Below, in pieces: positions 1 through 60,948 of a stretch of 60,948 nt of DNA. How positions within the stretch are numbered: position 1 is the stretch's first letter; every line of letters begins with the position of its first letter. The DNA is taken from NCBI GenBank assembly GCA_004292755.1, contig RDXE01000041.1, positions 1 through 60,948 on the forward strand, in the 5' to 3' direction. This DNA comes from Alphaproteobacteria bacterium. Its GTDB lineage: Bacteria > Pseudomonadota > Alphaproteobacteria > Elsterales > Elsteraceae. The notes under the pieces were generated by a model. That model saw nothing but the letters and a program-made list of their open reading frames with translations. It ran no database searches and had not been told where the DNA came from. The position numbers and the translations under genes are program-made.

Positions 1-1928
1 TCGAACTCGCGGGCCAGCGGTTCGGTTGCCACTGGGCTGCCATCCACCATCAAGGTGAGCGGGCGGGTGCCGCCGGTGGCGCGCACCAGAATGGTCTGCC
101 GCGGCAGGCGCGCGCCCTCGGGCGGGAAGGCGAGGCTGAGGCCGGGTTGCAGCGGGCGGGAGAGCGCGCGGGCAATCGGGTCGCCGCTGACAAAGCGTTG
201 CGGGCCACCGGTAAAACCGCGGTCCAGCGGCGGTGGTGGGCCATCGGGCAATTGATCGAACAAGTCCCACACCAGCGGGGCGGCACTCGCAAGGCCATAG
301 TGGCCGGGGTGAGGCTCCCCATCCGGGCGGCCGATCCACACCGCCACCACCCAGCGCGCGGAATAGCCAATCGCGACGGCATCGCGAAACCCATAGGAGG
401 TGCCAGTCTTCAACGCGAAGCGCGGCCCACCAACAGCCGCTCGCCAGCGCGCGCGCCCCGCGGGGGCCGGGGCATCCAGCAGCACGCGGTTGACGGCGCC
501 TGCCGCCTCCGCACTCATCAACCGACCCAGCGGGGCCGTCGGTTCGGTTAGCGCCAGCGGCTGCATCTGCCCGCCGTCAGCCAAAGCAGCATAGAGGGTG
601 GCGAGGTCCCACAAAGCGAGGCCCGCGCCGCCCAGCACCAGTGGCAAGCCTGGTGTCGCCCCCCGCGGCAATCGCAGAGACGCAATCGGCTGGAGGGCGG
701 CGGCAAAGCGCCTCGGCCCCACTGCCTCCAACACCGCGACGGCTGGAACATTGAGGGAGCGACGCAGCGCCTCGGCTGCAGTCAACTGCCCGACATGACC
801 GTGATCGAAGTTGCCGGGCGCATAATCCCCAAAGCGCGTCGGCAAATCTGCCAGCAGCGTGTGCGGGCCAACCACGCGATCCTCAAAGCCCAGGCCATAG
901 ACGAAGGGCTTCAAGGCTGAGCCGGGGGAGCGCACCGCCATGGCCAAATCCACCCACGCGCCCTCCGCCCGGTCGGGTTGGGAGCGGCCCCCGACATGGG
1001 CGCGCACCTGGCGCTCCGCCACCTCCACCACCAGGATGGCGACCGAGGCTGCGGGGTCGAGGGTGCTTGCCAGCCGGTCGGCTGTGCGCTGCGCCAGCCG
1101 CTGCATGGCGGCGTCCAGGGTGGTGCGGATCGGCTGACGGGGGTGCGCTGCCAGCAAGCGTCCGGCCAGTTGCGGGGCCAGATCGGGCAGGGGATGGCGG
1201 GTGCGCGGCACCGGTTCGGCCATCGCCTCGGCCCGGTGCTGGGCGGAGGCGATGGCAGTGGCGGCGGTAAGGATGCGGTTGCGCCTCAGCTCCAACCGGT
1301 CGCCAAAGCGATCCGGGCGCAAGCTGCTGGGGGCTTGCGGCAAGGCCACCAGCATGGCCGCTTCGCTTAAATCCAGGGCAGCGGGGGTTTTGCCAAACCA
1401 TGCCCAGGCGCCTGCGCGCACACCCTCCAGGTTGCCACCCATTGGGGCGAGGGTGAGGTAGGCGCTCAAGATTTCCCGCTTGGTGAAGCGCCACTCCAAC
1501 TGCAAGGCGCGCAGCACCTCAATAGCCTTGGAGGCAAGGGTGCGTGGCCGCGGCTCCAACAACCGCACGGTCTGCATGGTCAAGGTGGAGCCGCCGGAGA
1601 TCACGCGCCCGCGGCTTAGCCATTGCCACGCTGCGCGGGTAAGGGCCAGCGGGTCAACACCGGGGTGCCACCAGAATCGCTTGTCCTCCGTCGCGATCAA
1701 CAGCTCGAGATAGACCGGCGCCACCTCTGCCACGCTGGTGGGCAGGCGGATCAAGCCTGCGCGGTCGGTGTGGAGCGCCAGCAGGCGCCCCTCCCGGTCC
1801 AACAGCGTCGGCGACGGGGCAAGACGCGCGAGGGAGGGGGGCAGCAAGCGGTCAGCCACCAGCAGGGCCGCGACCAACAGCCCGACCAGCGCCCCACTCA
1901 CAATCAGCACACGCCCTCTTTTCGCCAT
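1..1928 (-). CDS. pbpC: Penicillin-binding protein 1C (partial, C-terminus beyond left edge)
   Basis: Bifunctional class A penicillin-binding protein that polymerises and crosslinks peptidoglycan in the periplasm. I translated the complement by hand: 642 residues fall inside the window and there is no stop before base 1. An N-terminal membrane anchor lies at residues 8-25. The glycosyltransferase domain shows the EDKRFW motif with catalytic Glu81, then GGSTLTMQ. The transpeptidase domain shows SALK (the SxxK nucleophile motif) and KTGTS. The last visible residues begin the PbpC-type C-terminal domain. ATG at 1928 is chosen because it opens directly onto the anchor; only 26 bp separate it from the divergent gene at 1955. 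The usual PbpC partner, an alpha-2-macroglobulin-like protein, would lie outside the window. Confidence 0.93.
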   Translation of the reverse strand, partial: MAKRGRVLIVSGALVGLLVAALLVADRLLPPSLARLAPSPTLLDREGRLLALHTDRAGLIRLPTSVAEVAPVYLELLIATEDKRFWWHPGVDPLALTRAAWQWLSRGRVISGGSTLTMQTVRLLEPRPRTLASKAIEVLRALQLEWRFTKREILSAYLTLAPMGGNLEGVRAGAWAWFGKTPAALDLSEAAMLVALPQAPSSLRPDRFGDRLELRRNRILTAATAIASAQHRAEAMAEPVPRTRHPLPDLAPQLAGRLLAAHPRQPIRTTLDAAMQRLAQRTADRLASTLDPAASVAILVVEVAERQVRAHVGGRSQPDRAEGAWVDLAMAVRSPGSALKPFVYGLGFEDRVVGPHTLLADLPTRFGDYAPGNFDHGHVGQLTAAEALRRSLNVPAVAVLEAVGPRRFAAALQPIASLRLPRGATPGLPLVLGGAGLALWDLATLYAALADGGQMQPLALTEPTAPLGRLMSAEAAGAVNRVLLDAPAPAGRARWRAAVGGPRFALKTGTSYGFRDAVAIGYSARWVVAVWIGRPDGEPHPGHYGLASAAPLVWDLFDQLPDGPPPPLDRGFTGGPQRFVSGDPIARALSRPLQPGLSLAFPPEGARLPRQTILVRATGGTRPLTLMVDGSPVATEPLAREF

Positions 1929-1941
1929 CGCCCCAGGCTCC

Positions 1942-1957
1942 TATAGTCCGCATCATG
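1942..1957 (+). promoter_or_regulatory. -10-like TATAGT seven bases before a start codon (possible leaderless start)
   Basis: TATAGT at 1942-1947 is followed by seven bases and then ATG at 1955. No Shine-Dalgarno-like sequence lies between. Transcription would be expected to begin at or next to the A of the ATG. The -35 region is weak. The same geometry recurs elsewhere in the window (see findings). Confidence 0.4.
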
Positions 1958-2257
1958 CAGAATACCTGGACCCGTCGACAATTCGCACGCAGCGTCGCGC
2001 TGGTCGCCATCGGCGTTACCACTCCCGCAGGTGCCGTGCGGTTTGAGACCCTGGACCTGCCGACGGCGCAATTGGCCGCCCGTCGCTGTGCCGATGAAGC
2101 GGCTTTGCACCGCACGATCCTGGACGCGCTCGCCGCGGAGATCGAAGCCGGTCGGCTTGACGGCTCCCTCGCCGAGGCCGAAGCCGCCCTGCAAGCCGTT
2201 GCCTGCCCCAGCTGCGGCTGCCGCTTGAGCCTCGCCACCCCGCCGGTGGGGGAGTGA
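1955..2257 (+). CDS. Small exported protein with Tat-like signal, function unknown
   Basis: A 100-residue protein that I do not recognise. Its N-terminus has a twin-arginine stretch (TRRQFARS), a hydrophobic segment and a possible signal-peptidase site after PAGA, so export is likely. The mature part is mostly helical and acidic and ends with CPSCGC, three closely spaced cysteines that might bind a metal or form a disulfide. It diverges from pbpC across 26 bp. Translation may start without a leader. The ORF length and codon use fit a real gene, but no pathway can be assigned. Confidence 0.6.
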   Translation: MQNTWTRRQFARSVALVAIGVTTPAGAVRFETLDLPTAQLAARRCADEAALHRTILDALAAEIEAGRLDGSLAEAEAALQAVACPSCGCRLSLATPPVGE

Positions 2258-2358
2258 GCCTGCAGCTGGCACTGTCGCAGCGGGTTTGAACAGACCACCA
2301 GAGACGAGTCGCAAGACCAGTGCCTATACTGCCGCCCCGCGCAACGTGGTGGTGCAGG

Positions 2359-3285
2359 ATGCAGCTAGACATTGTGGCCCTTGGCGAGCCGCTGGGGGAA
2401 TTCAACCAAACCCGCCCTGGTGAGCCGGACTATCGATTCGGTCATGGCGGCGACACGTCCAACGTCGCGATTGCCGCGGCCCGGCAAGGTGCCAAGGTCG
2501 GCTATGTCACTGCAGTCGGGGATGACGCCTTCGGTCGCTCCTTCCTGGAGCTGTGGCAGCGCGAAGGGGTGTTCGTCGGCGGGGTGAAGGTGGACCCAAC
2601 TGCCCATACCGGGGTGTACTTCGTCACCCATGGCCCGGACGGGCACGAGTTCTCCTACCTCCGTGCAGGCTCGGCCGCATCGCGCCTTGGCCCTGGCGAT
2701 CTGCCGCGGGATGTGATTGCCGCCGCCCGGCTGCTCCACGTCTCTGGTATTTCGCAAGCGATCTCGCCCGCCGCGGCCGATGCGGTGTTTGAGGCGATGG
2801 CGATTGCCCGCGCGGCTGGTGCCACCATTGCGTACGACACCAATCTGCGCTTGCGCCTGTGGCCGTTGGCGCGGGCGCGTGCGGTCTCTGGTGCGGCGAT
2901 GGCGCTGGCGGACATTGCTCTGCCGGGTCTGGACGATGCGCGGCAGTTGACTGGCCTTGAACAGCCCGACGCAATCGTCGACCACTATCTGGCATTGGGC
3001 TGCAAGATTGTGGCGCTGACGCTGGGCAAGGACGGCTCGTTGGTCGCCACGGCCAGCGAGCGGCAGCGCATCCCCTCGATTTCTGTTGCCGCGATTGACG
3101 CCACTGGGGCGGGGGACTGTTTTGACGGCGCCTTTCTGGCGGAGTGGCTGCGCACAGGCGATGCCTTTGCGGCTGGGCGCTACGCCACGGTTGCGGCTGC
3201 GCTGTCAACCACCGGCTGGGGTGCCGTTGCACCACTGCCGCAGCGGGCGGCGGTGGAGGCAGCGTTGGGCCGCGGGGCGGCGTGA
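2359..3285 (+). CDS. PfkB-family sugar kinase (2-keto-3-deoxygluconate kinase-like)
   Basis: Cytoplasmic ATP-dependent carbohydrate kinase of the ribokinase/PfkB fold, about 308 residues, the usual family length. The N-terminus (DIVALGEPLGEFNQ) and HGGDTSNVA correspond to the sugar-binding region. The DATGAGDCFDGAF motif near the C-terminus carries the anion hole and catalytic Asp. The start pattern is closest to 2-keto-3-deoxygluconate kinases, but fructokinase activity cannot be excluded. ATG 2359 is preferred to the GTG at 2320 because family members start just before this point and TATACT at 2324-2329 looks like a promoter inside the longer version. The stop overlaps the GTG of the MeaB gene. 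Confidence 0.85.
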   Translation: MQLDIVALGEPLGEFNQTRPGEPDYRFGHGGDTSNVAIAAARQGAKVGYVTAVGDDAFGRSFLELWQREGVFVGGVKVDPTAHTGVYFVTHGPDGHEFSYLRAGSAASRLGPGDLPRDVIAAARLLHVSGISQAISPAAADAVFEAMAIARAAGATIAYDTNLRLRLWPLARARAVSGAAMALADIALPGLDDARQLTGLEQPDAIVDHYLALGCKIVALTLGKDGSLVATASERQRIPSISVAAIDATGAGDCFDGAFLAEWLRTGDAFAAGRYATVAAALSTTGWGAVAPLPQRAAVEAALGRGAA

Positions 3286-4271
3286 CCCCGCCGATTGCCG
3301 ATCTGGTTGGCCCTTTGCGCGCAGGGCAGCGCCGGGCGTTGGCCCGTGCGATCACCCTGGCGGAATCCACCCTGCCCCAGCACCGCGCGCTGGCAGAAGC
3401 CGTGCTGACAGCCTGCCCACCCGTGACCACCAGCCTGCGCATCGGCCTGTCTGGCGTGCCGGGGGTGGGCAAATCCAGCTTTATTGAGCGCTTCGGCATG
3501 ATGCTGGTGGAGGCCGGACACCGGGTCTCGGTGCTGGCGGTCGACCCCTCCAGCCCAGTCACCGGCGGCTCGATCCTGGGTGACAAGACGCGCATGGCCA
3601 CCCTGTCCACCCATCCGCACGCCTTTGTGCGCCCGACCGCTGCGGGTGCCACCCTCGGCGGCGTGGCTCGACGCACGGCCGACACCATTCAACTGGTGGA
3701 GGCAGCTGGCTATGATGTCGTGCTGGTGGAGACAGTGGGGGTTGGCCAGTCGGAGACAGCCGTCCACGGCTTGGTGGACTTGTTTTGCGTGCTGCTGCCA
3801 CCGGCCGGGGGTGATGAGCTGCAAGGCATCAAGAAGGGCATCATCGAACTGGCCGACCTGCTGGTGGTGACCAAAGCCGACGGCGACACAGCCGCCGCGG
3901 CAGGGCGGGCCGTGGCCGACTATCGCGCTGCTCTGCACCTGCTGCGCCCCGGCGCCAATGGGTGGGTCGCGCCAGTGCTGCCAGTCTCAGCGCTGACCGG
4001 CGCCGGGATTGCCGAGGTTTGGGCGGCGATGCGGGACTTTGCCGAGCGCATGCGGGCGACCGGTGCCTTCGCCACCCGCCGCAGCCGCCAAACCACCTCC
4101 CGCCTGTGGCAGGAAGTGACCGACACCGTGCTGGACAGTATCCGCACCGCACCGGAGGTTGCGGCCTCCCTCACCCACGTCGAAGCCCAGGTGCGCGACG
4201 GCACCCTCCACCCCGCTGCCGCGGCGCGGGGGTTGTTGGCGCTGTGGCGGGGGGTAGCCGACGCACCGTGA
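3282..4271 (+). CDS. meaB: MeaB/ArgK-type G-protein chaperone of a B12-dependent mutase
   Basis: P-loop GTPase of the MeaB family, 329 residues. In known systems it protects and reloads adenosylcobalamin-dependent methylmalonyl-CoA mutase or a related acyl-CoA mutase. Visible motifs are Walker A GVPGVGKSS (residues 58-66), the DPSSP...GGSILGDKTRM stretch, VETVGVGQSE and the guanine-specificity motif TKAD. I chose GTG 3282, which overlaps the kinase stop as GTGA and implies translational coupling; the open frame upstream is a shadow of the kinase. No mutase subunit lies in the window, so the partner is encoded elsewhere. Pairing with a sugar kinase is unusual. Confidence 0.92.
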   Translation: MTPPIADLVGPLRAGQRRALARAITLAESTLPQHRALAEAVLTACPPVTTSLRIGLSGVPGVGKSSFIERFGMMLVEAGHRVSVLAVDPSSPVTGGSILGDKTRMATLSTHPHAFVRPTAAGATLGGVARRTADTIQLVEAAGYDVVLVETVGVGQSETAVHGLVDLFCVLLPPAGGDELQGIKKGIIELADLLVVTKADGDTAAAAGRAVADYRAALHLLRPGANGWVAPVLPVSALTGAGIAEVWAAMRDFAERMRATGAFATRRSRQTTSRLWQEVTDTVLDSIRTAPEVAASLTHVEAQVRDGTLHPAAAARGLLALWRGVADAP

Positions 4272-4337
4272 CACAGTGAACCTGCGACGAGACGAACCGA
4301 GGACGCGCACCGTCCCCAGCCCTCCGGCACTCCCTAC

Positions 4338-5081
4338 CTAGCCCGCCAGGGTCGCCAGCGTGTCGCGGTCGTGGATCACCACCACTTGGCCGCGGTCGGC
4401 GAGGCCGATCAGTTTTTGGCGTTGGAGCAGGGAGAAGCTGCGGCTGACGGTTTCCACGGTCAGGCCAAGATAGTCAGCGATGTCCTGGCGGCTGATTGGC
4501 AGGGTCATCGGGCGGGTGGCGTCGGTCGGGCCCAGCCGGCGTTCCAACCACAACAGGAAGGAGGCGCAGCGCTCCGCGGCGGTGCGGCGACCGAGGGTAA
4601 GCAAGCGCTCCTGCGCTGCTTCGATCTCGTGGCTGGCCATGGTCAACACCCGGCGGCGCAGCTTGGCGTTGCTGTCCACCAACTCCTGAAAGGCGGTGCG
4701 CGGCACGCTGCACACGATACTGTCGGCTGCTGCCTCGGCGCCGAACAAATAGCGGCCCTGACGCTCCAGCCCAAACAAATCCCCCGGCATCAACAGCGCG
4801 ATGATGGAGGCCCGGCCATCGGGCAGGAGGGAGGTCGCCTTGATCATCCCCTCCTTTACAAACCAAGCATCGCGTGCAGGCTCCCCTTGCTCAATCAGCG
4901 GCGTGCCGCGCGGCATGCCAACCTCACGAGCAAGGCCGCGCAGTGGCATGTCGCCGGGGTCGCCATGGCAGGCGGCAGGACCCACGGCACACAGACCGCA
5001 CTCCGCCGGATGGCTGGTCTTAACGGCTGTCGGAGCCTTCTGATCGCGCGGCATGGCGCTGTCCACCTGCAAGATAAGCAT
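4338..5081 (-). CDS. FNR-type Crp-family transcription regulator (oxygen-responsive)
   Basis: A Crp/Fnr-superfamily regulator of 247 residues. Cysteines at 28, 31 and 38 plus Cys124 match the four-cysteine pattern that holds the oxygen-labile 4Fe-4S cluster in FNR/FnrN, so I infer control of the aerobic/anaerobic switch. The cyclic-nucleotide-like beta roll spans about 50-140, the dimerisation helix about 140-170 and the HTH about 195-225. The recognition helix contains VETVSR, the E-x-x-S-R signature of proteins that read TTGAT-N4-ATCAA. ATG 5081 is used; the in-frame ATG at 5054 has a better upstream purine stretch and is a real alternative. The gene converges on meaB. Confidence 0.88.
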   Translation of the reverse strand: MLILQVDSAMPRDQKAPTAVKTSHPAECGLCAVGPAACHGDPGDMPLRGLAREVGMPRGTPLIEQGEPARDAWFVKEGMIKATSLLPDGRASIIALLMPGDLFGLERQGRYLFGAEAAADSIVCSVPRTAFQELVDSNAKLRRRVLTMASHEIEAAQERLLTLGRRTAAERCASFLLWLERRLGPTDATRPMTLPISRQDIADYLGLTVETVSRSFSLLQRQKLIGLADRGQVVVIHDRDTLATLAG

Positions 5082-5303
5082 TCCAATTCAAATCTGCGAC
5101 GGCCAACCTGTCAATGCCCCCACGGCGATTAAGAGTGGCTGTGCAAAGCGGGATACCGCCGAATCCATCCATATCCGAGTGTTGAGGTTGGAAAACCGTT
5201 GGAGAAATCTGACATATACCCCACAGACCATACGGGTTTGGACGGGGGTTTGCGGGATCGTGTTGGGCGCTTGTCGGTTTCCGCTTGAATCCCCGCTGCG
5301 CAT

Positions 5304-5328
5304 CCCCAACTCCTGGGGTGTCTTCTTT
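5304..5328 (+). promoter_or_regulatory. Leader hairpin before the Bax-inhibitor-1 gene
   Basis: CCCCA (5304-5308) pairs with TGGGG (5314-5318) over a five-base loop and is followed by a pyrimidine-rich TCTTCTTTC stretch. A second TGGGG (about 5333-5337) could compete for the same arm. It may be an attenuator-like element; this is a weak call. Confidence 0.2.
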
Positions 5329-5350
5329 CACTTTGGGGACGGAGAACTCA

Positions 5351-6067
5351 ATGGACTGGGGTAACTCGCAGGCGCGTAGCTTTGCGCCGAGCATGAGCCG
5401 GGCGGATATCGACGTCGGCCTACGCGCGCACATGCTGCGCGTCTATAACTACATGGCGCTGGCGCTGGTCGTGACCGGCGCAGTGGCATTCGCGGTTGCA
5501 AACTCGGCGCTTGGCCCGATCATCTTCGGCACACCGTTGAAGTGGGTGGCCATGTTGGCACCGTTGGCCTTCGTGCTGGTGCTGAGCTTCGGCGCGCACA
5601 AGATGTCGTTCGGCACGCTTCAGATTGTCTTCTGGGCGTTTGCCGCGGTGATGGGTCTGTCCATCGCCTCCATCTTGATGGTGTTCACCGGTGCGTCGGT
5701 GGCCCGCGCGTTCTTCATGACTGCTGCGCTGTTCGGTGCGCTCAGCCTTTATGGTTACACCACCAAGGCGGACCTGTCGAAGCTGGGCACGGTGATGACC
5801 ATCGGCGTGGTTGTGCTGATGGTGATGAGCCTGATCAACATCTTCCTTGGCTCGTCCATGTTGCAGGTGCTGATCTCGGCCGCGGTGATCGTGGTGTTCC
5901 TGGGCCTGACCGCCTATGACACCCAGCGCATCAAGGAAGAGTACATGGAGTTTGCAGGCCATGAGGCGCTGGGCAAGCTTGCCATCATGGGCGCTCTGGG
6001 CCTCTACTTGAACTTCATCAACATCTTCCAGGCGCTGATGAGCCTGATTGGTCAGCGCGACGAGTAG
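5351..6067 (+). CDS. Bax inhibitor-1/YccA family integral membrane protein
   Basis: A 238-residue inner-membrane protein with seven predicted hydrophobic segments, matching the BI-1/YccA/YbhL family in length and layout. Family marks include SLYGYTTK in the middle, the AYDTQRIKEEY segment after the sixth helix and the C-terminal LNFINIFQALMSLIG helix. YccA interacts with FtsH in E. coli, and several family members conduct Ca2+ or protons; the exact role here is unknown. ATG 5351 is chosen over an upstream frame extension because GGAG lies eight bases before it and the membrane-protein homology begins here. Confidence 0.92.
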   Translation: MDWGNSQARSFAPSMSRADIDVGLRAHMLRVYNYMALALVVTGAVAFAVANSALGPIIFGTPLKWVAMLAPLAFVLVLSFGAHKMSFGTLQIVFWAFAAVMGLSIASILMVFTGASVARAFFMTAALFGALSLYGYTTKADLSKLGTVMTIGVVVLMVMSLINIFLGSSMLQVLISAAVIVVFLGLTAYDTQRIKEEYMEFAGHEALGKLAIMGALGLYLNFINIFQALMSLIGQRDE

Positions 6068-6069
6068 TC

Positions 6070-6426
6070 GTGCGGCCTGGGGTCTCCGCCACCGTCTGCT
6101 GCGGCCCGGATCAACGATCCGGGCCGCACACGCGTGTGTGGTTGCTTGGCTGGCTGCTGCTGGCGATCACGCTGGGGGCTGCTGAACGCGCCCAGGCCGA
6201 TGATCTGCGACCCTGGCAGTTCCGCCACACCCCCTGTGTGGATCGCACAGTTCAAAAGCTGGTTGGTATGGAGCGGGAGGAAGCCATTCGCACCGCCCGC
6301 GGCATGAATATCCAACGCATCCGCTTCTTACACCCGCTGGAAACCGTGCTGTTTGAGGCCAATCCCGAGCGATTGACTCTGGTGATTGGCGAAGACGCGC
6401 GGGTCTGGCGCGCGTTTTGTCGATAG
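6070..6426 (+). CDS. I78-type peptidase inhibitor-like secreted protein
   Basis: A protein of up to 118 residues. After a hydrophobic export signal (WLLGWLLLAITLGAAERAQA) the mature part follows the inhibitor I78 pattern: an early Cys, then VQKLVG, a helix with Arg-rich turns, the NPERLTLVIGEDARVW strand pair and a terminal Cys, which would form the conserved disulfide. I78 proteins resemble potato inhibitor I and bind serine peptidases, so a periplasmic protective role is plausible. The start is uncertain: GTG 6070 lies three bases after the previous stop, and GTG 6136 would give a more normal signal peptide. It is probably co-transcribed with the gene upstream. Confidence 0.65.
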   Translation: MRPGVSATVCCGPDQRSGPHTRVWLLGWLLLAITLGAAERAQADDLRPWQFRHTPCVDRTVQKLVGMEREEAIRTARGMNIQRIRFLHPLETVLFEANPERLTLVIGEDARVWRAFCR

Positions 6427-6429
6427 CTC

Positions 6430-7482
6430 GTGACGCACCTTGCCCTGAGCGCGGTCACGCGCCGCTTTGGATCAGTCACAGCCGTCGATGGCGTGGACCT
6501 TGACCTAGCCAAGGGCGGATTCCTGGCCGTTTTGGGTCCATCTGGCTGTGGCAAGACCACGCTGCTGCGGCTGATCGCGGGTTTTGAACCTGTTGATGGT
6601 GGCAGCATCACCCTGGATGGCGAGGTTGTCGCTGCAGCAGACCGCCACCTGCCACCGGAGCGGCGGCGGATCGGCATGGTCTTTCAATCCTACGCGCTCT
6701 GGCCGCACATGACTGTGGCCGAGCAGGTTGGCTATGCTTTGGTACGCCAGGGCCTGGACCCTGCCACCCGCCAACGCCGCATCTCCGAGGCTTTGGCGCT
6801 GGTCGCCGTCGAGGACTTGGCCCATCGGCGCCCCCATGAATTGTCTGGCGGCCAACGCCAACGGGTGGCTCTGGCACGCTGCGTGGCAATGCAGCCGCGT
6901 TTGGTGCTGCTGGACGAGCCGCTGGGCGCCCTCGACGCCCATTTGAAGGCAGCACTGCAGGCGGAACTGGCGGCATTTCATCAGCGGACCGGTGCCACCA
7001 TGGTGATGGTCACCCACGATCAAGCCGAAGCCTTGGCGCTGGCGGATCGCGTCGCGGTGATGGACAAGGGTCGCCTGCAGCAGGTTGCCAGCCCGCGCGA
7101 TTTGTACGAGCGCCCTGCTACGGCGATGGTCGCAAGGTTTTTGGGGCGTGGTGCAGTGCTCCCGGCAATGGTGATGGCTGTTCCCGGTGGGCAGGGGAAA
7201 GGGCGGGCGATTGTGCTGGGTCAATCTATCCCTGTCGGGTGCCCGTCCGATCAAGCGCTGGGGCCAGCCTTCGTGCTGGTGCGCCCGGATCAGGTGACGC
7301 TGGGCCAGGTTGGGCCTGCCATGCGGGTCGACCGGGTTGCCTATGTCGGCGGTGGGTTCGAGGTGGAGGTGACCAGCCCCCTTGCCCCCGATGTTCCCCT
7401 GAAGGCGATAGCTGCTGATCCACCCGCCGGGGCGGAGGTTGGGGTTACTCTGACTGGCGGTTGGGTGATCCCCGCCGCTTGA
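6430..7482 (+). CDS. ABC importer ATP-binding protein (iron/polyamine FbpC/PotA type), no permease nearby
   Basis: A 350-residue ABC ATPase of the CUT/PotA/FbpC class. It has Walker A GPSGCGKTT near residue 36, a Q-loop (MVFQSYALWPHMTV), the signature LSGGQRQR, Walker B (LVLLDEPLGALD) and the switch His in MVTHDQAEAL. The C-terminal 110 residues form a TOBE-like domain, typical for importers of ferric iron, thiosulfate, spermidine or putrescine. The GTG start follows the I78-like gene by three bases. No binding protein or permease is adjacent, so it must work with subunits encoded elsewhere. Its 3' end overlaps the 3' end of pspF by 38 bp, tail to tail. Confidence 0.88.
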   Translation: MTHLALSAVTRRFGSVTAVDGVDLDLAKGGFLAVLGPSGCGKTTLLRLIAGFEPVDGGSITLDGEVVAAADRHLPPERRRIGMVFQSYALWPHMTVAEQVGYALVRQGLDPATRQRRISEALALVAVEDLAHRRPHELSGGQRQRVALARCVAMQPRLVLLDEPLGALDAHLKAALQAELAAFHQRTGATMVMVTHDQAEALALADRVAVMDKGRLQQVASPRDLYERPATAMVARFLGRGAVLPAMVMAVPGGQGKGRAIVLGQSIPVGCPSDQALGPAFVLVRPDQVTLGQVGPAMRVDRVAYVGGGFEVEVTSPLAPDVPLKAIAADPPAGAEVGVTLTGGWVIPAA

Positions 7483-8494
7483 CCAAACCATAGCGCGCGA
7501 CCAATCGGCGAAACTGGTGGTAGCCAAGGCCAAGGGCCGCTGCTGCGGTCGGCCCATGGCCGCCTGCCTGTGCCAGGGCGCGCGCAACAGCCTCCCGCTC
7601 CAATTGAGCGCGCTGATCGCGGATCGGTGCTGCTGCCGTGGCGGCAGCCGTGCTCGCGACCGGGGCGGTGGCTGCGGGTGAGACGACCGCGCTGTCCTGT
7701 GATCGCGGCCGCCAGGGGGAGGCAAACGGGTCCACCACCACCTGGGCGACGGGTCGCTGGGGGTCGCCATGGCGCGCGAGCGAGCGTTCGACGCAGCTCT
7801 TCAGCGCACGGATGTTGCCCGGCCAGGGATCGGCCAGCAGTGCAGCGATTGCTCCCTCAGTGAATCCAGGAAACGCAGACCACCCCAATTCCGACGCCAT
7901 GGCACGGGCGAACGCATCGGCCAGGACGGGGATATCCTCGCGCCTAGCGCGCAGCGGCGGGAGGGTCACCACCTCGAACGCCAAGCGGTCCAGCAAATCG
8001 GCCCGGAAGCGCCCTGCAGCCGACAGGGCTGGGAGGTCGACATTGGTCGCCGCCACCACGCGAACATCGACACGCACACTCTCGGTGCCACCGACCCGCT
8101 CGAACTGACCATATTCAACGGCGCGCAGCAGACGCTCCTGCACCGCCATGCTGGCGTTGGCGATCTCGTCCAAGAACAGGGTGCCGCCGTCGGCTGCTTC
8201 AAAGCGACCCTGGCGGCGGCGCTGTGCGCCGGTGAAGGCGCCCGCCTCATAGCCGAACAGCTCAGCCTCCAGCAGCGACTCGGCAATGGCACCGCAATTG
8301 AGCGTAACCAGCGGCTGAGCCCAGCGTTGGGACAGGTAGTGGAGGCGCGCAGCCACCAACTCCTTGCCTGTGCCGCGCTCGCCAATCACCAGGACCGGTC
8401 GGTCGATCGCCGCCAGACGCCGCACCTCCGCCAACACAGTGGTGAACGCTGCGGACTGCCCAAGCATGGCCGGGAGGGAGGAGGAATCGCGCAT
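7445..8494 (-). CDS. pspF: PspF, sigma-54-dependent activator of the phage-shock operon
   Basis: A bacterial enhancer-binding protein of 349 residues without an N-terminal receiver domain, as in PspF. The AAA+ domain carries Walker A GERGTGKE (38-45), the sigma-54-contacting GAFTGA loop (85-90) and Walker B GGTLFLDE (about 103-110). An Ala/Pro/Val-rich linker at about 265-295 leads to a Fis-type HTH (about 305-340). It is divergent from pspABC and would activate the sigma-54 promoter at 8563. In the known system PspA binds and inhibits PspF until membrane stress releases it. TAAGAT lies six bases before the ATG with no Shine-Dalgarno, so translation may be leaderless. Confidence 0.95.
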   Translation of the reverse strand: MRDSSSLPAMLGQSAAFTTVLAEVRRLAAIDRPVLVIGERGTGKELVAARLHYLSQRWAQPLVTLNCGAIAESLLEAELFGYEAGAFTGAQRRRQGRFEAADGGTLFLDEIANASMAVQERLLRAVEYGQFERVGGTESVRVDVRVVAATNVDLPALSAAGRFRADLLDRLAFEVVTLPPLRARREDIPVLADAFARAMASELGWSAFPGFTEGAIAALLADPWPGNIRALKSCVERSLARHGDPQRPVAQVVVDPFASPWRPRSQDSAVVSPAATAPVASTAAATAAAPIRDQRAQLEREAVARALAQAGGHGPTAAAALGLGYHQFRRLVARYGLVKRRGSPNRQSE

Positions 8495-8562
8495 AGCGCT
8501 ATCTTATCGCGAAAATCGCTTAAATGTGCAAGAGCTCCATGGAAAAACAAATGGTTAGCGGT

Positions 8563-8578
8563 TGGCATGGCGGGTGCA
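8563..8578 (+). promoter_or_regulatory. Sigma-54 promoter of pspABC
   Basis: TGGCATGGCGGGTGCA has GG at 8564-8565 and GC at 8576-8577, separated by exactly ten bases, the -24/-12 spacing required by sigma-54. Transcription would begin around 8589, just before the GGAGG ribosome site (8600-8604) of pspA. The divergent pspF encodes the matching activator. Confidence 0.85.
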
Positions 8579-8612
8579 AAACAGGAGGCATCTGCTTTTG
8601 GAGGACCGCATC

Positions 8613-9275
8613 ATGGGAATCTTCTCACGCCTGGCCGACATCGTCAGTTCGAACGTCAACGCCCTGCTGGATCGGGCGGAGGATCCGGAAAAGTTGATCC
8701 GGCTGATCATCCAGGAAATGGAAGACACGCTGGTCGAAGTTCGCTCCTCGGCCGTCAAGACCATCGCCGAGAAGAAGGAGTTGGAACGTCGCATCACCGG
8801 TCTGGATGCCGAAGTGACGGAGTGGCAGCGCCGCGCTGAGCTGGCGTTGACCCGCGACCGGGAAGACCTCGCCAAAGCCGCGCTGATTCAGAAGGCCCAG
8901 TTGGTTGAGGATCGCGCCGGCCTCGCGGTTCAACTGCAGCAGTTGGACGATGTGCTGACCAAGAATGCCGAGGACGTCGCCGCCCTGGAGGCCAAACTGG
9001 CCGAAGCGCGCAGCCGTCAGCAGACGTTGGTCGCGCGCCATCAGAGTGCCGTGCACCGCGCCCGGGTGCGCGAGCAGCTGCATGATCGTCGGCTGACGGA
9101 AGCATTCCAGCGCATGGACCAAATGGAGCGAGTGCTTGATCTGGCGGAAAGCCGGGTCGACGCCATGGATTTGGGCCGCAAGCGCAGCCTGAAGGATGAG
9201 TTTGTCGAGTTGGAAGCCACCAGTGCCGTCGAACGGGAACTGGCTGACCTCAAGGCGCGCATGGTCAAGTCGTGA
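8613..9275 (+). CDS. pspA: PspA/IM30 membrane-repair protein and PspF regulator
   Basis: A 220-residue, almost entirely helical coiled-coil protein of the PspA/IM30/Vipp1 (ESCRT-III-like) family. It has the typical N-terminal amphipathic helix (GIFSRLADIVSSNVNALLD), the DPEKLIRLIIQEMED segment and long heptads to about residue 200. PspA polymerises on damaged inner membrane and also inhibits PspF. ATG 8613 follows GGAGG at 8600-8604; the longer in-frame start at 8562 lies inside the sigma-54 promoter and is rejected. It is the first gene of pspABC. Confidence 0.96.
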   Translation: MGIFSRLADIVSSNVNALLDRAEDPEKLIRLIIQEMEDTLVEVRSSAVKTIAEKKELERRITGLDAEVTEWQRRAELALTRDREDLAKAALIQKAQLVEDRAGLAVQLQQLDDVLTKNAEDVAALEAKLAEARSRQQTLVARHQSAVHRARVREQLHDRRLTEAFQRMDQMERVLDLAESRVDAMDLGRKRSLKDEFVELEATSAVERELADLKARMVKS

Positions 9276-9499
9276 GCGTCTTTGGCTTTATCCTCGGCAT
9301 TCTTGCCCTTGTCATCGTCGTCCCGCTGTGGCTGCTGCTGCACTATGTGACCCGCTGGCGGTCGCAGCGCAGCCTCAGTGACGCCGATGAGCAGATGCTG
9401 GCCCGGCTGTGGGAAACCGCCCGCCGCCTGGAGGATCGCATCGGCGCGCTGGAGCGCGCGGTGCTTGATGACGACCCTGACCGGAGACCCCACTCATGA
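9272..9499 (+). CDS. pspB: PspB envelope-stress membrane protein
   Basis: A 75-residue protein with one N-terminal transmembrane helix (FGFILGILALVIVVPLWLLL) and a cytoplasmic amphipathic coil. The C-terminal pattern LSDADEQML, LWETARRLEDRIGALE is the PspB signature. PspB works with PspC to sense membrane damage and relieve PspA inhibition of PspF. Its GTG start overlaps the pspA stop by four bases (GTGA), giving tight coupling. Confidence 0.93.
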   Translation: MSVFGFILGILALVIVVPLWLLLHYVTRWRSQRSLSDADEQMLARLWETARRLEDRIGALERAVLDDDPDRRPHS

Positions 9500-9912
9500 G
9501 CCGCTTTTCATCGTGGCATCGCCAAAGCCTCAATCCCGTGCGGTTGGAGCGTGACCGCAGCGCGGGACGCATCGCTGGTGTCGCCGCTGGCCTTGCCCGC
9601 TTCCTTGGCGTGCGTCCCGTGCTGGTGCGCGTGCTGTTCATCCTGGCGACAGTGTTCTTCTTCCCGTTCCCGATCCTGGTGTACGGCGCCCTCTGGGTGA
9701 TTTTGCCGAACCGTCACGCGCCGCCGCCAACCATGGATGCAGAGACTGAAGCCTTCTGGCGCGGTGTTGCCACCAGCCCCGCGCGCACGGCCGACGATTT
9801 GCGTGGCCGCTTCCGCAGTCTGGACGACCGCTTGCAGCAGCTGGAACGGGTGGTGACATCCGACGCATGGCGCTTGAAACGGCAGTTTCGCGATCTGGAG
9901 CGCGGGTCATAA
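9496..9912 (+). CDS. pspC: PspC envelope-stress membrane protein
   Basis: A 138-residue PspC-domain protein. The domain spans about residues 15-75: LERDRSAGRIAGVAAGLA, the VRPVLVRVLFIL strand/helix and a transmembrane segment ending in WVILP. The C-terminal half is cytoplasmic and helical (DDRLQQLERVV). Together with PspB it passes the stress signal to PspA. The ATG overlaps the pspB stop, so all three psp genes are translationally coupled. An inverted repeat follows at 9922. Confidence 0.93.
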   Translation: MSRFSSWHRQSLNPVRLERDRSAGRIAGVAAGLARFLGVRPVLVRVLFILATVFFFPFPILVYGALWVILPNRHAPPPTMDAETEAFWRGVATSPARTADDLRGRFRSLDDRLQQLERVVTSDAWRLKRQFRDLERGS

Positions 9913-9921
9913 GGGGCCGCT

Positions 9922-9956
9922 GTCACGAGGCACCTGGGCTCCAGGTGCTTCGTGAC
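9922..9956. terminator. Inverted repeat between convergent pspC and DMT gene
   Basis: A 16-bp arm starting GTCACGAGGCAC at 9922 pairs with the arm ending GTGCTTCGTGAC at 9956 with one wobble pair and a three-base loop. It lacks a T-tract on either strand. Its position between convergent genes suggests a bidirectional transcription barrier. Confidence 0.6.
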
Positions 9957-9969
9957 CAGGTCCCAGCGG

Positions 9970-10848
9970 CTACCGCTTCAACAGCACCAGCGCGTTGCCG
10001 ACCAGCACCAGGGTAACACCCGCAACTGCAGCCGGGGTCCAGTGGTAATCCTCCAACATCGTGGAGAGGGCCAGCGCGATCACCGGATAGATCAAGCTGC
10101 CATAGGCCGCTGCCCCCAGGCCAATGCGCTCCAGCAACTGATAATACCAGATGTTGGCAAGCACAGACGAAAACACGACCAGAAACACGAAGGAGCCGAG
10201 ATACCGCGCGCTCGCCTCCGGCGCCAGCGGCAGCCCCAAGGCAATCGCCACGGCAAAGGTGAGTGCTGCGCCGCTGAGCATTGCCCAGGCGAGGCCGGTT
10301 AACAACGGCACCCCCTGGGATCGCGCCACCACCCACAGCGCTTGCGACAGCGAGGAGACCAGGGTCGCACCGAGGGCAAGGCCGATCCCGATGGCTGCCC
10401 CTGTTGAGTTCTCCAGCTGGCTGACATCCTCCCAGAACACCAGCACCAGTCCGGCGATGCCGATCACGGCCGCTGCGATGGCGCGTGGCGTGATCGCTGC
10501 CTTTTGCACCAGCAACCCGCTGACAAGATTGAGCGGAATGACCAGGCAGTAGACGATCGACACCACGCCCGAGGGCAGATAGATCGTGGCGTGATAGAAC
10601 AGGTAGTAGCTAACCGAAAAATTGATCACCCCGATTCCAACACAGCGCAGCCACAGTCGCCGTGGTAGCACCAGCCTGCCGCCGCTGATCCAGAGAATGC
10701 CGAACAGCACACACGCCGCGGCCAGAAACCGCCACGCGACCGACACCAGGATTGGCACTGTGCCGAGTTGCAGCGTGATGCCGAACCATGCCGTGCCCCA
10801 GATCAGCACGGTACCGATGTAGAGAAGGGGGACGGGCAGGGCGCGCAT
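9970..10848 (-). CDS. EamA/DMT-superfamily transporter
   Basis: A 292-residue inner-membrane protein with about ten hydrophobic helices arranged as two EamA repeats; the second begins near VLVFWEDVSQLENSTG. WGTAWFGI in the first helix and the SLSQALWVVARSQG segment are typical of the family. DMT proteins export amino acids, purines or other metabolites, but the substrate cannot be read from the sequence. It lies 14 bp downstream of the TPR protein gene on the same strand and probably shares its promoter. Confidence 0.85.
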   Translation of the reverse strand: MRALPVPLLYIGTVLIWGTAWFGITLQLGTVPILVSVAWRFLAAACVLFGILWISGGRLVLPRRLWLRCVGIGVINFSVSYYLFYHATIYLPSGVVSIVYCLVIPLNLVSGLLVQKAAITPRAIAAAVIGIAGLVLVFWEDVSQLENSTGAAIGIGLALGATLVSSLSQALWVVARSQGVPLLTGLAWAMLSGAALTFAVAIALGLPLAPEASARYLGSFVFLVVFSSVLANIWYYQLLERIGLGAAAYGSLIYPVIALALSTMLEDYHWTPAAVAGVTLVLVGNALVLLKR

Positions 10849-10862
10849 TGGCGCCAGTCAAG

Positions 10863-11423
10863 TCAGGTGCCGCTGCGTTCGTCCAGCGTGCGTGCACGCC
10901 GCAGGCGCTCCTGCAAGCCGCTCTGCTGTGGGTGCAGGTCTAGCGCCTGCCGGTACGCGGCGACGGCAAGGTCCGGCCGGTTCTGACGCTCGCGGATCTG
11001 ACCAAGTCCGGCCAGCGCACCAAAATGACGGGGCTCCAGCGCCAAGGTGCGCTCCACGTCATCCAGCGCGCCATCCAGATCGTCTTTCAGGAAGCGCACG
11101 GTTGCCCGGCGGTTCCAGGCCTCTGCAAAGTCTGGTGCGGCATCAATCGCCGCCGTGTAGCTCTGCTCAGCCAGGGCCAGATTGCGGTCCTGCTCGGCTG
11201 CGGCGCCGTGTTGCAAGAACAAGTCGGCTGTGGCTGAGGCAGACCCACTCCAAATCCGCACGATCTGTTGTTCGATCACGGCTGCTTCGGCCGGGCCTGG
11301 GGCCTCGCGCAGCAAGGAGAACAAGGTGGGCAGACGGGCGTCGCGCTGATCGGCCATCGCAGGGCCTGCGATCAGTCCGCAGCCCACCACCCCTGCCATC
11401 ACCATGATCAGCCACCGAGCCAT
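10863..11423 (-). CDS. Exported TPR-repeat protein
   Basis: A 186-residue protein with a cleavable signal peptide (hydrophobic to about residue 24, PAMA cleavage region). At least three tetratricopeptide units follow from about residue 75: AEQSYTAAIDAAPDFAEAW, DALDDVERTLALEPRHFGAL-like and LAVAAYRQALDLHPQ. TPR units bind protein partners, so a periplasmic scaffold role is likely; the partner is unknown. It lies just upstream of the DMT transporter gene and diverges from the potassium-channel gene by about 100 bp. Confidence 0.82.
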   Translation of the reverse strand: MARWLIMVMAGVVGCGLIAGPAMADQRDARLPTLFSLLREAPGPAEAAVIEQQIVRIWSGSASATADLFLQHGAAAEQDRNLALAEQSYTAAIDAAPDFAEAWNRRATVRFLKDDLDGALDDVERTLALEPRHFGALAGLGQIRERQNRPDLAVAAYRQALDLHPQQSGLQERLRRARTLDERSGT

Positions 11424-11525
11424 GGATCAAGTGTGACCGAGCCATGCGCCAACGCAAGCCCCAAGCGCGTGCGACGTTTGATCTGCGTCAAGGCGCCCGA
11501 GGTGTGATGGCGGGAGGCTCTGCTT

Positions 11526-12737
11526 ATGGGGGAAAGTGGATCAACCAGAGCGCAGGTCTGGGCGCATGCCCGTCACGTGGCATGGCAGATGCTGGAATGC
11601 CCGCGGGAGCGAGGTCTTACCCGCCGCTGCATTGATGCGCTGTTGATTGTGCTGGTGATCGGCAATGCTTTGGCGGTCGTGTTTGGCTCGGATGACGACA
11701 TCCATGCCCGCTACGCCCCCGTGTTTGACTGGTTTGAGTGGGCTTCTCTCGCGGTCTTTTCCCTAGAGTTGGGGGTGCGGATCTGGGCGTGTGTGGAATC
11801 GCCGGATCGCCGGGGCCAATCGGCTTGGCGACAGCGGCTGGAGTTCCTCACCACACCGCTGGTGCTGATCGACATCCTCGCCTTGGTGCCAGCCCTTCTG
11901 CACCATCTATGGGGCCTGGACCTGCGCTTTGTGCGCCTGTTGCGCCTGCTTCGGATGTTGAAGCTGGCCCGTTACTCACCGGCCCTGCATGCGTTGGGTG
12001 CTGCCTTTTACGCGGAGCGGCGTTCCTTTCTTGGGGCGGGCTTGATTGTGGCAGTGCTGATTCTGCTGGCGGCCAGCCTGCTGCATCTGGTGGAGGCCGA
12101 GGCGAATCCCGCTGGCTTTGGCACGCTTGCCCGCTCCCTCTGGTGGGCGGTGGTGACCCTCACCACCACGGGCTATGGCGACGTGGTGCCGGTCACGCCC
12201 CTGGGTCGGGTCCTAGGCGGGCTCTGCACAATCCTGGGCCTGTGCCTGTTGGCGCTGCCTGCGGGCATCATGGCCAATGGTTTTGCGGAGGAGATCAAGC
12301 GCCGCGATTTTGTTGTGAACGTTAAGCTGGTTGGTCAGGTGCCCATCTTTCGTGGCATTGATGCTCTGCATCTGGCGGAGATTGCAACCATGCTGCGTCC
12401 ACGCTCCGTAGCGCCGCGGGCGCTTGTGGTTCGGGCGGGCGATCCCTCCGACTGTATGTATTTTGTGCTGCAGGGGGAGCTGCAGGTGATGATTCCCGCG
12501 CCCGTGCTGCTGGGACCCGGCAGCTTCTTCGGCGAGATGGGACTGCTCACCAAAGCCCCGCGCAGCGCCAGTGTCCGGGCGATGGTCGACAGCCAGTTGT
12601 TGGTGCTGGACGAGCAAGACTTTGATCGCCTGATGCGCCTGCACCCTGAAGTGCTGGCGGAAATCCGTCGGGTGGCGGCGGAGCGTCAGACCAGTCCGCC
12701 ACCGCCGCGTCCTGCCCTGGAAGCGAGGTCACAATGA
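11526..12737 (+). CDS. Six-helix potassium channel with cyclic-nucleotide-binding domain
   Basis: A 403-residue ion channel. S1 lies at about 38-54, S2 at 70-88, S3 at 107-128, and S4 is the arginine-rich RFVRLLRLLRMLKLARY (134-150). S5 lies at 168-190, the pore loop has the K+ filter TTTGYGD (213-219), and S6 is at 229-252. A C-terminal cyclic-nucleotide-binding domain (about 266-375) has the phosphate-binding cassette GSFFGEMGLL...PRSASV. The layout matches bacterial cyclic-nucleotide-regulated channels such as MlotiK1, though S4 here keeps more regular positive charges. It overlaps the next gene by four bases (ATGA). Confidence 0.93.
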   Translation: MGESGSTRAQVWAHARHVAWQMLECPRERGLTRRCIDALLIVLVIGNALAVVFGSDDDIHARYAPVFDWFEWASLAVFSLELGVRIWACVESPDRRGQSAWRQRLEFLTTPLVLIDILALVPALLHHLWGLDLRFVRLLRLLRMLKLARYSPALHALGAAFYAERRSFLGAGLIVAVLILLAASLLHLVEAEANPAGFGTLARSLWWAVVTLTTTGYGDVVPVTPLGRVLGGLCTILGLCLLALPAGIMANGFAEEIKRRDFVVNVKLVGQVPIFRGIDALHLAEIATMLRPRSVAPRALVVRAGDPSDCMYFVLQGELQVMIPAPVLLGPGSFFGEMGLLTKAPRSASVRAMVDSQLLVLDEQDFDRLMRLHPEVLAEIRRVAAERQTSPPPPRPALEARSQ

Positions 12738-13180
12738 TCAGAGCCGATGCAAACACACTGCGCATGGTTGGCACCTTGGCCGCGCTGCTGGCCGCAACCC
12801 CCGCCCTTGCTCAGCCCGTCAGCCGCGACGAGCTGATGCAGGCACCGATCCACATCGAGGCTCAGGACCGCGACGCTGGATTGACCGTGCAGGGATTGGT
12901 CAATTGCTTGAGCCGCTGGCGCGCGGGCCCCGATGATCGCCGCCCACCCAATCCCGTGCGGGTGGAGGAGACGGCGCGGGACCGCTGGCGTGTATCCGCC
13001 ACCCTGCGCAGCCCGGCTGTGTTCCACTTGGTGGTGCGCCGTGAGCAGGGGCTGCCGACGGCTCTGTTGAGCCGGGTTGAGTATCGAGAGCCCAGCCGCG
13101 GCGCCAACCAGCAACTCAGCGACAGCGAGACAAAACGCGCCGTCTTGCGCGCTGTTTGCGAACCGGTGAGCCGCCGGTGA
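12734..13180 (+). CDS. Small exported protein coupled to the potassium channel, function unknown
   Basis: A 148-residue protein that I do not recognise. A signal peptide (TLAALLAATPALA) is visible near residues 13-26. The mature protein has two cysteines, one in VQGLVNCLSRW and one in AVCEPVSRR, that may form a disulfide. Its ATG overlaps the channel stop codon, so the two are translated together. A periplasmic accessory role for the channel is possible but is inference only. Confidence 0.7.
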   Translation: MIRADANTLRMVGTLAALLAATPALAQPVSRDELMQAPIHIEAQDRDAGLTVQGLVNCLSRWRAGPDDRRPPNPVRVEETARDRWRVSATLRSPAVFHLVVRREQGLPTALLSRVEYREPSRGANQQLSDSETKRAVLRAVCEPVSRR

Positions 13181-13394
13181 TGGTGGGCGTGCCCCTGCCG
13201 CGAGTGTCTGTGGCAGCTTCGCCACAGTGTTTCGGAAACGTCGCGGAGGCAGGCCGGAGGCGCTTGCATGGGGGGGTGGGGTTCCTGTTCTATCGCTCCC
13301 GGTACCTGGGGCCAGCGGGGCGGCTTTGCTTCGTTCAGGATGCGTCGCAAGCGCCCCGGGCACATGGTTGGTTAAGACTGTGAGAGGTAACCCC

Positions 13395-14609
13395 ATGAAG
13401 AAGCTTCTTTTGGGCTCGACGATGCTGGTCGCCGCTGCCCTGTCGGCCGCTCCGGCGTACGCCCAGGCCCAACGCAATGCTGCCACGTCCGCGGCTCCGT
13501 TCTCGGTTAACCTGCGTGGCTACTCCACGTTTGCTTTCCAGATTGCGAACCACGACCGGGATGCAGACCTGCGTTCGCATGACATGCTGGACGACACCCG
13601 TCTGACGGTGAACGTCGAAGCCCGCTCCGATAACGGCCTGACCTACGGTTTCATGCACCGTCTGCGTCTGGTCCCGGCTGGCAGCCGTTCGGACTTCCAG
13701 AACGACCGTAACTTCCTGTACCTGCGCTCCGCTTCCTTCGGTGAAGTGATCCTCGGCACCCACCCGAACGCAGTCGATAACTCGATGGCCCCGCCGACCC
13801 TGTACGGTCCGGCCACCGGTCTCGGCGTGTACGCGGACGGCGGTTTCGCTGAGTTCGCTGCTGGCAGCCTGTACGCTCAGGCCGGCACCGCCCGCCTGAC
13901 CTACGGCATGTCGAAGTTCTCCGGCGTGACTGCCACGCAGGTGATGTACACCACCCCGACCTTCTCGGGCTTCTCGTTCTCGGCCTCTTACTCGGCTGAC
14001 AGCGAGCGTGGTCGTAGCACTGATCGCAACGAGCGTCAGACCAGCACTGGCTCGACCGAAATCGGCAACGCGGGCACTGAAAACCTGTTCGCTGCCGCTC
14101 TGAACTACTCCGGTTCGTTCAGCGGCATCGGCATCGGCGCTGGCGTCGGTGTGAACGTTGCGGGTGCCAAGGATCGCCTCGGCGGTCTGGTCACCAACCG
14201 CGAGTACGAGAATGTCGTCGGCTGGACCTTCCGTCTGTCCGCGACCTACGCTGGCTTCACCCTGTACGGCAACTACGCCTACGACGGTGACTCCGGTTAT
14301 GCCAAGCGCTTGGCCTCCGAAGGCGCAGCCGTCCGCGTCGACAACGATAGCGCCTACGGCTACAACATCGGCCTCGGCTACGTCACTGGCCCGATCGCCG
14401 TTGGCGTGAGCTACGGCTACGGCAAGACCGAAGGCGACGTCCTGATCGGCGGCGATGACACCCTGTCGGTGCTGAACGTCGGTGGTCACTACACCCTGGT
14501 TCCGGGCCTGATGCTGTTCGGTGGCGTTGAGTTCTTCTCCGCGAAGAACGAAGGTGCCAAGCAGAACGACGGCACCGTCATCACCCTCGGCACTCACCTG
14601 CGCTTCTAA
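13395..14609 (+). CDS. Outer-membrane porin (Gram-negative porin family)
   Basis: A 404-residue porin. The signal peptide MKKLLLGSTMLVAAALSAAPAYA is cleaved before QAQ. The mature protein shows alternating hydrophobic beta strands, many Tyr/Gly turns, a PPTLYGPATGLGVYADGG loop in the position of a constriction loop, and a terminal Phe (LGTHLRF) that serves as the BAM assembly signal. The length fits a 16-stranded trimeric porin. ATG 13395 is preceded by GAGAGG and begins a perfect signal peptide; the upstream frame extension is not coding. Codon use is strongly biased (many GGC, CTG, CGT), suggesting high expression. A strong terminator follows. Confidence 0.93.
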   Translation: MKKLLLGSTMLVAAALSAAPAYAQAQRNAATSAAPFSVNLRGYSTFAFQIANHDRDADLRSHDMLDDTRLTVNVEARSDNGLTYGFMHRLRLVPAGSRSDFQNDRNFLYLRSASFGEVILGTHPNAVDNSMAPPTLYGPATGLGVYADGGFAEFAAGSLYAQAGTARLTYGMSKFSGVTATQVMYTTPTFSGFSFSASYSADSERGRSTDRNERQTSTGSTEIGNAGTENLFAAALNYSGSFSGIGIGAGVGVNVAGAKDRLGGLVTNREYENVVGWTFRLSATYAGFTLYGNYAYDGDSGYAKRLASEGAAVRVDNDSAYGYNIGLGYVTGPIAVGVSYGYGKTEGDVLIGGDDTLSVLNVGGHYTLVPGLMLFGGVEFFSAKNEGAKQNDGTVITLGTHLRF

Positions 14610-14630
14610 TCGCAGGTTAGCCTGAGTTTG

Positions 14631-14666
14631 GAAGGGCGTCGGCTTCGGTCGGCGCCCTTCTTTTTT
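14631..14666 (+). terminator. Rho-independent terminator of the porin gene
   Basis: GAAGGGCG (14631-14638) pairs with CGCCCTTC (14653-14660) and is followed at once by six T residues. It lies 22 bases after the porin stop codon. Confidence 0.93.
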
Positions 14667-14779
14667 GTCCACTGTGCCTGTCCCGCTGCTTCTGGGTTTG
14701 CTGTTGACGGGCGCACTGCCTATGATGCTGCCGCACTCCGCCGGTGCTGCATCCGGCTTCTGTAAAGTGACTGACACCC

Positions 14780-15310
14780 GTGACCCGTTCCTCCCTCCGT
14801 CGCCTTTGGCTTCCGGTCACCGCTGGCTTGTTGCTGGTCGGCTGTGCCGGTTTGCAAACCACCGAACCTCCCCTGGGCCGTGATGCTCAGGATGCGCGGC
14901 GCATCGGCTCCATCCTTGGGGATGAGGGCGGGTTCAACCTGTTCGGTGGCAGCCGTCGGCGTGGTGATGACCAGCCCGCGGGCATCGCGGTCAACACATA
15001 TCTGTGGCGGGCGTCGATCGACACGCTGGCATTCATGCCGCTGGTCTCGGCTGATCCGTTCGGTGGCGTGATCCTGACCGATTGGCACAGCCCGCCCGAC
15101 AGCCCGTCCGAGCGGTTTCGAATCAGCGTGTTCATCCTTGATCGGCAGCTTCGCGCCGATGGTGTCCGGGTGTCGGTGTTCCGACAGATCCGCGATGCTG
15201 CCGGGTGGTCTGACGCGCAGGTGAACCAGCGGACCGCTTCCGACATCGAAACCGCAATTCTGACCCGCGCGCGTCAATTGCGGCTCGATTCCACCGCTCA
15301 ACGGAATTAA
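14780..15310 (+). CDS. DUF3576 lipoprotein upstream of leuS
   Basis: A 176-residue lipoprotein. The N-terminus carries a lipobox (LLLVGC) after a basic and hydrophobic stretch, so Cys22 would be lipidated. The remainder matches the DUF3576 pattern ([21 protein letters not shown], then [13 protein letters not shown]). In many alphaproteobacteria DUF3576 proteins are encoded just before leuS, as here (gap of eight bases). The molecular role is unknown; envelope localisation is clear. The start is GTG at 14780. Confidence 0.85.
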
Positions 15311-15318
15311 TCGCCCCA

Positions 15319-17892
15319 ATGGCCCGGTATGCAGTGAAAGAGGCCGAAGCCCGCTGGCAGCGGGTTTGGCAAGAGCGCAGTGCCTTTCAAACCTTGAATG
15401 ATCCGGCACGGCCCAAGTTTTTCGCGATGGAGATGTTCCCCTATCCCTCGGGGCGCATCCACATGGGCCATGTGCGCAACTACACACTGGGCGACATGGT
15501 GGCCCGCTTCAAGCGTGCCCAGGGCTTTGACGTCCTGCACCCCATGGGCTGGGATGCCTTCGGTCTGCCAGCGGAGAATGCCGCCATCCAGCGTGGCGCC
15601 CATCCTGGGGATTGGACCTACGCCAACATCAAGGCGATGCGCACGCAGTTGATGTCGATGGGCCTTGCGATTGATTGGGAGCGCGAGATCGCAACCTGTC
15701 ACCCGCAATACTATCGGCACGAGCAGAAATTCTTCCTGGATTTCCTGAAGCAGGGCCTCGCGTATCGCAAGACAAGCTGGGTCAACTGGGATCCCGTGGA
15801 TCACACGGTGCTGGCCAACGAACAGGTGATCGATGGCAAGGGCTGGCGCACCGGTGCGCCGGTTGAGCGGCGCGAGTTGGCGCAGTGGTTTTTGAAGATC
15901 ACTGCCTACAGTCAAGACCTGCTGGATGCACTAAAGCAATTGCCGCGCTGGCCCGAGCGTGTGCGCCTGATGCAGGAAAACTGGATTGGGCGTTCCGAAG
16001 GATTGCGCACCCGCTTTGTGCTGGAAGGGCGTGACCCGACCGATCCCTTGGGGGCGATTGACATCTTTACCACGCGGCCAGACACGCTGTTTGGTGCGAG
16101 CTTTGTTGCGATTGCCGCCAACCACCCGCTCGCCAAGTCCCTGCCAGAGGATTTGCCGGGTCTGGCAGAGTTCCATGCCGCAGTCGCCCGCACCGGCACC
16201 TCGGAAGCCGCGATTGAAACCGCAGAAAAGCTGGGCTTTGACACGGGCCTGCGCGCCGTTCACCCGCTTGATCCGTCCTGGACTGTGCCGGTCTACCTCG
16301 CCAATTTCGTGCTGATGGACTATGGCACGGGGGCGATCTTCGGCTGCCCGGCTGGCGATCAGCGCGATCTGGAGTTTGCGCGCAAGTACGGCCTGCCGGT
16401 GATTCCCGTGGTGCGTCCAGCCGATGCTGATGACACCTTCACCATTGGCGACACGGCCTTCACTGATGACGGCGTGCTGTTCAATTCCCGCTTTCTCGAT
16501 GGCCTTCCCGTTGCAGCCGCCAAGGCGCGCGTGATCGACTATATGGAAGCCGCGGGTATCGGCACCCGCACGGTGAACTTCCGCCTGCGCGATTGGGGCG
16601 TGTCGCGCCAGCGCTACTGGGGTTGTCCGATTCCAGTGATCCACTGCGCCGATTGCGGCATCGTGCCGGTTCCCGAAGACCAGTTGCCAGTAGAGCTGCC
16701 TCATGATGTGACCTTCGACCAGCCGGGCAACCCGTTGGAACGGCACCCGACCTGGAAGCATGTCGATTGTCCATCCTGCGGCAAGCCCGCCCGCCGGGAG
16801 ACCGACACCCTCGACACATTCATGGAAAGCAGCTGGTACTTCCTGCGCTACACCAGCCCGCGCGATGATCGCCCGTTCGACCCAGTCGAGGCCAAGCGCT
16901 GGCTGCCGGTTGATCAGTATATCGGTGGGGTCGAGCATGCCGTCCTCCACCTGCTGTACAGCCGCTTCTTCACCCGAGCCTTGAGTGATTGCGGGTACTT
17001 GGATTTGGCTGAGCCGTTTGACGGCTTGTTTACTCAGGGCATGGTCTGCCACGAAACCTACAAGGATGCATCCGGCGCGTGGCTGTATCCGACCGAGGTG
17101 GAAAAGCGCGACGGCGCCTGGGTCAAACGGGACACGGGCGAAGCGGTGACCGTTGGTCGGTCCGAGAAAATGTCCAAGTCGAAGCACAATGTGGTCGACC
17201 CGGACGAGATCATCGATACCTACGGTGCAGATGCCGCCCGCTTCTTCATGCTGTCGGACAGCCCGCCGGAGCGTGATCTTGATTGGTCGGACGCGGGCAT
17301 CGAGGGGGCGTGGCGGTTTGTGCAGCGGGTGTGGCGCTTGGCCGACGAGCCGGGCAACCGCCCCTATGCCGCGGCTGACACGGCGATGCCCGAGGTGGCT
17401 GGGGCCGCGCTCGACCTACGGCGCACCCTGCACAAAACCATCGACGGCGTTACCCAGGCGATCGACAGCTTCCACTTCAACAAAGCAGTCGCCTTGGTCC
17501 GCACCCTGGTCAACCTCTACGAGGACGTTGGAGGGGACGAGGCTGGGGTCCAGTGGGTTCGGCGCGAGGTGTTGACCACCCTAGCCGTGTTGATCGCCCC
17601 GATGATGCCGCATCTGGCCGAATCCCTGTGGGAGCGGTTGGGTGGCAGCGATCTGGTCTGCCAGCAGCCCTGGCCGATCGCCACGCCTGCCTTGCTGGTG
17701 GACGACACCGTCACCGTCGCCGTGCAGGTGAATGGCAAGATGCGCGGAACCCTGGCCCTTGCCCCCGGCGCGGATCAGGACACGGCCGTGGCCGCGGCGT
17801 TGGCCGATGCCAGCATTGCCCGGTGGTTGGACGGCAAGGCGCCGCGCAAGGTGATCCTGGTGCCGAACCGCCTGCTCAATCTGGTGGTGTGA
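15319..17892 (+). CDS. leuS: Leucyl-tRNA synthetase
   Basis: Charges tRNA-Leu in the cytoplasm. It is 857 residues, the normal bacterial length. The class I HIGH motif appears as HMGH (48-51) within [10 protein letters not shown], and KMSKS lies at 617-621. The CP1 editing domain is present between ([11 protein letters not shown]-like segment and the [15 protein letters not shown] pocket). The zinc-like cysteine cluster CADCGIV...CPSCGK is also present. The C-terminal domain includes [12 protein letters not shown]. It follows the DUF3576 gene by eight bases and precedes a sigma-like gene. Confidence 0.98.
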
Positions 17893-17903
17893 GGGAGCGG
17901 GCG

Positions 17904-18500
17904 ATGGCAGTTCCTGATCCTGCCATCGCAGCCCCGGCGTTTGAGTTCGATCCCGCGTTGCTGGAGCGTCTGGCCCTGTATGCGCGCCGACGCTTGCAGC
18001 ACATGCGTGGCCGCTCGCTGGAAGACGCGGCCGACTATGTCTCCCGTGCGATTGTCGAAACCCTGTCGGGGACCCGGCGGCGCAATCCTGATGTGCCGAT
18101 GTTCAATCATCTGGCGGGTGTGATCTCCAGCCTGATCTCCCACGATGCGGAGCGAGCGGAGAATCGCCTGGTTGAAGGCATGCCTGAGCGCCTGACCGAC
18201 TCCGGTACCTATGAGCCCGTTGATCTGCGCGATGATGCTCCGACGCCCGAAGACGCAATGATAGCGGCAGAAGCATCTGACAGTCAGCGCAAACTGGCGA
18301 TGAAAGTGATGCAGGTATTGTCCGATGAACCCGATCTGCAGCGGTTTGCCGCTCTGGTAATGGCTGCCCACTCGCCCCCACCCCCGCGGGAGCTGGCGCG
18401 CAGCCTCGGCAAACCCGTCGAGGAGATTTACACGCTGCGGCGCAAGTTGCAGCGCCGCCTTGCCTTTCTTCTTCCTCCGCGCGAAGGGCCTCACGGATGA
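17904..18500 (+). CDS. Putative sigma-70-like (region 2/region 4) protein
   Basis: A 198-residue protein with a helical N-terminal half resembling sigma region 2 (LERLALYARRRLQHMRGRSLEDAADYV; VISSLISHDAERAENRL). A C-terminal HTH resembles region 4 (RELARSLGKPVEEIYTLRRKLQRRL). The DNA-binding residues are plausible but identity to characterised ECF factors is not clear, so this is a tentative call. ATG 17904 has a good GAGGGAG ribosome site; an alternative GTG at 17889 overlaps the leuS stop. Its stop overlaps the next ATG. No anti-sigma factor gene is adjacent; the pentapeptide protein might take that role, but this is speculation. Confidence 0.55.
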   Translation: MAVPDPAIAAPAFEFDPALLERLALYARRRLQHMRGRSLEDAADYVSRAIVETLSGTRRRNPDVPMFNHLAGVISSLISHDAERAENRLVEGMPERLTDSGTYEPVDLRDDAPTPEDAMIAAEASDSQRKLAMKVMQVLSDEPDLQRFAALVMAAHSPPPPRELARSLGKPVEEIYTLRRKLQRRLAFLLPPREGPHG

Positions 18501-19540
18501 CCAGCACCCGCCCTGCCGCAACGGCTGCTGCTGCTTTGGCATCGCTGCTGCAGTACCTGGATGACGAACTGGCGGAGCTGGAAGCAATGCCGCCCCAGGC
18601 TGTGCAGGCAGCTGCCGTCGCGGCAGGCATCGACCGCGTGGCGCTGACCCGCGCTGTGGTGCCGGGCGTGGTGAGCAGCCATCGGCGGCAACCCGCGGCC
18701 TCCTTCGTGCGATTGGCGCAGGAGGTTGGCATTGATGTCCGGCGGGATTTGGCGGCCCATGATCTGTCCGACTTGCAGCTTGCGGGCGAACCCTTCGCCC
18801 ATGCTGATCTACGCGCCGTTGACCTCAGCCGGTCAGACTTGAGCGAGGCAAGCCTTGTGCAGGCGCTGTTGGCCGATGCCGTCCTGCGTCAGGCCAAACT
18901 GCGGGCTGCTGATTTGAGCGGGGCGGATTTGACCCGCTCTGACCTGCGCGATGCGGATCTCAGCAACGCCAGTCTGATCGGGGCCACAGTCGCTGGGGCC
19001 GACTTTACTGGGGCGACGCTGGATGGCGCAAAGTTGGCCGGTGTCGATCTCAGCCGGACCACGGGTGTGCCCGATGCGCTGATGGCGCCGGAGGGGGGAT
19101 TGCCAGCGTCGGCTGATCTTGGCGATCTGCTGCGGCGGCAACTGGGTGGCTGGTGGACCAATCTGGTGGGTCCGCGCGCCAGCCAGACGGCCGAGGAACT
19201 GGTTGCCGAGCGCGAGACCACCAAGGACGACGCGGACCGCGGTCTGGTCGATCTGGCCCTTGCTCTTGCGCTGTGGCGTCTGGATCGCGGGCCAATTGCG
19301 TCGCGTTTGCTGGCTGAATCCGAACGCCGTTTCATCGCCGCTGGCCTGCCGGGGGCAGCCGCCGCGCCGATGATCTTGCGCGCGGGTCTGGCGGGTCTTG
19401 CCGGTGATGGGATTGAAGTGGCGAGTGCGCTGGCCAGCCTGCCTGGCACTCCGGGTGAGCGCGCACCACGGCTGATCGCCGCGCTGGCCCTGCTGGTCAC
19501 CGACCAATCGGTGGAGGCGACGCGTTTTTTGAAGGCTTAG
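18497..19540 (+). CDS. Pentapeptide-repeat protein
   Basis: A 347-residue protein. The N-terminal 90 residues are helical and Ala-rich. A right-handed pentapeptide-repeat helix spans about residues 92-185, with consecutive A(D/N)LSx units (ADLRAVDLSRSDLSEASLV..., AADLSGADLTRSDLRDADL). The C-terminal 150 residues are helical (LLRRQLGGWWTNLVG and a later Ala/Leu-rich region) and not recognised. Such repeats often make elongated surfaces that bind proteins, as in MfpA-type gyrase inhibitors, but nothing here proves that target. Its ATG overlaps the stop of the sigma-like gene, so the pair is co-translated. Confidence 0.8.
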   Translation: MTSTRPAATAAAALASLLQYLDDELAELEAMPPQAVQAAAVAAGIDRVALTRAVVPGVVSSHRRQPAASFVRLAQEVGIDVRRDLAAHDLSDLQLAGEPFAHADLRAVDLSRSDLSEASLVQALLADAVLRQAKLRAADLSGADLTRSDLRDADLSNASLIGATVAGADFTGATLDGAKLAGVDLSRTTGVPDALMAPEGGLPASADLGDLLRRQLGGWWTNLVGPRASQTAEELVAERETTKDDADRGLVDLALALALWRLDRGPIASRLLAESERRFIAAGLPGAAAAPMILRAGLAGLAGDGIEVASALASLPGTPGERAPRLIAALALLVTDQSVEATRFLKA

Positions 19541-19577
19541 CCGGGGAGTTCAACGGGATCGGTGCCGCCCGATAAAC

Positions 19578-19624
19578 GCGACGCCGGTGTCGCGGCCTCT
19601 CCCCAAGCACGACACCGGCGCCGC
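19578..19624. terminator. Long inverted repeat between convergent genes
   Basis: GCGACGCCGGTGTCG (19578-19592) pairs with CGACACCGGCGCCGC (19610-19624), 15 pairs with one wobble and a 17-base loop. There is no T-tract. It lies between the pentapeptide gene and the convergent phosphatase gene. The remaining bases to 19756 show nothing else. Confidence 0.55.
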
Positions 19625-19756
19625 AAGCCCCCACGGCCGTCCTGGGTATTCACTTAGCACGCTGCCCTGGTCTGGCAAGGCGCAAACCAACAAAAACCCT
19701 GCGCTCTGTGCTGGTCTGCTCGGTGGCTTTGGCGCGTGTGAGCCAGTGGCGCTCCC

Positions 19757-20551
19757 TCACGCCTCAGACAGAAGCAGGGACACCAAAGCCGACGCACAGC
19801 CGGGAGTGGCTGCCAGCACGGTATTGCCGCGGATGAGGCCGTCGTCAGCGAAAAAGTCGTTGGTCCAGGCCCCGGCCTCGCTGGCAATCGCGAGAGCGGC
19901 TGCCACATCCCACGACCAGATGTGACGCTGAAAATAGGCGTCTGAGCGGCCACAGGCGACGTCGGTCAAGCCCAGCGTGCCAGAGCCGAGGCGGCGGATG
20001 GCGGCTCCAGCCCCGATCACGCGATCCAGGTCGACAAGATGCTGGGCGCGATCCAGGCGGGGGTTCCAGCCGGTTTCGACAATGCCATGGGCGAGATCGG
20101 GCGTGGTGGCAACGCGGATCGGTCGACCATTCAAGGTCGCACCATTGCCGCTGCGTGCCAAAAACAACTCGTCCTGCATGGGGTCGTAGACGGCGCCAAG
20201 CACAGCGCGCTGGCCCACCACGAAGCCAATGGAGATGCACCAGCGTGCCAGCCCACGGGCGAAGTTGGCGGTGCCGTCGATCGGGTCGATCACCCAGCAT
20301 GCCTCGGCCCCGGTGCCACCGGCTTCTTCACCAATGATGGCGTCCTCTGGAAAGCTTTCGCCAAGACCCTTCCGGATGCGCGCTTCGACCGCACCATCCA
20401 CTTCCGTCAGATAGTCTTGCGGTCCCTTGAAGCGGTGCTGGCGTGCGTCGGGATCGCGAAAGCAGTCGCGCGCATAGGCGCCTGCCGACAGCGCAAGGGA
20501 AGCGGCAACGGCCAAGCGCCCGTCAAGATCGGGCATCGGGTCAACAATCAC
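19757..20551 (-). CDS. Inositol monophosphatase-family phosphatase
   Basis: A 264-residue Mg2+-dependent phosphatase. Metal-binding motifs are visible: EEAGGTGAEACWVIDPIDGTANF (Glu, Asp-x-Ile-Asp-Gly-Thr), and WSWDVAAALAIASEAG near the C-terminus with the last metal-binding Asp. Family members hydrolyse inositol-1-phosphate, histidinol-phosphate or related sugar phosphates, and substrate cannot be decided from sequence. The ATG overlaps the stop of the hybrid kinase gene by four bases (ATGA), so it is the third cistron of the FIST-kinase operon. ATG 20536 is an alternative start. Confidence 0.88.
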   Translation of the reverse strand: MIVDPMPDLDGRLAVAASLALSAGAYARDCFRDPDARQHRFKGPQDYLTEVDGAVEARIRKGLGESFPEDAIIGEEAGGTGAEACWVIDPIDGTANFARGLARWCISIGFVVGQRAVLGAVYDPMQDELFLARSGNGATLNGRPIRVATTPDLAHGIVETGWNPRLDRAQHLVDLDRVIGAGAAIRRLGSGTLGLTDVACGRSDAYFQRHIWSWDVAAALAIASEAGAWTNDFFADDGLIRGNTVLAATPGCASALVSLLLSEA

Positions 20552-23500
20552 GGCAGGGTCTCCAGCGCACGAGCCAACTCGGTGCGTCCGTCAGCCCCAA
20601 CAGCGCGCAGGGTGCCCAACCGCTCGTCGATCGCGTGGTTGGTGCGCAACGCCTCTTCCAGGGATCGAGCGGCGGTGGACAGACGCATCAACCCCACAAT
20701 GCCGGCCATACTGGCAAGATTATGAACATCAGCTAGGCTTGGCTGATCGCTCTGCCCCAGTAGGGTGACCACACGGTCCACCTCGCTCAAAGTCATGGTG
20801 ACAAGGTCACGGGCCTCAGCGGGCGGCATTGCGTCCCACAGCCGTGCCAGATGCGCGCGGTCAAAGCCGGGAACCACGGTCGCGCCACCAGCGGCGCGCG
20901 TGGAACCGGCAGCGGCGTCGGGCGCCGCTGAAGCGTTGGCCTGACGGTGCTGGGCAATCACTGCCAGCAATTGCTCGCGATCAAACGGCTTGGTCACATA
21001 GTCATTCATGCCTGCCGCAAGATAGGTTTCGCGGGCACCCGCCATGGCGTGGGCCGTCAGCGCGATGATGGGGACCGAGCCATGCGGTGCCCCCAAGTCG
21101 CGAATCAAGCGAGCGGCCTCGACGCCATCCATGCCCGGCATCTGAATGTCCATCAGGATGACGTCATAAACCTTCTGGCGGGCACGCTCGACTGCTGTGA
21201 AGCCATCCTCCGCGATATCAAAGCTATAGCCTGCTCGCTTCAAGATCGTGGTGGCCAGTTGGCGGTTGATGGCGTTGTCCTCCGCCAGCAGCAGGTGGCC
21301 GGAACTGCCCGGCTCCGGCAGTGGCGGCGGCACATGGTGTGGCTCGGGCTTGGCGGCTTCAATGGTCTCGCCAGACAGCAGGCGGCCCAGGCTTTCCACC
21401 AATTGGCGCACGCGCACTGGCTTCACCAGCACCAGATCGAACAGTCCCGCCTCACCATTGGCCTGACCAGGCAGACCGAGGGAGGAGGCCAGGACCAGCT
21501 TCATGCCGTTTAGGCCCGGCACAGTCTTGATCCAGCGCGCGATCTCTGTCCCTGAGAGGCCGGGCATGGATTGGTCCAGGATCACCGCCTTGGGCAGCGT
21601 GTTCTTCGCCATCATGCCGCCCAGCAGGGCGAGTGCAGAGGCGCCATCGGCCGTGTCGATCACCTCCGCTCCTGCCGCAGTCAATTGACCGCGGAACACT
21701 GTGCGGTTGGTGTCATTGTCGTCGACCACCAGGATCTGACAACCCGCGAGGGATACTGAAACGAGCGGTCGGTCAAGCGGACGACCAAGCGGAAAGCGCA
21801 GGCGCAAGGTGAAGGTGCTGCCCTTGCCGGGCTGGCTGCGCACAGTGATGGTGCCGCCCATCAGCTCCACCAACTCTCGGCAAATGGCAAGGCCAAGACC
21901 GGTGCCGCCATAGCGCCGCGTGATTGTGCTGTCTGCCTGCATGAACTTCTGGAACAGGCTGGCCTGCACAGCCTCATCCATGCCGATGCCGGTGTCGGTG
22001 ACCGCGATTGCAATCTCCACCCCTTCCGGACCAGCGGATATCGGGTCCGCCTTTACGAGGATGGAGCCTTGCGCCGTAAACTTGACGGCGTTGGACACGA
22101 GGTTCAGCACCACTTGGCGCAGCCGGTTCGGGTCGCCAACCAAGGGAACCCGCAAGGACGGGGCGACCACACAATGTAGTTCCAAATCCTTTCCTGCAGC
22201 CCTGGCAGCCATCAATTCGATGGAGTCTTCTAGGGTGTCTTCTAGCAAGAAATCCAGGCGCTCTAACTCAACGCGCCCAGCTTCAAGTTTCGAGATGTCA
22301 AGGATATCATTGATAACTGCGAGGAGGCCGTCAGCAGAGGATTGAACAGCTTCGGCAAAATGGCGCTGCTCGTCTGTTAGACCGGTATCGAGTAGCAAGG
22401 AATTCATGCCAATGATGCCATTCATTGGCGTGCGGATTTCATGGCTCATGTTCGCCAGGAAGTCAGACTTCGCGCGGTTGGCAGCTTCGGCGCGGTGGCG
22501 GGCCTCCTCCAACTCCATCTGAGCGCGTTTGAGGTCGGTCACGTCGGCAAAGATCGACACCACCCCGCCATCTGGGGTGCGGGCCTCCTTCGACTGCACC
22601 CAACGGCTGTTGGCCAAGTGATGCAGGATGGGTCGACCCGTTGGCTCAACATGCTCGGTGATCCGTCGGGCCAGCCATTCCTCCCACTCCGCCGCGGGGA
22701 CCGAGGGGTGCAACTGGTCGACCAGCCGGTGCAACGCGTCGGTAAAGCGCCCGCCCTGCCGCAGCATCTGCGCCATGCGCGGGAACATCCGCCGGAATCG
22801 GTCGTTCACCACCGTCGCACGCCCATCGGCGTCCACCAGCACAAAGCCTTCCGAGACCGCTTCGATGGCTGTCGCCAACCGGCGCTCCGCCGCGCGCAGG
22901 CGGGCGTCCGCTTCGATTTCTTGGGTGATATCGCGTTCAATGGCGATGAAGTGGGTGATGCGGTCGCCGCTGCGGGCGGGGGTGATGGAAATCTCGATCC
23001 AATAGGGGCGGCGATCTTTGGCGTAGTTCAGCAAGCGCTCCCGGATCGGCTCTCCGGCCCGCAGAGCGGCACTGATGCGGGCCAAGGCCGCGCGATCGGT
23101 TTCCGGCCCTTGGAACAGGTGGGGGGTCTTGCCGCGCAACTCCTCCAGCGTATAGCCAGTGATCTGCTCCAACGCGGCATTGGCGTAGAGGATGGTTGGG
23201 CTACTGGCGTCTGGGGTGGTGATCAGCACCCCATCATTGGCATTGATCGCCACGGTTTGCAGCAGGTGCACCCGCTCGTTGGCTTCCACTTCGCGGGTGA
23301 TGTCCCGCTCAATCCCAACCCAGTGGGTCAGGACGTCGTCGTTGAACACTGGCGTCAAGGAGACCAGAGCCCAGACGTTGCGGCCATCGCGCGCGCGGTT
23401 GAGGATTTGGACCGTGGTTGGCCGCTGTTCGGTGGAGGCGCGATACAGTTCTTCAATGGCGTCTGGATCAGCGTCGGGATGGTCCAGCATGGAGGGGTGG

Positions 23501-24222
23501 CCCGCCAGTGCCTCCTCCCGGCTGTAGCCATAGGTGCGGGTGAAGGCATTGTTGACCCACAGGATGCGCCGCTCCCGCGTGACGGGATCGGGCACGCCAG
23601 AGATGATCACTGGATCGGGGACAGACGTCGCGACGGTTTGCAGCAGGCGCAGCTGCTCGCGCTCCGCCACGTCCTGGGTGACATCGCGGATGATGCCGAT
23701 GAACTTGCGGCCATCGCTTTGGACATGGGTGCCAATCGCGACTTCGACCGGAAAGGTGGTGCCGTCGGCGCGCACGGCGCGCGTCTCGCGGCTTCGCCCG
23801 ATCACTTTGGCAGGCCCACCCGCCATATAGCGCTCAATGTGGCGCTGGTGGCCCATCCCCTCGTCTGCTGGCATCAGCAGGCCGAGGGGCTTGCCGATCA
23901 AGCTGCCGGTGGGATAGCCGAACAAGTGTTCGGCCGCGGTGTTCACATCTTCAATCACGCCATCGCCACGCGCGATCACCACGGCTGCCCCGGCCGTGTT
24001 CAGCACGGCTTTCAACAACGCAGCAGACTGCGCACGCACTTCATTGTTGGCTGAGCGAAGCTCCGCCTCCATCAAATCGGAGGCGCGATCAGCCAGCCGC
24101 CGCTCCTCATCGGCGCTTTGGTAGGCATCATCCACCAAAGCGATCAGAGTGTTAACGTCAAGCGACCCGTCCGCGCTGGCTTTGCGCGCTCGGGCCAGTT
24201 GGCGTTCCAGCAATGGATGCAT
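20548..24222 (-). CDS. Multi-PAS hybrid histidine kinase with two receivers and a C-terminal Hpt-like domain (NahK-like context)
   Basis: A cytoplasmic hybrid kinase of 1224 residues with no transmembrane segment. Domains in order: helical N-terminus (1-65); PAS (about 66-185, 195-310, 322-433 and 450-565); HisKA with phospho-acceptor His594 in [11 protein letters not shown]; HATPase (N-box [10 protein letters not shown]1 DTGIGM, G2 GGTGLGLAI); receiver 1 with Asp883; receiver 2 with Asp1025 ([10 protein letters not shown]); and an Hpt-like domain with His1167. Receiver 1 keeps the Asp and the later VKP lysine. The third PAS looks like a LOV domain without its cysteine. The ATG overlaps the FIST gene stop (TGATG), so the FIST protein is its likely signal input. 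Confidence 0.93.
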
Positions 24223-25355
24223 CAGGCAGCTGCTTCCGAAATCACAGTGATAGTCATAGTCTGGTTGTGGAGTTCGCAGAAGCCGCCCGTCTCGTGGGGT
24301 GACAATTCGCCATAGGAGTAGAACCCGATGCCACTCGTGTCCGCCCCCAGCACGCGCATCACCTCTTCCACTTCTTCACCACACCGTTGACCCAGGGTGA
24401 GTTTGCGACCGATGCATGAGACCATCAAGGCAAGTTTCGGGCCACTGCTTGGTGCCGTGATCTGCCCAGCCGCACGCCCTGCACCCTCGATCAACCGGTC
24501 TGTGCTGGACCGCATCAGCCGGGCCACCGCCCCTTGTGGCACATCGCCCGCAAAGGTCATGGACTGGGCTTGTTCATCAATGCCCACGATGGTGCGGGTT
24601 AGCTGGCGTCCATCGCCCAAGCTGATGTTCAAGGGAAAGTGCAGGGCGCTGCCGGGCAGGCGGGCGGCGGCCTCACCCAGATAGCGCTTGTAGAGTTCCA
24701 GCGCGGGCTGGCCGTCCAACTCAAACAGCACCGCGCCGCGAGAGCGCGTGACCAAGCGTTCCGGGCCAAAGGGCGTCCAGCCACCGTAACTGCCGTGCCC
24801 GATGCTCAACGGGCCGTAAAAGCCGATTGCCGCCACCTGACCCGGCTGCGGTGGACCATTGAGGGCCACCTTGGTCACGCCGAAGTCCGCCCCATCGCCG
24901 GCCAATCCACCGGTGACCACAACCCCGTCGTCAATGGCGTCGCGCATGCCTGCCACCAGCGCGGCCCCGTTCACCTGAGTTCCATCGCTCAGCACGAACA
25001 CCAGCCGCAAGTCGGGCGCAGCGAGGGTGGCGGCCAAGTCGCGGCCCACTGCACCGGCTCCCTTGGCGATGTCGCTGATCGCGGTTTTCACGCGGGCGGT
25101 CGAAAAACGCACGGCGGTTGCGACCATGGTGCCGTCCAGCACCTCGGTGCCCAGAATTTCGCCGCCCGTTGTGCAGCCGACGATGCTGGCCCCAGGCCAG
25201 CGTTCGGCCAGTTCGAGCGTGCGTTGCGGGTCGTCGGCCACACCGGGAGCCGCAAAATACACCACGAGGTCCGCAGCAGCGGGGGCCGCATCGCCACCGG
25301 ATGCGATGGGGCGCCAGCCATCCGCGGTGGTCCACACGGCTTGGTCAATCTGCAT
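24222..25355 (-). CDS. FIST N/C-domain sensor protein (NosP-like)
   Basis: A 377-residue cytoplasmic FIST protein. The FIST_N region (about 25-215) has WPGASIVGCTTGGEI and VVVTGGLAGDG. FIST_C (about 220-360) has LDGQPALELYKRYLGE and the GFYSYGELSPHETGGFCELHNQT end typical of the family. In Pseudomonas, Vibrio and Legionella some stand-alone FIST proteins (NosP) are haem proteins that sense nitric oxide and control a co-encoded hybrid kinase. The arrangement here is the same: the stop is shared with the kinase start as TGATG. Haem or NO binding is inference. A strong GGGAAGGG ribosome site precedes ATG 25355. Confidence 0.88.
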   Translation of the reverse strand: MQIDQAVWTTADGWRPIASGGDAAPAAADLVVYFAAPGVADDPQRTLELAERWPGASIVGCTTGGEILGTEVLDGTMVATAVRFSTARVKTAISDIAKGAGAVGRDLAATLAAPDLRLVFVLSDGTQVNGAALVAGMRDAIDDGVVVTGGLAGDGADFGVTKVALNGPPQPGQVAAIGFYGPLSIGHGSYGGWTPFGPERLVTRSRGAVLFELDGQPALELYKRYLGEAAARLPGSALHFPLNISLGDGRQLTRTIVGIDEQAQSMTFAGDVPQGAVARLMRSSTDRLIEGAGRAAGQITAPSSGPKLALMVSCIGRKLTLGQRCGEEVEEVMRVLGADTSGIGFYSYGELSPHETGGFCELHNQTMTITVISEAAA

Positions 25356-25522
25356 GATCCCTTCCCCCCTTGCGTGAGTGTGGCCGCTGGCTTGAGCGAC
25401 CTGCGCATCTTATGTGCCAGACTATCGAAGGCGATCAGCGGATAACAGCGACGAAACGTGACCCCACAGTGCCGGATCGGCTCTCTTTACCGAGGCGGGG
25501 CAGGCGGGGCACTGTGATCGCG

Positions 25523-27409
25523 ATGCGCACCATTCATTTGCTACCGTTGTTGCTGATCTGTGCCCTGGCCCCGGCTGTCGCGGGCTTGGTGGCGTGGCAG
25601 GCCGACCTGAGACGTCTGAGCGTTCAGCGTCTCGATACCGATCTGACACGCGGCGTGGATGCGACACTGGTGGCCATCGACCAGGAATTGACCGGCCGGT
25701 TGAGCCTGCTGGCCGCCCTTGCCGCGTCGGAGGAATTGGCAGCCGATCCCATCGATATCGACCGATTTCGCCATGACGCCGTGCGATTCTTGTCGGTTCA
25801 GCAGGGTTGGGCGTCGATTGGCCTTGGGCCCTATGACCCGGCGCAGCCAACCGTTGGCGGTCTCGAAGCCGCACGGAGCGATGCCGCCAACATCATCACC
25901 CTGACAGTGCCGCTGCCCCCGGCCGAGGGCCGTGGCATCGCCTTGATTGGTCGGCTGGATTTGGCTGTCCTGCGCGCGCTGCTGGAGCGCCTGCCTCTGG
26001 CGCCCGGACACACGGCTGTGGTGGCCGATAGCGCTGCCCGTGTGCTTGCCCGCTCCCAAGGGGAGAGTGCCAGCCGCGTGCTGGCTGGGGATGTCCAGGA
26101 AGCGGTTGCCCTGAGCAAAGAGACCGGTAGCGTGATCGTCGTTGCTGGAGACCCCGCCCATCGCCTTGCCGCCCGACGCTCGGCAGGCGGCTGGACGGTG
26201 CTGCTGATGACCCGCCAACCCACGGCAAGCCCAGCGCTTCCGCCGATGGTGGTCGGTGCTGCACTGGTGGTGGTCCTGTTGGTGGTGAGTGGCAGCATCC
26301 TGGTGGTGGAGAACGCCCAGCGCCGCCGCCGTGCTGCCGATGCCGCCTCCTTGGCGGCGTTGCGCGCCGCGGGCGACCAGCGCCTGGAAACCGTGGCGGC
26401 GAACTTCCCCGGCGTGATCTTTCGTCGACGCTCCTCCACCACAGGTCTGGTCAGCTTCCCCTTCATCTCCGATGGGGTGCGTAGCTTCGGGCTTAGCCCG
26501 GGGATGGTGGACGACCGCGCGGTCATCCGTCTGATCGATCCGCGCGACCGCAAGCTGTGGCGGGAGGTGCGGCGCACGGCGGAGGCTCAGCGCACCCTCG
26601 ACGTCAATATCCGGCTGCGGGACCGTGGTGGGGCGGAACGCTGGGTCCATGTCGCCACCAAAGCCTCGATAGCCGAAGATGGCGCCACAGTGTGGGACGG
26701 CGTGGTGATCGATGTCTCCTCCACCAAAGCTGCCGAGACGGCGCTGCGCGCGGCCCTGGACGCCAAGCAGGTGCTGCTGCTGGAAGTCCACCATCGGGTG
26801 AAGAACAATCTGCAGTTGATCTCCAGCCTGCTGCGCCTGCAGCAAGCGGAATTCTCTGATCCAGCCATTCGCAATGCATTCCGGGAAAGCTTGAATCGCG
26901 TGATGGCAATGGGGCTGATCCATGATCTGCTGTATGATATTGACGGCCCGGTCAGTCTGGACTTTGGCGATTATCTCTCCGCGCTCGGCTCGAAACTCGC
27001 CTTGATCCACGGCTGCGATGATCGCGTAAAGGTGAAGGTGGAAGCAGGGTCAGTTGCTCTGGCGTTGGATCGCGCAGTACCCTTGGCCCTGTTGGCCAAC
27101 GAGTTGCTGTCCAACGCGTTGAAACACGCCTTCCCCGACCGGCGGTCTGGGATAATTCAGGTTCGCCTGGATCGAGCCGGGCCGATGGTCACGTTGACCG
27201 TGCGGGACAATGGCGTCGGTTTGCCTGCGGTGCGCCCTGATCGGCCCACGGATGAGGCACGCAGATCGGGCGGGTTAGGGCTAAAAATCGTGCAATCCCT
27301 GTGTGCGCAGCTGAATGCTGATCTGATCCAGCGCTCCGAAAACGGCACAGTGTTTGCGGTCAGCTTTGCCGTTGGATTTAGCAGTGGTCGAACACGCGCA
27401 GAGACCTAG
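25523..27409 (+). CDS. Membrane sensor histidine kinase, HisKA_2 type, with PAS domain
   Basis: A 628-residue kinase. An N-terminal transmembrane helix (LLPLLLICALAPAVAGLVA) is followed by an extracytoplasmic sensor region (about 30-235) and a second membrane helix (MVVGAALVVVLLVVSGSILVV). A PAS-like domain lies at about 285-400. The HisKA_2 box LLLEVHHRVKNNLQ has His424 as the likely phospho-acceptor. The HATPase has NELLSNALKHAF and GGLGLKIV. Many HisKA_2 kinases work with general-stress or output-specific regulators. No response-regulator gene is adjacent. Start choice: ATG 25523, or GTG 25514 nine bases upstream; the longer frame from 25370 is not supported. It is divergent from the FIST operon by about 160 bp. 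Confidence 0.9.
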   Translation: MRTIHLLPLLLICALAPAVAGLVAWQADLRRLSVQRLDTDLTRGVDATLVAIDQELTGRLSLLAALAASEELAADPIDIDRFRHDAVRFLSVQQGWASIGLGPYDPAQPTVGGLEAARSDAANIITLTVPLPPAEGRGIALIGRLDLAVLRALLERLPLAPGHTAVVADSAARVLARSQGESASRVLAGDVQEAVALSKETGSVIVVAGDPAHRLAARRSAGGWTVLLMTRQPTASPALPPMVVGAALVVVLLVVSGSILVVENAQRRRRAADAASLAALRAAGDQRLETVAANFPGVIFRRRSSTTGLVSFPFISDGVRSFGLSPGMVDDRAVIRLIDPRDRKLWREVRRTAEAQRTLDVNIRLRDRGGAERWVHVATKASIAEDGATVWDGVVIDVSSTKAAETALRAALDAKQVLLLEVHHRVKNNLQLISSLLRLQQAEFSDPAIRNAFRESLNRVMAMGLIHDLLYDIDGPVSLDFGDYLSALGSKLALIHGCDDRVKVKVEAGSVALALDRAVPLALLANELLSNALKHAFPDRRSGIIQVRLDRAGPMVTLTVRDNGVGLPAVRPDRPTDEARRSGGLGLKIVQSLCAQLNADLIQRSENGTVFAVSFAVGFSSGRTRAET

Positions 27410-27480
27410 GTCAAGTTTTCACGTGACCAGTCACGGCGAATGGGGATGATTGGCACCGCGGATGCGTAAAACCAAGCAGT

Positions 27481-27506
27481 GGGCTAACCAACCCGTTGGT
27501 CGGCCC
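27481..27506. promoter_or_regulatory. Inverted repeat upstream of the RND efflux genes
   Basis: GGGCTAACCAAC pairs with GTTGGTCGGCCC (two imperfect pairs) in the 144-bp gap before the adaptor gene. It could be a repressor operator or a terminator of the kinase gene upstream. No T-tract is present. Confidence 0.35.
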
Positions 27507-27553
27507 CATCAGCGGTGTCCCTGAAGGCTTGTGTGACAGCAAGGATGATCGGA

Positions 27554-28777
27554 ATGAAGGGTTGGCTGCTGCGCCTCGCAGTGATCGCCGTCCTGGGAAC
27601 AGGCGGTTGGTATGGCTATGGGTGGTGGCAGGCCAATGGCCATCAGCTCCTGGCACAGATGGGTCTTGCGCAGCCTGCAGCGCCGGCGGCATCCCCAGCT
27701 GCGGGTCGACCGGGTGGTGGCGGTCCGCAGGCTGTCCCCGTTCAGGTGGCCCCGGCCAGCCCTGGCCTCGTGGTGGAGCGGGTGGAGAGTGTTGGCACCG
27801 CCCGTGCCAATGAAAGCATCACCATTGCCCCAAAGAATTCCGGCTTCGTGTCGCGCCTGAATTTCCGCGAGGGCGACGTGGTGCGCACCGGCACCGTGCT
27901 GGTGGAAATGGATGACCGCGAGGTTCAAGCCCAGGTGGAGGCTCTGCGTGCCACCCGTGACAATGCCCGCGTGGCGTTGGAGCGGGCACGGGCGCTTGTG
28001 ATCTCCAACGCCGCCACGCAGGCTCGAGTGGATGAATTGGCGGCGGCCCTCCGCACGGCCGACGGCAACCTGCGTGCGGCTGAGGCGCGGCTGCAGGATT
28101 TGCGCATTTTGGCGCCATTTGCTGGTCAGGTGGGCCTCCGGCGCGTGTCAGTCGGGGCGTTTGTCACACCGGGATCGGCAATCACCACGCTGGATGACCT
28201 GTCGGTGATCAAGCTGGAGTTTTCGGTTCCGGAACTGGCGCTCAGTCGCCTGCGCGCGGGGCTGCAGGTGACAGCAACGGCCGACAGTCTGCCAGGGGAA
28301 ACCTTTTCCGGGGTGATTACAGCCGTCGATAGCCGGGTAGACCCGGTGACCCGCGCCATCACCGTGCGGGCAGAGTTGCCAAACCCGACCGGCTTGCTGC
28401 GCCCCGGCGTGTTCATGCTGGCGGAGTTGGAGATTGACCGGCGTGAGTCCGCCCTCTTGATCCCAGAAGAAGCGCTCGTGCCGCAGGCCGACCGCCAATT
28501 CGTCTATGTGGTGGAGGAGGGGCGGGCGCGCCTGATCGAGATCCGCATCGGTCAACGTCTGGTCGGCAAGGTGGAAGTGGTGTCTGGCCTGAGTGCGGGC
28601 CAGCAAATTGTCGTCGCCGGTGTGCAGCGCCTGCGCAACGGCGTGCCGGTTCGCGTGCTGCCCCCGCCTGGGCAGGGTGGTGGTGGGCCTGGGGGGCCGG
28701 GTGGCCAGCGCCAGGGCGGCGCACCGGCTGCTGGCACACCGCAAGGCATTGGGGCGGGTGCGCGCCCTGCGGGCTAG
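27554..28777 (+). CDS. RND efflux periplasmic adaptor (membrane fusion protein)
   Basis: A 407-residue adaptor. An N-terminal membrane anchor (LLRLAVIAVLGTGGWYGYGWW) is followed by a Pro/Ala/Gly linker and the lipoyl/barrel-sandwich halves (SGFVSRLNFREGDVVRTGTVLVEMDDREVQAQV and ILAPFAGQVGLRRVSVGAFV). A helical hairpin and beta-barrel (about 200-290) and a membrane-proximal domain follow. The C-terminus is Gly/Gln/Pro-rich and probably disordered. It links the inner-membrane RND pump at 28899 to an outer-membrane channel that is not in this window. ATG 27554 is preferred to 27545 because AAGGA lies eight bases before it. Confidence 0.92.
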   Translation: MKGWLLRLAVIAVLGTGGWYGYGWWQANGHQLLAQMGLAQPAAPAASPAAGRPGGGGPQAVPVQVAPASPGLVVERVESVGTARANESITIAPKNSGFVSRLNFREGDVVRTGTVLVEMDDREVQAQVEALRATRDNARVALERARALVISNAATQARVDELAAALRTADGNLRAAEARLQDLRILAPFAGQVGLRRVSVGAFVTPGSAITTLDDLSVIKLEFSVPELALSRLRAGLQVTATADSLPGETFSGVITAVDSRVDPVTRAITVRAELPNPTGLLRPGVFMLAELEIDRRESALLIPEEALVPQADRQFVYVVEEGRARLIEIRIGQRLVGKVEVVSGLSAGQQIVVAGVQRLRNGVPVRVLPPPGQGGGGPGGPGGQRQGGAPAAGTPQGIGAGARPAG

Positions 28778-28898
28778 CCCGCCGTGCCGACGAAACCAAG
28801 TGGGTCCCCGCGTCTGGCTTTCGCTGGCCGCAGGGATCGCGTAGAACACGTGTCAGTCTAAAGTTGCTCTGATCAGCAGCCAACTGGGGGATAGCATC

Positions 28899-31800
28899 AT
28901 GGTGTTATCGGACACCTCGATCAAGCGGCCGGTCTTCGCCTGCGTGATCAGTTTGATCCTGCTGATCTTTGGGCTGTTCGCCTTTTTGAAGTTACCGGTG
29001 CGAGAGTATCCGGCGATTGACCCGCCGATTGTCTCCATCACCACGATCTATCGCGGCGCCTCCGCGCAGATTATCGAAAGCCGGATCACCCAGGTGCTGG
29101 AGCAAGCCGTCGCGGGGATTGAGGGCATCAAGACCATCACCTCCACCAGCCGTGATGAAAGCTCGCGCATTTCGATTGAATTCTATCTGACGCGCAATGT
29201 TGAAGGTGCAACCAACGACGTACGCGACAAGGTATTTTCAGTCCTTGCGCGTTTGCCGACTGACATCACTCAACCCGTCATTCAAAAGGTTGACGGTGAT
29301 GCACAGCCAATCCTGTGGCTGACCCTGACCGGCGAGCGTAACACAAGCCTTCAATTGTCAGACTTCGCGTCTCGATTCCTGGTTGATCGCTTGTCCACCG
29401 TCAATGGTGTTGCCTCGATCCGCATTGGCGGTGAACGGCGCTATGCCATGCGCATCTGGCTGGACCGGCGTGCGATGGCGGCGCGCGGTGTGACTGTGCG
29501 CGATGTGGAAACCGCACTGCGCCGTCAGAATGTCGAGTTGCCTGCCGGGCGTGTGGAAAGCTCAGCGCGGGAGTTCACTGTCCGGGCGGAGTCTGGTCTG
29601 CGCACGGCCGAGCAGTTTCGCCGGATTGTTGTTGGCCGCAGCCTGACGGCGGCACAAGCGGCTGGCACGCAAGTGCCCTCAAGCGCAGGCAGTGGTCTGA
29701 CCACTGCCACCAATCCGCAGCCCTACCTTGTGCGCTTGGGTGATGTGGCCCAGGTGGAGATCGGACCGCAGGACGAGCGCGGCGAGTTCCGTGCCAATGG
29801 CGTGCCGTCCATCGGTCTATCGGTGATCAAACAGTCCACTGCGAACACCATCGAAGTTGCTGATGGTATCCGCGCGGAAGTTGCCGCGATCAATCAAACC
29901 CTGCCAGAGGGGATGGCAATCGGCGTCAATTTCGACCAGTCGCAGTTCATCCGGGCATCCTTGTATGAGGTCTATCATGCCCTGATTGTCGCTGTGGTGC
30001 TGGTGGTGCTGGTTATCTACCTGTTCCTGCGCAGCTTCCGCGCAACAATCATCCCTGTGGTCGCGATCCCGGTGTCGATGATTGCTGCGTTTATGGTACT
30101 GGCAGCATTTGACTTCTCGATCAATACGCTCACCCTGCTGGCGTTTGTGCTGGCAATTGGCCTAGTCGTCGATGATGCGATTGTGGTGTTGGAGAACATC
30201 CACCGCCGCATTGAAGAGGGTGAACCCCCGCTGCTGGCAGCGGTGCGCGGATCACAGCAGATTGGATTTGCTGTCCTGGCGACAACCTTGGTGCTGATCG
30301 CGGTGTTTGTGCCGATCTCTCTGCAATCGGGCACGATTGGGCGGCTGTTCTCCGAGTTCGGGATTTCAGTCGCGGCCGCTGTTGCGTTTTCTGGCCTTGT
30401 CGCGTTGTCGCTCACGCCGATGATGTGCTCCAAACTGCTGCGCCCACACACCTCGGAAGGCATTGTCTACAAGATCACGGAGCCTGTGTTCGTTGGCATG
30501 AACAAAGCCTATGCCTGGACGCTGCGTGGTGCACTTCGGGCCCCGTGGCTGATCGTGTTGCTGATGGTTGGCCTGATCGCGTCGTGCGGCTGGTTGTTCA
30601 CCCAGCTGCGCCAGGAACTGGCACCGCTGGAGGATCAGGGCAGCTTCACAATCATCGTGACGGCACCGGAGGGGGCATCGGTCGACGTGACCCGCCGCTA
30701 TGTCACCCAGATCGAAAGCGAGATGATGCGTTTGGTCGAAGCTGGCGAGGCGGAGCGCGTGCTGTCCACCGTCGCGGTTGGCTTTGGGGTGCCGGGTGCC
30801 GCCAACAGTGGTCGCGTGATCGTGCGTCTGGTGCCCTGGGCCGAACGCCAGCGCACCCAGCAGGAAATCGTGCGCTCCATCCTGCCGCGCCTCTCTCAGT
30901 ATCCCGGTGTTCGGGCGATCATCACCCAGCCACCGCCGCTCGGGCAGCGCGGCGCGCGCACGCCGGTGCAGGTGGTGCTGGGCGGCTCCACCTATGACGA
31001 GTTGGCAGAATGGCGTGACATCGTGGTGCCAAAGCTGCGGGAGAATCCGCGCCTGATCAACGTCGTCGCGACCTATGACGAGACCAAGCCGCAGCTTCGG
31101 GTGGAGGTGATGCGCGAGCGCGCGTCCGACCTGGGGGTTCAGATCGATGACATCGGTCGCACGCTGGAAGTGATGTTTGGTGCCCGGGCGGTGACCACCA
31201 TCAAAGAACGCGGCGAGGAATACGATGTCATGTTGCAAGCGCGGGCAGGCGATCGTGCGACGCCGTCTGACTTGACCAACGTGTTCGTGAGTTCCTCCAC
31301 CGGCCAGCTGATCCCGTTGTCCAATCTGGTAACAGTGAGCGATCTGGCGGGTGCTGCTGAGTTGACCCGCGTGGATCGCCTGCGGGCGATCACTCTGCAG
31401 GCCGGCTTGGATACCGGTTACTCCCTGGGCGAGGCGCTCACCTTCATCGAACGGACGATCCGGGCTGAACTGCCCGCCACGGCGCGCATCAGCTATCAGG
31501 GTGAGAGTCGGGAGTTCAAGGAAAGCTCCTCCGCCTTGTGGATGACCTTCGCGCTGGCGATTGTCATCGTGTTCCTGGTGCTGGCGGCGCAGTTCGAAAG
31601 CTGGACCCACCCTGCCATCGTGATGCTGACCGTGCCATTGGCCGTTGCCGGGGCACTTGGATGCCTGTATTTCCTGGACCTATCGCTGAACGTCTACAGC
31701 CAGATCGGGATGGTGATGTTGGTGGGTCTTGTGGCGAAGAACGCGATCCTGATCGTCGAATTCGCCAACCAGCTTCGCGATGAGGGCAAGGAGATGGTGG

Positions 31801-32108
31801 CTGCCATTGTCGAAGCATCGACAGCCCGCTTTCGGCCCATTCTGATGACCTCGATTGCGACGGTGGCTGGTGCCGTGCCGCTGGCGATGGCAACTGGCGC
31901 TGGGGCTGAGGCGCGGAGTGCAATCGGCTGGGTGGTGGTGGGCGGGGTGTCCTTCGCCACGGTCCTCACCCTCTTTATCGTGCCGGTGTTCTATCGCTGG
32001 CTCGCCATCAACACGAAGCCCGCCAGCTACATCAGCGACCTTGTGCTGCAGATGGAGCGTAAGGCAAAAGCTGGGAAGACACCGTCCCAGCCCCATCCTG
32101 CCGAGTAA
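28899..32108 (+). CDS. RND-family multidrug efflux pump, inner-membrane subunit (HAE1 type)
   Basis: A 1069-residue proton-driven RND transporter, normal family length. It starts with the conserved SDTSIKRPVFA segment, then an N-terminal helix and LPVREYPAIDPPIVS. Two large periplasmic loops and twelve membrane helices follow. The TM4 segment ALVVDDAIVVLENIHR holds the proton-relay aspartates (GLVVDDAI), and the second half has GLVAKNAILIVEFA. It works with the adaptor encoded 121 bp upstream. A GGGG ribosome site is placed near the ATG. Substrate is unknown. Kinase genes on both sides suggest signal-dependent control, which is inference. Confidence 0.96.
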   Translation: MVLSDTSIKRPVFACVISLILLIFGLFAFLKLPVREYPAIDPPIVSITTIYRGASAQIIESRITQVLEQAVAGIEGIKTITSTSRDESSRISIEFYLTRNVEGATNDVRDKVFSVLARLPTDITQPVIQKVDGDAQPILWLTLTGERNTSLQLSDFASRFLVDRLSTVNGVASIRIGGERRYAMRIWLDRRAMAARGVTVRDVETALRRQNVELPAGRVESSAREFTVRAESGLRTAEQFRRIVVGRSLTAAQAAGTQVPSSAGSGLTTATNPQPYLVRLGDVAQVEIGPQDERGEFRANGVPSIGLSVIKQSTANTIEVADGIRAEVAAINQTLPEGMAIGVNFDQSQFIRASLYEVYHALIVAVVLVVLVIYLFLRSFRATIIPVVAIPVSMIAAFMVLAAFDFSINTLTLLAFVLAIGLVVDDAIVVLENIHRRIEEGEPPLLAAVRGSQQIGFAVLATTLVLIAVFVPISLQSGTIGRLFSEFGISVAAAVAFSGLVALSLTPMMCSKLLRPHTSEGIVYKITEPVFVGMNKAYAWTLRGALRAPWLIVLLMVGLIASCGWLFTQLRQELAPLEDQGSFTIIVTAPEGASVDVTRRYVTQIESEMMRLVEAGEAERVLSTVAVGFGVPGAANSGRVIVRLVPWAERQRTQQEIVRSILPRLSQYPGVRAIITQPPPLGQRGARTPVQVVLGGSTYDELAEWRDIVVPKLRENPRLINVVATYDETKPQLRVEVMRERASDLGVQIDDIGRTLEVMFGARAVTTIKERGEEYDVMLQARAGDRATPSDLTNVFVSSSTGQLIPLSNLVTVSDLAGAAELTRVDRLRAITLQAGLDTGYSLGEALTFIERTIRAELPATARISYQGESREFKESSSALWMTFALAIVIVFLVLAAQFESWTHPAIVMLTVPLAVAGALGCLYFLDLSLNVYSQIGMVMLVGLVAKNAILIVEFANQLRDEGKEMVAAIVEASTARFRPILMTSIATVAGAVPLAMATGAGAEARSAIGWVVVGGVSFATVLTLFIVPVFYRWLAINTKPASYISDLVLQMERKAKAGKTPSQPHPAE

Positions 32109-32111
32109 TCG

Positions 32112-33584
32112 ATGACAGCTAGCATTCTCTCCAGTGGTGCCGAGTTATTGCCGCTGGAGCGTTTGCTGGCGATTACCGACGACTTGGTGGTGGTGGTCGA
32201 CTCAGAGAGTCGCGTCCAGTGGATGAATGAAGCGTTTCGCCAATTGCTGGGGCTGGATTCCAGCACTGCCTCCAGCGTGATGTTGACCAACTTCATCCAT
32301 CCCGACGACAGCTTGCCTGCCTTGGACCGCGCGCGCCGTGCCTTGGCACTGGGCGGGCCCCACGGCTTCGTGCGCCTGACCCCCTACGAGAACCGGTATC
32401 GCGATGCCCAGGGCTCCTGGCGGCGCCTGGAATGGCACACGGTGCGCATTGGTCAGAACCTGTATGGCGTCGCCCGCGATGTGACTGACCGGGCGGATCG
32501 TGAACAGCGGCTGGTCTCTGCCATGAACCTTGCCAAGCTGGCGGATTTCCGCTGGCGCGTCGGGGGGCGAACCGTGCTGTGGACGGACCGGCTGGCCCAG
32601 GTCATGCCGATGGCGGCACCGGGGGAGCGGGTGACCACCCGGGCCCTATTCGCCGCGATGGCACCAGCCTCCCGCGGGGTGGTCTGGCAGGCCGTCAACC
32701 AGTGTCGGCGGCTGCGGGTGAGTGTTGGATCGGAGTTCACGGTCACGCTGCCCGATGGTGACATTCGCACCTATGCCGTGCAGATGAACCGTCAGCGTCG
32801 GGCCATCACCGGTGTGGTGCAGGATGTGACCGAAGGTCACCGAGCCGAAGCGGCGATGCTGGAGGCGATGCACGAGGCCGAACGGGCCAGCGCTGCGAAA
32901 TCCTACTTCCTCGCCATGATGAGTCACGAGCTGCGCACGCCACTGAACGCCATTCTTGGCTTTTCGGAAATCATGCGCGACGCACTGCTGGGCCCCATCC
33001 CGGACCGGTATCGCGACTATGCCCGCGTGGTGCATGAGGCTGGAGCGCATCTGCTGTCGCTGATCAACGACGTGCTGGACATGTCTCGGCTGGAGGCCGG
33101 GCGGTATCCGCTCTCGCCCGAGGCCACCGATGCAGACCGGCTGGTGCGCGATGCTGTGGCGCTGTTGCAGCAGCCTGCCAATGCCGGGGGCTTGTCGTTG
33201 ATCATCCACTCCCCAACCGCAGTGCCGATGGTTGCCGATGGCCGGGCGATCCGTCAGGTGCTGATCAATCTGGTCTCCAATGCGATCAAGTTCACACCTG
33301 CTGGTGGGCAGATCATGATCGCTGTCAGCGCCGATGATCACACGGTCACCTTCGCTGTTGGCGATACCGGTGTCGGAATACCGGCGGACAAGGTTGCGAC
33401 GCTCGGTCGGCCCTTTGTTCAGGTGCACAGCGGGGCCCATATTGCTGGCAAGGGCAGTGGGTTGGGGCTGGCGATCTCGCGGGCGCTGGTGGAGCAGCAT
33501 GGCGGCACGCTGCAGATCGAGAGCACGCTGGGCCATGGGACTGAGGTGACGGTTCGCCTGCCGCGCACTCTAAACAATCCGTAA
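32112..33584 (+). CDS. PAS-domain sensor histidine kinase
   Basis: A 490-residue cytoplasmic kinase with no membrane helices. Two PAS regions (about 12-125 and 140-240) precede HisKA with His272 in MMSHELRTPLNAILGFSEIM, then HATPase (INLVSNAIKFTPAG; DTGVGIP; GSGLGLAISRALVEQHGG). Its ATG follows the RND pump stop by three bases, so it is co-transcribed with the pump. No response regulator gene is in the vicinity, so the partner must be encoded elsewhere. Linking a soluble kinase to an efflux operon is less common than a membrane kinase. Confidence 0.92.
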   Translation: MTASILSSGAELLPLERLLAITDDLVVVVDSESRVQWMNEAFRQLLGLDSSTASSVMLTNFIHPDDSLPALDRARRALALGGPHGFVRLTPYENRYRDAQGSWRRLEWHTVRIGQNLYGVARDVTDRADREQRLVSAMNLAKLADFRWRVGGRTVLWTDRLAQVMPMAAPGERVTTRALFAAMAPASRGVVWQAVNQCRRLRVSVGSEFTVTLPDGDIRTYAVQMNRQRRAITGVVQDVTEGHRAEAAMLEAMHEAERASAAKSYFLAMMSHELRTPLNAILGFSEIMRDALLGPIPDRYRDYARVVHEAGAHLLSLINDVLDMSRLEAGRYPLSPEATDADRLVRDAVALLQQPANAGGLSLIIHSPTAVPMVADGRAIRQVLINLVSNAIKFTPAGGQIMIAVSADDHTVTFAVGDTGVGIPADKVATLGRPFVQVHSGAHIAGKGSGLGLAISRALVEQHGGTLQIESTLGHGTEVTVRLPRTLNNP

Positions 33585-33620
33585 CCTGCCAAGACAGGTT
33601 CTGACCGCTAGCGTTTCGTT

Positions 33621-34397
33621 ATGCGCGGGGGATCCTCACGTTGGGCAGGGTGGATCACGGGGGCTTTGGCCGCCGTGACGCTGGTCGTGCTGGCATCGCC
33701 TGCGGCGGCGGCGTGCCGCGTGCCTGCCACCTTGATGGGCTTCAGCGCGGGCTTGCCAATGATGGCGACGGCTCTGCATCTGAACCGTCCGGTGACGATT
33801 GTGGCGCTCGGCTCCTCCTCCACCTACGGCACTGGGGCCTCCACACCTGAGCGAACCTATCCGGCCCAGTTGCAGGCGGCGCTGTCCCAAGGCCTGCCCG
33901 GTCGGGCTGTTGCAGTGATCAATCGTGGGGTCAATGGCGACACTGCAACCATGATGCTGGAGCGTCTGCAGCAGGATGTGGTGGCTGAACAGCCAACCCT
34001 GGTGATCTGGCAGACCGGCACCAACGATGTCCTGCGCGGTGTGCCATTGGCCGAGTTTCTACTCACCGTCCGCGCTGGCCTTGCCCGGCTGCGCGCCGCT
34101 GGGGCTGATGTTGTGTTGATGGAAACCCAGTGGCTGCCAACCCACGAGGGCGACCCGACACTCGCCGCCTATATCGATGGCTTGCGGACACTGGCGCGCG
34201 AGACCGGAACACCCCTGTTCCGCCGTCATGCCCTGATGACCCATTTAATCGAGGACCAGCGGGTCCCGGCCGAGCGTCTGATTGGCGAGGACAAGCTGCA
34301 TATGCGCGACGAAGCCTACGCCTGCACTGCCGCGGTGCTGGCTGACCGGATTCTCGCCACTCTCCCCCAAGCCGCCCAGCGCACGGCTGCACGCTAG
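33621..34397 (+). CDS. SGNH/GDSL-like hydrolase, exported
   Basis: A 258-residue protein with a signal peptide (GALAAVTLVVLASPAAAA). SGNH blocks are visible: block I GSSSTYG (64-70, with Ser66 in the nucleophile position and Ser in place of the Asp of GDS), block II Gly103 in RGVNGDT, block III GTND with Asn135, and block V DKLHM with Asp and His. These enzymes hydrolyse esters of lipids, sugars or acyl groups in the envelope; the substrate is not clear. It follows the PAS kinase gene by 36 bp and may share its transcript. Confidence 0.82.
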   Translation: MRGGSSRWAGWITGALAAVTLVVLASPAAAACRVPATLMGFSAGLPMMATALHLNRPVTIVALGSSSTYGTGASTPERTYPAQLQAALSQGLPGRAVAVINRGVNGDTATMMLERLQQDVVAEQPTLVIWQTGTNDVLRGVPLAEFLLTVRAGLARLRAAGADVVLMETQWLPTHEGDPTLAAYIDGLRTLARETGTPLFRRHALMTHLIEDQRVPAERLIGEDKLHMRDEAYACTAAVLADRILATLPQAAQRTAAR

Positions 34398-34440
34398 CAG
34401 TTGTTTTGGGCGCTGAGGGACATCCACGCCAAACCTGCCG

Positions 34441-34455
34441 TATAGTCCTTGCATG
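34441..34455 (+). promoter_or_regulatory. -10-like TATAGT six bases before the MacA start (possible leaderless start)
   Basis: TATAGT at 34441-34446 is followed by six bases and ATG 34453, with no Shine-Dalgarno. The layout repeats that at 1942-1957. Confidence 0.4.
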
Positions 34456-35790
34456 ATCGGGAAAGCCAAATCGCTGGTGGCGGCAACGCTCGCCCTGATG
34501 GTCACGGGGACTGTGGCGGCTTGGGCCCTGTGGCCTGTCGCAGGCGAGGAGGATAGCCGCTATCGCACCGCCGTGGTGGATCGCGGGCGGCTGACCCAGA
34601 TGGTCACAGCGTCTGGCACTGTGGCTGCGGAAGCATTGGTGCAGGTCGGTTCCTCCATCTCCGGCCGGATCATCGCGATTGCCGCGGACTTCAACAGCGA
34701 GGTGCGCGAGGGCCAAGTCATCGCGCGTCTCGACAGCGCGGTCCAAGAGGCCCGCGTGGCGGAGGCGGAGGCTGACCTTGCTGTCGCCCGCGCCGCGGTG
34801 ATCACCGCCGAGGCCCAGGTGATGCGCGCCGCCAGTGATCTGGAAACGCTGCGCGCCTCCTCCGGCGTCAATCGCGCGACATTGGAGCGCGCGCGCGTCA
34901 CGGCCGTTGATCTGGAGCGGGAGTTCAATCGTCGCGAGGAATTGGTGCAGCGAGGGGCAGCAACGACGGCGGACCGGGATCGGGCCCGCGCCCAGCGCGA
35001 CGCCGCCCGCGCCAGTCTGGCAGCCGAGCAAGCGCAGGAGTTGGCCCAGGCAGCCCAAGTTCGCTCGGGCGAGGCGCAGGTTCGCATCATCGAAGGCCAA
35101 CTGCAGAACGCCCGTGCTGTGGTTCAGCAGCGCGACGCTGTCCTGCGGCGTGCGCGCATTGACCTTGACTATACGATCATCCGTGCGCCGGTTGATGGCA
35201 CGGTGATCAGCCGGAACATCGATGTGGGTCAAACAGTGGCGGCCTCGTTGCAGGCCCCGGTGTTGTTCACCATTGCCCGCGACTTGAAGGCGATGCAGGT
35301 GGAAACCGCCGTTGACGAAGCCGATGTCGGTCGTCTGCGATTGGGTCAGCCGGTCACCTTCACGGTCGAGGCGTTTGCTGGGGAGGTGTTCCGCGGTCGT
35401 ATCACGCAGATCCGTAAGGCCCCGACGACGGTGCAAACGGTGGTTACCTACGTGGTCGTCATTGCCTTCGCCAATCCCGAGGGGCGTTTGATTCCAGGCA
35501 TGACAGCCACGGCGCGGGTGGTGATTGCCCAGCGCGAGGATGTGCTGCGGGTGCCAAACGCCGCATTGCGCTTTCGCCCGCCGGATGCTCCCGCCGCACC
35601 ACGCAACACCCGGGTGTTTGTGCTGGACAGCAGTGGCCAGCCGCGCGCCGTGACGATCCGCACCGGGATCACCGATGGCTCTTCCACCGAGGTGTTGGAG
35701 GGCAGCCTTGCGGCCGGGGATCGGGTGATCACGGGGCAGCGGGCGCGCGCTGGGCAGGGTCCACGTGGGCCGATGGGAACCGGGCTGTGA
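34453..35790 (+). CDS. MacA-type periplasmic adaptor
   Basis: A 445-residue membrane-fusion protein. An N-terminal membrane segment (LVAATLALMVTGTVAAWALWP) precedes the lipoyl half (VQVGSSISGRIIAIAADFNSEVREGQVIARLD). A long Ala/Glu/Arg/Gln-rich helical hairpin (about 98-235) is the MacA tube region. The second lipoyl half (YTIIRAPVDGTVISRNIDVGQTV) and beta-barrel/membrane-proximal domains follow. It would connect the ATPase/permease pair downstream to a TolC-like channel, which is not in the window. Its stop overlaps the ATPase GTG, so it is translationally coupled. Confidence 0.9.
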   Translation: MIGKAKSLVAATLALMVTGTVAAWALWPVAGEEDSRYRTAVVDRGRLTQMVTASGTVAAEALVQVGSSISGRIIAIAADFNSEVREGQVIARLDSAVQEARVAEAEADLAVARAAVITAEAQVMRAASDLETLRASSGVNRATLERARVTAVDLEREFNRREELVQRGAATTADRDRARAQRDAARASLAAEQAQELAQAAQVRSGEAQVRIIEGQLQNARAVVQQRDAVLRRARIDLDYTIIRAPVDGTVISRNIDVGQTVAASLQAPVLFTIARDLKAMQVETAVDEADVGRLRLGQPVTFTVEAFAGEVFRGRITQIRKAPTTVQTVVTYVVVIAFANPEGRLIPGMTATARVVIAQREDVLRVPNAALRFRPPDAPAAPRNTRVFVLDSSGQPRAVTIRTGITDGSSTEVLEGSLAAGDRVITGQRARAGQGPRGPMGTGL

Positions 35791-36557
35791 CGGCGCTGGT
35801 CTCGCTCGATCGCGTCGGGCGGGTCTATGGCAGCGGCAGCCAAGCCGTGCGCGCGCTTGATCAGGTGTCCTTCGCCATCGCGCCGGGGGAGATGGTGGCG
35901 ATCATGGGGCCGTCCGGGTGCGGCAAATCCACCTTGATGAATTTGCTCGGCTGCCTGGATCGGCCCAGCAGTGGCACCTATCACCTGGATGGCAGCGATG
36001 TCGCCGGGATGGACGATGACGCGCTGGCAGGCCTGCGCAACCGCACAATTGGCTTTGTTTTCCAAAGCTTCAACCTGTTGGCTCGCACCACGGCGCTGGA
36101 GAACGTGGAACTGCCCTTGCTTTACGCCCGCGTGTCGGCAGCAGAGCGCCGGCGCCGTGCGCTGGATCGCTTGCAGGCCGTGGGTTTGGGGGATCGGGCG
36201 CATCACCTGCCCAATCAGTTGTCTGGCGGCCAGATGCAGCGGGTCGCGATTGCGCGCGCCCTGGTCAACGACCCCCGTCTGATCCTTGCCGACGAGCCAA
36301 CCGGCGCCTTGGACAGCCGCACAGGCGTGGAGATTCTGGCGCTGTTCCAGTCGCTCAATCGGGCGGGCATGACGGTCGTGATGGTGACCCACGATGCCGA
36401 GGTTGCGGCAGCCGCGGCGCGCATCCTGCGCTTTCGCGATGGCCGCTTGGTGGAGGATCGCCCCGTGCCCCAGCCGCGCGATGCCGCAGCCGAATTGCAG
36501 CCCAGCGACCTCACAAACGGGCTGATGGGGCACGCGTCCCCATCGGAGCACGCGTAG
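35787..36557 (+). CDS. MacB-type ABC transporter ATPase
   Basis: A 256-residue ATPase of the LolD/MacB class: Walker A GPSGCGKST, Q-loop FVFQSFNLLARTTALENVELP, signature LSGGQMQR and Walker B LILADEPTGALD, followed by MVTHDAEVA. The C-terminal tail is Ala/Pro-rich. The GTG start overlaps the adaptor stop. It pairs with the FtsX-type permease encoded one base downstream. Together the three genes form a tripartite MacAB-like exporter in which ATPase and permease are separate proteins. Confidence 0.94.
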   Translation: MTALVSLDRVGRVYGSGSQAVRALDQVSFAIAPGEMVAIMGPSGCGKSTLMNLLGCLDRPSSGTYHLDGSDVAGMDDDALAGLRNRTIGFVFQSFNLLARTTALENVELPLLYARVSAAERRRRALDRLQAVGLGDRAHHLPNQLSGGQMQRVAIARALVNDPRLILADEPTGALDSRTGVEILALFQSLNRAGMTVVMVTHDAEVAAAAARILRFRDGRLVEDRPVPQPRDAAAELQPSDLTNGLMGHASPSEHA

Positions 36558-36558
36558 C

Positions 36559-37815
36559 GTGGCGCTGTACATCCGCCTTGCGCTGCGTGCCATGCGGGTT
36601 AATCGGCTGCGCGCGCTGTTGACCATGCTGGGGATCGTGATTGGCGTCGCCTCGGTGGTGGTGATGGTGGGGATTGGGTCTGGCGCGCAAACCCGCATCC
36701 GCGGTCAAATCGCCTCGCTCGGCGCCAATCTGATCGTGATTGTGCCGGGCACCACCACCACCGGTGGGGTGCGGGTGGGCACCGGCGCACGCGTGACCCT
36801 GACCGAAGGCGATGGCGAGGCGATCCGGCGCGAGATTCCAGGCGTGGTTGCCGTTGCACCAACTTGGCAAGGCACGGGTCAGACCATCGTTGGCAATCTC
36901 AATTGGGGTACGCGCATCACGGGCACCACGCCTGACTTTTTTGAGGCGCGTGACTGGGATGTCGCCCTTGGTCGTCCCATCACAGCAGAGGATTTGGAGA
37001 GCGCGCCCAAGATTGTCGTGCTGGGCGCCACGGTGGCGCGCCAGTTGTTCGGCGCCTATGACGAGACAGGCCTCGCTGCCGACGGGCAGCTGATTCTGGG
37101 CCAGACGGTGCAGGTGCGCCGCACGCCGCTGACCGTGGTTGGTGTGTTGGACAGCAAGGGTCAAACAGCAGGGGGGCAAGATCAAGACGATGTGGTGCTG
37201 ATTCCCATCACCACAGCCAAGTTGCGTGTGCTTGGAACCAGCCTGGCCAATCGCCGCTCGGTCCATTCGCTTATGGTCGAAGTAGCCGATGCCAGTTTGT
37301 TGCATACAGTGGCAGAGGATATCACCGATCTTTTGCGCCAACGACATCGCTTGGCACCGGATGCTGAGGATGATTTTTCCATCCGTATTCTGGCCGATAT
37401 CTTTGCTGCGATGGAGGGAGTATCCCGCATCCTCACGCTGCTGCTGACCGCAGTCGCGGCCGTGTCGCTGGTGGTGGGCGGTATTGGGATCATGAACATC
37501 ATGTTGGTCAGCGTGACTGAGCGGACCCGCGAGATTGGCGTGCGACGGGCGATTGGTGCGCGCCAAAGCGACATTCTGGCGCAGTTCCTGACTGAGGCCG
37601 TCTGTCTTGCTGTGATTGGCGGCCTGCTTGGTCTGGCGCTGGGGGTGATCGCGGCCCTGGCGATCGGGGCCTTCGCGGGCTGGACCATTGTGCTGAGCCC
37701 GCTGGCAATGGCCGTCGCTGTTGGTGTCTCGGCGGCGATTGGTGTGTTCTTTGGCTGGTATCCAGCGCGCCGCGCCGCCCGGCTCGACCCCATTGAGGCG
37801 CTGCGCTACGAGTAG
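36559..37815 (+). CDS. MacB-type ABC transporter permease (FtsX family)
   Basis: A 418-residue permease with four membrane helices. One is N-terminal (NRLRALLTMLGIVIGVASVVVMVGIG). A periplasmic MacB core domain (about 45-290) follows, starting with IRGQIASLGANLIVIVPG. Three C-terminal helices form the FtsX domain (SRILTLLLTAVAAVSLVVGGIGIMNIMLVSVTERTREIGVRRAIGA). The LGANLIVI and REIGVRRAIGA motifs are characteristic. Likely substrates are antibiotics, lipoproteins or siderophores; none can be assigned. The GTG start lies one base after the ATPase stop. A hairpin follows at 37826. Confidence 0.93.
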   Translation: MALYIRLALRAMRVNRLRALLTMLGIVIGVASVVVMVGIGSGAQTRIRGQIASLGANLIVIVPGTTTTGGVRVGTGARVTLTEGDGEAIRREIPGVVAVAPTWQGTGQTIVGNLNWGTRITGTTPDFFEARDWDVALGRPITAEDLESAPKIVVLGATVARQLFGAYDETGLAADGQLILGQTVQVRRTPLTVVGVLDSKGQTAGGQDQDDVVLIPITTAKLRVLGTSLANRRSVHSLMVEVADASLLHTVAEDITDLLRQRHRLAPDAEDDFSIRILADIFAAMEGVSRILTLLLTAVAAVSLVVGGIGIMNIMLVSVTERTREIGVRRAIGARQSDILAQFLTEAVCLAVIGGLLGLALGVIAALAIGAFAGWTIVLSPLAMAVAVGVSAAIGVFFGWYPARRAARLDPIEALRYE

Positions 37816-37825
37816 CCGTGCGCCA

Positions 37826-37849
37826 CACCGTGGCTTTCCTGCCACGGTG
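37826..37849 (+). terminator. Inverted repeat after the MacAB-type operon
   Basis: CACCGTGGC (37826-37834) pairs perfectly with GCCACGGTG (37841-37849) over a six-base loop, eleven bases after the permease stop. There is no T-tract, so it may act as a barrier rather than a classic terminator. Confidence 0.55.
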
Positions 37850-37948
37850 CTGTGGGTTTCGTGGCGGAAGGCAGCGTTGTCCCGCGTGACGACTGGGGGG
37901 TGGCTATGCTAACGCTCCTGAAGCGGGCGGCGTATCGCGCTGCCGAAC

Positions 37949-38737
37949 GTGAGTTTGGCCGGGGAACCAGCACCCATGGGTATTCCGTCGTTTGGATCAT
38001 TGTCGCGGGCGGCCGTTTTGGCAGTTGGCTTGGCCCTGGCAGGCTGTGCGTCCACTGGGGCCCCGTCCGGGTCGGTGTCTGACCCGGCAGAAGGCGTCAA
38101 CCGCGCGGTGTTCGGATTTAATCGTGCGGTTGACACGGTGGTGATCCGCCCGGTGTCGCTGGCCTATCGTGAAGTGGTGCCCTCGCCGGTTCGTGATCGC
38201 GTGCGCGATTTCCTCAGCCACATCCGCAGCCCGGTGACGCTGGCCAATGACCTGCTTCAGGGCAACCTGAATCGCGCTGGCAACACGTTGACCCGGTTCT
38301 GGGTCAACACCATTGCCGGCATCGGTGGGCTGGTGGACGTTGCTGGCGCCGTTGGCATCGAAAAGCACGACGAAGACTTCGGCCAAACCCTGGCGATCTG
38401 GGGTGTTGGCGAGGGGTCGTACGTGATGCTGCCGCTGCTGGGGCCGTCCACCGTGCGCGACACCGTCGGCATGGTGGTGGACTTCTTCCTTGACCCCGCG
38501 GGCTACATCCTGCGCGCCGAGTATGAGCGGGTGGTCAGCTACGCTCGCACCGGTCTCGAAGTGGTCGACACGCGCTCCCGCATGATCCAGGCAACCGACG
38601 ATCTGGAGCGCAATTCGGTGGATTACTATGCCGCCGTGCGGTCGCTCTACAAGCAGCGCCGTGACGCGCTGATCCGCAATGGTCAGGTGCCTGCGGGCTC
38701 CGACATCCCTGGCCGGACTGGTCAGCTCGACAATTGA
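37949..38737 (+). CDS. mlaA: MlaA (VacJ) outer-membrane lipoprotein of phospholipid transport
   Basis: A VacJ-family lipoprotein of up to 262 residues. The lipobox LALAGC follows a short basic N-terminus. The domain shows NRAVFGFNRAVDTVVIRPVSLAYREVVP and HDEDFGQTLAIWGVGEGSYVMLPLLGPSTVRD, the strongest family marks. MlaA removes mislocated phospholipid from the outer leaflet of the outer membrane and passes it to MlaC. GTG 37949 is the longest start; ATG 37976 is probably the real one, since it gives a normal lipoprotein signal. Its stop overlaps the mlaC start (TGATG). MlaDEF genes are not in the window. Confidence 0.92.
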   Translation: MSLAGEPAPMGIPSFGSLSRAAVLAVGLALAGCASTGAPSGSVSDPAEGVNRAVFGFNRAVDTVVIRPVSLAYREVVPSPVRDRVRDFLSHIRSPVTLANDLLQGNLNRAGNTLTRFWVNTIAGIGGLVDVAGAVGIEKHDEDFGQTLAIWGVGEGSYVMLPLLGPSTVRDTVGMVVDFFLDPAGYILRAEYERVVSYARTGLEVVDTRSRMIQATDDLERNSVDYYAAVRSLYKQRRDALIRNGQVPAGSDIPGRTGQLDN

Positions 38738-39369
38738 TGGGATTGACAATGGTGCCCGTAGTTCTGCGCCGGTCGCTGGTCGCCGCTGCTCTAGCCTTGT
38801 TGGCAGTGCCCTCGCTACCCACCGTCGCCTCTGCTCAAGACCTAGTGGTCCGCTCGCGTGAGTTTGTGCAGCGGGTGACCGAAGAGGCGGTCCAAAAGCT
38901 TGCGGACAAGTCGATCCCGGCTGCCGAGCGTGAGCAGCGCTTCCGTGCGCTGTTCGTTCAGGCCTTTGACGTCCAGGCCATCGGTCGCTTTGTCGTTGGG
39001 GCGCCAAACTGGCGTCAAGCCAGCGAAGCCCAGCGGCGTGAGTATCTGGCGCTGTTCGAAGCGGCGATGGTGAAAACCTATTCCCAGCGCTTCGCCGACT
39101 ACTCCGGTGAAACGATCCAGGTGACTGGCGCGCGGGCCGAAGATACAACCCTCGCCCTGGTGCAGATGAGCGTGCACACTCAGTCCGGCCCTGCGCGGGT
39201 GGACTGGCGCGTGCTGCAAACCGATGGCGGGTTGAAGGTGGTCGATCTGATCATCGAAGGCGCCAGCCTCGCCAACTCCCAACGCGAGGAATTCACCAGC
39301 GTGATCCAGCGCGGTGGTGGTGGGTTGGACCCATTGATCGCAGTGCTGCGTCAACGCGTCTCTGGCTAA
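38737..39369 (+). CDS. mlaC: MlaC periplasmic phospholipid-binding protein
   Basis: A protein of about 210 residues with a signal peptide (LRRSLVAAALALLAVPSLPTVASAQ). The MlaC/Ttg2D fold shows FDVQAIGRFVVGAPNWRQASEAQRREYLALFEAAMVKTYSQRF, then VDWRVLQTDGG and a helical end. MlaC shuttles phospholipid between MlaA at the outer membrane and the inner-membrane MlaFEDB complex. ATG 38737 overlaps the mlaA stop as TGATG; ATG 38749 is an alternative. The stop codon sits in the loop of a hairpin (39355-39377). Confidence 0.92.
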   Translation: MGLTMVPVVLRRSLVAAALALLAVPSLPTVASAQDLVVRSREFVQRVTEEAVQKLADKSIPAAEREQRFRALFVQAFDVQAIGRFVVGAPNWRQASEAQRREYLALFEAAMVKTYSQRFADYSGETIQVTGARAEDTTLALVQMSVHTQSGPARVDWRVLQTDGGLKVVDLIIEGASLANSQREEFTSVIQRGGGGLDPLIAVLRQRVSG

Positions 39370-39410
39370 GAGACGCGCAACACCGACCGCTCGTCTCTGG
39401 CTAAGGGACG
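39355..39410. repeat. Duplicated hairpin over and after the mlaC stop codon
   Basis: CGCGTCTCT (39355-39363) pairs perfectly with AGAGACGCG (39369-39377); the loop contains the mlaC TAA. A near copy, CGTCTCTGGCTAAGGGACG, begins at 39392 and ends at 39410. The two copies share GTCTCTGGCTAAG. Likely a doubled transcription stop between the convergent mlaC and DUF1178 genes; no T-tract is present. Confidence 0.6.
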
Positions 39411-39449
39411 CGACGTACGTCGTTGCGTCTGCATGCTGTTCTGATCCGG

Positions 39450-39950
39450 CTAGGCGTCGGTCAGTGGCACCCAGGGAATGCGACCCACGGCGATGCCGTC
39501 TTCGGCCAGTTCGCGCGCCTCATCCTCGCTGGCCTCGCCATAGATCGGGCGTTCCTCGGCGTCTCCATTCGCGATTCTGCGCGCTTCTTCGGCAAAGCTG
39601 CCACCGACATAGGTATGGCTCGCCTCAATGACGCGGCGTACCTCGCGCAGGAAGTGACGCATCTGCTGCGGTGTCAGCTGAGGGCCACCCTCTGGCGCTG
39701 GAGAACCCGCAGTGGCAACGCTGGCAGTCGCGACCGGCGGGCTCGCAGGGTCCGTCGCGGGTTCGGCTGCCGTGGGTTCACTCCGACCGGAGGCGATGCG
39801 TGGCGCCATGATCGCACGGTCGATGTGAGTGTCGCCGCACTCCGGGCAGACCAGCTCGCGCGCCTCGGCCAGTGCCTCGAACGCAGTGCTGTTGCGGAAC
39901 CAACTGTCGAACTCGTGCCCCTGGGCACAGCGCAATGTGTAATGGATCAT
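39450..39950 (-). CDS. DUF1178 family protein
   Basis: A 166-residue cytoplasmic protein. The N-terminus matches DUF1178: IHYTLRCAQGHEFDSWFRNSTAFEAL, then LVCPECGD with a possible zinc-binding Cys pair, followed by an Ala/Pro/Ser-rich linker. The C-terminal part holds HFLREVRRVIEASHTYVGGSFAEEARRI and EDGIAVGRIPWVPL. The function of DUF1178 is not established. It overlaps the stop of grxC by four bases (ATGA), so the two are co-translated. Confidence 0.9.
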   Translation of the reverse strand: MIHYTLRCAQGHEFDSWFRNSTAFEALAEARELVCPECGDTHIDRAIMAPRIASGRSEPTAAEPATDPASPPVATASVATAGSPAPEGGPQLTPQQMRHFLREVRRVIEASHTYVGGSFAEEARRIANGDAEERPIYGEASEDEARELAEDGIAVGRIPWVPLTDA

Positions 39951-40204
39951 GCCGCCAACAACGGATCGAGGCCGCCCTTAGCATCCAGCTCATAGAGATC
40001 ATCGCTGCCACCGATGTGGCGCCCATCGATGAACACTTGAGGCACGCTGGTACGTCCGCCCGCACGCTCGATCATCTCTGGTCGCCGGTTTGGCGTCTCC
40101 AGAATATCGATTTCCGTGTAGCTCACGCCCTTTTTGCCCAGCAGACGCTTGGCGCGTGCGCAGTAACCACAAAAGGGCGAGGTGTAGATTTCAACGACGG
40201 CCAT
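39947..40204 (-). CDS. grxC: Glutaredoxin 3 (Grx, CGYC active site)
   Basis: An 85-residue glutaredoxin: VEIYTSPFCGYCARAK, then SVPQVFIDGRHIGGSDDLYEL, the glutathione-binding TVP-like and GG motifs. It reduces disulfides and glutathionylated proteins using glutathione. The active site reads CGYC instead of the common CPYC. ATG 40204 is selected: GGGAG sits at the correct distance, and the longer frame from 40300 has no support. The neighbours are comF upstream and DUF1178 downstream. Confidence 0.93.
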   Translation of the reverse strand: MAVVEIYTSPFCGYCARAKRLLGKKGVSYTEIDILETPNRRPEMIERAGGRTSVPQVFIDGRHIGGSDDLYELDAKGGLDPLLAA

Positions 40205-40253
40205 GGCGATCACTCCCTGGAACCTCTCCAGATAATGCCTCGCCGACCGTTCG

Positions 40254-41048
40254 TCACCCTCCCGGCAGCGGCACTCGCGCAAAGCTGACCACATCAACAC
40301 GCAAGGCTCCAGACGTCATCAAGACGCGGGTGCAGGCGGCGAAGGTGGCGCCAGAGGTGTGCACATCATCCACCAGCAGCACACGCAAGCCCCGCACCGA
40401 CACGCCTGGGCGCAGGCGAAACGCCCCCTGCAGGCCGCGCTGGCGCTGACCGCGGCGCTTGCCCGCCTGGGTGCCGCCGCGCACGCGCACCAGTGCATCG
40501 GGAACCAGCCGTGGTCGCTGGGCCGCGGGCAGGGCGCGCAGCATCGCCTGAGCCAGCAGCGCGGCCTGGTTGTAGCGGCGCCGGAACAGGCGCCAGCGAT
40601 ACAGGGGCACGGGCACGACCAGATCCGCCTCCACCACCAAGTCTGCGGCCGCCCGAGCCATCCAGGCACCAAGGGCGGGGGCGAGATCGGTGCGGTCGCC
40701 GTGCTTCAAGGCCCAGACCAGCCGCCGCGAGCCATCATCATAGCGGACCACGGCACGCCCGCGCTGCCACGGCGGTGGCTTGGCGATACAGGCCACGCAC
40801 ACGGGCTCAACCTCCGCCGGTGGTGGCAGCGTGAAGGGTTGGCCGCAGCTGGCGCACACCGGCGGGGTTAGGAAGGTGACGGAGCGCCAACAGCTTGGGC
40901 ACAGGCTGGCGGTGTCCTGCACGATCGCGCCGCAGCCAAGGCAGCGCGGCGGCAGCACCAAGTCGATGGCGGGTCGGGCGAGGCGCTGGACGGTCTCAGC
41001 AATCAAGCGCCAGGAGGGGCGGGCAGGGCGGGGTGCTGCCTCCTCCAC
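40254..41048 (-). CDS. comF: ComF-family phosphoribosyltransferase-like protein
   Basis: A 264-residue protein. Four Cys pairs at the N-terminus (PRCLGCG, CPSCW, CASCG, CVAC) form a zinc-binding double zinc-ribbon-like unit. The phosphoribosyltransferase domain has VPVPLYRWRLFRRRYNQAALLA and the PRPP loop VLLVDDVHTSGAT. ComF proteins take part in DNA uptake in competent bacteria, but most homologues have no defined role. GTG 41048 has AGGG eight bases upstream and lies five bases after the DUF2272 stop; the longer frame to 41153 overlaps that gene and is rejected. Confidence 0.85.
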   Translation of the reverse strand: MEEAAPRPARPSWRLIAETVQRLARPAIDLVLPPRCLGCGAIVQDTASLCPSCWRSVTFLTPPVCASCGQPFTLPPPAEVEPVCVACIAKPPPWQRGRAVVRYDDGSRRLVWALKHGDRTDLAPALGAWMARAAADLVVEADLVVPVPLYRWRLFRRRYNQAALLAQAMLRALPAAQRPRLVPDALVRVRGGTQAGKRRGQRQRGLQGAFRLRPGVSVRGLRVLLVDDVHTSGATFAACTRVLMTSGALRVDVVSFARVPLPGG

Positions 41049-41052
41049 TGGG

Positions 41053-41754
41053 CTAGCCCTGAAAGCGCAGTAGGGCCAGCCAATCCCCCCGCTCGGTCGG
41101 CAGCCGCCCCTGGTGCAGTGGATAGCGGCGACGGGCGACAGTGTCGGCGACATTGCCGCCGATCACGGCAATCCAGTCTGGCTCAACTGCGACCACGATG
41201 TCGCAATGGGCGGGAAAGCGTGCTGGGCGGGTGTGGTAGCGCACAGGCACCCGCCCTGCCTCGGCCCTGGCCTGGCAGACAAGATCGCCCCGCTGCGGCG
41301 TCAACGCATCGATCGGCCAGCCGAGCCATCCCGTGGTTCGGCCGGCTTCGCGGTCCGCAATCGCGCGGTTGATGTACACCGCGTGGGCATCGCTGTAGAC
41401 GAAGCGATCCCCGGCACCCGCCGCTGCCATCACGTAGCTGATAAAGGCGGCAGACCAGAATGGTCGCCCGTCGGCAGTTTCATGCAGGCCGGTGTGGGCC
41501 GCACCGACGCCCTGGAACCAATAGTCGCCGACACGCTGCCACCAGCCATCCTCGGTCTCACGGCGACCGCTGCTGCTGGTCGTGCCATCGGCGAGGACAG
41601 AGCCAAAGGCCAGCCACTCTCGTTCGGCAATGCGGGCGATGCGCTCCGGCCCATAGCCGGCGCGCGCGAAGGGAGCCTGGAACGCCGTGGGCGCCGGGGC
41701 TGCGGCACAGCCCGCCATCATCCCCACACCAGCCAGCATAGCGATCCAGCGCAT
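41053..41754 (-). CDS. DUF2272 lipoprotein (NlpC/P60-like fold)
   Basis: A 233-residue lipoprotein with lipobox LAGVGMMAGC. The DUF2272 core shows SAAFISYVMAAAGAGDRFVYSDAHAVYI, DLVCQARAE and FPAHCDIVVAV. This resembles a papain-like/CHAP layout with Asp, His and Cys marks, though which residues are catalytic cannot be settled. It may act on the envelope or cell wall. ATG 41754 is preferred because it begins the lipoprotein signal; the longer frame to 41949 is a shadow of the gene upstream. comF follows after five bases. Confidence 0.75.
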   Translation of the reverse strand: MRWIAMLAGVGMMAGCAAAPAPTAFQAPFARAGYGPERIARIAEREWLAFGSVLADGTTSSSGRRETEDGWWQRVGDYWFQGVGAAHTGLHETADGRPFWSAAFISYVMAAAGAGDRFVYSDAHAVYINRAIADREAGRTTGWLGWPIDALTPQRGDLVCQARAEAGRVPVRYHTRPARFPAHCDIVVAVEPDWIAVIGGNVADTVARRRYPLHQGRLPTERGDWLALLRFQG

Positions 41755-41764
41755 GGCGGGCAGT

Positions 41765-42019
41765 TTACGAGGCTCTGCGCTCCAGTACCACCACCAGCCC
41801 GTCGGTCGGGGGTGGGGCGCACGCCTCCCACACTGGCCAGAACCCGGCGAGGCGGTAGTCAAAGCGGGAGTAAAGGGTGACAGGCGGGCGGGCTTTGGCC
41901 TCCTGAAGCAGTACCACGCCCATAAACCCCGCCAGAGCCGGGGAGGCATCCATGGCTTCGGCCAATGCCGTTACCCGCCGGAGATCGTCGCCACTCGCCA
42001 AGTCTGTGCGAAACCACAT
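41765..42019 (-). CDS. Small protein of unknown function
   Basis: An 84-residue protein that I do not recognise: mixed alpha/beta, with no signal peptide or membrane helix. It lies ten bases upstream of the DUF2272 lipoprotein gene on the same strand. The start at 42019 is preceded by GATACT (42026-42031) six bases away and no Shine-Dalgarno, a layout that recurs in this window. Hydrophobic/charged alternation at the C-terminus (GLVVVLERRAS) looks like a beta strand. It is probably real but unconfirmed. Confidence 0.5.
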   Translation of the reverse strand: MWFRTDLASGDDLRRVTALAEAMDASPALAGFMGVVLLQEAKARPPVTLYSRFDYRLAGFWPVWEACAPPPTDGLVVVLERRAS

Positions 42020-42143
42020 AGTGCCAGTATCCCTGCACGGCCCCCTGTCGCTGGGCCGAACGAGAAGGTTCCGATTTCGCTGGGATCGGTCAAGTCAACC
42101 ACGGGAGGGCATCCTGTCCCGCGGCAACCGGTCGCGAGACGGG

Positions 42144-42758
42144 CTAGCTTGGAGGAATGTCCTGCTGGAACCGGGTGCGCAGGAAGTCTTCCAGTTGTTG
42201 ACGCAGCGCGTCGACATCTGCCCCCCGACCGAGCTCCCACGTTGTGTTCTGGTGGCCGCTGCGATAGGGCGGGCCAAGGGCGACCTCAGGCTCCTTCACC
42301 GGAGCCGGGGGCGGGGTAGGTGGTGGTGGTGGCAACGCAACGGCGCGGGCGTACCAGCGTGCGGCCTCGTCGGCGTCCTGCGGCACCCCTCGACCAGTGG
42401 CGTACAGCGCGGACAGCCGCAGCATCGCTTCGCGATCACCGCGGTCAGCCGCACGGCGGAACCAGCGCGCTGCTTCAGCGTCATTTGGCGAGGTGCCGTT
42501 CCAGCGCAACTCCAAACTGCTGAGGTAGAGATCACCCAATTCCATCATCGCGCGGGTGTTGCCCGCGCGCGCCAGCGGCAGGAACAAGGCGAACGCCTCG
42601 CCCGGCAAGCCAGAGCGCGCTGCCGCCTGACCTAAGCGCAACGCCTCACCAGGCGAGGTTGGCGCGCCAGTGGTTTGAGCGACTGAGGGCATCGCCATCA
42701 CACAGGCCGCAACAACGGCAGAGCCAATCCAGCGCCACATGATCCGATGTCTCGACAT
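42144..42758 (-). CDS. Exported Sel1-repeat protein
   Basis: A 204-residue protein with a signal peptide (GSAVVAACVMAMPSVAQ). At least two Sel1/TPR-like repeats follow: AMMELGDLYLSSLE...NDAEAARWFRRAADRGDREAML and RLSALYATGRGVPQDADEAARWYARAV. A run of prolines follows (PPPPPTPPPAP), then a short charged C-terminal helix (VDALRQQLEDFLRTRF). Sel1 proteins act as scaffolds, often in envelope stress or secretion; the partner is unknown. It is the last GC-rich gene before the AT-rich cassette. Confidence 0.8.
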   Translation of the reverse strand: MSRHRIMWRWIGSAVVAACVMAMPSVAQTTGAPTSPGEALRLGQAAARSGLPGEAFALFLPLARAGNTRAMMELGDLYLSSLELRWNGTSPNDAEAARWFRRAADRGDREAMLRLSALYATGRGVPQDADEAARWYARAVALPPPPPTPPPAPVKEPEVALGPPYRSGHQNTTWELGRGADVDALRQQLEDFLRTRFQQDIPPS

Positions 42759-42902
42759 GGTTAACCAAAGCTGAGCGTACCCGATTCGCAGCGCTGGTGG
42801 GAGTCTTTTGGCGGGTCAAGCTTGGGTAGAGGCGGATACAGTCTATGGGGCGTGGATTGCAATCGAAGTTAGTGCTAGTATGATCAACATGAGAGGTGAA
42901 TT

Positions 42903-43166
42903 GTGACCAGCCTTAAAGTAGCTGCGGTCGGCAAGAAGCGACTGCGACGCGTTGCAGCCGACCGTCCTGCGTCGAAGTTGACGAGTCTGACCGGCATCGA
43001 GGCGGGCCTATCGTCCAGCGTCGATACTGTCGATGCTTTTTCGACGACAACAAAATCAAAATCAACCAATAGGCGTCGTACAACAGACGATAAACCGGAT
43101 CCAGTTGTAGTGACAATGCTGAGACTCGCGGGTACGCTTGGAAAGGATTTCGATCTTGACTGTTGA
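42903..43166 (+). CDS. Putative antitoxin-like small protein upstream of a PIN protein
   Basis: An 87-residue protein that I do not recognise. The N-terminus is basic (KVAAVGKKRLRRVAADR), the middle is Ser/Thr/Lys-rich and probably disordered, and the end is a short hydrophobic helix (PVVVTMLRLAGTLGKDFDL). The start is GTG with GAGAGG seven bases upstream. It overlaps the downstream PIN gene, the usual order of antitoxin then toxin in VapBC-type loci. No known DNA-binding fold is recognised, so an antitoxin role is inference from position. Base composition is lower in GC than the flanks. Confidence 0.5.
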   Translation: MTSLKVAAVGKKRLRRVAADRPASKLTSLTGIEAGLSSSVDTVDAFSTTTKSKSTNRRRTTDDKPDPVVVTMLRLAGTLGKDFDLDC

Positions 43167-43797
43167 TCTTGAAGCGATGGTCAAATGGCGGAAGTATAAT
43201 GAGACCAAAGTAATAAATCACCGTCAGAAAAAGGACCTTAACGATGCAGAGCGCTGGATCAAAAAGCGGAATCGACCTGAATTTCTGGCCGATACAAATG
43301 TATATGGTCACATAGGAAAAAACGGCGAGCCAGAAGATGTTCTGATGCGTCTTCTAAAGAAGAATCCTTTACTCCACCACTGTTCGGTATGTCTTGGCGA
43401 GATTTCTCTAGGTATAGCGAATACGCGAGACGCGGCCAAAAGAATAGACTATCTCAAATACTATGCTACAATCTTCAAGGACATTCCAGAAGAAAGACTC
43501 TATACGCTGGATCAAGAAATCTGGATTAAAGCAGGCATTATTGCAGGAAAACTAGCGCGGAGACAGAATCTCCAAAAACATCAGCGTAAAGAACTGCTGA
43601 ATGACGCGCTAATATTTTTGACTGCGGCGAAGCACGGGATCCCTGTATTGACGTCTGATCGTAATGACTATGACCTCATCCAACAACTCCACCCGGACGG
43701 GGGTTTTGTCTTCTATGAGGTCACAGCCCAAAGCTTAGCGACGCCGGAGCAACAGCGCGCTCCAGCCTTTGTCGCGCAGGCGGGTGACCAGGGCTAG
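43156..43797 (+). CDS. PIN-domain ribonuclease-like protein (VapC-type candidate toxin), AT-rich
   Basis: A 213-residue protein. The PIN fold is seen from about residue 42: LADTNVYGHI with Asp46, CLGEISLGI with Glu82, LLNDALIFLTAAKHGIPVLTSDRNDYD with Asp150 and Asp168. These four acidic positions are the Mg2+-binding set of VapC-type RNases. A basic, Lys/Asn-rich N-terminal extension precedes it. Start is uncertain: TTG 43156 has AGG at the right distance; ATG 43177 also fits. The C-terminal 20 residues are read through the tail of prmA on the other strand (overlap of 63 bp). Low GC and rare-codon use mark recent acquisition. Confidence 0.7.
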   Translation: MTVDLEAMVKWRKYNETKVINHRQKKDLNDAERWIKKRNRPEFLADTNVYGHIGKNGEPEDVLMRLLKKNPLLHHCSVCLGEISLGIANTRDAAKRIDYLKYYATIFKDIPEERLYTLDQEIWIKAGIIAGKLARRQNLQKHQRKELLNDALIFLTAAKHGIPVLTSDRNDYDLIQQLHPDGGFVFYEVTAQSLATPEQQRAPAFVAQAGDQG

Positions 43798-44592
43798 GCG
43801 CTGGGCGCGGTGGGCAGACAGCACTTGGGCTTCTTGCTCCACCAACAGGCCAGACAAGACCGCATAGCCCCCGCGCGCCAGATGGCGCCGCAGGGCAGGG
43901 GCAAGGCGCATCAATGGGCGGGCGAGGATGTTTGCTGCCACCACATCATAGGGGCGGCGGCGGGCGATGGCGCGGTGGCGGTAGCCTGCCGCATTCACAA
44001 TGGTCAGGCGTGCGGCTTCGGCGTTGATCCGTGCGTTCTCCCGCGCGACGCGAACCGATTCCGGGTCGAGATCACCAGCCACCACCGGCTTGCGCCACAG
44101 GCGCGCCATGGCCAGCGCCAGCACGCCCGACCCGCAGCCGATGTCGAGCGGACGGCGACAGCGCTTGCGCTTGGCAATGCGCTCCAGCAGCAGCAGGCAG
44201 CCGCGGGTGGTGGCGTGCTCGCCAGAGCCGAACGCGGTTGCGGCATCGATGGTCAACACAATGCGGCTTGGTGGCGGCGGGCTGTCAATGTGGCTGCCGC
44301 GCAGCTCAAACCGACCAAAGCGCTGGGCCGGGAAATCGCGCCGGTTCTCACTCAGCCAGTCAACGGTGGGCAAGGGGACGACGGTAAAGTGCGGCGGGCG
44401 TGCAGCGACAGTGGCAAGGGCGGCTTCCAGGTCGGCAGGGTCGGGCGCACCGTCCAGATAGGCTTCCAGCCGCCAGGACCCCCCGGGCACGATCTCAAAC
44501 GCCGCGATGGCAACGCTGAACGGGTCAAGCGCTGCGCCGAACGGTTCAACATCGGCGCGCGGACACACCAGTTCCAGCTTCCAGCCACTCAT
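43735..44592 (-). CDS. prmA: Ribosomal protein L11 methyltransferase
   Basis: A 285-residue SAM-dependent methyltransferase. The N-terminal substrate-recognition domain (about 1-95) ends with WLSENRRDFPAQRFGRFELRG. The catalytic domain has TAFGSGEHATTRGCLLLLE, motif I DIGCGSGVLALAMA, DLDPESVRVARENARIN and motif IV VVAANILARPLM (NxL-type). It trimethylates lysines of ribosomal protein L11. It runs downstream of the UvrD-type helicase gene. Its 3' end is overlapped by the PIN gene from the opposite strand. Confidence 0.94.
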   Translation of the reverse strand: MSGWKLELVCPRADVEPFGAALDPFSVAIAAFEIVPGGSWRLEAYLDGAPDPADLEAALATVAARPPHFTVVPLPTVDWLSENRRDFPAQRFGRFELRGSHIDSPPPPSRIVLTIDAATAFGSGEHATTRGCLLLLERIAKRKRCRRPLDIGCGSGVLALAMARLWRKPVVAGDLDPESVRVARENARINAEAARLTIVNAAGYRHRAIARRRPYDVVAANILARPLMRLAPALRRHLARGGYAVLSGLLVEQEAQVLSAHRAQRLALVTRLRDKGWSALLLRRR

Positions 44593-44629
44593 GCCCTGCT
44601 ATCCTTCTCGTGGGTCGGCGAGCCCGTGC

Positions 44630-46849
44630 TTACGCAACACTGACGAACCCAGCCATCACTTTCTTCACGCCCGCTTGATCGAAGGCGACCTCCAGCTTGT
44701 CACCCTCGACGGCGCGCACCAGACCATACCCGAACTTCTGGTGAAACACGCGGGTACCAACACTGACCGCTGGGGACGGGCGATGCTCGGTCTCGATCCG
44801 CGTGGCGCGGGCGTCGATGATTGGCGCGCGCGGTCGCGGGGCAGACCAGCCACTGGTCCAGCCGCCCGTCCAGCCACCACCCCCGCCGCCTGACTGGGAG
44901 AACTGGTTCAGACCGGCAATCGCCTCGCGCTCCACATGGTCCGCGGGCAATTCCTCCAGAAAGCGCGACGGCAGTGCCGATTGCCATTGGCCATGGATGC
45001 GCCGGTTGCCGGCATGGGTGATGATGGCGCGAATCCGTGCTCGGGTCAGGCCGACATAGGCCAGCCGTCGCTCTTCCTCCAACCCCTTCAGGCCGGTCTC
45101 ATCCATGCTGCGTTGAGAGGGGAACAACCCCTCCTCCCACCCAGGCAGGAACACGGTGTCGAACTCCAGCCCTTTGGCGGCATGGAGGGTCATCACCGTT
45201 ACCTGTGCGGTCTCCCCATCCTCGGCGCGCTCAGTGACCAGGGCCACGTGATCAAGGAAGGCTTCCAGCGTTTCGAATTCTTCCAGGGCGCGGACCAGTT
45301 CTTTCAGGTTTTCCAGCCGCCCCGGTGCTTCGGGTGCCTTATCGGCCTGCAGCATGCCCGTGTAGCCGCATTCATCCAGCAAGGTCTCGGCCAGTTCATC
45401 GGGCGGCAGACCATCGGCCATCGCCCGCCAGCGGGCCAAATCCTCTAGAAACGCGGCCAGTGTTTTGCGCGCTGCCGCTTTCAACTCATCGGTACCGATC
45501 AGCCGGGCGGCAGCGGCCGTGAGGGACAGCCCAAGCCCGCGGGCGGCGATGGTAAGGGCGCGCAGACTGGTGTCGCCGAAGCCGCGCTTCGGGGTGTTGA
45601 TGATGCGCTCGAACGCCAGATCATCATCTGGTTGGCGCACCAGGCGCAGATAGGCTAGGGCGTCGCGGATTTCCTGACGCTCATAGAAGCGCGGTCCGCC
45701 GATCACCCGGTAGGGCAGGCCCAGCGTGATGAAGCGTTCTTCAAACTCGCGGGTTTGAAAGCCCGCGCGCACCAGCACGGCCATGGTGTCGAGAGAGGCG
45801 CCGTGCCGTTGCAGGGCTTCGATCTCCTCCCCGATGCGGCGGGCTTCCTCTTCTCCGTCCCAAACACCGATCAGCCGCACGCGGTCGCCCGCTTCAGCTG
45901 CCGTCCATAGGGTTTTGCCCAGGCGCTCGCGGTTGTGATCAATCAAATGGCTGGCGGCGGCCAGGATATTTCCAGTGGAGCGATAGTTCTGTTCCAGTCG
46001 AATGATCTCAGCGCCTGGAAAATCCTGTTCAAACTTCAAGATGTTCCCAATCTCCGCCCCGCGCCAGCCGTAGATAGATTGATCCTCATCGCCCACCACG
46101 CACAGATTGCGCCGGGATTGTGCCAGCAGGCGCAGCCACAAGTATTGAGCGACGTTGGTATCTTGATATTCATCGACCATTATATACTTGAAGCGCTCCT
46201 GCCAGGAGGCCAGCACATCGCTGTGGGTTTGGAATATCTGGATCAAGTGGCAGAGCAGATCGCCGAAGTCACAGGCATTCAAGGTGATCAGGCGCTGCTG
46301 ATACTGGGCATAAAGGCCTGCAAGCTTGCCACCAGCCAGCTGTGCCGCCCCATCGCTGGCGGCTTGGGTGGGGGTGATCGCGCGATCCTTCCAGCGCTCA
46401 ATCGCCGCCAACAATTGGCGGGCGGGCCAGCGCTTGTCATCAATGCCTTCGGCTTGCAGGATCTGCTTTAGCAGGCGCAGTTGGTCATCGGCATCCAGGA
46501 TGGTGAAGTTGGACTTCAGGCCCACCAACTCGGCGTGGCGGCGCAGCATGCGTGCTGCGATGGCGTGGAACGTGCCAAGCCAAAAATCCTCCGCCATCGC
46601 GCCGATCAGCTGGCCCACCCGGTGGCGCATCTCGCGCGCGGCCTTGTTCGTGAAGGTGACGGCGAGCACCTGGCTAGGCCACGCTTGGCGACTGGCGACC
46701 AGATGGGCAAGGCGCGTGGTCAACACACGGGTCTTGCCGGTTCCCGCCCCGGACAGCACCAGCACAGGGCCATCCAAGGTTTCGACCGCCCGACGCTGGG
46801 CAGGGTTCAAGCCGGTGAGATAGCCAGGAGGGGACTGGAGCGCGGTCAT
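44630..46849 (-). CDS. UvrD/PcrA-type 3'-5' DNA helicase
   Basis: A 739-residue SF1 helicase. Motif I GAGTGKT lies at 34-40; motif Ia is VTFTNKAAREM; motif II is VDEYQDTN; motif III is VVGDEDQSIYGWRGA; motif IV is LEQNYRST; and motifs V/VI are VMTLHAAKGLEFD and RRLAYVGLTRAR. The C-terminal tail is Gly/Trp-rich followed by a Tudor-like segment (VFHQKFGYGLVRAVEGDKLEVAF) typical of PcrA/UvrD. It acts in nucleotide excision and mismatch repair and removes RecA filaments. Its 5' end diverges from the RTX gene by 153 bp, and prmA follows it. Confidence 0.95.
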   Translation of the reverse strand: MTALQSPPGYLTGLNPAQRRAVETLDGPVLVLSGAGTGKTRVLTTRLAHLVASRQAWPSQVLAVTFTNKAAREMRHRVGQLIGAMAEDFWLGTFHAIAARMLRRHAELVGLKSNFTILDADDQLRLLKQILQAEGIDDKRWPARQLLAAIERWKDRAITPTQAASDGAAQLAGGKLAGLYAQYQQRLITLNACDFGDLLCHLIQIFQTHSDVLASWQERFKYIMVDEYQDTNVAQYLWLRLLAQSRRNLCVVGDEDQSIYGWRGAEIGNILKFEQDFPGAEIIRLEQNYRSTGNILAAASHLIDHNRERLGKTLWTAAEAGDRVRLIGVWDGEEEARRIGEEIEALQRHGASLDTMAVLVRAGFQTREFEERFITLGLPYRVIGGPRFYERQEIRDALAYLRLVRQPDDDLAFERIINTPKRGFGDTSLRALTIAARGLGLSLTAAAARLIGTDELKAAARKTLAAFLEDLARWRAMADGLPPDELAETLLDECGYTGMLQADKAPEAPGRLENLKELVRALEEFETLEAFLDHVALVTERAEDGETAQVTVMTLHAAKGLEFDTVFLPGWEEGLFPSQRSMDETGLKGLEEERRLAYVGLTRARIRAIITHAGNRRIHGQWQSALPSRFLEELPADHVEREAIAGLNQFSQSGGGGGGWTGGWTSGWSAPRPRAPIIDARATRIETEHRPSPAVSVGTRVFHQKFGYGLVRAVEGDKLEVAFDQAGVKKVMAGFVSVA

Positions 46850-47002
46850 CGCCTCCCTATAGCCGGTGGCGCCGGTGTTGGCACCTGTCTCGCGCAGCAG
46901 AGCAGGATAGGCTGTTTGATCTAGGCGAGGCGCAATCTTGTGGTTGTAGCTTGGTTTGCGTCATAACGATTGACATCGGTGCTAGCAGCAGGGGTTGGCT
47001 CG

Positions 47003-49372
47003 ATGGCGACGTTCTACTTTACGGTCAATGCCGACACGCTGAGCGGCCAGTCGGGTCTCTACGATGATTTTGTTGCGGCAGACACTGCCGTGCTGACGGC
47101 AACAGACGTGGTCCGCGCCCAGCTGCGCGATACGTTTGCGCAGCGTGATGCTCTGTACGTCGTCGGGCCCCAGTTAAACGAGACGATTGCGTTTACCAGC
47201 ATCAATTTTCCGCTGATTTCCGGCATCGAGATTGTCGCCATTCAAGGGGCTGTGCCCGCGACACTGACGTTCGATAACGGCTTCATGCTCAACAATCGTG
47301 CTCGCGATGGCCGGACTGGCATTGCCATGGAGAGTTCAGGCGATGTTACTGTTTCTGGTGCCGCGATCACGGATCCCTCGCTGGCCTTCTTTTTTGGGGA
47401 TGGTCTTGGCAATAACTCAGTGCTTGGCACATTGGGAGAAGATATTTTTCTGCTGCAGTCGAATGGAGCAGACAAAATTGATGGCGGTGCAGGCAATGAT
47501 TTCTTCTATGTGCGAGAAGCGGCACTGAATAACGGCCTAGACACTTTGATGGGTGGCCTTGGTATTGATACAATCGAGATTATTGACACATTCGACGGCT
47601 GGTCTCTGACGACGGGGACTGGGATTCTGGCCAATCTGTCAAGTGTGGAACGCTTTGCCTTTGGCATGGCGAGCCGGATTGACACGGCGATCCCCTTGAC
47701 TGCCGCTGCTTCGTTGCGCGCGCTCTCCGTGACGGACGCCTATGTCAGCACCCTGGCGGGAACCACGCTGGAATTCGAGTTTGGCCGTGCGACCAACGGC
47801 ACCTCTGTGATCGTGGCGGCAAACGGATTGACCGGCAGCAACGCGATTCGCGTCGTTACCAATCAGTCTTCGGATGCCTGCAGCCTCTATGGCGGTGCTG
47901 CTGCTGATACACTGCTCGGCGGCCATGCTGCCGATGTGCTGTCCGGTGGCGGCGGCAACAACATCCTGCACGGCGGTGGTGGTGCGGATACAATCGAGGC
48001 GGGCTCTGGTACCAGCACAGTCACCGGCGGCAGTGGAGCGGACATTTTCAAGGTCGGGGCCGTCGGGGGCACCATGCTGGTGCAGGACCCGGATGTGGGC
48101 GACATTTTCAGCAGTCTGGCGCTGGGAACGCTGGTCGGCGCAGTTACAGCGGGCACTGGGACCAGCATGGCGGCCAACACAGTGGAGGTTGGCACCCCCT
48201 CCAGTGGGACCACGCCGATCTACCTCCGCACGACCGGCACGGGGCCAGCCGAATACACAATGGTGTTGCCTGGCACCTGGGTAACGACCGACTTCACTCT
48301 GGCGGGCGGCAATCTCCAGATCGTCCAGTCGCCGCTGCGTCTGGCGACTCCAGCGGCGACCATCACCGGCAGCGTCAATGCCGAAGGCTTCACCGTGCCT
48401 GCGGGCAGTTTGGGCGCTGGCGATGTGATCACTGGCGGTGGTGGTGCGGATTGGCTGCAACTGCTGGGCACTGGTAGCTATGACGTCAGTGCCGCGACCA
48501 TCACCGGTGTGCCGACCATTCGTGGCCTGGATACAGGCGATGTCGGGTCGATCACCATCGGTGGCAGTTGGTCTGGCACCTACCTTGATGGTGCGGGCAA
48601 CGAGACCATTGAGGTGACGGGCACATCAGCCTCCACACTCTTTGTCGGGCGCGGAACCGACGCCGTGACCCTGGGTGCCGGCACGGGCCATCAGGTGGTG
48701 GTGTCTGGTGGTGGGACGACGACCGTCACACTCGGCAGCGGCAGCGGCACGATCTTCGCCGGGGCAATCAATGAAGGGATGACCACCATCGTCGGGGGTT
48801 CGGGCACCTACACAATTGTCGGCGGCGCCAATGGCTCAGGGCTCAGCCTCAACTTGTCCGCGTCCTCTGGTAACTACACGGTGTTCCGCCCGTCCAACGC
48901 GACAACCGTGATGACTGGCTCCGGCACAGATGTGATTGTCGGCGACGAGGGCAATCAGTCCCTGTCCGGTGGTGCTGGCGATGACCAACTGTTTGGCGCT
49001 GGCGGTGACGATACGCTGACGGGTGGCACCGGTGACGATACGATTGTTGGCGGTGACGGTGCTGACGTTCTCGAGTCTGGTGTCGGTGCAGACACGCTGT
49101 TTGGCGGCACCGGGAGCGATTTCTTTCACATCGGCTTCGCCAGTGGGACGGACCGCGCGCTGATTGCCGACTTCTCCCTGGCTGAGGGCGATAGGCTGAA
49201 CCTGGTCGACCTCGGATTTGCCGATCAGGCGAGCTTCGACGCGGCGACAACGGCCCAGGTGGTGAATGGCGGGGTTCGCTACACCATCACCCTCGGTGGG
49301 TCTGCCGGTGCGACGATTGACCTTGCAGGCCTAACGGCCCTGCTGCCGTCCAGCGCGTTTATCTTCGTGTAG
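47003..49372 (+). CDS. RTX/hemolysin-type calcium-binding repeat protein
   Basis: A 789-residue acidic, Gly/Thr-rich protein. No Sec signal is present, as expected for type I secretion. RTX nonapeptides occur in groups: an early GGAGNDFF, a middle series (GGAAADTLLGGHAADVL), and a full array near the C-terminus (GGAGDDQLFGAGGDDT, GGTGDDTIVGGDGADVLESG). A terminal region (FADQASFDAATT ... SSAFIFV) resembles T1SS signals. Long beta-roll Thr/Ser-rich stretches lie between. ATG 47003 is preferred to 46970. No ABC/MFP/TolC secretion genes are in the window. It may be a surface or adhesion protein. Confidence 0.85.
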   Translation: MATFYFTVNADTLSGQSGLYDDFVAADTAVLTATDVVRAQLRDTFAQRDALYVVGPQLNETIAFTSINFPLISGIEIVAIQGAVPATLTFDNGFMLNNRARDGRTGIAMESSGDVTVSGAAITDPSLAFFFGDGLGNNSVLGTLGEDIFLLQSNGADKIDGGAGNDFFYVREAALNNGLDTLMGGLGIDTIEIIDTFDGWSLTTGTGILANLSSVERFAFGMASRIDTAIPLTAAASLRALSVTDAYVSTLAGTTLEFEFGRATNGTSVIVAANGLTGSNAIRVVTNQSSDACSLYGGAAADTLLGGHAADVLSGGGGNNILHGGGGADTIEAGSGTSTVTGGSGADIFKVGAVGGTMLVQDPDVGDIFSSLALGTLVGAVTAGTGTSMAANTVEVGTPSSGTTPIYLRTTGTGPAEYTMVLPGTWVTTDFTLAGGNLQIVQSPLRLATPAATITGSVNAEGFTVPAGSLGAGDVITGGGGADWLQLLGTGSYDVSAATITGVPTIRGLDTGDVGSITIGGSWSGTYLDGAGNETIEVTGTSASTLFVGRGTDAVTLGAGTGHQVVVSGGGTTTVTLGSGSGTIFAGAINEGMTTIVGGSGTYTIVGGANGSGLSLNLSASSGNYTVFRPSNATTVMTGSGTDVIVGDEGNQSLSGGAGDDQLFGAGGDDTLTGGTGDDTIVGGDGADVLESGVGADTLFGGTGSDFFHIGFASGTDRALIADFSLAEGDRLNLVDLGFADQASFDAATTAQVVNGGVRYTITLGGSAGATIDLAGLTALLPSSAFIFV

Positions 49373-49464
49373 AGGCCAACGCCCGCCTGCTGCGCCGCGG
49401 GTGAAAAGACTGTCACCAGCCCTGCAAGCGGATGCGCGAGGCATTGCCCCGGGTGGTCCCAGAC

Positions 49465-49495
49465 ATCAGATTGCGTCAGGATGCCGCAATCTGAT
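49465..49495. promoter_or_regulatory. Perfect 11-bp inverted repeat before the kelch gene
   Basis: ATCAGATTGCG (49465-49475) and CGCAATCTGAT (49485-49495) form a perfect dyad with a nine-base spacer, 20 bases before ATG 49516. It is directly upstream of the GGAGAGGA ribosome site. It could be a repressor operator or a hairpin ending the RTX transcript; no T-tract is present. Confidence 0.5.
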
Positions 49496-49515
49496 CGCTG
49501 GAGAGGATCACCACC

Positions 49516-50580
49516 ATGACCACCCGCCGTACCTTGCTGGCTGGGCTTGGCGCCAGCCTGTTGCCGCTTGGCGCCGCCGCGCAACATGACCATCGTCATG
49601 GTCAGTTTGAGCGGTTGAACCAGCCGGGCCGCGTTGACATTCCCGACATCCACGCGGTGCAGGCCGTGACGGAAAGCCCGGCCCCGAAGGCGGCCAACCC
49701 TGGACGCTGGATGCCGCGCGCGCCCTTGCCGGTGCCGCGCACCGAAATGGCCTGGGCGGCCGAGTTTCGCGGTCGGGTTCATCTGGTCGGCGGCTATGCG
49801 GAACAGCGGGTGGATCGCCCCTATCACCATGCCTATGACCCGCGCGCGGACCGGTGGGAGGAACTGGCTCAGTTGCCCCGCGGCGCCAACCATGTCGGCG
49901 TTGCAGCCCACGGGGAGCGCCTCTATGCCTTCGGTGGGTTTCTGGAGCAGAACCGCACCCCCCATGATGGGGTGTTCGCCTTTGATGGTCAGCGCTGGCA
50001 CACGCTGCGGCGCTTGCCGGAAGCAGCGGGGGCTATTGCCTGCGTTGCCCTGGGCGACAAGATCCACTTGATTGGTGGTGCAATTGGCTCAGACCTGCGG
50101 CGCTCCATCGACTGGCATTGGGTCTATGATCCGAAGGAGGATCGCTACGACCGTCGTAACCCTATGCCGCTGGCGCGGGACCACACCGGCATTGTGGCAG
50201 TCAATGGCGCGATTCATGTGATTGGTGGACGGGTCGACAGCTTCCACACCAATTCGAACCTGCACCATAGCTATGACCCACGCACGGACCGGTGGACGTT
50301 CCGCCAACCACTGCCGACGGCGCGCTCGGGCCAAGGTACGGTGTGGTTCAACAATCGCATCTTCGTGATGGGGGGCGAAGGAACCAATCGCGTCTATGGG
50401 CAGAATGAAGCCTATGACCCGGTCACCAATCGCTGGGAAAGCTATGCTCCAATGCTGACACCACGCCACGGCATGGGGGCTGTGGTGATTGGTGACGCGA
50501 TCTATGTGGCGGGCGGGGGCCCACAAATGGGCGGGGGCGTGAAGAGCGCCATCAATGAGGCGTTTATCTTGGCCGCCTAA
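49516..50580 (+). CDS. Kelch-repeat protein with Tat signal
   Basis: A 354-residue protein. The N-terminus is a twin-arginine signal (TTRRTLLAGLGASLLPLGAAAQ). It is followed by a short His-rich segment (HDHRHG) and at least five kelch blades with the repeating pattern hhGGhh...YDPRxDRWxxLxxLP. Examples are VHLVGGYAEQ...YDPRADRWEELAQLP and LYAFGGFLEQ. The fold is a beta-propeller in the periplasm; it could bind a ligand or partner rather than act as an enzyme, and no galactose-oxidase copper residues can be named. The ATG lies after GGAGAGGA. A strong bidirectional hairpin follows. Confidence 0.83.
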   Translation: MTTRRTLLAGLGASLLPLGAAAQHDHRHGQFERLNQPGRVDIPDIHAVQAVTESPAPKAANPGRWMPRAPLPVPRTEMAWAAEFRGRVHLVGGYAEQRVDRPYHHAYDPRADRWEELAQLPRGANHVGVAAHGERLYAFGGFLEQNRTPHDGVFAFDGQRWHTLRRLPEAAGAIACVALGDKIHLIGGAIGSDLRRSIDWHWVYDPKEDRYDRRNPMPLARDHTGIVAVNGAIHVIGGRVDSFHTNSNLHHSYDPRTDRWTFRQPLPTARSGQGTVWFNNRIFVMGGEGTNRVYGQNEAYDPVTNRWESYAPMLTPRHGMGAVVIGDAIYVAGGGPQMGGGVKSAINEAFILAA

Positions 50581-50585
50581 GCAGC

Positions 50586-50642
50586 TTGACCAACCCCACC
50601 CCTCCCAACCGAACCGTCGGGAGGGGTGGGGGCTGTGGTCAA
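50586..50642. terminator. Strong bidirectional hairpin between kelch gene and rpoH-like gene
   Basis: CCCCACCCCTCCC (50594-50606) pairs perfectly with GGGAGGGGTGGGG (50619-50631). An outer arm TTGACCA (50586-50592) pairs with TGGTCAA (50636-50642). The outer arm includes the stop codon of the sigma factor gene. Confidence 0.8.
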
Positions 50643-51523
50643 CCTTCCAGCAGAATGTCCTGCGGCATCTCAATCCGCTTCATGATTGAGGCACGCAGTT
50701 TCATCAGGGCGCGGTGTTCCAGCTGGCGCACCCGTTCCTTGGAGACGCCAAGCTCCTTGCCCAGCTCTTCCAGGGTGGCACCCTCATCGCGCAGACGACG
50801 CTGATCAATGATCGTCCGCTCGCGGGCGCTCAACTCGCCCAACGCTTCTGCCAGCCACTGAGAGCGGGTGGAGGCGTCGCGCATGCCGATCACCACTTCC
50901 TCAGGCGAGGGGCGCTGATCAGCCAGGAAGTCCTGCCAATCATCATCGGAACCGTCGGCAATCGGGCTGTTCAGCGACTGATCAGCCGCGGCCAGCCGCT
51001 GCTCCATCGTTACCACTTCACCCAAATCAACGCCCAGTTCTTCGGCGATCTTGGCGCGGCCAGCGTCACCCATCGGCGCGCCGGTTTGATCTTCGATCTT
51101 GGCGCGCAAGCGGCGCAGATTGAAGAATAACGACTTCTGAGCAGCCGTCGTGCCGGTGCGGACGATAGACCAATTGCGCAAGATGAAATCCTGCATCGCA
51201 GACTTGATCCACCAGGACGCGTAGGTTGAAAAGCGCACCTCCCGCTCCGGCTCAAACCGGGCAGCGGCCTGCATCAGGCCGACATTGCCTTCCTGCACCA
51301 GATCGCCCATCGGCAGACCATAGTTGCGGAACCGCGCGGCAGTCGCCACCACGAGGCGGGTGTACGCCTTGACCAGCGTGTGGAGTGCGCGCTCGTCGCC
51401 ATTTTCCCGCCAGCGTCGAGCGAGATCAAACTCCTCGTCCCGTTGCAGCAGCGGGGCCTGCATCGACGCTTTGATGAAGCCAAGATTGGCGCGCTGAGTT
51501 TCCGGATCGTCGATGTGTGCCAT
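50639..51523 (-). CDS. rpoH: RpoH-type (sigma-32) heat-shock sigma factor
   Basis: A 294-residue sigma-70-family factor. Region 2 has YTRLVVATAARF, GLPMGDLVQEGNVGLMQAA and FSTYASWWIKSAMQDFILRN. The RpoH box QKSLFFNLR (129-137) is the diagnostic motif for sigma-32. Region 4 has LSARERTIIDQRRLRDEGATLEELGKELGVSKERVRQLEHRAL. It directs heat-shock and oxidative-stress genes. ATG 51523 lies after GGGGG and starts the conserved N-terminus; the frame to 51556 is an extension. Alphaproteobacteria often have two RpoH copies, so this may be one of them. Confidence 0.92.
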   Translation of the reverse strand: MAHIDDPETQRANLGFIKASMQAPLLQRDEEFDLARRWRENGDERALHTLVKAYTRLVVATAARFRNYGLPMGDLVQEGNVGLMQAAARFEPEREVRFSTYASWWIKSAMQDFILRNWSIVRTGTTAAQKSLFFNLRRLRAKIEDQTGAPMGDAGRAKIAEELGVDLGEVVTMEQRLAAADQSLNSPIADGSDDDWQDFLADQRPSPEEVVIGMRDASTRSQWLAEALGELSARERTIIDQRRLRDEGATLEELGKELGVSKERVRQLEHRALMKLRASIMKRIEMPQDILLEG

Positions 51524-51641
51524 CGGTACCCCCGCCTTCGCGTCACGGCGCCCCACACCGGTGCGCCTCTATAACCACCTCTACGCGTCAGGCGATTCAT
51601 TGGATCACACACAGGCACGAAAAACACCAAAAAAAGCATGG

Positions 51642-52475
51642 CTATATTGTGGCTACCAGCACTCCTGCGGCGTCGAGGCAAGCCGCCATCGGGCGACCGC
51701 CGCGCCCTGCACCGCCATCGACGCTCAGAACCAGACCGTCGCTCTCAGGAATCGTGAGGTTGGTGCGATACCCCCGAACAATGCGTTTAACAGCCCCATA
51801 CGCACCGCCATGCCGGTCCAGCAGGCCACCGCCCCACCAGAACTCGTCGCTCATCGCATCGAGGGTCTTGCCGGGATGCAGACCAGCCGCGACGAAGATC
51901 ATCGCGCCGTCACGGGTCAAGGCAGCACGCTTTAGGGCTGAGAAGACTTCCCTATGGCCTGGTCGTTTCGACATCTGTGCCCGCACGATAGACGTCCAGC
52001 GTGCGCAGGCGGTCACACTCTCTCGCGCAGCGCGTTGACCTTGCTCATAGTCCAGCCCGTATGATGCAAGGGTGGTCTTCACGCCGCTTTTGCCCAGCCA
52101 GTCCAGAACCTCGCGCGGGTGGGGGGCAAATTGCAGTTGCATCAGCTTGGACCACATCTCCTCCTGCTGGCCGCGCAGCAGCACGACATCGCAGGCAAAC
52201 GCATGCTGGCGCGCCATCAGGCGGCAGCGGAAATCCAAAACCTCATCCAACACGCCTGCAGGATCGGGACCGATGCCGAGAAAATTGCCCAGATACACCA
52301 CCCGGTCGCCGGGTCCGATCACCTCGGCCAGACGGTCATGCAACTGCACCAGACCTGGGACATCGCCGTGGACGGCGCCAATCGCCCACAGCCGGGGGCC
52401 GGGTCGGAGCAATTGGAAGCGGGCCCGTACGGTGGCCGGGTCAGCAGCGGCGGAAAAGAGAGTGGCTGGCAACAC
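51642..52475 (-). CDS. Degenerate metallophosphoesterase-like protein
   Basis: A 277-residue protein of the calcineurin-like fold with key residues changed. The usual GDxHG reads GAVHG (33-37; Asp34 replaced by Ala, His37 kept). GDxVDRG reads GNFLGIG (63-69; Asp replaced by Asn). GNHE reads GQQEE (102-106; Asn and His lost). A C-terminal VAAGLHPGKTL stands where VHAG is expected. With two metal ligands gone it is probably not a normal phosphatase; a binding or regulatory role is possible. Start GTG 52475 follows TACACT by seven bases, with no Shine-Dalgarno. It lies upstream of the sigma factor gene. Confidence 0.7.
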   Translation of the reverse strand: MLPATLFSAAADPATVRARFQLLRPGPRLWAIGAVHGDVPGLVQLHDRLAEVIGPGDRVVYLGNFLGIGPDPAGVLDEVLDFRCRLMARQHAFACDVVLLRGQQEEMWSKLMQLQFAPHPREVLDWLGKSGVKTTLASYGLDYEQGQRAARESVTACARWTSIVRAQMSKRPGHREVFSALKRAALTRDGAMIFVAAGLHPGKTLDAMSDEFWWGGGLLDRHGGAYGAVKRIVRGYRTNLTIPESDGLVLSVDGGAGRGGRPMAACLDAAGVLVATI

Positions 52476-52482
52476 GCGGTCT

Positions 52483-52488
52483 AGTGTA
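52483..52488 (-). promoter_or_regulatory. -10-like TACACT before the GTG start at 52475
   Basis: On the minus strand TACACT lies seven bases before the GTG, and TTGGCT (plus strand 52505-52510) sits 16 bases upstream as a possible -35 element. No Shine-Dalgarno is seen between promoter and start, so the transcript may be leaderless. Confidence 0.4.
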
Positions 52489-52534
52489 ACGAAACGCCTG
52501 AGTCAGCCAATGGTGATGATCCAGTCCGGACGGG

Positions 52535-53062
52535 TTACTCGAACTCTTCGCCGGGATAAACGCCCCAAATCTCAGCCGCGGCAATCCAGCCGCGCCGTCC
52601 CTCGACTTCGGCCCGGCACCATCCAGCCTTGCACTCGGACAATTGCAGCAACACACCGGGCTCCAAAGTGGCGATCACCGGCGATCCGCGGTCTGCACGG
52701 CGATGAAGAGCGCGAATCGCTCCGGCAACCAAGGCACTGCGGCGACCGGTTAGGCCCTGTTGGTGGACCCACCCCTCGACCCCCTGGTGATCGCGGATCT
52801 TGCGCCACGTGTCATAGTGGGCAAGCACTTCGACAGGCATGCCACGGCGAACCATCACCCACTCAATCGGGTAGCGCACACCGGGGCCGGCGCGCAGGTT
52901 AACCTCGTTGGTGCGCAAAGAAACGAACCGTGGCAGCGGCAAGTCGCGCTCCGCCTTCACTGGAACGGAGCCGAGGGCAATTGCAGCGACAGCAGCAGCG
53001 ACCAGCCAACGGGCCAACCCTCTGGTCAATTTGGTTCGATGTTGTACAGGTGTCGGTGTCAC
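52535..53062 (-). CDS. Exported SH3-domain protein
   Basis: About 175 residues. A signal peptide (LARWLVAAAVAAIALGSVPVKA) is followed by an SH3-like domain (SLRTNEVNLRAGPGVRYPIEWVMVRRGMPVEVLA...WRKIRDHQGVEGWVHQ). A second, shorter SH3-like unit follows (VIATLEPGVLLQLSECKAGWCRAEVEGRRGWI). Such domains bind cell-wall peptides. GTG 53062 is preferred because TATACT on the minus strand lies seven bases before it; ATG 53080 is an alternative that would place the TATACT inside the coding sequence. In many alphaproteobacteria this gene sits beside a 2-hydroxyacid dehydrogenase, as here. Confidence 0.82.
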   Translation of the reverse strand: MTPTPVQHRTKLTRGLARWLVAAAVAAIALGSVPVKAERDLPLPRFVSLRTNEVNLRAGPGVRYPIEWVMVRRGMPVEVLAHYDTWRKIRDHQGVEGWVHQQGLTGRRSALVAGAIRALHRRADRGSPVIATLEPGVLLQLSECKAGWCRAEVEGRRGWIAAAEIWGVYPGEEFE

Positions 53063-53524
53063 GGGCGGCAGTATAGACATGGTGAGACCAGGGCAGCACC
53101 AGCCAAAACCTGCGCCACGCTGATTGGTTCGCCAATCAGATGGGTCAAATGGTGATCGGTGACAGAATGCCGGTGCTGCCGCTGATCACCAGGGCCCTGG
53201 CCGCAAATGCCTTGTTTGCCTCGAACGAGCGCGGAAGTTTCCCGGTTTCGATGGGGTTCAGATAGCTTGGCAACACCCGCTTTGCCGCGCCAGCAAAGCT
53301 GCTGTTCAGTTGTATCGAGTCAAGGGTGGACAGGTTTAATGCTCCAGGCATGGCAACCTCATTGACAAGCGCATCAGTGATAGTGCCCCGCAAGGCACAA
53401 AATCAACCATAGCATATCTGCGCCTGTCGGTGCTGGTGATCACGCCGCAGCCTCAGGGCTGGCACGGGACGGGGGAGTTGCGCATTATCCGCCATCTCCG
53501 CCCGTCGCAAAAGGACCGTGCCTC
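53063..53524. other. Intergenic region with only a doubtful small frame
   Basis: The 462 bases between the SH3 gene and the dehydrogenase gene have no clearly supported gene. A minus-strand frame at 53145-53351 could encode 68 residues from ATG, extendable to a TTG at 53393 for 82 residues. It has no recognisable motif and could be a remnant. The divergent promoters of the flanking genes must lie here. Confidence 0.4.
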
Positions 53525-54520
53525 GTGGCCCAGCGTCAAAAGCCTTTGGTGATCGTCACCCGCAAGCTACCCGATCCAATCGAGCTGCGCATGATGGAGT
53601 TGTTCGACACGCGCCTGAACGCCGATGACACGGCGTTAACAGCGTCTCAACTGGCCGCCGCAGTTGCTGAGGCGGATGTGCTGGTGCCCACGGTCACAGA
53701 TCGCATTGATGACAGTGTGATCGCGGCGGCCGGTCCGCGTCTGAAGTTGATCGCCAGTTTTGGCACAGGCGTCGATCACATCGATTTGAAAGCCGCGCAT
53801 GCGCGCGGCATCACGGTCACCAACACGCCAGGGGTGCTGACCGAAGACACTGCCGACATGACCATGGCGCTGATTTTGGCGGTAGCCCGGCGCCTGTCTG
53901 AGGGTGAGCGACTGGTGCGCAGCGGCAATTGGACTGGCTGGGGGCCCGTGTCGATGCTGGGGTCGCGCCTGTCTGGCAAGCGGCTGGGCATTCTTGGCAT
54001 GGGCCGGATCGGGACTGCGTTGGCGCGGCGCGCGCGGGGGTTTGGCCTGTCGGTCCATTATCACAACCGCGCGCGCGTGCATCCGGAAGTTGAAGCGGAG
54101 TTGGAGGCAACCTATTGGGAAAGCCTGGATCAGATGCTGGCGCGGATGGACATCGTATCGATCAACTGTCCCGCCACACCTGGCACCTATCATATCCTGT
54201 CAGCCCGGCGGCTGCGCTTGATCCGACCGACCACCATTCTAGTCAACACCGCGCGCGGCGCAGCGATTGACGAGGCAGCGCTGGCCGATGCGCTGCGGGA
54301 GCGGCGGATTGCAGGGGCTGGGCTTGATGTTTACGAGCACGAGCCCGCGATCAATCCAAAGCTGTTGGGTCTCGATAATGTTGTCCTGCTGCCGCACATG
54401 GGCTCCGCCACGTTGGAGGGCCGGATCGATATGGGCGACAAGGTGATCATCAACATCAAAACCTTTACCGATGGGCATCGCCCACCGGATCGGGTGATTG
54501 AGGGGTTGGACGGCGTCTAG
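53525..54520 (+). CDS. D-2-hydroxyacid dehydrogenase (glyoxylate/hydroxypyruvate reductase type)
   Basis: A 331-residue NAD(P)-dependent dehydrogenase. The NAD-binding Rossmann motif GILGMGRIGTALARRARGFG lies near residues 155-175. Catalytic residues are Arg in NTARGAAID, Glu in YEHEPAIN and His in LLPHMGSAT. It reduces glyoxylate or hydroxypyruvate, or oxidises D-glycerate. The GTG start at 53525 follows AGGACC about eleven bases upstream. Its stop overlaps the RNase T2 stop by four bases, tail to tail. Confidence 0.93.
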   Translation: MAQRQKPLVIVTRKLPDPIELRMMELFDTRLNADDTALTASQLAAAVAEADVLVPTVTDRIDDSVIAAAGPRLKLIASFGTGVDHIDLKAAHARGITVTNTPGVLTEDTADMTMALILAVARRLSEGERLVRSGNWTGWGPVSMLGSRLSGKRLGILGMGRIGTALARRARGFGLSVHYHNRARVHPEVEAELEATYWESLDQMLARMDIVSINCPATPGTYHILSARRLRLIRPTTILVNTARGAAIDEAALADALRERRIAGAGLDVYEHEPAINPKLLGLDNVVLLPHMGSATLEGRIDMGDKVIINIKTFTDGHRPPDRVIEGLDGV

Positions 54521-55260
54521 CTCCCAGACGGTGCCGGCAGGGTGATCCGCTCTGCCCGGCAACGGCGCAATGGGGGCGTGCAACTGCGCGGAGTGGTGAG
54601 GTCTTTCTCGTAGCAGATCGCCACTTCCTCCAGTTGGTCACCGTCGCAGTTCAGCGCGATGGCAGCGCGATTAAGGCCAGGATTGGCCCGCACCCAGGCA
54701 TCCAAGATGTCGTTGCGCGCCAGCGCGCGCCCGGTCGGCAGCGAGGGAGGGGTGACCCGTCGAAAGGCCGCCATGGTGGCAGTGAAGTAGGCGGCAGGCG
54801 TTGCAAAGTCGCTGCAACTCCCATGTTTGCGCCATTGGCAAGTTTGGAGGCGCTGCCCGGGCAGCGTGCAGAGCGTGCTACGGACGACGGGCGCGGCCAG
54901 TGGTCCTGCCACCTCGGCATCGGTTGGGCGGCAGAATTGCGGGGCGCGCAGCGCACGCCCGTCATACTGCGGCCAAAGCCCATGAACCACCCAGCCGAAG
55001 CGATTGCCCGACCGGCACTGGAACTCGCCACTGGGGCCGCGGCCGGCGTCAGACGTGCAATAGGTGGGCGACCAGCTGATCACCAGCGCGTAGTACTCAA
55101 AGTCACCGGGGCGGCCAATCGTCTGGCCCTGGTCGGTGCAGGTGAAGTTGCGCGGCTGAACCTGGGGCGGCAGGGCGCAACTTGGCGCTGGTGGCGATTG
55201 AGCCAGGGCGTTGGAGGCCAGGACCAGGGTTGCTGCGGCGATTGCCAGCCAGGGTCGCAT
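54517..55260 (-). CDS. RNase T2-family protein with altered active site
   Basis: A 247-residue secreted RNase T2-type protein. The signal peptide MRPWLAIAAATLVLASNALAQ is clear. CAS I is VVHGLWPQ with His93. CAS II reads CQWRKHGSC (141-149), with Gln142 where most members have the catalytic Glu; Lys145 and His146 are kept. Several Cys pairs should form disulfides (CAL, FTC, TYC, FQC, CTLPG, CQW, CSDF, NCDGD). It would cleave RNA in the periplasm or outside. ATG 55260 begins the signal peptide and is preferred to 55281. Confidence 0.88.
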   Translation of the reverse strand: MRPWLAIAAATLVLASNALAQSPPAPSCALPPQVQPRNFTCTDQGQTIGRPGDFEYYALVISWSPTYCTSDAGRGPSGEFQCRSGNRFGWVVHGLWPQYDGRALRAPQFCRPTDAEVAGPLAAPVVRSTLCTLPGQRLQTCQWRKHGSCSDFATPAAYFTATMAAFRRVTPPSLPTGRALARNDILDAWVRANPGLNRAAIALNCDGDQLEEVAICYEKDLTTPRSCTPPLRRCRAERITLPAPSGS

Positions 55261-55305
55261 CGGATCATGCCCTCTCGGCAAGTGTTGCCGGGTGGAATCT
55301 GCCGA

Positions 55306-56112
55306 TCAGCCGAGACTGTCAAGCAAAGCCCGCACAGCAGCGCCACCGCGCGCGCCAGCGGTTGCCTCGGCCATCCCCTCCTGCCGAAGGGCGTCGCGCA
55401 GACGGCGGGCCACTTCTTCCAGAACGGCGCGTTGCTTTTGCGCGCGTTCCTCCGGGGGGAGGGTTGCCAGTCCCTCACGCGTCAGGCCTTGTTCGGCCAT
55501 CACACGCTCGGCGATCTCGCGGATCAAGCGTTTGATTTTCCAGCGCCAATAGCCGTTTAGTCCGTCCCCGACGATCTCGTGGAGCAGGGTTGCCGGGTCG
55601 TCGCTCTCGGTACCATCGAACAAGGCATCGAAGGCGGCTTGGGTTTCGGTATCGGTCTGCTCAGCCTCTGGTTCCACCAGCGGGGCGGCAGTACCAAACG
55701 CGCTGAGGCCACTGGGATTGGTGGTTTGGACGTCGCGAATCAATCCATCGACCAGGGCCGGAGCCAATCGCGGCGTTGTAGGCTTTGTGGCGGAGGTGCT
55801 CGTACGGCCCAGCGTGGAAACCAGAGCATCCAGGGCAAAACGGGCGCGTGGCAGTTCCCCGGCCAATAGGCCAGCTCCCACTTCATCCAGCCAGGACCGG
55901 GCTAAGCGATCATCGGCGGTGTCGGTCTCAGGGCCGGGTAAGCCAGTTGCCAGGGCGCTGTAGGCGCGGCGTGCTCCGCTCAAGTCCTCGGCCCGGAGGG
56001 CGGAGAACAATTGGCCGAGTGGTCGCGCCGAAGAGCCGTCGCTGCTGCCGGTGCCAGTCGGCACGCCAGCGCGCAGCATGGGGCCCGGCACTACGATTCC
56101 CCCGACAATCAT
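55306..56112 (-). CDS. Protein of unknown function beside the repeat array
   Basis: A 268-residue cytoplasmic protein that I do not recognise. The N-terminal 35 residues are Gly/Ser/Pro-rich. The middle (about 35-150) is helical and may be made of alpha-hairpin repeats (RAYSALATGL, RLARSWLDEVGAGLLAGELPRARFALDAL). The C-terminus is a long charged helix region (YWRWKIKRLIREIAERVMAEQG, LPPEERAQKQRAVLEEVARRLRDAL). The ATG at 56112 has AAAGGAT seven bases upstream. It is divergent from the DUF4143 ATPase, with the 23-bp repeats between. Confidence 0.6.
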   Translation of the reverse strand: MIVGGIVVPGPMLRAGVPTGTGSSDGSSARPLGQLFSALRAEDLSGARRAYSALATGLPGPETDTADDRLARSWLDEVGAGLLAGELPRARFALDALVSTLGRTSTSATKPTTPRLAPALVDGLIRDVQTTNPSGLSAFGTAAPLVEPEAEQTDTETQAAFDALFDGTESDDPATLLHEIVGDGLNGYWRWKIKRLIREIAERVMAEQGLTREGLATLPPEERAQKQRAVLEEVARRLRDALRQEGMAEATAGARGGAAVRALLDSLG

Positions 56113-56126
56113 CTGAACGATCCTTT

Positions 56127-56140
56127 GCCCATCGATGGGC
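56127..56140. promoter_or_regulatory. Perfect 14-bp palindrome GCCCATCGATGGGC
   Basis: A perfect palindrome sits 15 bases before the start codon of the unknown gene (minus strand) and about 70 bases from the repeat array. It may be an operator for the divergent region. This is position-based inference only. Confidence 0.35.
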
Positions 56141-56210
56141 CCTCGTGAGGCAAGAGCCGGGCCAAGTTGGCGAGCCGGTGGGTTTTGCCGCAGATGGCAG
56201 CGATGGGCCG

Positions 56211-56371
56211 CTAATCGCCGATTTCCGGGGTGGCTAATAGCCGTTTTCCGGGATGGCTAATAGCCGTTTTCCGGGATCACTAATAGCCGATTTCCGGCTA
56301 TGCTAATCGCCGTTTCCCGGCTCGCCTAATAGCCGATTTCCGGCTATACTAATCGCCGTTTTCCGGAAGAA
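56211..56371. repeat. Seven tandem 23-bp repeats (iteron-like) upstream of a DUF4143 ATPase
   Basis: Units start at 56211, 56234, 56257, 56280, 56303, 56326 and 56349, an exact 23-bp period. The conserved core is CTAATMGCCGWTTYCCGG; the last five bases vary, and the seventh unit ends in a partial copy. In units 4 and 6, ATAGCCG and CGGCTAT form a perfect dyad around five bases. Units are not separated by unique spacers, so it is not CRISPR. The array ends about 15 bp before ATG 56386, where it could bind a regulator or the ATPase itself. Confidence 0.9.
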
Positions 56372-56385
56372 TCAGGCTGAGTGCC

Positions 56386-57681
56386 ATGGTTGCCGTTGCT
56401 CGTCACCTGGAGGCCCGTGTGGTGCGCGCGCTGGCAGCGGCCAGGGTGATCAACATTTTCGGCCCGCGTCAGGCCGGGAAGACCACACTGGTACGCGACA
56501 GAATCAAGACCTCCAGCTACGTCACCCTGGATGCCGACGATCTTCGCCAAGCGTTGGCGGCCGATGCCTATGGTCAGTTGCGCTTGCTGGCCCGTGGCGC
56601 AGAGGAGCAGAAGCTGCCGCTTGCCATCGATGAGGTGCAGCGCCTGCCGTCCATGACGCTGGCGTTGAAGCAGATCGTCGATACGAATGACCGCAAAGGC
56701 CAGTTCCTGCTGACGGGATCGTCCAACGTCTTCACTATGGCGGCGGCGTTGGATTCCCTGGCGGGCAGGGTGATGTCTTTCACCCTGCGCCCCCTCAGCG
56801 CGGCCGAGATCCACGGGGCAGGGCCGGTGACCATCCTGGATGCCGTGGCCCGCGCCCCGGAGGATTGCCGATCAGCGCTGCCACTCCCGGCATCGGCCAG
56901 CCGCGAAGAGATGATCGACCTGATGGTCCGGGGCGGGTTCCCAGAAATCCGAACGCTTGCCCCCCAAGATCGTGAGGACCGCTACCGCAGTTATATGGAC
57001 AGTGTGATCGAGCGCGATGTTGCAGTGGTGGAGCCGATCCGCAAACCAGATGGGCTGCGCCGTCTGACTCATCAAATCGCCTATCGGACCGCCGGGGAAG
57101 CCGCTGTGGAGGAGTTGGGGCGCACGGCGGGCGGGCTGCGCAAGGAAACCGTCAATACCTACCTGACCATCTTGGAGAAGCTGGAATTGATCCGCCGTCT
57201 GGGGGCCTGGGCCTCTGGCATGACCCGGCGGGAGATCAAGCGCCCAAAACTGCACCTTCTGGACACCGGCCTTGCCACTGTTTTGCGAGGGGAAGATGCC
57301 TCCAGCTTTGGTGCGCTGGCCAATCCCACGGCGCTGGGGGCCGTCCTTGAAACCTTCGTCTATACCGAGCTGGAAAAAAGTCTGCCGCTGCAATCCAGTC
57401 GGTGGTCCTTGTATCACTATCGCGATGACAACGGGCATGAGGTGGACATCCTGGCCGAGGCACCAGGAAACATTCTCGCTCTGTTTGAAATCAAAGCCGC
57501 GGCGATGGTGAGCGATCGCGATTTCAAGCATCTGGACTGGTTTTTCAGCTCTGCTGGTCCGGGCGCCAGCCACCGGGGTGTGGCGTTTGTGGTCTATCTC
57601 GGCGACCGGTTGCTGTCCTTTGGGCCGCGTCGGATTGCCTTGCCCTTGTCGATGTTCTGGTCGTTTCCCCCCACCACCTGA
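56386..57681 (+). CDS. AAA-type ATPase with DUF4143 and PD-(D/E)XK-like C-terminus
   Basis: A 431-residue protein. The ATPase domain shows Walker A GPRQAGKTT (26-34), Walker B LAIDEVQ (79-85) and LLTGSSN (109-115, sensor-like). A middle helical region (about 180-290) carries a possible winged HTH (RKETVNTYLTILEKLELIRRL). The DUF4143 C-terminus has a nuclease-like pattern GHEVDIL (350-356) and ALFEIKAA (365-372): Asp354 with the ExK of EIK. This could be a DNA-processing or defence protein, but the function of the family is not established. It starts 15 bp after the repeats, with weak ribosome-binding bases. No other defence gene is adjacent. Confidence 0.85.
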   Translation: MVAVARHLEARVVRALAAARVINIFGPRQAGKTTLVRDRIKTSSYVTLDADDLRQALAADAYGQLRLLARGAEEQKLPLAIDEVQRLPSMTLALKQIVDTNDRKGQFLLTGSSNVFTMAAALDSLAGRVMSFTLRPLSAAEIHGAGPVTILDAVARAPEDCRSALPLPASASREEMIDLMVRGGFPEIRTLAPQDREDRYRSYMDSVIERDVAVVEPIRKPDGLRRLTHQIAYRTAGEAAVEELGRTAGGLRKETVNTYLTILEKLELIRRLGAWASGMTRREIKRPKLHLLDTGLATVLRGEDASSFGALANPTALGAVLETFVYTELEKSLPLQSSRWSLYHYRDDNGHEVDILAEAPGNILALFEIKAAAMVSDRDFKHLDWFFSSAGPGASHRGVAFVVYLGDRLLSFGPRRIALPLSMFWSFPPTT

Positions 57682-57688
57682 GACCCTA

Positions 57689-57713
57689 CCAGCGCATCCA
57701 TCAGCCGCGCTGG
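57689..57713. terminator. Inverted repeat between convergent ATPase and DUF1194 genes
   Basis: CCAGCGC (57689-57695) pairs with GCGCTGG (57707-57713) over an 11-base loop. It lies shortly after the ATPase stop and lacks a T-tract. Confidence 0.4.
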
Positions 57714-57733
57714 CGGGGCCGTCAAGCAGTCGC

Positions 57734-58504
57734 CTAGGGCAGAGCCGCGTATTGCGTTGTCCCATCGCTTGGCAGCGACGTGATTTCGCGGATCAGCTTG
57801 GCCAGGATCGCGTCGGAGAAGGTAACAAAGCTCTCCGCCGGGACAACAAAAGCACCGGGACCGCCAATCACAAAGTCGCGATAGTAGTCATCCAGCTTGG
57901 GCTCAGGGCGCCCAAACGGATTGCCGCGATCATTCATGATGGGCAGGCCATTGATGACAATGCCCTCAGCCAACGCGGCATCGCGGGCCACCTCCACCGC
58001 CCGACCAGAATTGTTGGCGCCATCGCCAGAGATGTCGATCACTTGGCGTGCGCCCTCATAAGGGCTGGTCCGAAACAGTTCGACAGCCAAATCAATGGCA
58101 GCCGAGATTGAGGTGTACGCAGCGAAAGCCCGAGGTGCGGCCAGGATGTCGCTCGCTACCCGCTCAAAGTCATCCTCAGAACGAACAAGTGTCCAAGGGA
58201 CGATCACCCGTTGTTGATCAACGCCGGACCATTCGACATAGGTCAAAGCGATTGCCCCGATTGCCCCGCCTTGGATCGCGCGCAGGACCTTAGGATTAGA
58301 TAAGGCTGACGCGTATCCTTGACGCTGTAATTCGAACTCTTCCGAGTCGATCGAGCGCGAAACATCGACTGCCAAAACCAACTCCAGATCAACCGGAATC
58401 GTTTTGTTCGCAGCCTGGATTTGAGCCAGTGCTTCTGTATTCGGCTGGGTCAGCAACAATGCTGCCCCCAGAAGCGACGCCAGAAGACGCAAGAGAACGC
58501 TCAT
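57734..58504 (-). CDS. DUF1194 von Willebrand factor A-type exported protein
   Basis: A 256-residue protein with a signal peptide (LLRLLASLLGAALLLTQPNTEALA). DUF1194 is a VWA-like fold with a MIDAS motif DVSRS (DxSxS) in LELVLAVDVSRSIDSEEF, the later Thr-containing TSISAAIDLAVEL, and the VIDISGDGANN segment with an Asp that completes the metal site. It therefore likely binds a divalent ion and a partner in the periplasm. The exact role is unknown. It converges with the DUF4143 ATPase gene. Confidence 0.88.
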   Translation of the reverse strand: MSVLLRLLASLLGAALLLTQPNTEALAQIQAANKTIPVDLELVLAVDVSRSIDSEEFELQRQGYASALSNPKVLRAIQGGAIGAIALTYVEWSGVDQQRVIVPWTLVRSEDDFERVASDILAAPRAFAAYTSISAAIDLAVELFRTSPYEGARQVIDISGDGANNSGRAVEVARDAALAEGIVINGLPIMNDRGNPFGRPEPKLDDYYRDFVIGGPGAFVVPAESFVTFSDAILAKLIREITSLPSDGTTQYAALP

Positions 58505-58700
58505 GGATCACCCCTCCCAGCAGAAAGGATTAGGCAGCGTGCGCCTGTTTTCCAACGACGTCTAGGGGGTATCCTCTGCGACGCACGGTCACGCAAGCAT
58601 AGGATGATCCCTCGGTGGACGGACGGGGTGGCATCCCCGGCTCGCCTTCGGTAAGGGAAGGGGAGGTGCCGCACCGACGGTGATAGCGAGGACCGAAGCC

Positions 58701-58958
58701 ATGGCAGATGAAGCGACGCGCATGCTGATCGCGCGCGCGATCAAGAAGGCAGACACGCGGTATTTCTGGGAAGATTACTCCAAGCAGGCCGACGCCGTGG
58801 TGCAGGCTCTGGCGGAACAAGGCTTGCGCATCGTCCCTGCGAGCCCGACAGCAGAGATGACCCGCAGCGCCAAAGAGGCGCTTCAGTACGGCATCCAGCA
58901 CAAGCAGGACCTGGTCGCGACGATCTGGCGCGTGATGGTCGCAGCGGCCCTGCGCTGA
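58701..58958 (+). CDS. Small conserved-looking protein, function unknown
   Basis: An 85-residue, helical, soluble protein that I cannot assign. It has no signal peptide. Aromatic and charged residues cluster at RYFWEDYSKQADAVVQALAEQGLRIVP, with a helical C-terminus (SAKEALQYGIQHKQDLVATIWRVMVAA). ATG 58701 has GAGGA ten bases upstream and is preferred to the GTG at 58680. It is divergent from the DUF1194 gene by about 200 bp (nothing else is seen in that gap) and ends seven bases before the next gene's stop. Confidence 0.6.
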   Translation: MADEATRMLIARAIKKADTRYFWEDYSKQADAVVQALAEQGLRIVPASPTAEMTRSAKEALQYGIQHKQDLVATIWRVMVAAALR

Positions 58959-58965
58959 CCAATCC

Positions 58966-60024
58966 TCAGCGCCGGAGCGGTATGCAGCGCACCCCCGCTG
59001 CGATCAGCGCGCGGCAGCGCGCTTCGATGTCCTCGCGGGAAGCCGGAGCACCGGCGAACACCCGCGTCACGGGGCCAAGGCTGGCAACCTCCGCCCGCTC
59101 ATAGCCGACCTCAAGATCCGCCAGTGCCGCCCCGTGAAGGCGCCGAAGCCGTCGCCACTCCTCTTCCCCGCCACTGCCGTGCCCAGGCACAGAGGCAATG
59201 TGGGCAACAAACTGCCCCGCCTGCGGTCGCGCCGCGATCACTGGTGCGCGTCGCTCCCCCTCACTCTGAGCGGCGCGGGTGGGTGGGGGTGGCGGCGGCG
59301 GAGGTGGTGGCGGTGGAGGCGGCGGTGCAGGCGGTGGTGGCGGAGGTGGAGGTGGTGTAGGCGGCGGCGGAGGTGGCGGAGGGGTTGGCGCCACGGCTAC
59401 TGACGGTGGCAGTGTCCGTGCGGGCCGCGCGGGGGGCGCTGCTGGAACGGGGGGCGGTGCCGGTGTTGGTTCTTGGATCACCCGGTCGGCTGTTTGGACA
59501 TCTGCTGGTGGGAGGCTGGCGGCGAGGGTCTGGGCCAATGCGCTTGCGTCTTCAACGCCCCCCGCGACTGCCCGGCGCGCCCAGCCGATTGCCCGGATCG
59601 GGTCGACCGGTGTGCCGACACCGCGGGCGTGGAGTTGGGCAAGATTGAAGGCCGAGGCGGTGTCTCCCCGTCGCGCGGCAGTTTCGATCAGGCGAAAGCC
59701 CCGCGCAGGGTCCGGATCGATGCCGCGGCCCTCCACCAGCAACGAGCCAAACAACCCAAGTGCCTGACTGTGCCCAGCGGCCGCAGCGCGCTGCACCCAA
59801 CCCACGGCCTCCGCTGGGTCGAGCGCAACGCCGTCGCCCTTGAGATACAGCAGAGCGAGATTGTACATCGCGCGGGCATCGCCCATGCGGGCGGCGGCTT
59901 TGAACTCCTGGGCTGCGGTTTCGGAGTCGCGGGCCTGCAACGCGGCAACTCCCGCGGCAAAATCCGCCACCGCGGGTATTGGAAAACCAAGGCCCAGGGC
60001 GAAAAAGATTAACCCCCGCTTCAT
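58966..60024 (-). CDS. Sel1-repeat, polyproline and SPOR-domain exported protein
   Basis: A 352-residue protein. A signal peptide (GLIFFALGLGFPIPAVA) precedes about four Sel1 repeats (about 22-165: AMYNLALLYLKGDGVALDPAEAVGWVQRAAAAGH and similar). A proline-rich linker at about 185-250 has uninterrupted runs of up to 17 prolines. The C-terminal SPOR domain (about 270-352: FVAHIASVPGHGSGGEEEWRRLRRLHG ... CRALIAAGVRCIPL) should bind denuded septal peptidoglycan. Together this suggests a scaffold anchored at the division site, inferred from domains alone. The GGT-rich coding DNA of the linker is prone to slippage. Confidence 0.88.
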   Translation of the reverse strand: MKRGLIFFALGLGFPIPAVADFAAGVAALQARDSETAAQEFKAAARMGDARAMYNLALLYLKGDGVALDPAEAVGWVQRAAAAGHSQALGLFGSLLVEGRGIDPDPARGFRLIETAARRGDTASAFNLAQLHARGVGTPVDPIRAIGWARRAVAGGVEDASALAQTLAASLPPADVQTADRVIQEPTPAPPPVPAAPPARPARTLPPSVAVAPTPPPPPPPPTPPPPPPPPPAPPPPPPPPPPPPPPPTRAAQSEGERRAPVIAARPQAGQFVAHIASVPGHGSGGEEEWRRLRRLHGAALADLEVGYERAEVASLGPVTRVFAGAPASREDIEARCRALIAAGVRCIPLRR

Positions 60025-60075
60025 CTTGCCGGGAATTCTAACGAATTTAGATGAAGTTGAGAACCCCGTCAGAGA

Positions 60076-60948
60076 TCAATCGGCTTCGACATTGATGGAG
60101 GCATGGTCGAATTGCAGTGCGGCCAGCCGGGCATAGAGCCCACCTTCCCGCACCAGGGCCGCATGGGTGCCGGTTTCCACCACCCGCCCACGATCCATCA
60201 CCAGCAGCCGGTCCGCTGACACCACGGTGGCCAGACGGTGGGCAACCACCAGCGTTGTCCGGCCGCGCATCAGGCGATCCAGGGCGGCTTGCACAATGCG
60301 CTCTGATTCCGCGTCCAGGGCCGAGGTTGCTTCGTCCAACAGCAGCAACGCAGGATCGCGCAAGATGGCGCGGGCAATCGCGATCCGCTGGCGTTGACCC
60401 CCAGACAGCTTGACGCCCCGTTCGCCCAACGCTGTGTCATAGCCTTCCGGCAGACGCTCAATGAACTCATCCGCGTAGGCGGCGGCGGCGGCGGCGCGCA
60501 CCTCGGCATCGCTGGCATCGGGCCGCCCGTACCGGATGTTATCGGCTGCCGACGTGGCAAAGATCACGGGGTCCTGCGGCACGACGCCGATCCGGCGGCG
60601 CAACGCCAGCGGGTCGGTGCGCGCAATGTCCACACCGTCCAGTCGGATCACCCCCTGCTGGGGATCGTAGAAGCGCAGCAAAAGCTGAAACACAGTGGTC
60701 TTGCCCGCACCAGAGGGGCCAACCAGGGCCACGGTCTCCCCGGCTGCGATGGACACAGTCAAACGATCCAGCGCGGGACGGTCTGGGCGCGAGGGGTAGA
60801 AGAACGTGACCTCCGCCATCTCCAACAAGCCGCGCGCGGGGGTTGGAAGCGGCAGGGGGCTGGCAGGTGCTTTGATGTCGGGCTCGGTCGCCAGCAGTTC
60901 GAACAGCCGCTCGGCCGCACCAGCCGCGCGCTGCAACTCCCCCATCAC
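60076..60948 (-). CDS. ABC exporter (MsbA/multidrug type), C-terminal ATPase half, partial
   Basis: The last 290 residues of a type I ABC exporter; the transmembrane half lies beyond the right edge, so the apparent start is only the window border. Walker A is [10 protein letters not shown]-loop [21 protein letters not shown], signature LSGGQRQR, Walker [14 protein letters not shown], and the switch region [15 protein letters not shown]. Members export lipids, lipopolysaccharide precursors or drugs. It lies 51 bases upstream of the Sel1-SPOR gene on the same strand. Confidence 0.92.

Follow-up and report, generated by a model that had tools for sequence, protein, structure and literature searches.

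A VapBC-like gene pair with an apparently tail-only antitoxin in an AT-rich cassette next to prmA

Introduction

In VapBC complexes, the C-termini of the antitoxins bind to the toxins and inhibit them, and the usual description of type II antitoxins is that they repress their own operons. PMC3834315 defines VapBC systems by the combination of a PIN toxin with a DNA-binding antitoxin, and DNA-binding domains of the RHH or AbrB type are present in the FitA and VapB antitoxins reviewed in PMC4803016. FitAB and VapBC complexes of known structure (2h1c, 2bsq, 6a7v, 3tnd) share the PIN toxin fold and the small upstream antitoxin with the gene pair described here, but their toxins consist of about 130-140 residues and lack the N-terminal extension of 40 residues present in our case.

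The pair is located in a stretch of 60,948 nucleotides, which was analysed as a whole and is called the window in the following. A first-pass annotation of this sequence had recognized an AT-rich cassette coding for a PIN protein and an overlapping upstream protein of 87 residues, and had proposed that it may be a toxin-antitoxin system of a new type or a defence fragment. Both frames were recovered (42,903-43,166 for the upstream protein, with the PIN frame ending at 43,797), together with an overlap of 11 nt between them.

Results

The cassette extends approximately from position 42,857 to 43,797 and exceeds the rest of the window in AT content. The GC content stays at 0.43-0.48 between 42,850 and 43,735 and reaches its minimum of 0.43 at 43,200-43,600, compared to about 0.68 in the flanks on either side, which agrees with the lower GC content noted previously. 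With a value of 0.476, the 880-bp cassette belongs to the three lowest of 1,202 stretches of that size (mean GC of the window, 0.642), and the GC3 value of the toxin gene is 0.45 vs. 0.77 for the adjoining prmA gene. A local GC dip to 0.53 is also seen at 45,900-46,300 of the window, within a gene for a UvrD-like helicase. The cassette is flanked by two genes on the minus strand, namely a gene for a Sel1-repeat protein (42,144-42,758) and prmA, coding for ribosomal protein L11 methyltransferase (43,735-44,592), whose 3' end looks intact. As annotated before, the toxin frame on the plus strand enters the 3' end of prmA, which terminates at 43,735, by 63 bases. The previous claim of an exact insertion point was not borne out, however: the left border is gradual, with a GC content of 0.56 from 42,750 onward, the cassette edges show no border repeats or target-site duplications of more than 9 bases, and the comparison with related genomes that had been suggested as a check did not yield an empty site.

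This comparison covered the neighborhoods of both the Sel1 gene and prmA. Among the genomes of the family, a close Sel1 homologue only occurs in the congeneric genome G001, where it lies beside different genes; on contigs C191 and C217 (loci L132 and L133) it adjoins a CheR-like gene instead of prmA, which probably makes the junction between prmA and Sel1 a site of rearrangement. The contig carrying prmA in G001 stops at the 3' end of this gene, and the sequence past the prmA stop codon differs in every relative in which it is readable. With a single Sel1 homologue in another neighborhood and these divergent sequences behind prmA, a clean empty site could not be drawn from the relatives. The PIN gene itself was not found in any of the family's eight other genomes and is present as a single copy in this genome, which contains neither a second toxin gene nor an RHH-like partner (see below) elsewhere, be it solitary or as part of a second pair. 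Relatives of the operon are scattered over Rhizobiales, Acetobacteraceae, Sphingomonadaceae, Acidobacteria, and gammaproteobacterial MAGs and are often located on conjugative plasmids, which fits with horizontal transfer, and the cassette was probably acquired by this route. The toxin genes of the relatives examined have GC contents of 0.51-0.70, and none of them is as AT-rich as the one in the window. No match indicating a phage origin was obtained in a phage collection or in viral contigs, and the toxin shows a weak match to a PHROG of unknown function (5e-5).

The toxin gene (43,156-43,797, plus strand) codes for a protein of 213 amino acids, which was assigned a VapC/FitB-like PIN fold on the basis of Pfam, alignment, AlphaFold2, and Foldseek. 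A longer frame of 219 codons from 43,138 was rejected in favor of the TTG codon at 43,156, because the 11-nt overlap resulting from the latter matches that of the relatives and makes the upstream start unlikely. The match to the Pfam PIN family PF01850 (E ~1e-4, 23.3 bits) is just under the cut-off of 23.6 bits, and 30 of the 35 aligned homologues show a PIN match at E <= 0.1. All four residues of the acidic set reported initially (Asp46, Glu82, Asp150, and Asp168) are indeed present; the aligned family shows no variation at Asp46, Glu82, Asp150, and Asp173, and position 168 is occupied by Asn in most near relatives. The AlphaFold2 model (pLDDT 86) gives its best Foldseek matches with FitB, VapC21, and VapBC complexes. 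As judged from sequence and model, the protein is a PIN-domain RNase of the VapC/FitB fold, with its RNase activity predicted from this assignment. A family-specific N-terminal extension of about 40 residues with the consensus DLxAxLRRxKPEK precedes the PIN core (43,156-43,275, plus strand, from the family alignment). At the other end, the last 20 codons and the stop codon (43,735-43,797, plus strand) are antisense to the 3' end of prmA. The toxins of the near clade end at the final strand FIHY/FVHL, and the window toxin is longer by about 25 residues, with pLDDT values of about 45-64 over the C-terminus antisense to prmA. In view of this difference in length to the nearest relatives, the earlier suggestion of a lost or displaced native stop codon is plausible; the loss probably occurred as the cassette became joined to prmA, leaving a run-on as C-terminus. 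The toxin is placed on a long branch (1.6) and has a shifted amino acid make-up; the branch length could reflect relaxed constraint.

The antitoxin gene (42,903-43,166, plus strand) codes for 87 amino acids, starts with GTG, ends with TGA at 43,164-43,166, and is preceded by a Shine-Dalgarno-like sequence, AGAGGTG (42,892-42,898, plus strand). The N-terminal part of the protein is basic and rich in Ser, Thr, Lys, and Arg. The protein matches no passing family in Pfam, NCBIfam, or PADLOC, and full-length homologues were found neither in the plasmids nor in 385 genomes, the latter giving low-complexity matches at chance level. The statement of the first-pass annotation that it contains no recognized antitoxin fold is correct in this respect, yet its last 23 residues mark it as belonging to a known kind of pair. 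This conserved tail, PDPVVVTMLRLAGTLGKDFDLDC (43,095-43,163, plus strand), which presumably binds the toxin, scores +26.4 bits against a tail model of the near clade and ranks first of the 1,304 C-termini in the window, the next one scoring -1.6. Moreover, the toxin start codon lies inside the 3' end of the antitoxin gene in an overlap of 11 nt, TTGACTGTTGA (43,156-43,166, plus strand), which is the same in relatives. The window pair carries both marks of the sub-family, the 11-nt overlap at a TTG codon and the conserved C-terminal tail, and as judged from the tail score and the retained overlap the 87-residue protein is the cognate antitoxin of a VapC-like family.

Relatives of the pair were collected from plasmid records, a scan of genome contigs, and further genome searches, yielding 109 loci with some near-duplicates among them. 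They are annotated as a VapC-family toxin with a small upstream gene. An upstream partner with an RHH-like segment (TEHxSFRAPxALxEAAKRESG...TELGxLALxxLA) and the conserved C-terminal tail is present in 105 of the 109; in 92 of these 105, toxin start and antitoxin stop share an overlap of exactly 11 nt, and the start codon is TTG in 90 of the 92. The RHH assignment in the relatives is derived from this sequence pattern, a sub-threshold match to PF09957, the predicted helix pattern, and matching operators. The best relevant family match of the relatives' antitoxin is indeed PF09957 (VapB_antitoxin) at E 0.01, below the cut-off, and its predicted fold gave no match in the PDB with Foldseek and VIA-align. 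Members such as L015, L052, L072, L069, and L080 and their relatives, which have the 11-nt TTG overlap, are covered by no passing Pfam or NCBIfam model, although rhizobia, Acidobacteria, and gammaproteobacterial MAGs commonly contain this family, which shows clade-specific inverted-repeat operators.

The window antitoxin is, at the sequence level, devoid of this segment. No RHH-like segment was detected in any plus-strand frame around its gene. A frameshifted RHH remnant was also considered and rejected: none is present on the plus strand, and one weak antisense match (10.6 bits) was judged to be due to chance. Partners left out of the RHH-like profile, even as whole clades, score 64-108 bits, and the window protein 9-11 bits, through its tail only. 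A similar basic leader is present in the relatives besides the RHH-like segment.

A putative promoter of the sigma-70 type (TTGCAA, 16-nt spacer, TATGAT; 42,857-42,884, plus strand) was assigned from a consensus match, in a region where 3 promoter-like sites were found vs. 1.1 expected. In the near clade, the repeat TGTGTG...CACACA or a one-base variant occurs upstream of 14 of the 16 RHH-bearing loci, and repeats of this type are present in two more Acetobacteraceae. The inverted repeats at the promoters of the relatives differ by clade (TTGTGTGACA...TGCACACAA, GTTGAAC...GTTCAAC, and TGTAGCACA...TGTGCTACA), the latter two belonging to clades other than the near one; these clade-specific repeats are taken as the evidence, as a generic inverted-repeat scan is too noisy for single loci. 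None of the family operator repeats is found upstream of the window pair, which lacks the near-clade TTGTGTG...CACACAA, or of a similar pair from Roseomonas, and the window promoter shows no significant inverted repeat around it (best score 4, a value that all shuffles attained as well). The Methylobacterium loci L056 and L058 have kept the RHH-like segment and lack the clade operator, indicating that segment and operator are not always lost together; the partner in L058 carries Asp at a position where Arg is nearly invariant. In L175, the RHH-like segment is degenerate and the overlap altered, which makes it a possible intermediate toward a reduced antitoxin. Together with the operator-less Methylobacterium loci, it suggests that the decay may proceed stepwise.

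Discussion

Viewed against the canonical VapBC organization, the window pair has a PIN toxin with the conserved acidic residues and a small antitoxin gene directly upstream of and overlapping with the toxin gene, but neither a recognizable DNA-binding domain in the antitoxin, which belongs to no passing Pfam or NCBIfam family, nor an operator repeat at the promoter. Following the definition in PMC3834315, it is filed as a variant working like VapBC which, as far as the sequence can show, deviates in a defining canonical feature. The antitoxin would consist of a flexible basic N-terminal part joined to the C-terminal tail that follows the RHH-like segment in relatives, and this tail presumably neutralizes the toxin by wrapping around it and obstructing the active site. 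With the RHH-like segment and the operator repeat both gone, repression of the promoter by the pair itself has most likely been lost. The ratio of the two proteins would then hang on translational coupling: because the toxin start is a weak TTG codon embedded in the end of the antitoxin gene, the toxin would be made less often than the antitoxin. We favor, with somewhat better than even confidence, the reading of the locus as a horizontally acquired VapBC-like operon with a tail-only antitoxin, lost autoregulation, and dosage set via translational coupling at the weak TTG. That a two-gene PIN module has shed its autoregulation to the point of keeping only the toxin-binding tail, losing the operator, and adjusting dosage by TTG-coupled translation exclusively is more tentative, and we regard it as a real possibility that falls a little short of probable.

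An autoregulated VapBC system in the canonical sense would require that the basic N-terminal 60 residues form an unrecognized DNA-binding domain, which replaces the RHH-like segment and recognizes a different operator. This part of the protein could bind DNA, as it is rich in Lys and Arg, the domain libraries would miss short or unusual domains, and aRelB may recognize DNA via basic N-terminal residues (PMC4803016). Nevertheless, its composition is of the low-complexity Ser/Thr/Lys type, a similar basic leader accompanies the RHH-like segment in relatives, and the best inverted repeat at the promoter does not exceed that of shuffled sequences, which renders a replacement domain rather unlikely. 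We consider it quite improbable that the locus is a decaying remnant in which the middle of the antitoxin and the native toxin stop were lost and which no longer constitutes a working pair. The long branch and shifted amino acid make-up of the toxin, its C-terminus running on into prmA, the occurrence in a single genome, and the loss of operator and RHH-like segment would all be expected from such decay, but the 213-codon frame is intact with its catalytic residues, the tail, the 11-nt TTG overlap, the Shine-Dalgarno-like site, and the promoter-like match are preserved, and the same reduced form is kept by Roseomonas mucosa plasmids, with toxin matches in several records.

The interpretation offered initially, a new toxin-antitoxin type or a piece of a defence system, was based on features that persist, since the 87-residue protein lacks full-length relatives and the composition of the cassette looks foreign. 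It is largely refuted by the homologous operons and appears highly improbable to us: the tail and the overlap tie the pair to a VapC-like family, and the cassette matches no defence profile of PADLOC-DB and no entry of the phage collection. What stands is the toxin-antitoxin assignment as such, backed by the VapC annotations of the relatives and the conserved 11-nt overlap, in the form of a VapBC-like module and not of a new type.

If the module has indeed shed its autoregulation, the full state with RHH-like segment and operator and the possible intermediates represented by L175 and the Methylobacterium loci form a natural series of the decay of an antitoxin DNA-binding domain. Homologous modules that differ in the presence of the segment and of the matching operator coexist, providing a directly testable system, and it becomes testable whether the toxin can be kept safe solely by a weak, overlapping TTG start.

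Among the related pairs, that of the Mesorhizobium sp. L-2-11 plasmid MesoLjLa3 (L015), annotated as a VapC-family toxin and a hypothetical protein, resembles the window pair in gene order, partner tail, and the 11-nt TTG overlap, and its toxin shows 45% identity across 86% of the query. In contrast to the window, its partner of 104 amino acids contains the RHH-like segment, and its promoter carries TTGTGTG...CACACAA. The pair on Roseomonas mucosa plasmids (L018, L068) is the only other case of double loss found: its 60-residue partner is made up of basic leader and tail only, and both the RHH-like segment and the family operator are missing; unlike in the window, its toxin (35-37% identical) starts with GTG further downstream, so that the overlap is lost. 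A common origin of the window and Roseomonas pairs is neither supported nor rejected (AU p 0.47). Outside the family, vapBC-1 of nontypeable Haemophilus influenzae contains an antitoxin reported not to bind DNA alone, but differs from the window pair in that VapC-1 binds DNA and VapB-1 supplies specificity (PMC4803016). The closest precedent for an antitoxin without a DNA-binding domain that we found in the open-licence literature is PaaA2 of the PaaR2-PaaA2-ParE2 system from E. coli O157:H7 (PMC8630535), whose antitoxin likewise lacks a recognizable DNA-binding domain, but which combines it with a ParE toxin and a separate regulator encoded by paaR2, whereas the window pair consists of a PIN toxin and its antitoxin with no regulator gene adjoining them.

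What the first reader, a model, noticed from the sequence alone, without database searches (positions are those of the whole stretch)
56211..57681. Seven 23-bp tandem repeats with exact period in front of a DUF4143 ATPase/nuclease-like gene
Seven units start every 23 bases with a conserved core and no unique spacers, ending about 15 bp before the ATPase start. Each unit is near two helical turns, and two units contain perfect dyads (ATAGCCG and CGGCTAT); GGCTAATAGCC dyads also arise at unit junctions. The gene encodes a Walker ATPase with a possible winged HTH and a GHEVDIL/EIK pattern like PD-(D/E)XK nucleases. An iteron-like array could serve autoregulation, loading of the ATPase on its own promoter, or mobility. 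The weak ribosome site and a divergent unknown gene make a self-contained locus plausible.
Basis: partly seen in the sequence, partly recalled or inferred. Interest (0 to 1): 0.75.

Follow-up and report, generated by a model that had tools for sequence, protein, structure and literature searches.

The report
Nuclease gene with self-recognised repeat array
A gene from a common but functionally unknown family of bacterial ATPase-nucleases carries seven 23-base repeats in front of it, and relatives carry arrays of the same spacing whose sequence changes in step with the protein's DNA-reading residues, so the protein most likely binds and controls its own gene.

Summary
Confirmed: seven 23-bp units (56211-56371) end 14 bp before an AAA_14-DUF4143 gene (56386-57681). 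The exact core has no other match in this genome, and I found no second array of it elsewhere. But homologues carry arrays of the same kind with other sequences: period 23 is the best period upstream of 78 of 80 homologues; at a fixed score it appears in 68 of 80 upstream stretches and 1 of 2804 other windows. On a tree, 101 of 106 rows of one sub-family have an array (23 bp, or 22 bp in one branch; 10 of the 101 weak, marked by hand), against 0 of 24 scored rows outside.

Unit bases covary with protein residues. Residues 252 and 254, at the start of the modelled winged-helix recognition helix, track unit positions 6 and 7 (254E->G7 37 of 37; 252K->G6 16 of 16; 252R->A6 23 of 24); residue 349 tracks position 17. 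Simulated unlinked traits did not reach these values in 1000 runs. So the protein very probably reads its own array, most likely as an operator. PADLOC lists the family as PDC-S01, an unvalidated defence candidate. My paper searches found no mention of the array. Binding, regulation and the nuclease's target are untested.

The parts
56211..56371 (+). Array of seven 23-bp units (starts 56211, 56234, 56257, 56280, 56303, 56326, 56349). Unit: CTAAT[AC]GCCGNTT[TC]CCGG + 5 variable bases; position 1 is the C of CTAAT
   Evidence: arrays of the same period before homologues
56386..57681 (+). ATPase-nuclease gene, 431 aa, AAA_14 + DUF4143, PADLOC candidate PDC-S01
56443..56811 (+). AAA_14 P-loop domain (residues 20-142); G26, K32, T34, D82, E83 invariant in 47 sequences
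57046..57261 (+). Winged-helix part (residues 221-292). Residues 252 (57139-57141) and 254 (57145-57147), at the start of helix 253-265, covary with unit positions 6 and 7; residues 282 and 285 with positions 15 and 4
57325..57597 (+). PD-(D/E)xK nuclease-like core (residues 314-404); E322, D354, E368, K370 invariant in 47 sequences; residue 349 (57430-57432) covaries with unit position 17

Best explanation
The array is the cognate DNA-binding platform of the protein encoded directly behind it. Each 23-bp unit is read by one protomer: the recognition helix of the winged helix (residues 251-254) reads unit positions 6-7, the wing positions 4 and 15, and a hairpin of the nuclease domain (348-349) positions 15-17. 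Head-to-tail units at a fixed 23-bp step let protomers bind side by side. Because the array lies at the promoter or start codon of its own gene, and no other gene with it was found in this genome, the likeliest function is an operator: the protein represses, or meters, its own synthesis and is held there until a trigger (invading DNA, if the PDC-S01 defence label is right) releases ATP-driven assembly and nuclease activity. Shown: the array, its conservation across a sub-family, the fixed spacing, and the covariation with the protein. Inferred: direct binding, one protomer per unit, repression. Unknown: trigger and nuclease target.
For: (1) Period 23 tops 78 of 80 upstream regions; in coding and downstream controls the most frequent best period is 33 (11 of 80) and 36 (8 of 77); 68 of 80 against 1 of 2804 windows at one threshold. 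(2) Sequences differ between lineages, but unit length, orientation and position hold. (3) Of 417 x 23 residue-base pairs the top APC-corrected ones are 252-pos6, 254-pos7, 349-pos17 and 252-pos7. Tables: 254 E->G7 37 of 37, N->A7 8 of 8, P->T7 5 of 5; 252 K->G6 16 of 16, R->A6 23 of 24, T or S->T6 6 of 6; 349 R->C17 19 of 21, D->G17 29 of 32, E->G17 8 of 8. (4) Unlinked traits simulated on the tree reached the observed values of these four pairs in 0 of 1000 runs; calibrated over all columns, 252, 254 and 349 have the highest z for positions 6, 7 and 17 (7.7, 7.4, 6.5). (5) The helix was placed by the model (pLDDT 92) before the covariation scan. (6) The same pairing recurs in separate branches, e.g. 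K252 with GG in L064, L071, L077 and in Rhodobacterales. (7) In L112, L128 and L033 an in-frame ATG (in L033 the annotated start) lies inside the last unit. (8) No unit match outside the array in the own genome.
Against: No binding or expression data. At position 7 residue 62 of the ATPase domain has slightly higher raw mutual information (1.41) than 254 (1.39). The winged helix as a whole is not enriched: 19 of the 100 top pairs for 71 of 417 columns. Other columns also reach the simulation's p floor (5, 13 and 4 of 417 for positions 6, 7, 17), and the independent-pair sign test had too few pairs to reach 0.05. Rule test on 13 further loci: 2 of 2, 6 of 8 and 8 of 10 for residues 252, 254, 349; but L039 has the same protein as training row L093 and L187 is the same locus as L099, seen before; without these two it is 2 of 2, 4 of 6 and 7 of 9, and most of the rest are near relatives. 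Q252 and V254 give no clear rule. No sigma-70 consensus promoter in the window stretch. L040, L041, L042, L076 and L110 lack a significant array though they sit in the sub-family (the joint motif finds two units in L076 and L110). In one of five rhizobial genomes two lone near-matches to the unit lie outside the array (the reversed control had one match in the five). An RNA role is not excluded: four of six array transcripts fold better than shuffles at z below -2, with different structures. The winged helix could be the packed one of STAND-like ATPases.
Confidence: 0.6

Rival explanations
1. Licensing or loading platform: the protein assembles on its array to load or hold an ATPase-nuclease complex that then acts elsewhere (a parS-like nucleation site). 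Autoregulation would be a by-product.
For: Fixed 23-bp step, 2-10 units, intact ATPase and nuclease motifs. Residue 349 of the nuclease domain also covaries with the unit. Folds near oligomerising AAA+ and STAND ATPases, DnaA and Cdc6/Orc1 among them.
Against: In several members the array reaches the start codon, which a plain loading site would not need. No second array was found in the own genome.
Confidence: 0.18
2. Selfish mobile module: array plus gene is a minimal mobile unit, and the array is where the protein cuts or handles DNA for its own transfer.
For: In some pairs of 91-96% identical copies DNA homology covers little beyond array and gene (L030/L092, L067/L068, L094/L099, L034/L102, L095/L099). 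Two empty sites were found: L145 against L029 (2595 bp) and L146 against L031 (2891 bp). Proteins 53-60% identical occur in records labelled as different phyla, many of them metagenome bins whose labels may be wrong.
Against: Other pairs share kilobases of flank (e.g. L072/L074, L101/L103, L127/L136). The two insertions differ in size and ends: one has terminal inverted repeats well outside the module, the other none and no clear target duplication; both reach about 1 kb beyond the gene. No matching array on the 3' side (downstream control).
Confidence: 0.1
3. Transcribed leader: the repeats act in the mRNA (translation or stability control), with the protein binding RNA.
For: Constant orientation to the gene; the RNA of the window's array folds at z -3.8.
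Against: No shared structure among six arrays folded, one with z 0.0; no Rfam match in the stretch; the covarying residues lie at a DNA-type recognition helix; some arrays end about 100 bp before the matched coding region.
Confidence: 0.05
4. Plasmid-type iterons: the array is part of a replication origin or partition site and the ATPase is its initiator or partner.
For: Direct repeats of about two helical turns beside an AAA-type ATPase with a winged helix; 364 plasmid records hold a homologue; Foldseek lists initiators such as DnaA and Cdc6/Orc1 among its best, with low TM-scores.
Against: Homologues with arrays also lie on chromosome records (L119 on 4.2 Mb, L100 on 1.6 Mb). L196 lies near a separate repC. 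The replicons with the empty sites exist without it. The conserved nuclease motif stays unexplained.
Confidence: 0.03
5. The array is bound by an unrelated host regulator and only happens to sit before the gene.
For: No binding data exclude it.
Against: The repeat changes between lineages together with residues of the encoded protein, and arrays accompany the gene in distant hosts.
Confidence: 0.04

Closest known systems
PDC-S01 (PADLOC phage defence candidate; AAA_14 + DUF4143)
   Same: The window protein matches model PDLC04790 over residues 3-426, E 9e-123. Passages of PMC12988326 call PDC-S01 the fourth most common defence across all prokaryotes, an ATPase domain fused to a PD-(D/E)-X-K member, with experimental validation pending for most PDCs.
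   Different: The passages I saw do not mention a repeat array. The array marks one sub-family: other proteins with the same best model lack a detected one (L147, L151, L040).
Iteron arrays bound by plasmid Rep proteins (recalled)
   Same: Tandem direct repeats of about 20 bp before the gene for the protein that binds them, with autoregulation.
   Different: Here the presumed binder is an ATPase-nuclease, the locus is solitary, and no origin function is indicated.
STAND/MNS-type ATPases (Pyrococcus abyssi PABY2304, PDB 2qen; CED-4; plant NLRs)
   Same: Best VIA-align neighbours of the model: 2qen Z 14.8, 260 residues, rmsd 4.8; RPP1 13.0; CED-4 12.7.
   Different: A C-terminal nuclease-like domain follows here. 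By sequence the PDB gave only short P-loop and kinase matches.
Odn of phage ICP1, a chimeric nuclease (PMC8263062; search listing and start of abstract only)
   Same: A nuclease whose sequence-specific action is tied to iterons (detail recalled; the paper holds 'iteron' 43 times).
   Different: As I recall, Odn's iterons lie in the parasite it attacks; here the repeats lie before the nuclease's own gene.

Membership tests
DUF4143 / AAA_14 ATPase (Pfam PF13635, PF13173) | Both domains above Pfam's gathering score | tested here: met
   123 bits against 28.1 and 88.7 against 27
PDC-S01 (PADLOC) | Match to a PDC-S01 model over the whole protein | tested here: met
   PDLC04790, residues 3-426, E 9e-123
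PDC-S01 (PADLOC) | Antiviral activity | not testable with these tools
   Needs phage challenge; validation pending for most PDCs according to a passage of PMC12988326
PD-(D/E)xK nuclease | Catalytic-type residues on an alpha-beta-beta-beta-alpha-beta core | tested here: met
   E322, D354, E368, K370 invariant in 47 sequences; order of elements 314-404 fits. The motif is recalled; no solved nuclease was matched to this part
PD-(D/E)xK nuclease | DNA or RNA cleavage | not testable with these tools
   Needs an enzyme assay
STAND-like ATPase | P-loop domain followed by a winged helix in STAND arrangement | tested here: inconclusive
   Top VIA matches are STAND types, but Rubisco activase (Z 12.7) ties with CED-4 (12.7), and Foldseek ranks clamp loaders and other AAA+ proteins first
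Self-bound operator or iteron array | Conserved association of array and gene | tested here: met
   both plasmid arrays found by DNA similarity alone stand before such a gene, one of them with a large internal deletion
Self-bound operator or iteron array | Array sequence is read by the encoded protein | tested here: inconclusive
   Strong covariation, no binding assay
Plasmid iteron origin | The repeats act in replication initiation | not testable with these tools
   Needs a replication assay
CRISPR array | Repeats separated by unique spacers | tested here: not met
   Head-to-tail units with only 5 variable bases

The most novel reading that the evidence does not exclude
A large sub-family of the abundant PDC-S01/DUF4143 ATPase-nucleases are self-addressed elements: each lineage has its own readable DNA address (protein residues 252/254/349 <-> unit bases 6/7/17) on which the ATPase assembles at a fixed 23-bp (or 22-bp) step, and divergence of the addresses keeps coexisting or invading copies orthogonal, like incompatibility groups. 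The array would be both off-switch and assembly site of the nuclease.
Probability: 0.25. Interest if true: 0.9.

Novelty: new variant of a known kind. Interest (0 to 1): 0.77.

Why it matters
PDC-S01/DUF4143 genes rank among the most frequent putative defence genes in prokaryotes, yet their function is unvalidated (passages of PMC12988326 and PMC13356809). A conserved cis-element with a readable protein-DNA code gives a first handle: it predicts which DNA each homologue binds, which residues should swap specificity, and how expression may be controlled, and it separates an array-bearing sub-family from the rest.

Tried and rejected
Exact core as a probe: 0 matches in genome contigs to the core followed by CTAAT of a second unit; one lone match in a viral contig, not in an array; of 289 class genomes 14 had a match with up to 1 mismatch, and apart from the own genome none had more than two, at different places. 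Phages as bearers of arrays: no blastn match of the window array in phages, and none for four tandem patterns of other lineages in viral contigs; exact patterns miss variants.

Arrays as a trait of all DUF4143: rejected, 0 of 24 scored rows outside the sub-family; two of these (L153, L180) had another significant period, 33 and 39, and were counted as none. CRISPR, Rfam RNA and sigma-70 consensus promoter: no support. Sequence relatives in the PDB: only RecA P-loop and cytidylate kinase matches. NCBIfam and PHROGs: nothing over a cut-off or convincing. Rules for Q252 and V254: none clear. Neighbours of the nuclease part among solved folds were barely tested: one search covers mainly residues 1-318. 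Close homologues are rare: 4 of 385 class genomes at E 1e-90, 3 of 277 genomes of one family at E 1e-80, so new loci for a rule test were few.

Paper searches without a description of the array: DUF4143 + tandem repeat + upstream (0 papers); DUF4143 (1, a gene table seen as a passage); COG1373 (7, listing only); PDC-S01 (3, passages read in two); phage defence candidate/PADLOC/embedded (343 hits, 10 listed, off topic); AAA ATPase + repeats (0); guilt-by-embedding (6, listing); a broad nuclease/iteron search (53, 12 listed). The founding PDC preprint (Payne et al. 2024, seen only as a reference) is not held, so I cannot say that it lacks the array.

Rows dropped: L083 lacks the N-terminus. L076, L087 (a stop in frame) and L144 are not in alignment A2 of 47 sequences. 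score only loci whose reading frame passed my script; as far as the printed lists show, L090, L129, L133, L144, L152, L157, L168 and L173 among others did not. Nine duplicate loci were left out of the tree, and ten weak rows were marked by hand: eight as 23 bp (one of them, L033, had a slightly better period 15) and two as 22 bp. The covariation set of 74 leaves out 14 listed near-duplicates. L144 (27% identical, clear 23-bp array) is not in the tree.

Full report
What is there. Seven 23-bp units run from 56211 to 56371 on the + strand and end 14 bp before the ATG (56386) of a 431-aa protein. Shuffles of the window give at most 2 core matches where 7 are seen, and the 4.2-Mb genome has no other match with up to 2 mismatches. 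The protein is AAA_14 + DUF4143 and the only DUF4143 match found in this genome.

The exact repeat is private, the kind of array is not. Sampled class genomes, genome contigs, viral contigs and phages gave no second array of this sequence. Homologous genes do have arrays. Of the 80 best of 529 relatives in genome contigs I could use 79, plus one viral contig: period 23 is the best period between 10 and 45 in up to 320 bp upstream of 78 of these 80 genes; the exceptions are L076 and L110. The most frequent best period in the coding control is 33 (11 of 80), in the downstream control 36 (8 of 77). Requiring period 23 and 60% self-match over 50 bp, 68 of 80 upstream stretches qualify, against 1 of 2804 other windows of the same loci (53 of 2804 reach that score at some period). 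A joint motif gives C-T-A-A-T-[AG] with T-rich positions 11-13 and C/T at 16; the rest differs by lineage. Among 81 arrays 61 have 3 or 4 units, range 2-10. Close copies can differ by whole units: L106 is called with 6 and L107 with 8.

How far it reaches. I scored 140 loci against Markov shuffles of their own upstream DNA: 94 have significant period 23 (or 46), 4 period 22 (or 44), 38 none, 3 another period, and 1 was too short. After removal of 9 duplicates, and with ten weak cases marked by hand, a FastTree tree of 131 rows shows two sets with arrays: 86 of 88 rows (8 weak) and 15 of 18 rows (five with 22 bp, two of these weak). None of 24 scored rows outside has a 22- or 23-bp array; the fewest state changes on the tree are 6. 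The tree is rooted at its midpoint and several outer rows are long, so the deep order is unsure. A distant viral-contig member (27% identity, L144), not in the tree, also has a clear 23-bp array.

The protein. The AlphaFold2 model (47 sequences, pLDDT 92, pTM 0.92) shows a P-loop domain, a winged helix (helices 221-233, 241-247, 253-265, strands 269-272 and 288-291) and an alpha-beta-beta-beta-alpha-beta core from 314 (the domain reading is mine). G26, K32, T34, D82, E83, E322, D354, E368 and K370 are invariant in both alignments. VIA-align puts STAND-like ATPases first (2qen, Z 14.8); Foldseek puts AAA+ clamp loaders, DnaA and Cdc6/Orc1 first, with TM-scores of 0.4 or less. PADLOC calls it PDC-S01.

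The code. For 74 loci (effective number 33) I computed mutual information between 417 protein columns and 23 unit positions. The highest APC-corrected pairs are 252-pos6, 254-pos7, 349-pos17 and 252-pos7. Residues 252 and 254 sit at the start of helix 253-265. Tables: 254 E->G 37 of 37, N->A 8 of 8, P->T 5 of 5, Q->A 5 of 6, D->G 2 of 2, V mixed; 252 K->G 16 of 16, R->A 23 of 24, T or S->T 6 of 6, Q A or G; 349 R->C 19 of 21, D->G 29 of 32, E->G 8 of 8. These fit commonly described side-chain preferences (Lys/Arg with G, Asn/Gln with A, Glu/Asp with C on the other strand; recalled). The pairing recurs in separate branches: K252 with GG in L064, L071 and L077 and again in Rhodobacterales; R252 with AG in the window's branch and in L131, L139 and L141; T or S252 with T6 in L081, L085 and the L034 group.

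How strong. Simulating unlinked traits on the tree reached the observed values for these four pairs in 0 of 1000 runs, and for 253-pos9 in 1 of 1000. Calibrated over all columns, 252, 254 and 349 have the top z for positions 6, 7 and 17; position 4 points to residue 285 and position 15 to 282, 348 and 251. Against: residue 62 has slightly higher raw information with position 7 than 254; 5, 13 and 4 of 417 columns reach the p floor, so the floor alone is not proof; the winged helix as a whole holds 19 of the 100 top pairs with 71 of 417 columns, no enrichment; independent pairs were too few for a sign test. A rule written down before and applied to 13 further loci was right in 2 of 2, 6 of 8 and 8 of 10 cases. 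Two of the 13 were not new: L039 has the same protein as L093, and L187 is the locus of L099. Without them the counts are 2 of 2, 4 of 6 and 7 of 9, and most of the rest are near relatives of the training set. This is a weak confirmation.

Where the array sits. In the window it covers -175 to -15 from the ATG. In L112, L128 and L033 an in-frame ATG falls inside the last unit. The last unit deviates at position 6: of 38 arrays whose inner units have G6, 30 have A6 in the last. This may lower affinity or serve the promoter; I cannot tell. No sigma-70 consensus was found in the window stretch. In five rhizobial genomes 9 of 11 matches to a rhizobial unit lie in the arrays; two lone ones lie elsewhere in one genome, and the reversed control had one match.

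Mobility. Some copies 91-96% identical share little beyond array and gene, others share kilobases of flank. Two empty sites show insertions of 2595 and 2891 bp, one with terminal inverted repeats and one without, so carriage by different routes is likelier than self-transposition. A DNA search with one long array found two plasmid arrays: one before an intact gene (Pararhizobium sp. A13, L190) and one in Rhizobium sullae before a gene whose middle is deleted.

Verdict. The array is a real, sub-family-wide cis-element, very probably read by the encoded protein. Autoregulation at the own promoter is the best reading (0.60), an assembly or licensing platform next (0.18). Binding, regulation, trigger and nuclease substrate remain to be tested.

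Noticed in passing
L010 about 2878-3057 (G006, same family as the window's genome): Exact 23-bp repeats run into a stretch of N before a distant homologue, about 300 bp after what reads by eye as a serine tRNA gene; the array may be longer than the assembly shows.
   Followed up: partly
last unit of 38 arrays: The promoter-proximal unit changes G to A at position 6 in 30 of 38 arrays, the very base that tracks residue 252.
   Followed up: partly
   Followed up: partly
L031:1879-4769: In NGR234 the module lies inside a 2891-bp insertion with near-identical inverted ends (TGTGGRAAGACACARAG); I saw no obvious transposase among the ORFs listed but did not search them.
   Followed up: partly
3' sides of L028, L030, L073, L092, L099: A motif like GGCRTTTGCTACC stands behind the gene in several unrelated contexts; possibly a common insertion neighbour.
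   Followed up: no
L033, L035, L152: Genes annotated DUF1403 and ScpB-like stand beside the ATPase gene in Thioclava, Sulfitobacter and (divergently, beside a distant member without a visible array) Mesorhizobium plasmids.
   Followed up: no
L197 (Rhizobium sullae): An array and the first codons of the gene are directly followed by its last part: an internally deleted remnant that keeps its array.
   Followed up: partly
window 59282-59390: A GGTGG-type tandem repeat that encodes a proline run in the minus-strand ORF 58966-60024; an ordinary coding repeat.
   Followed up: no
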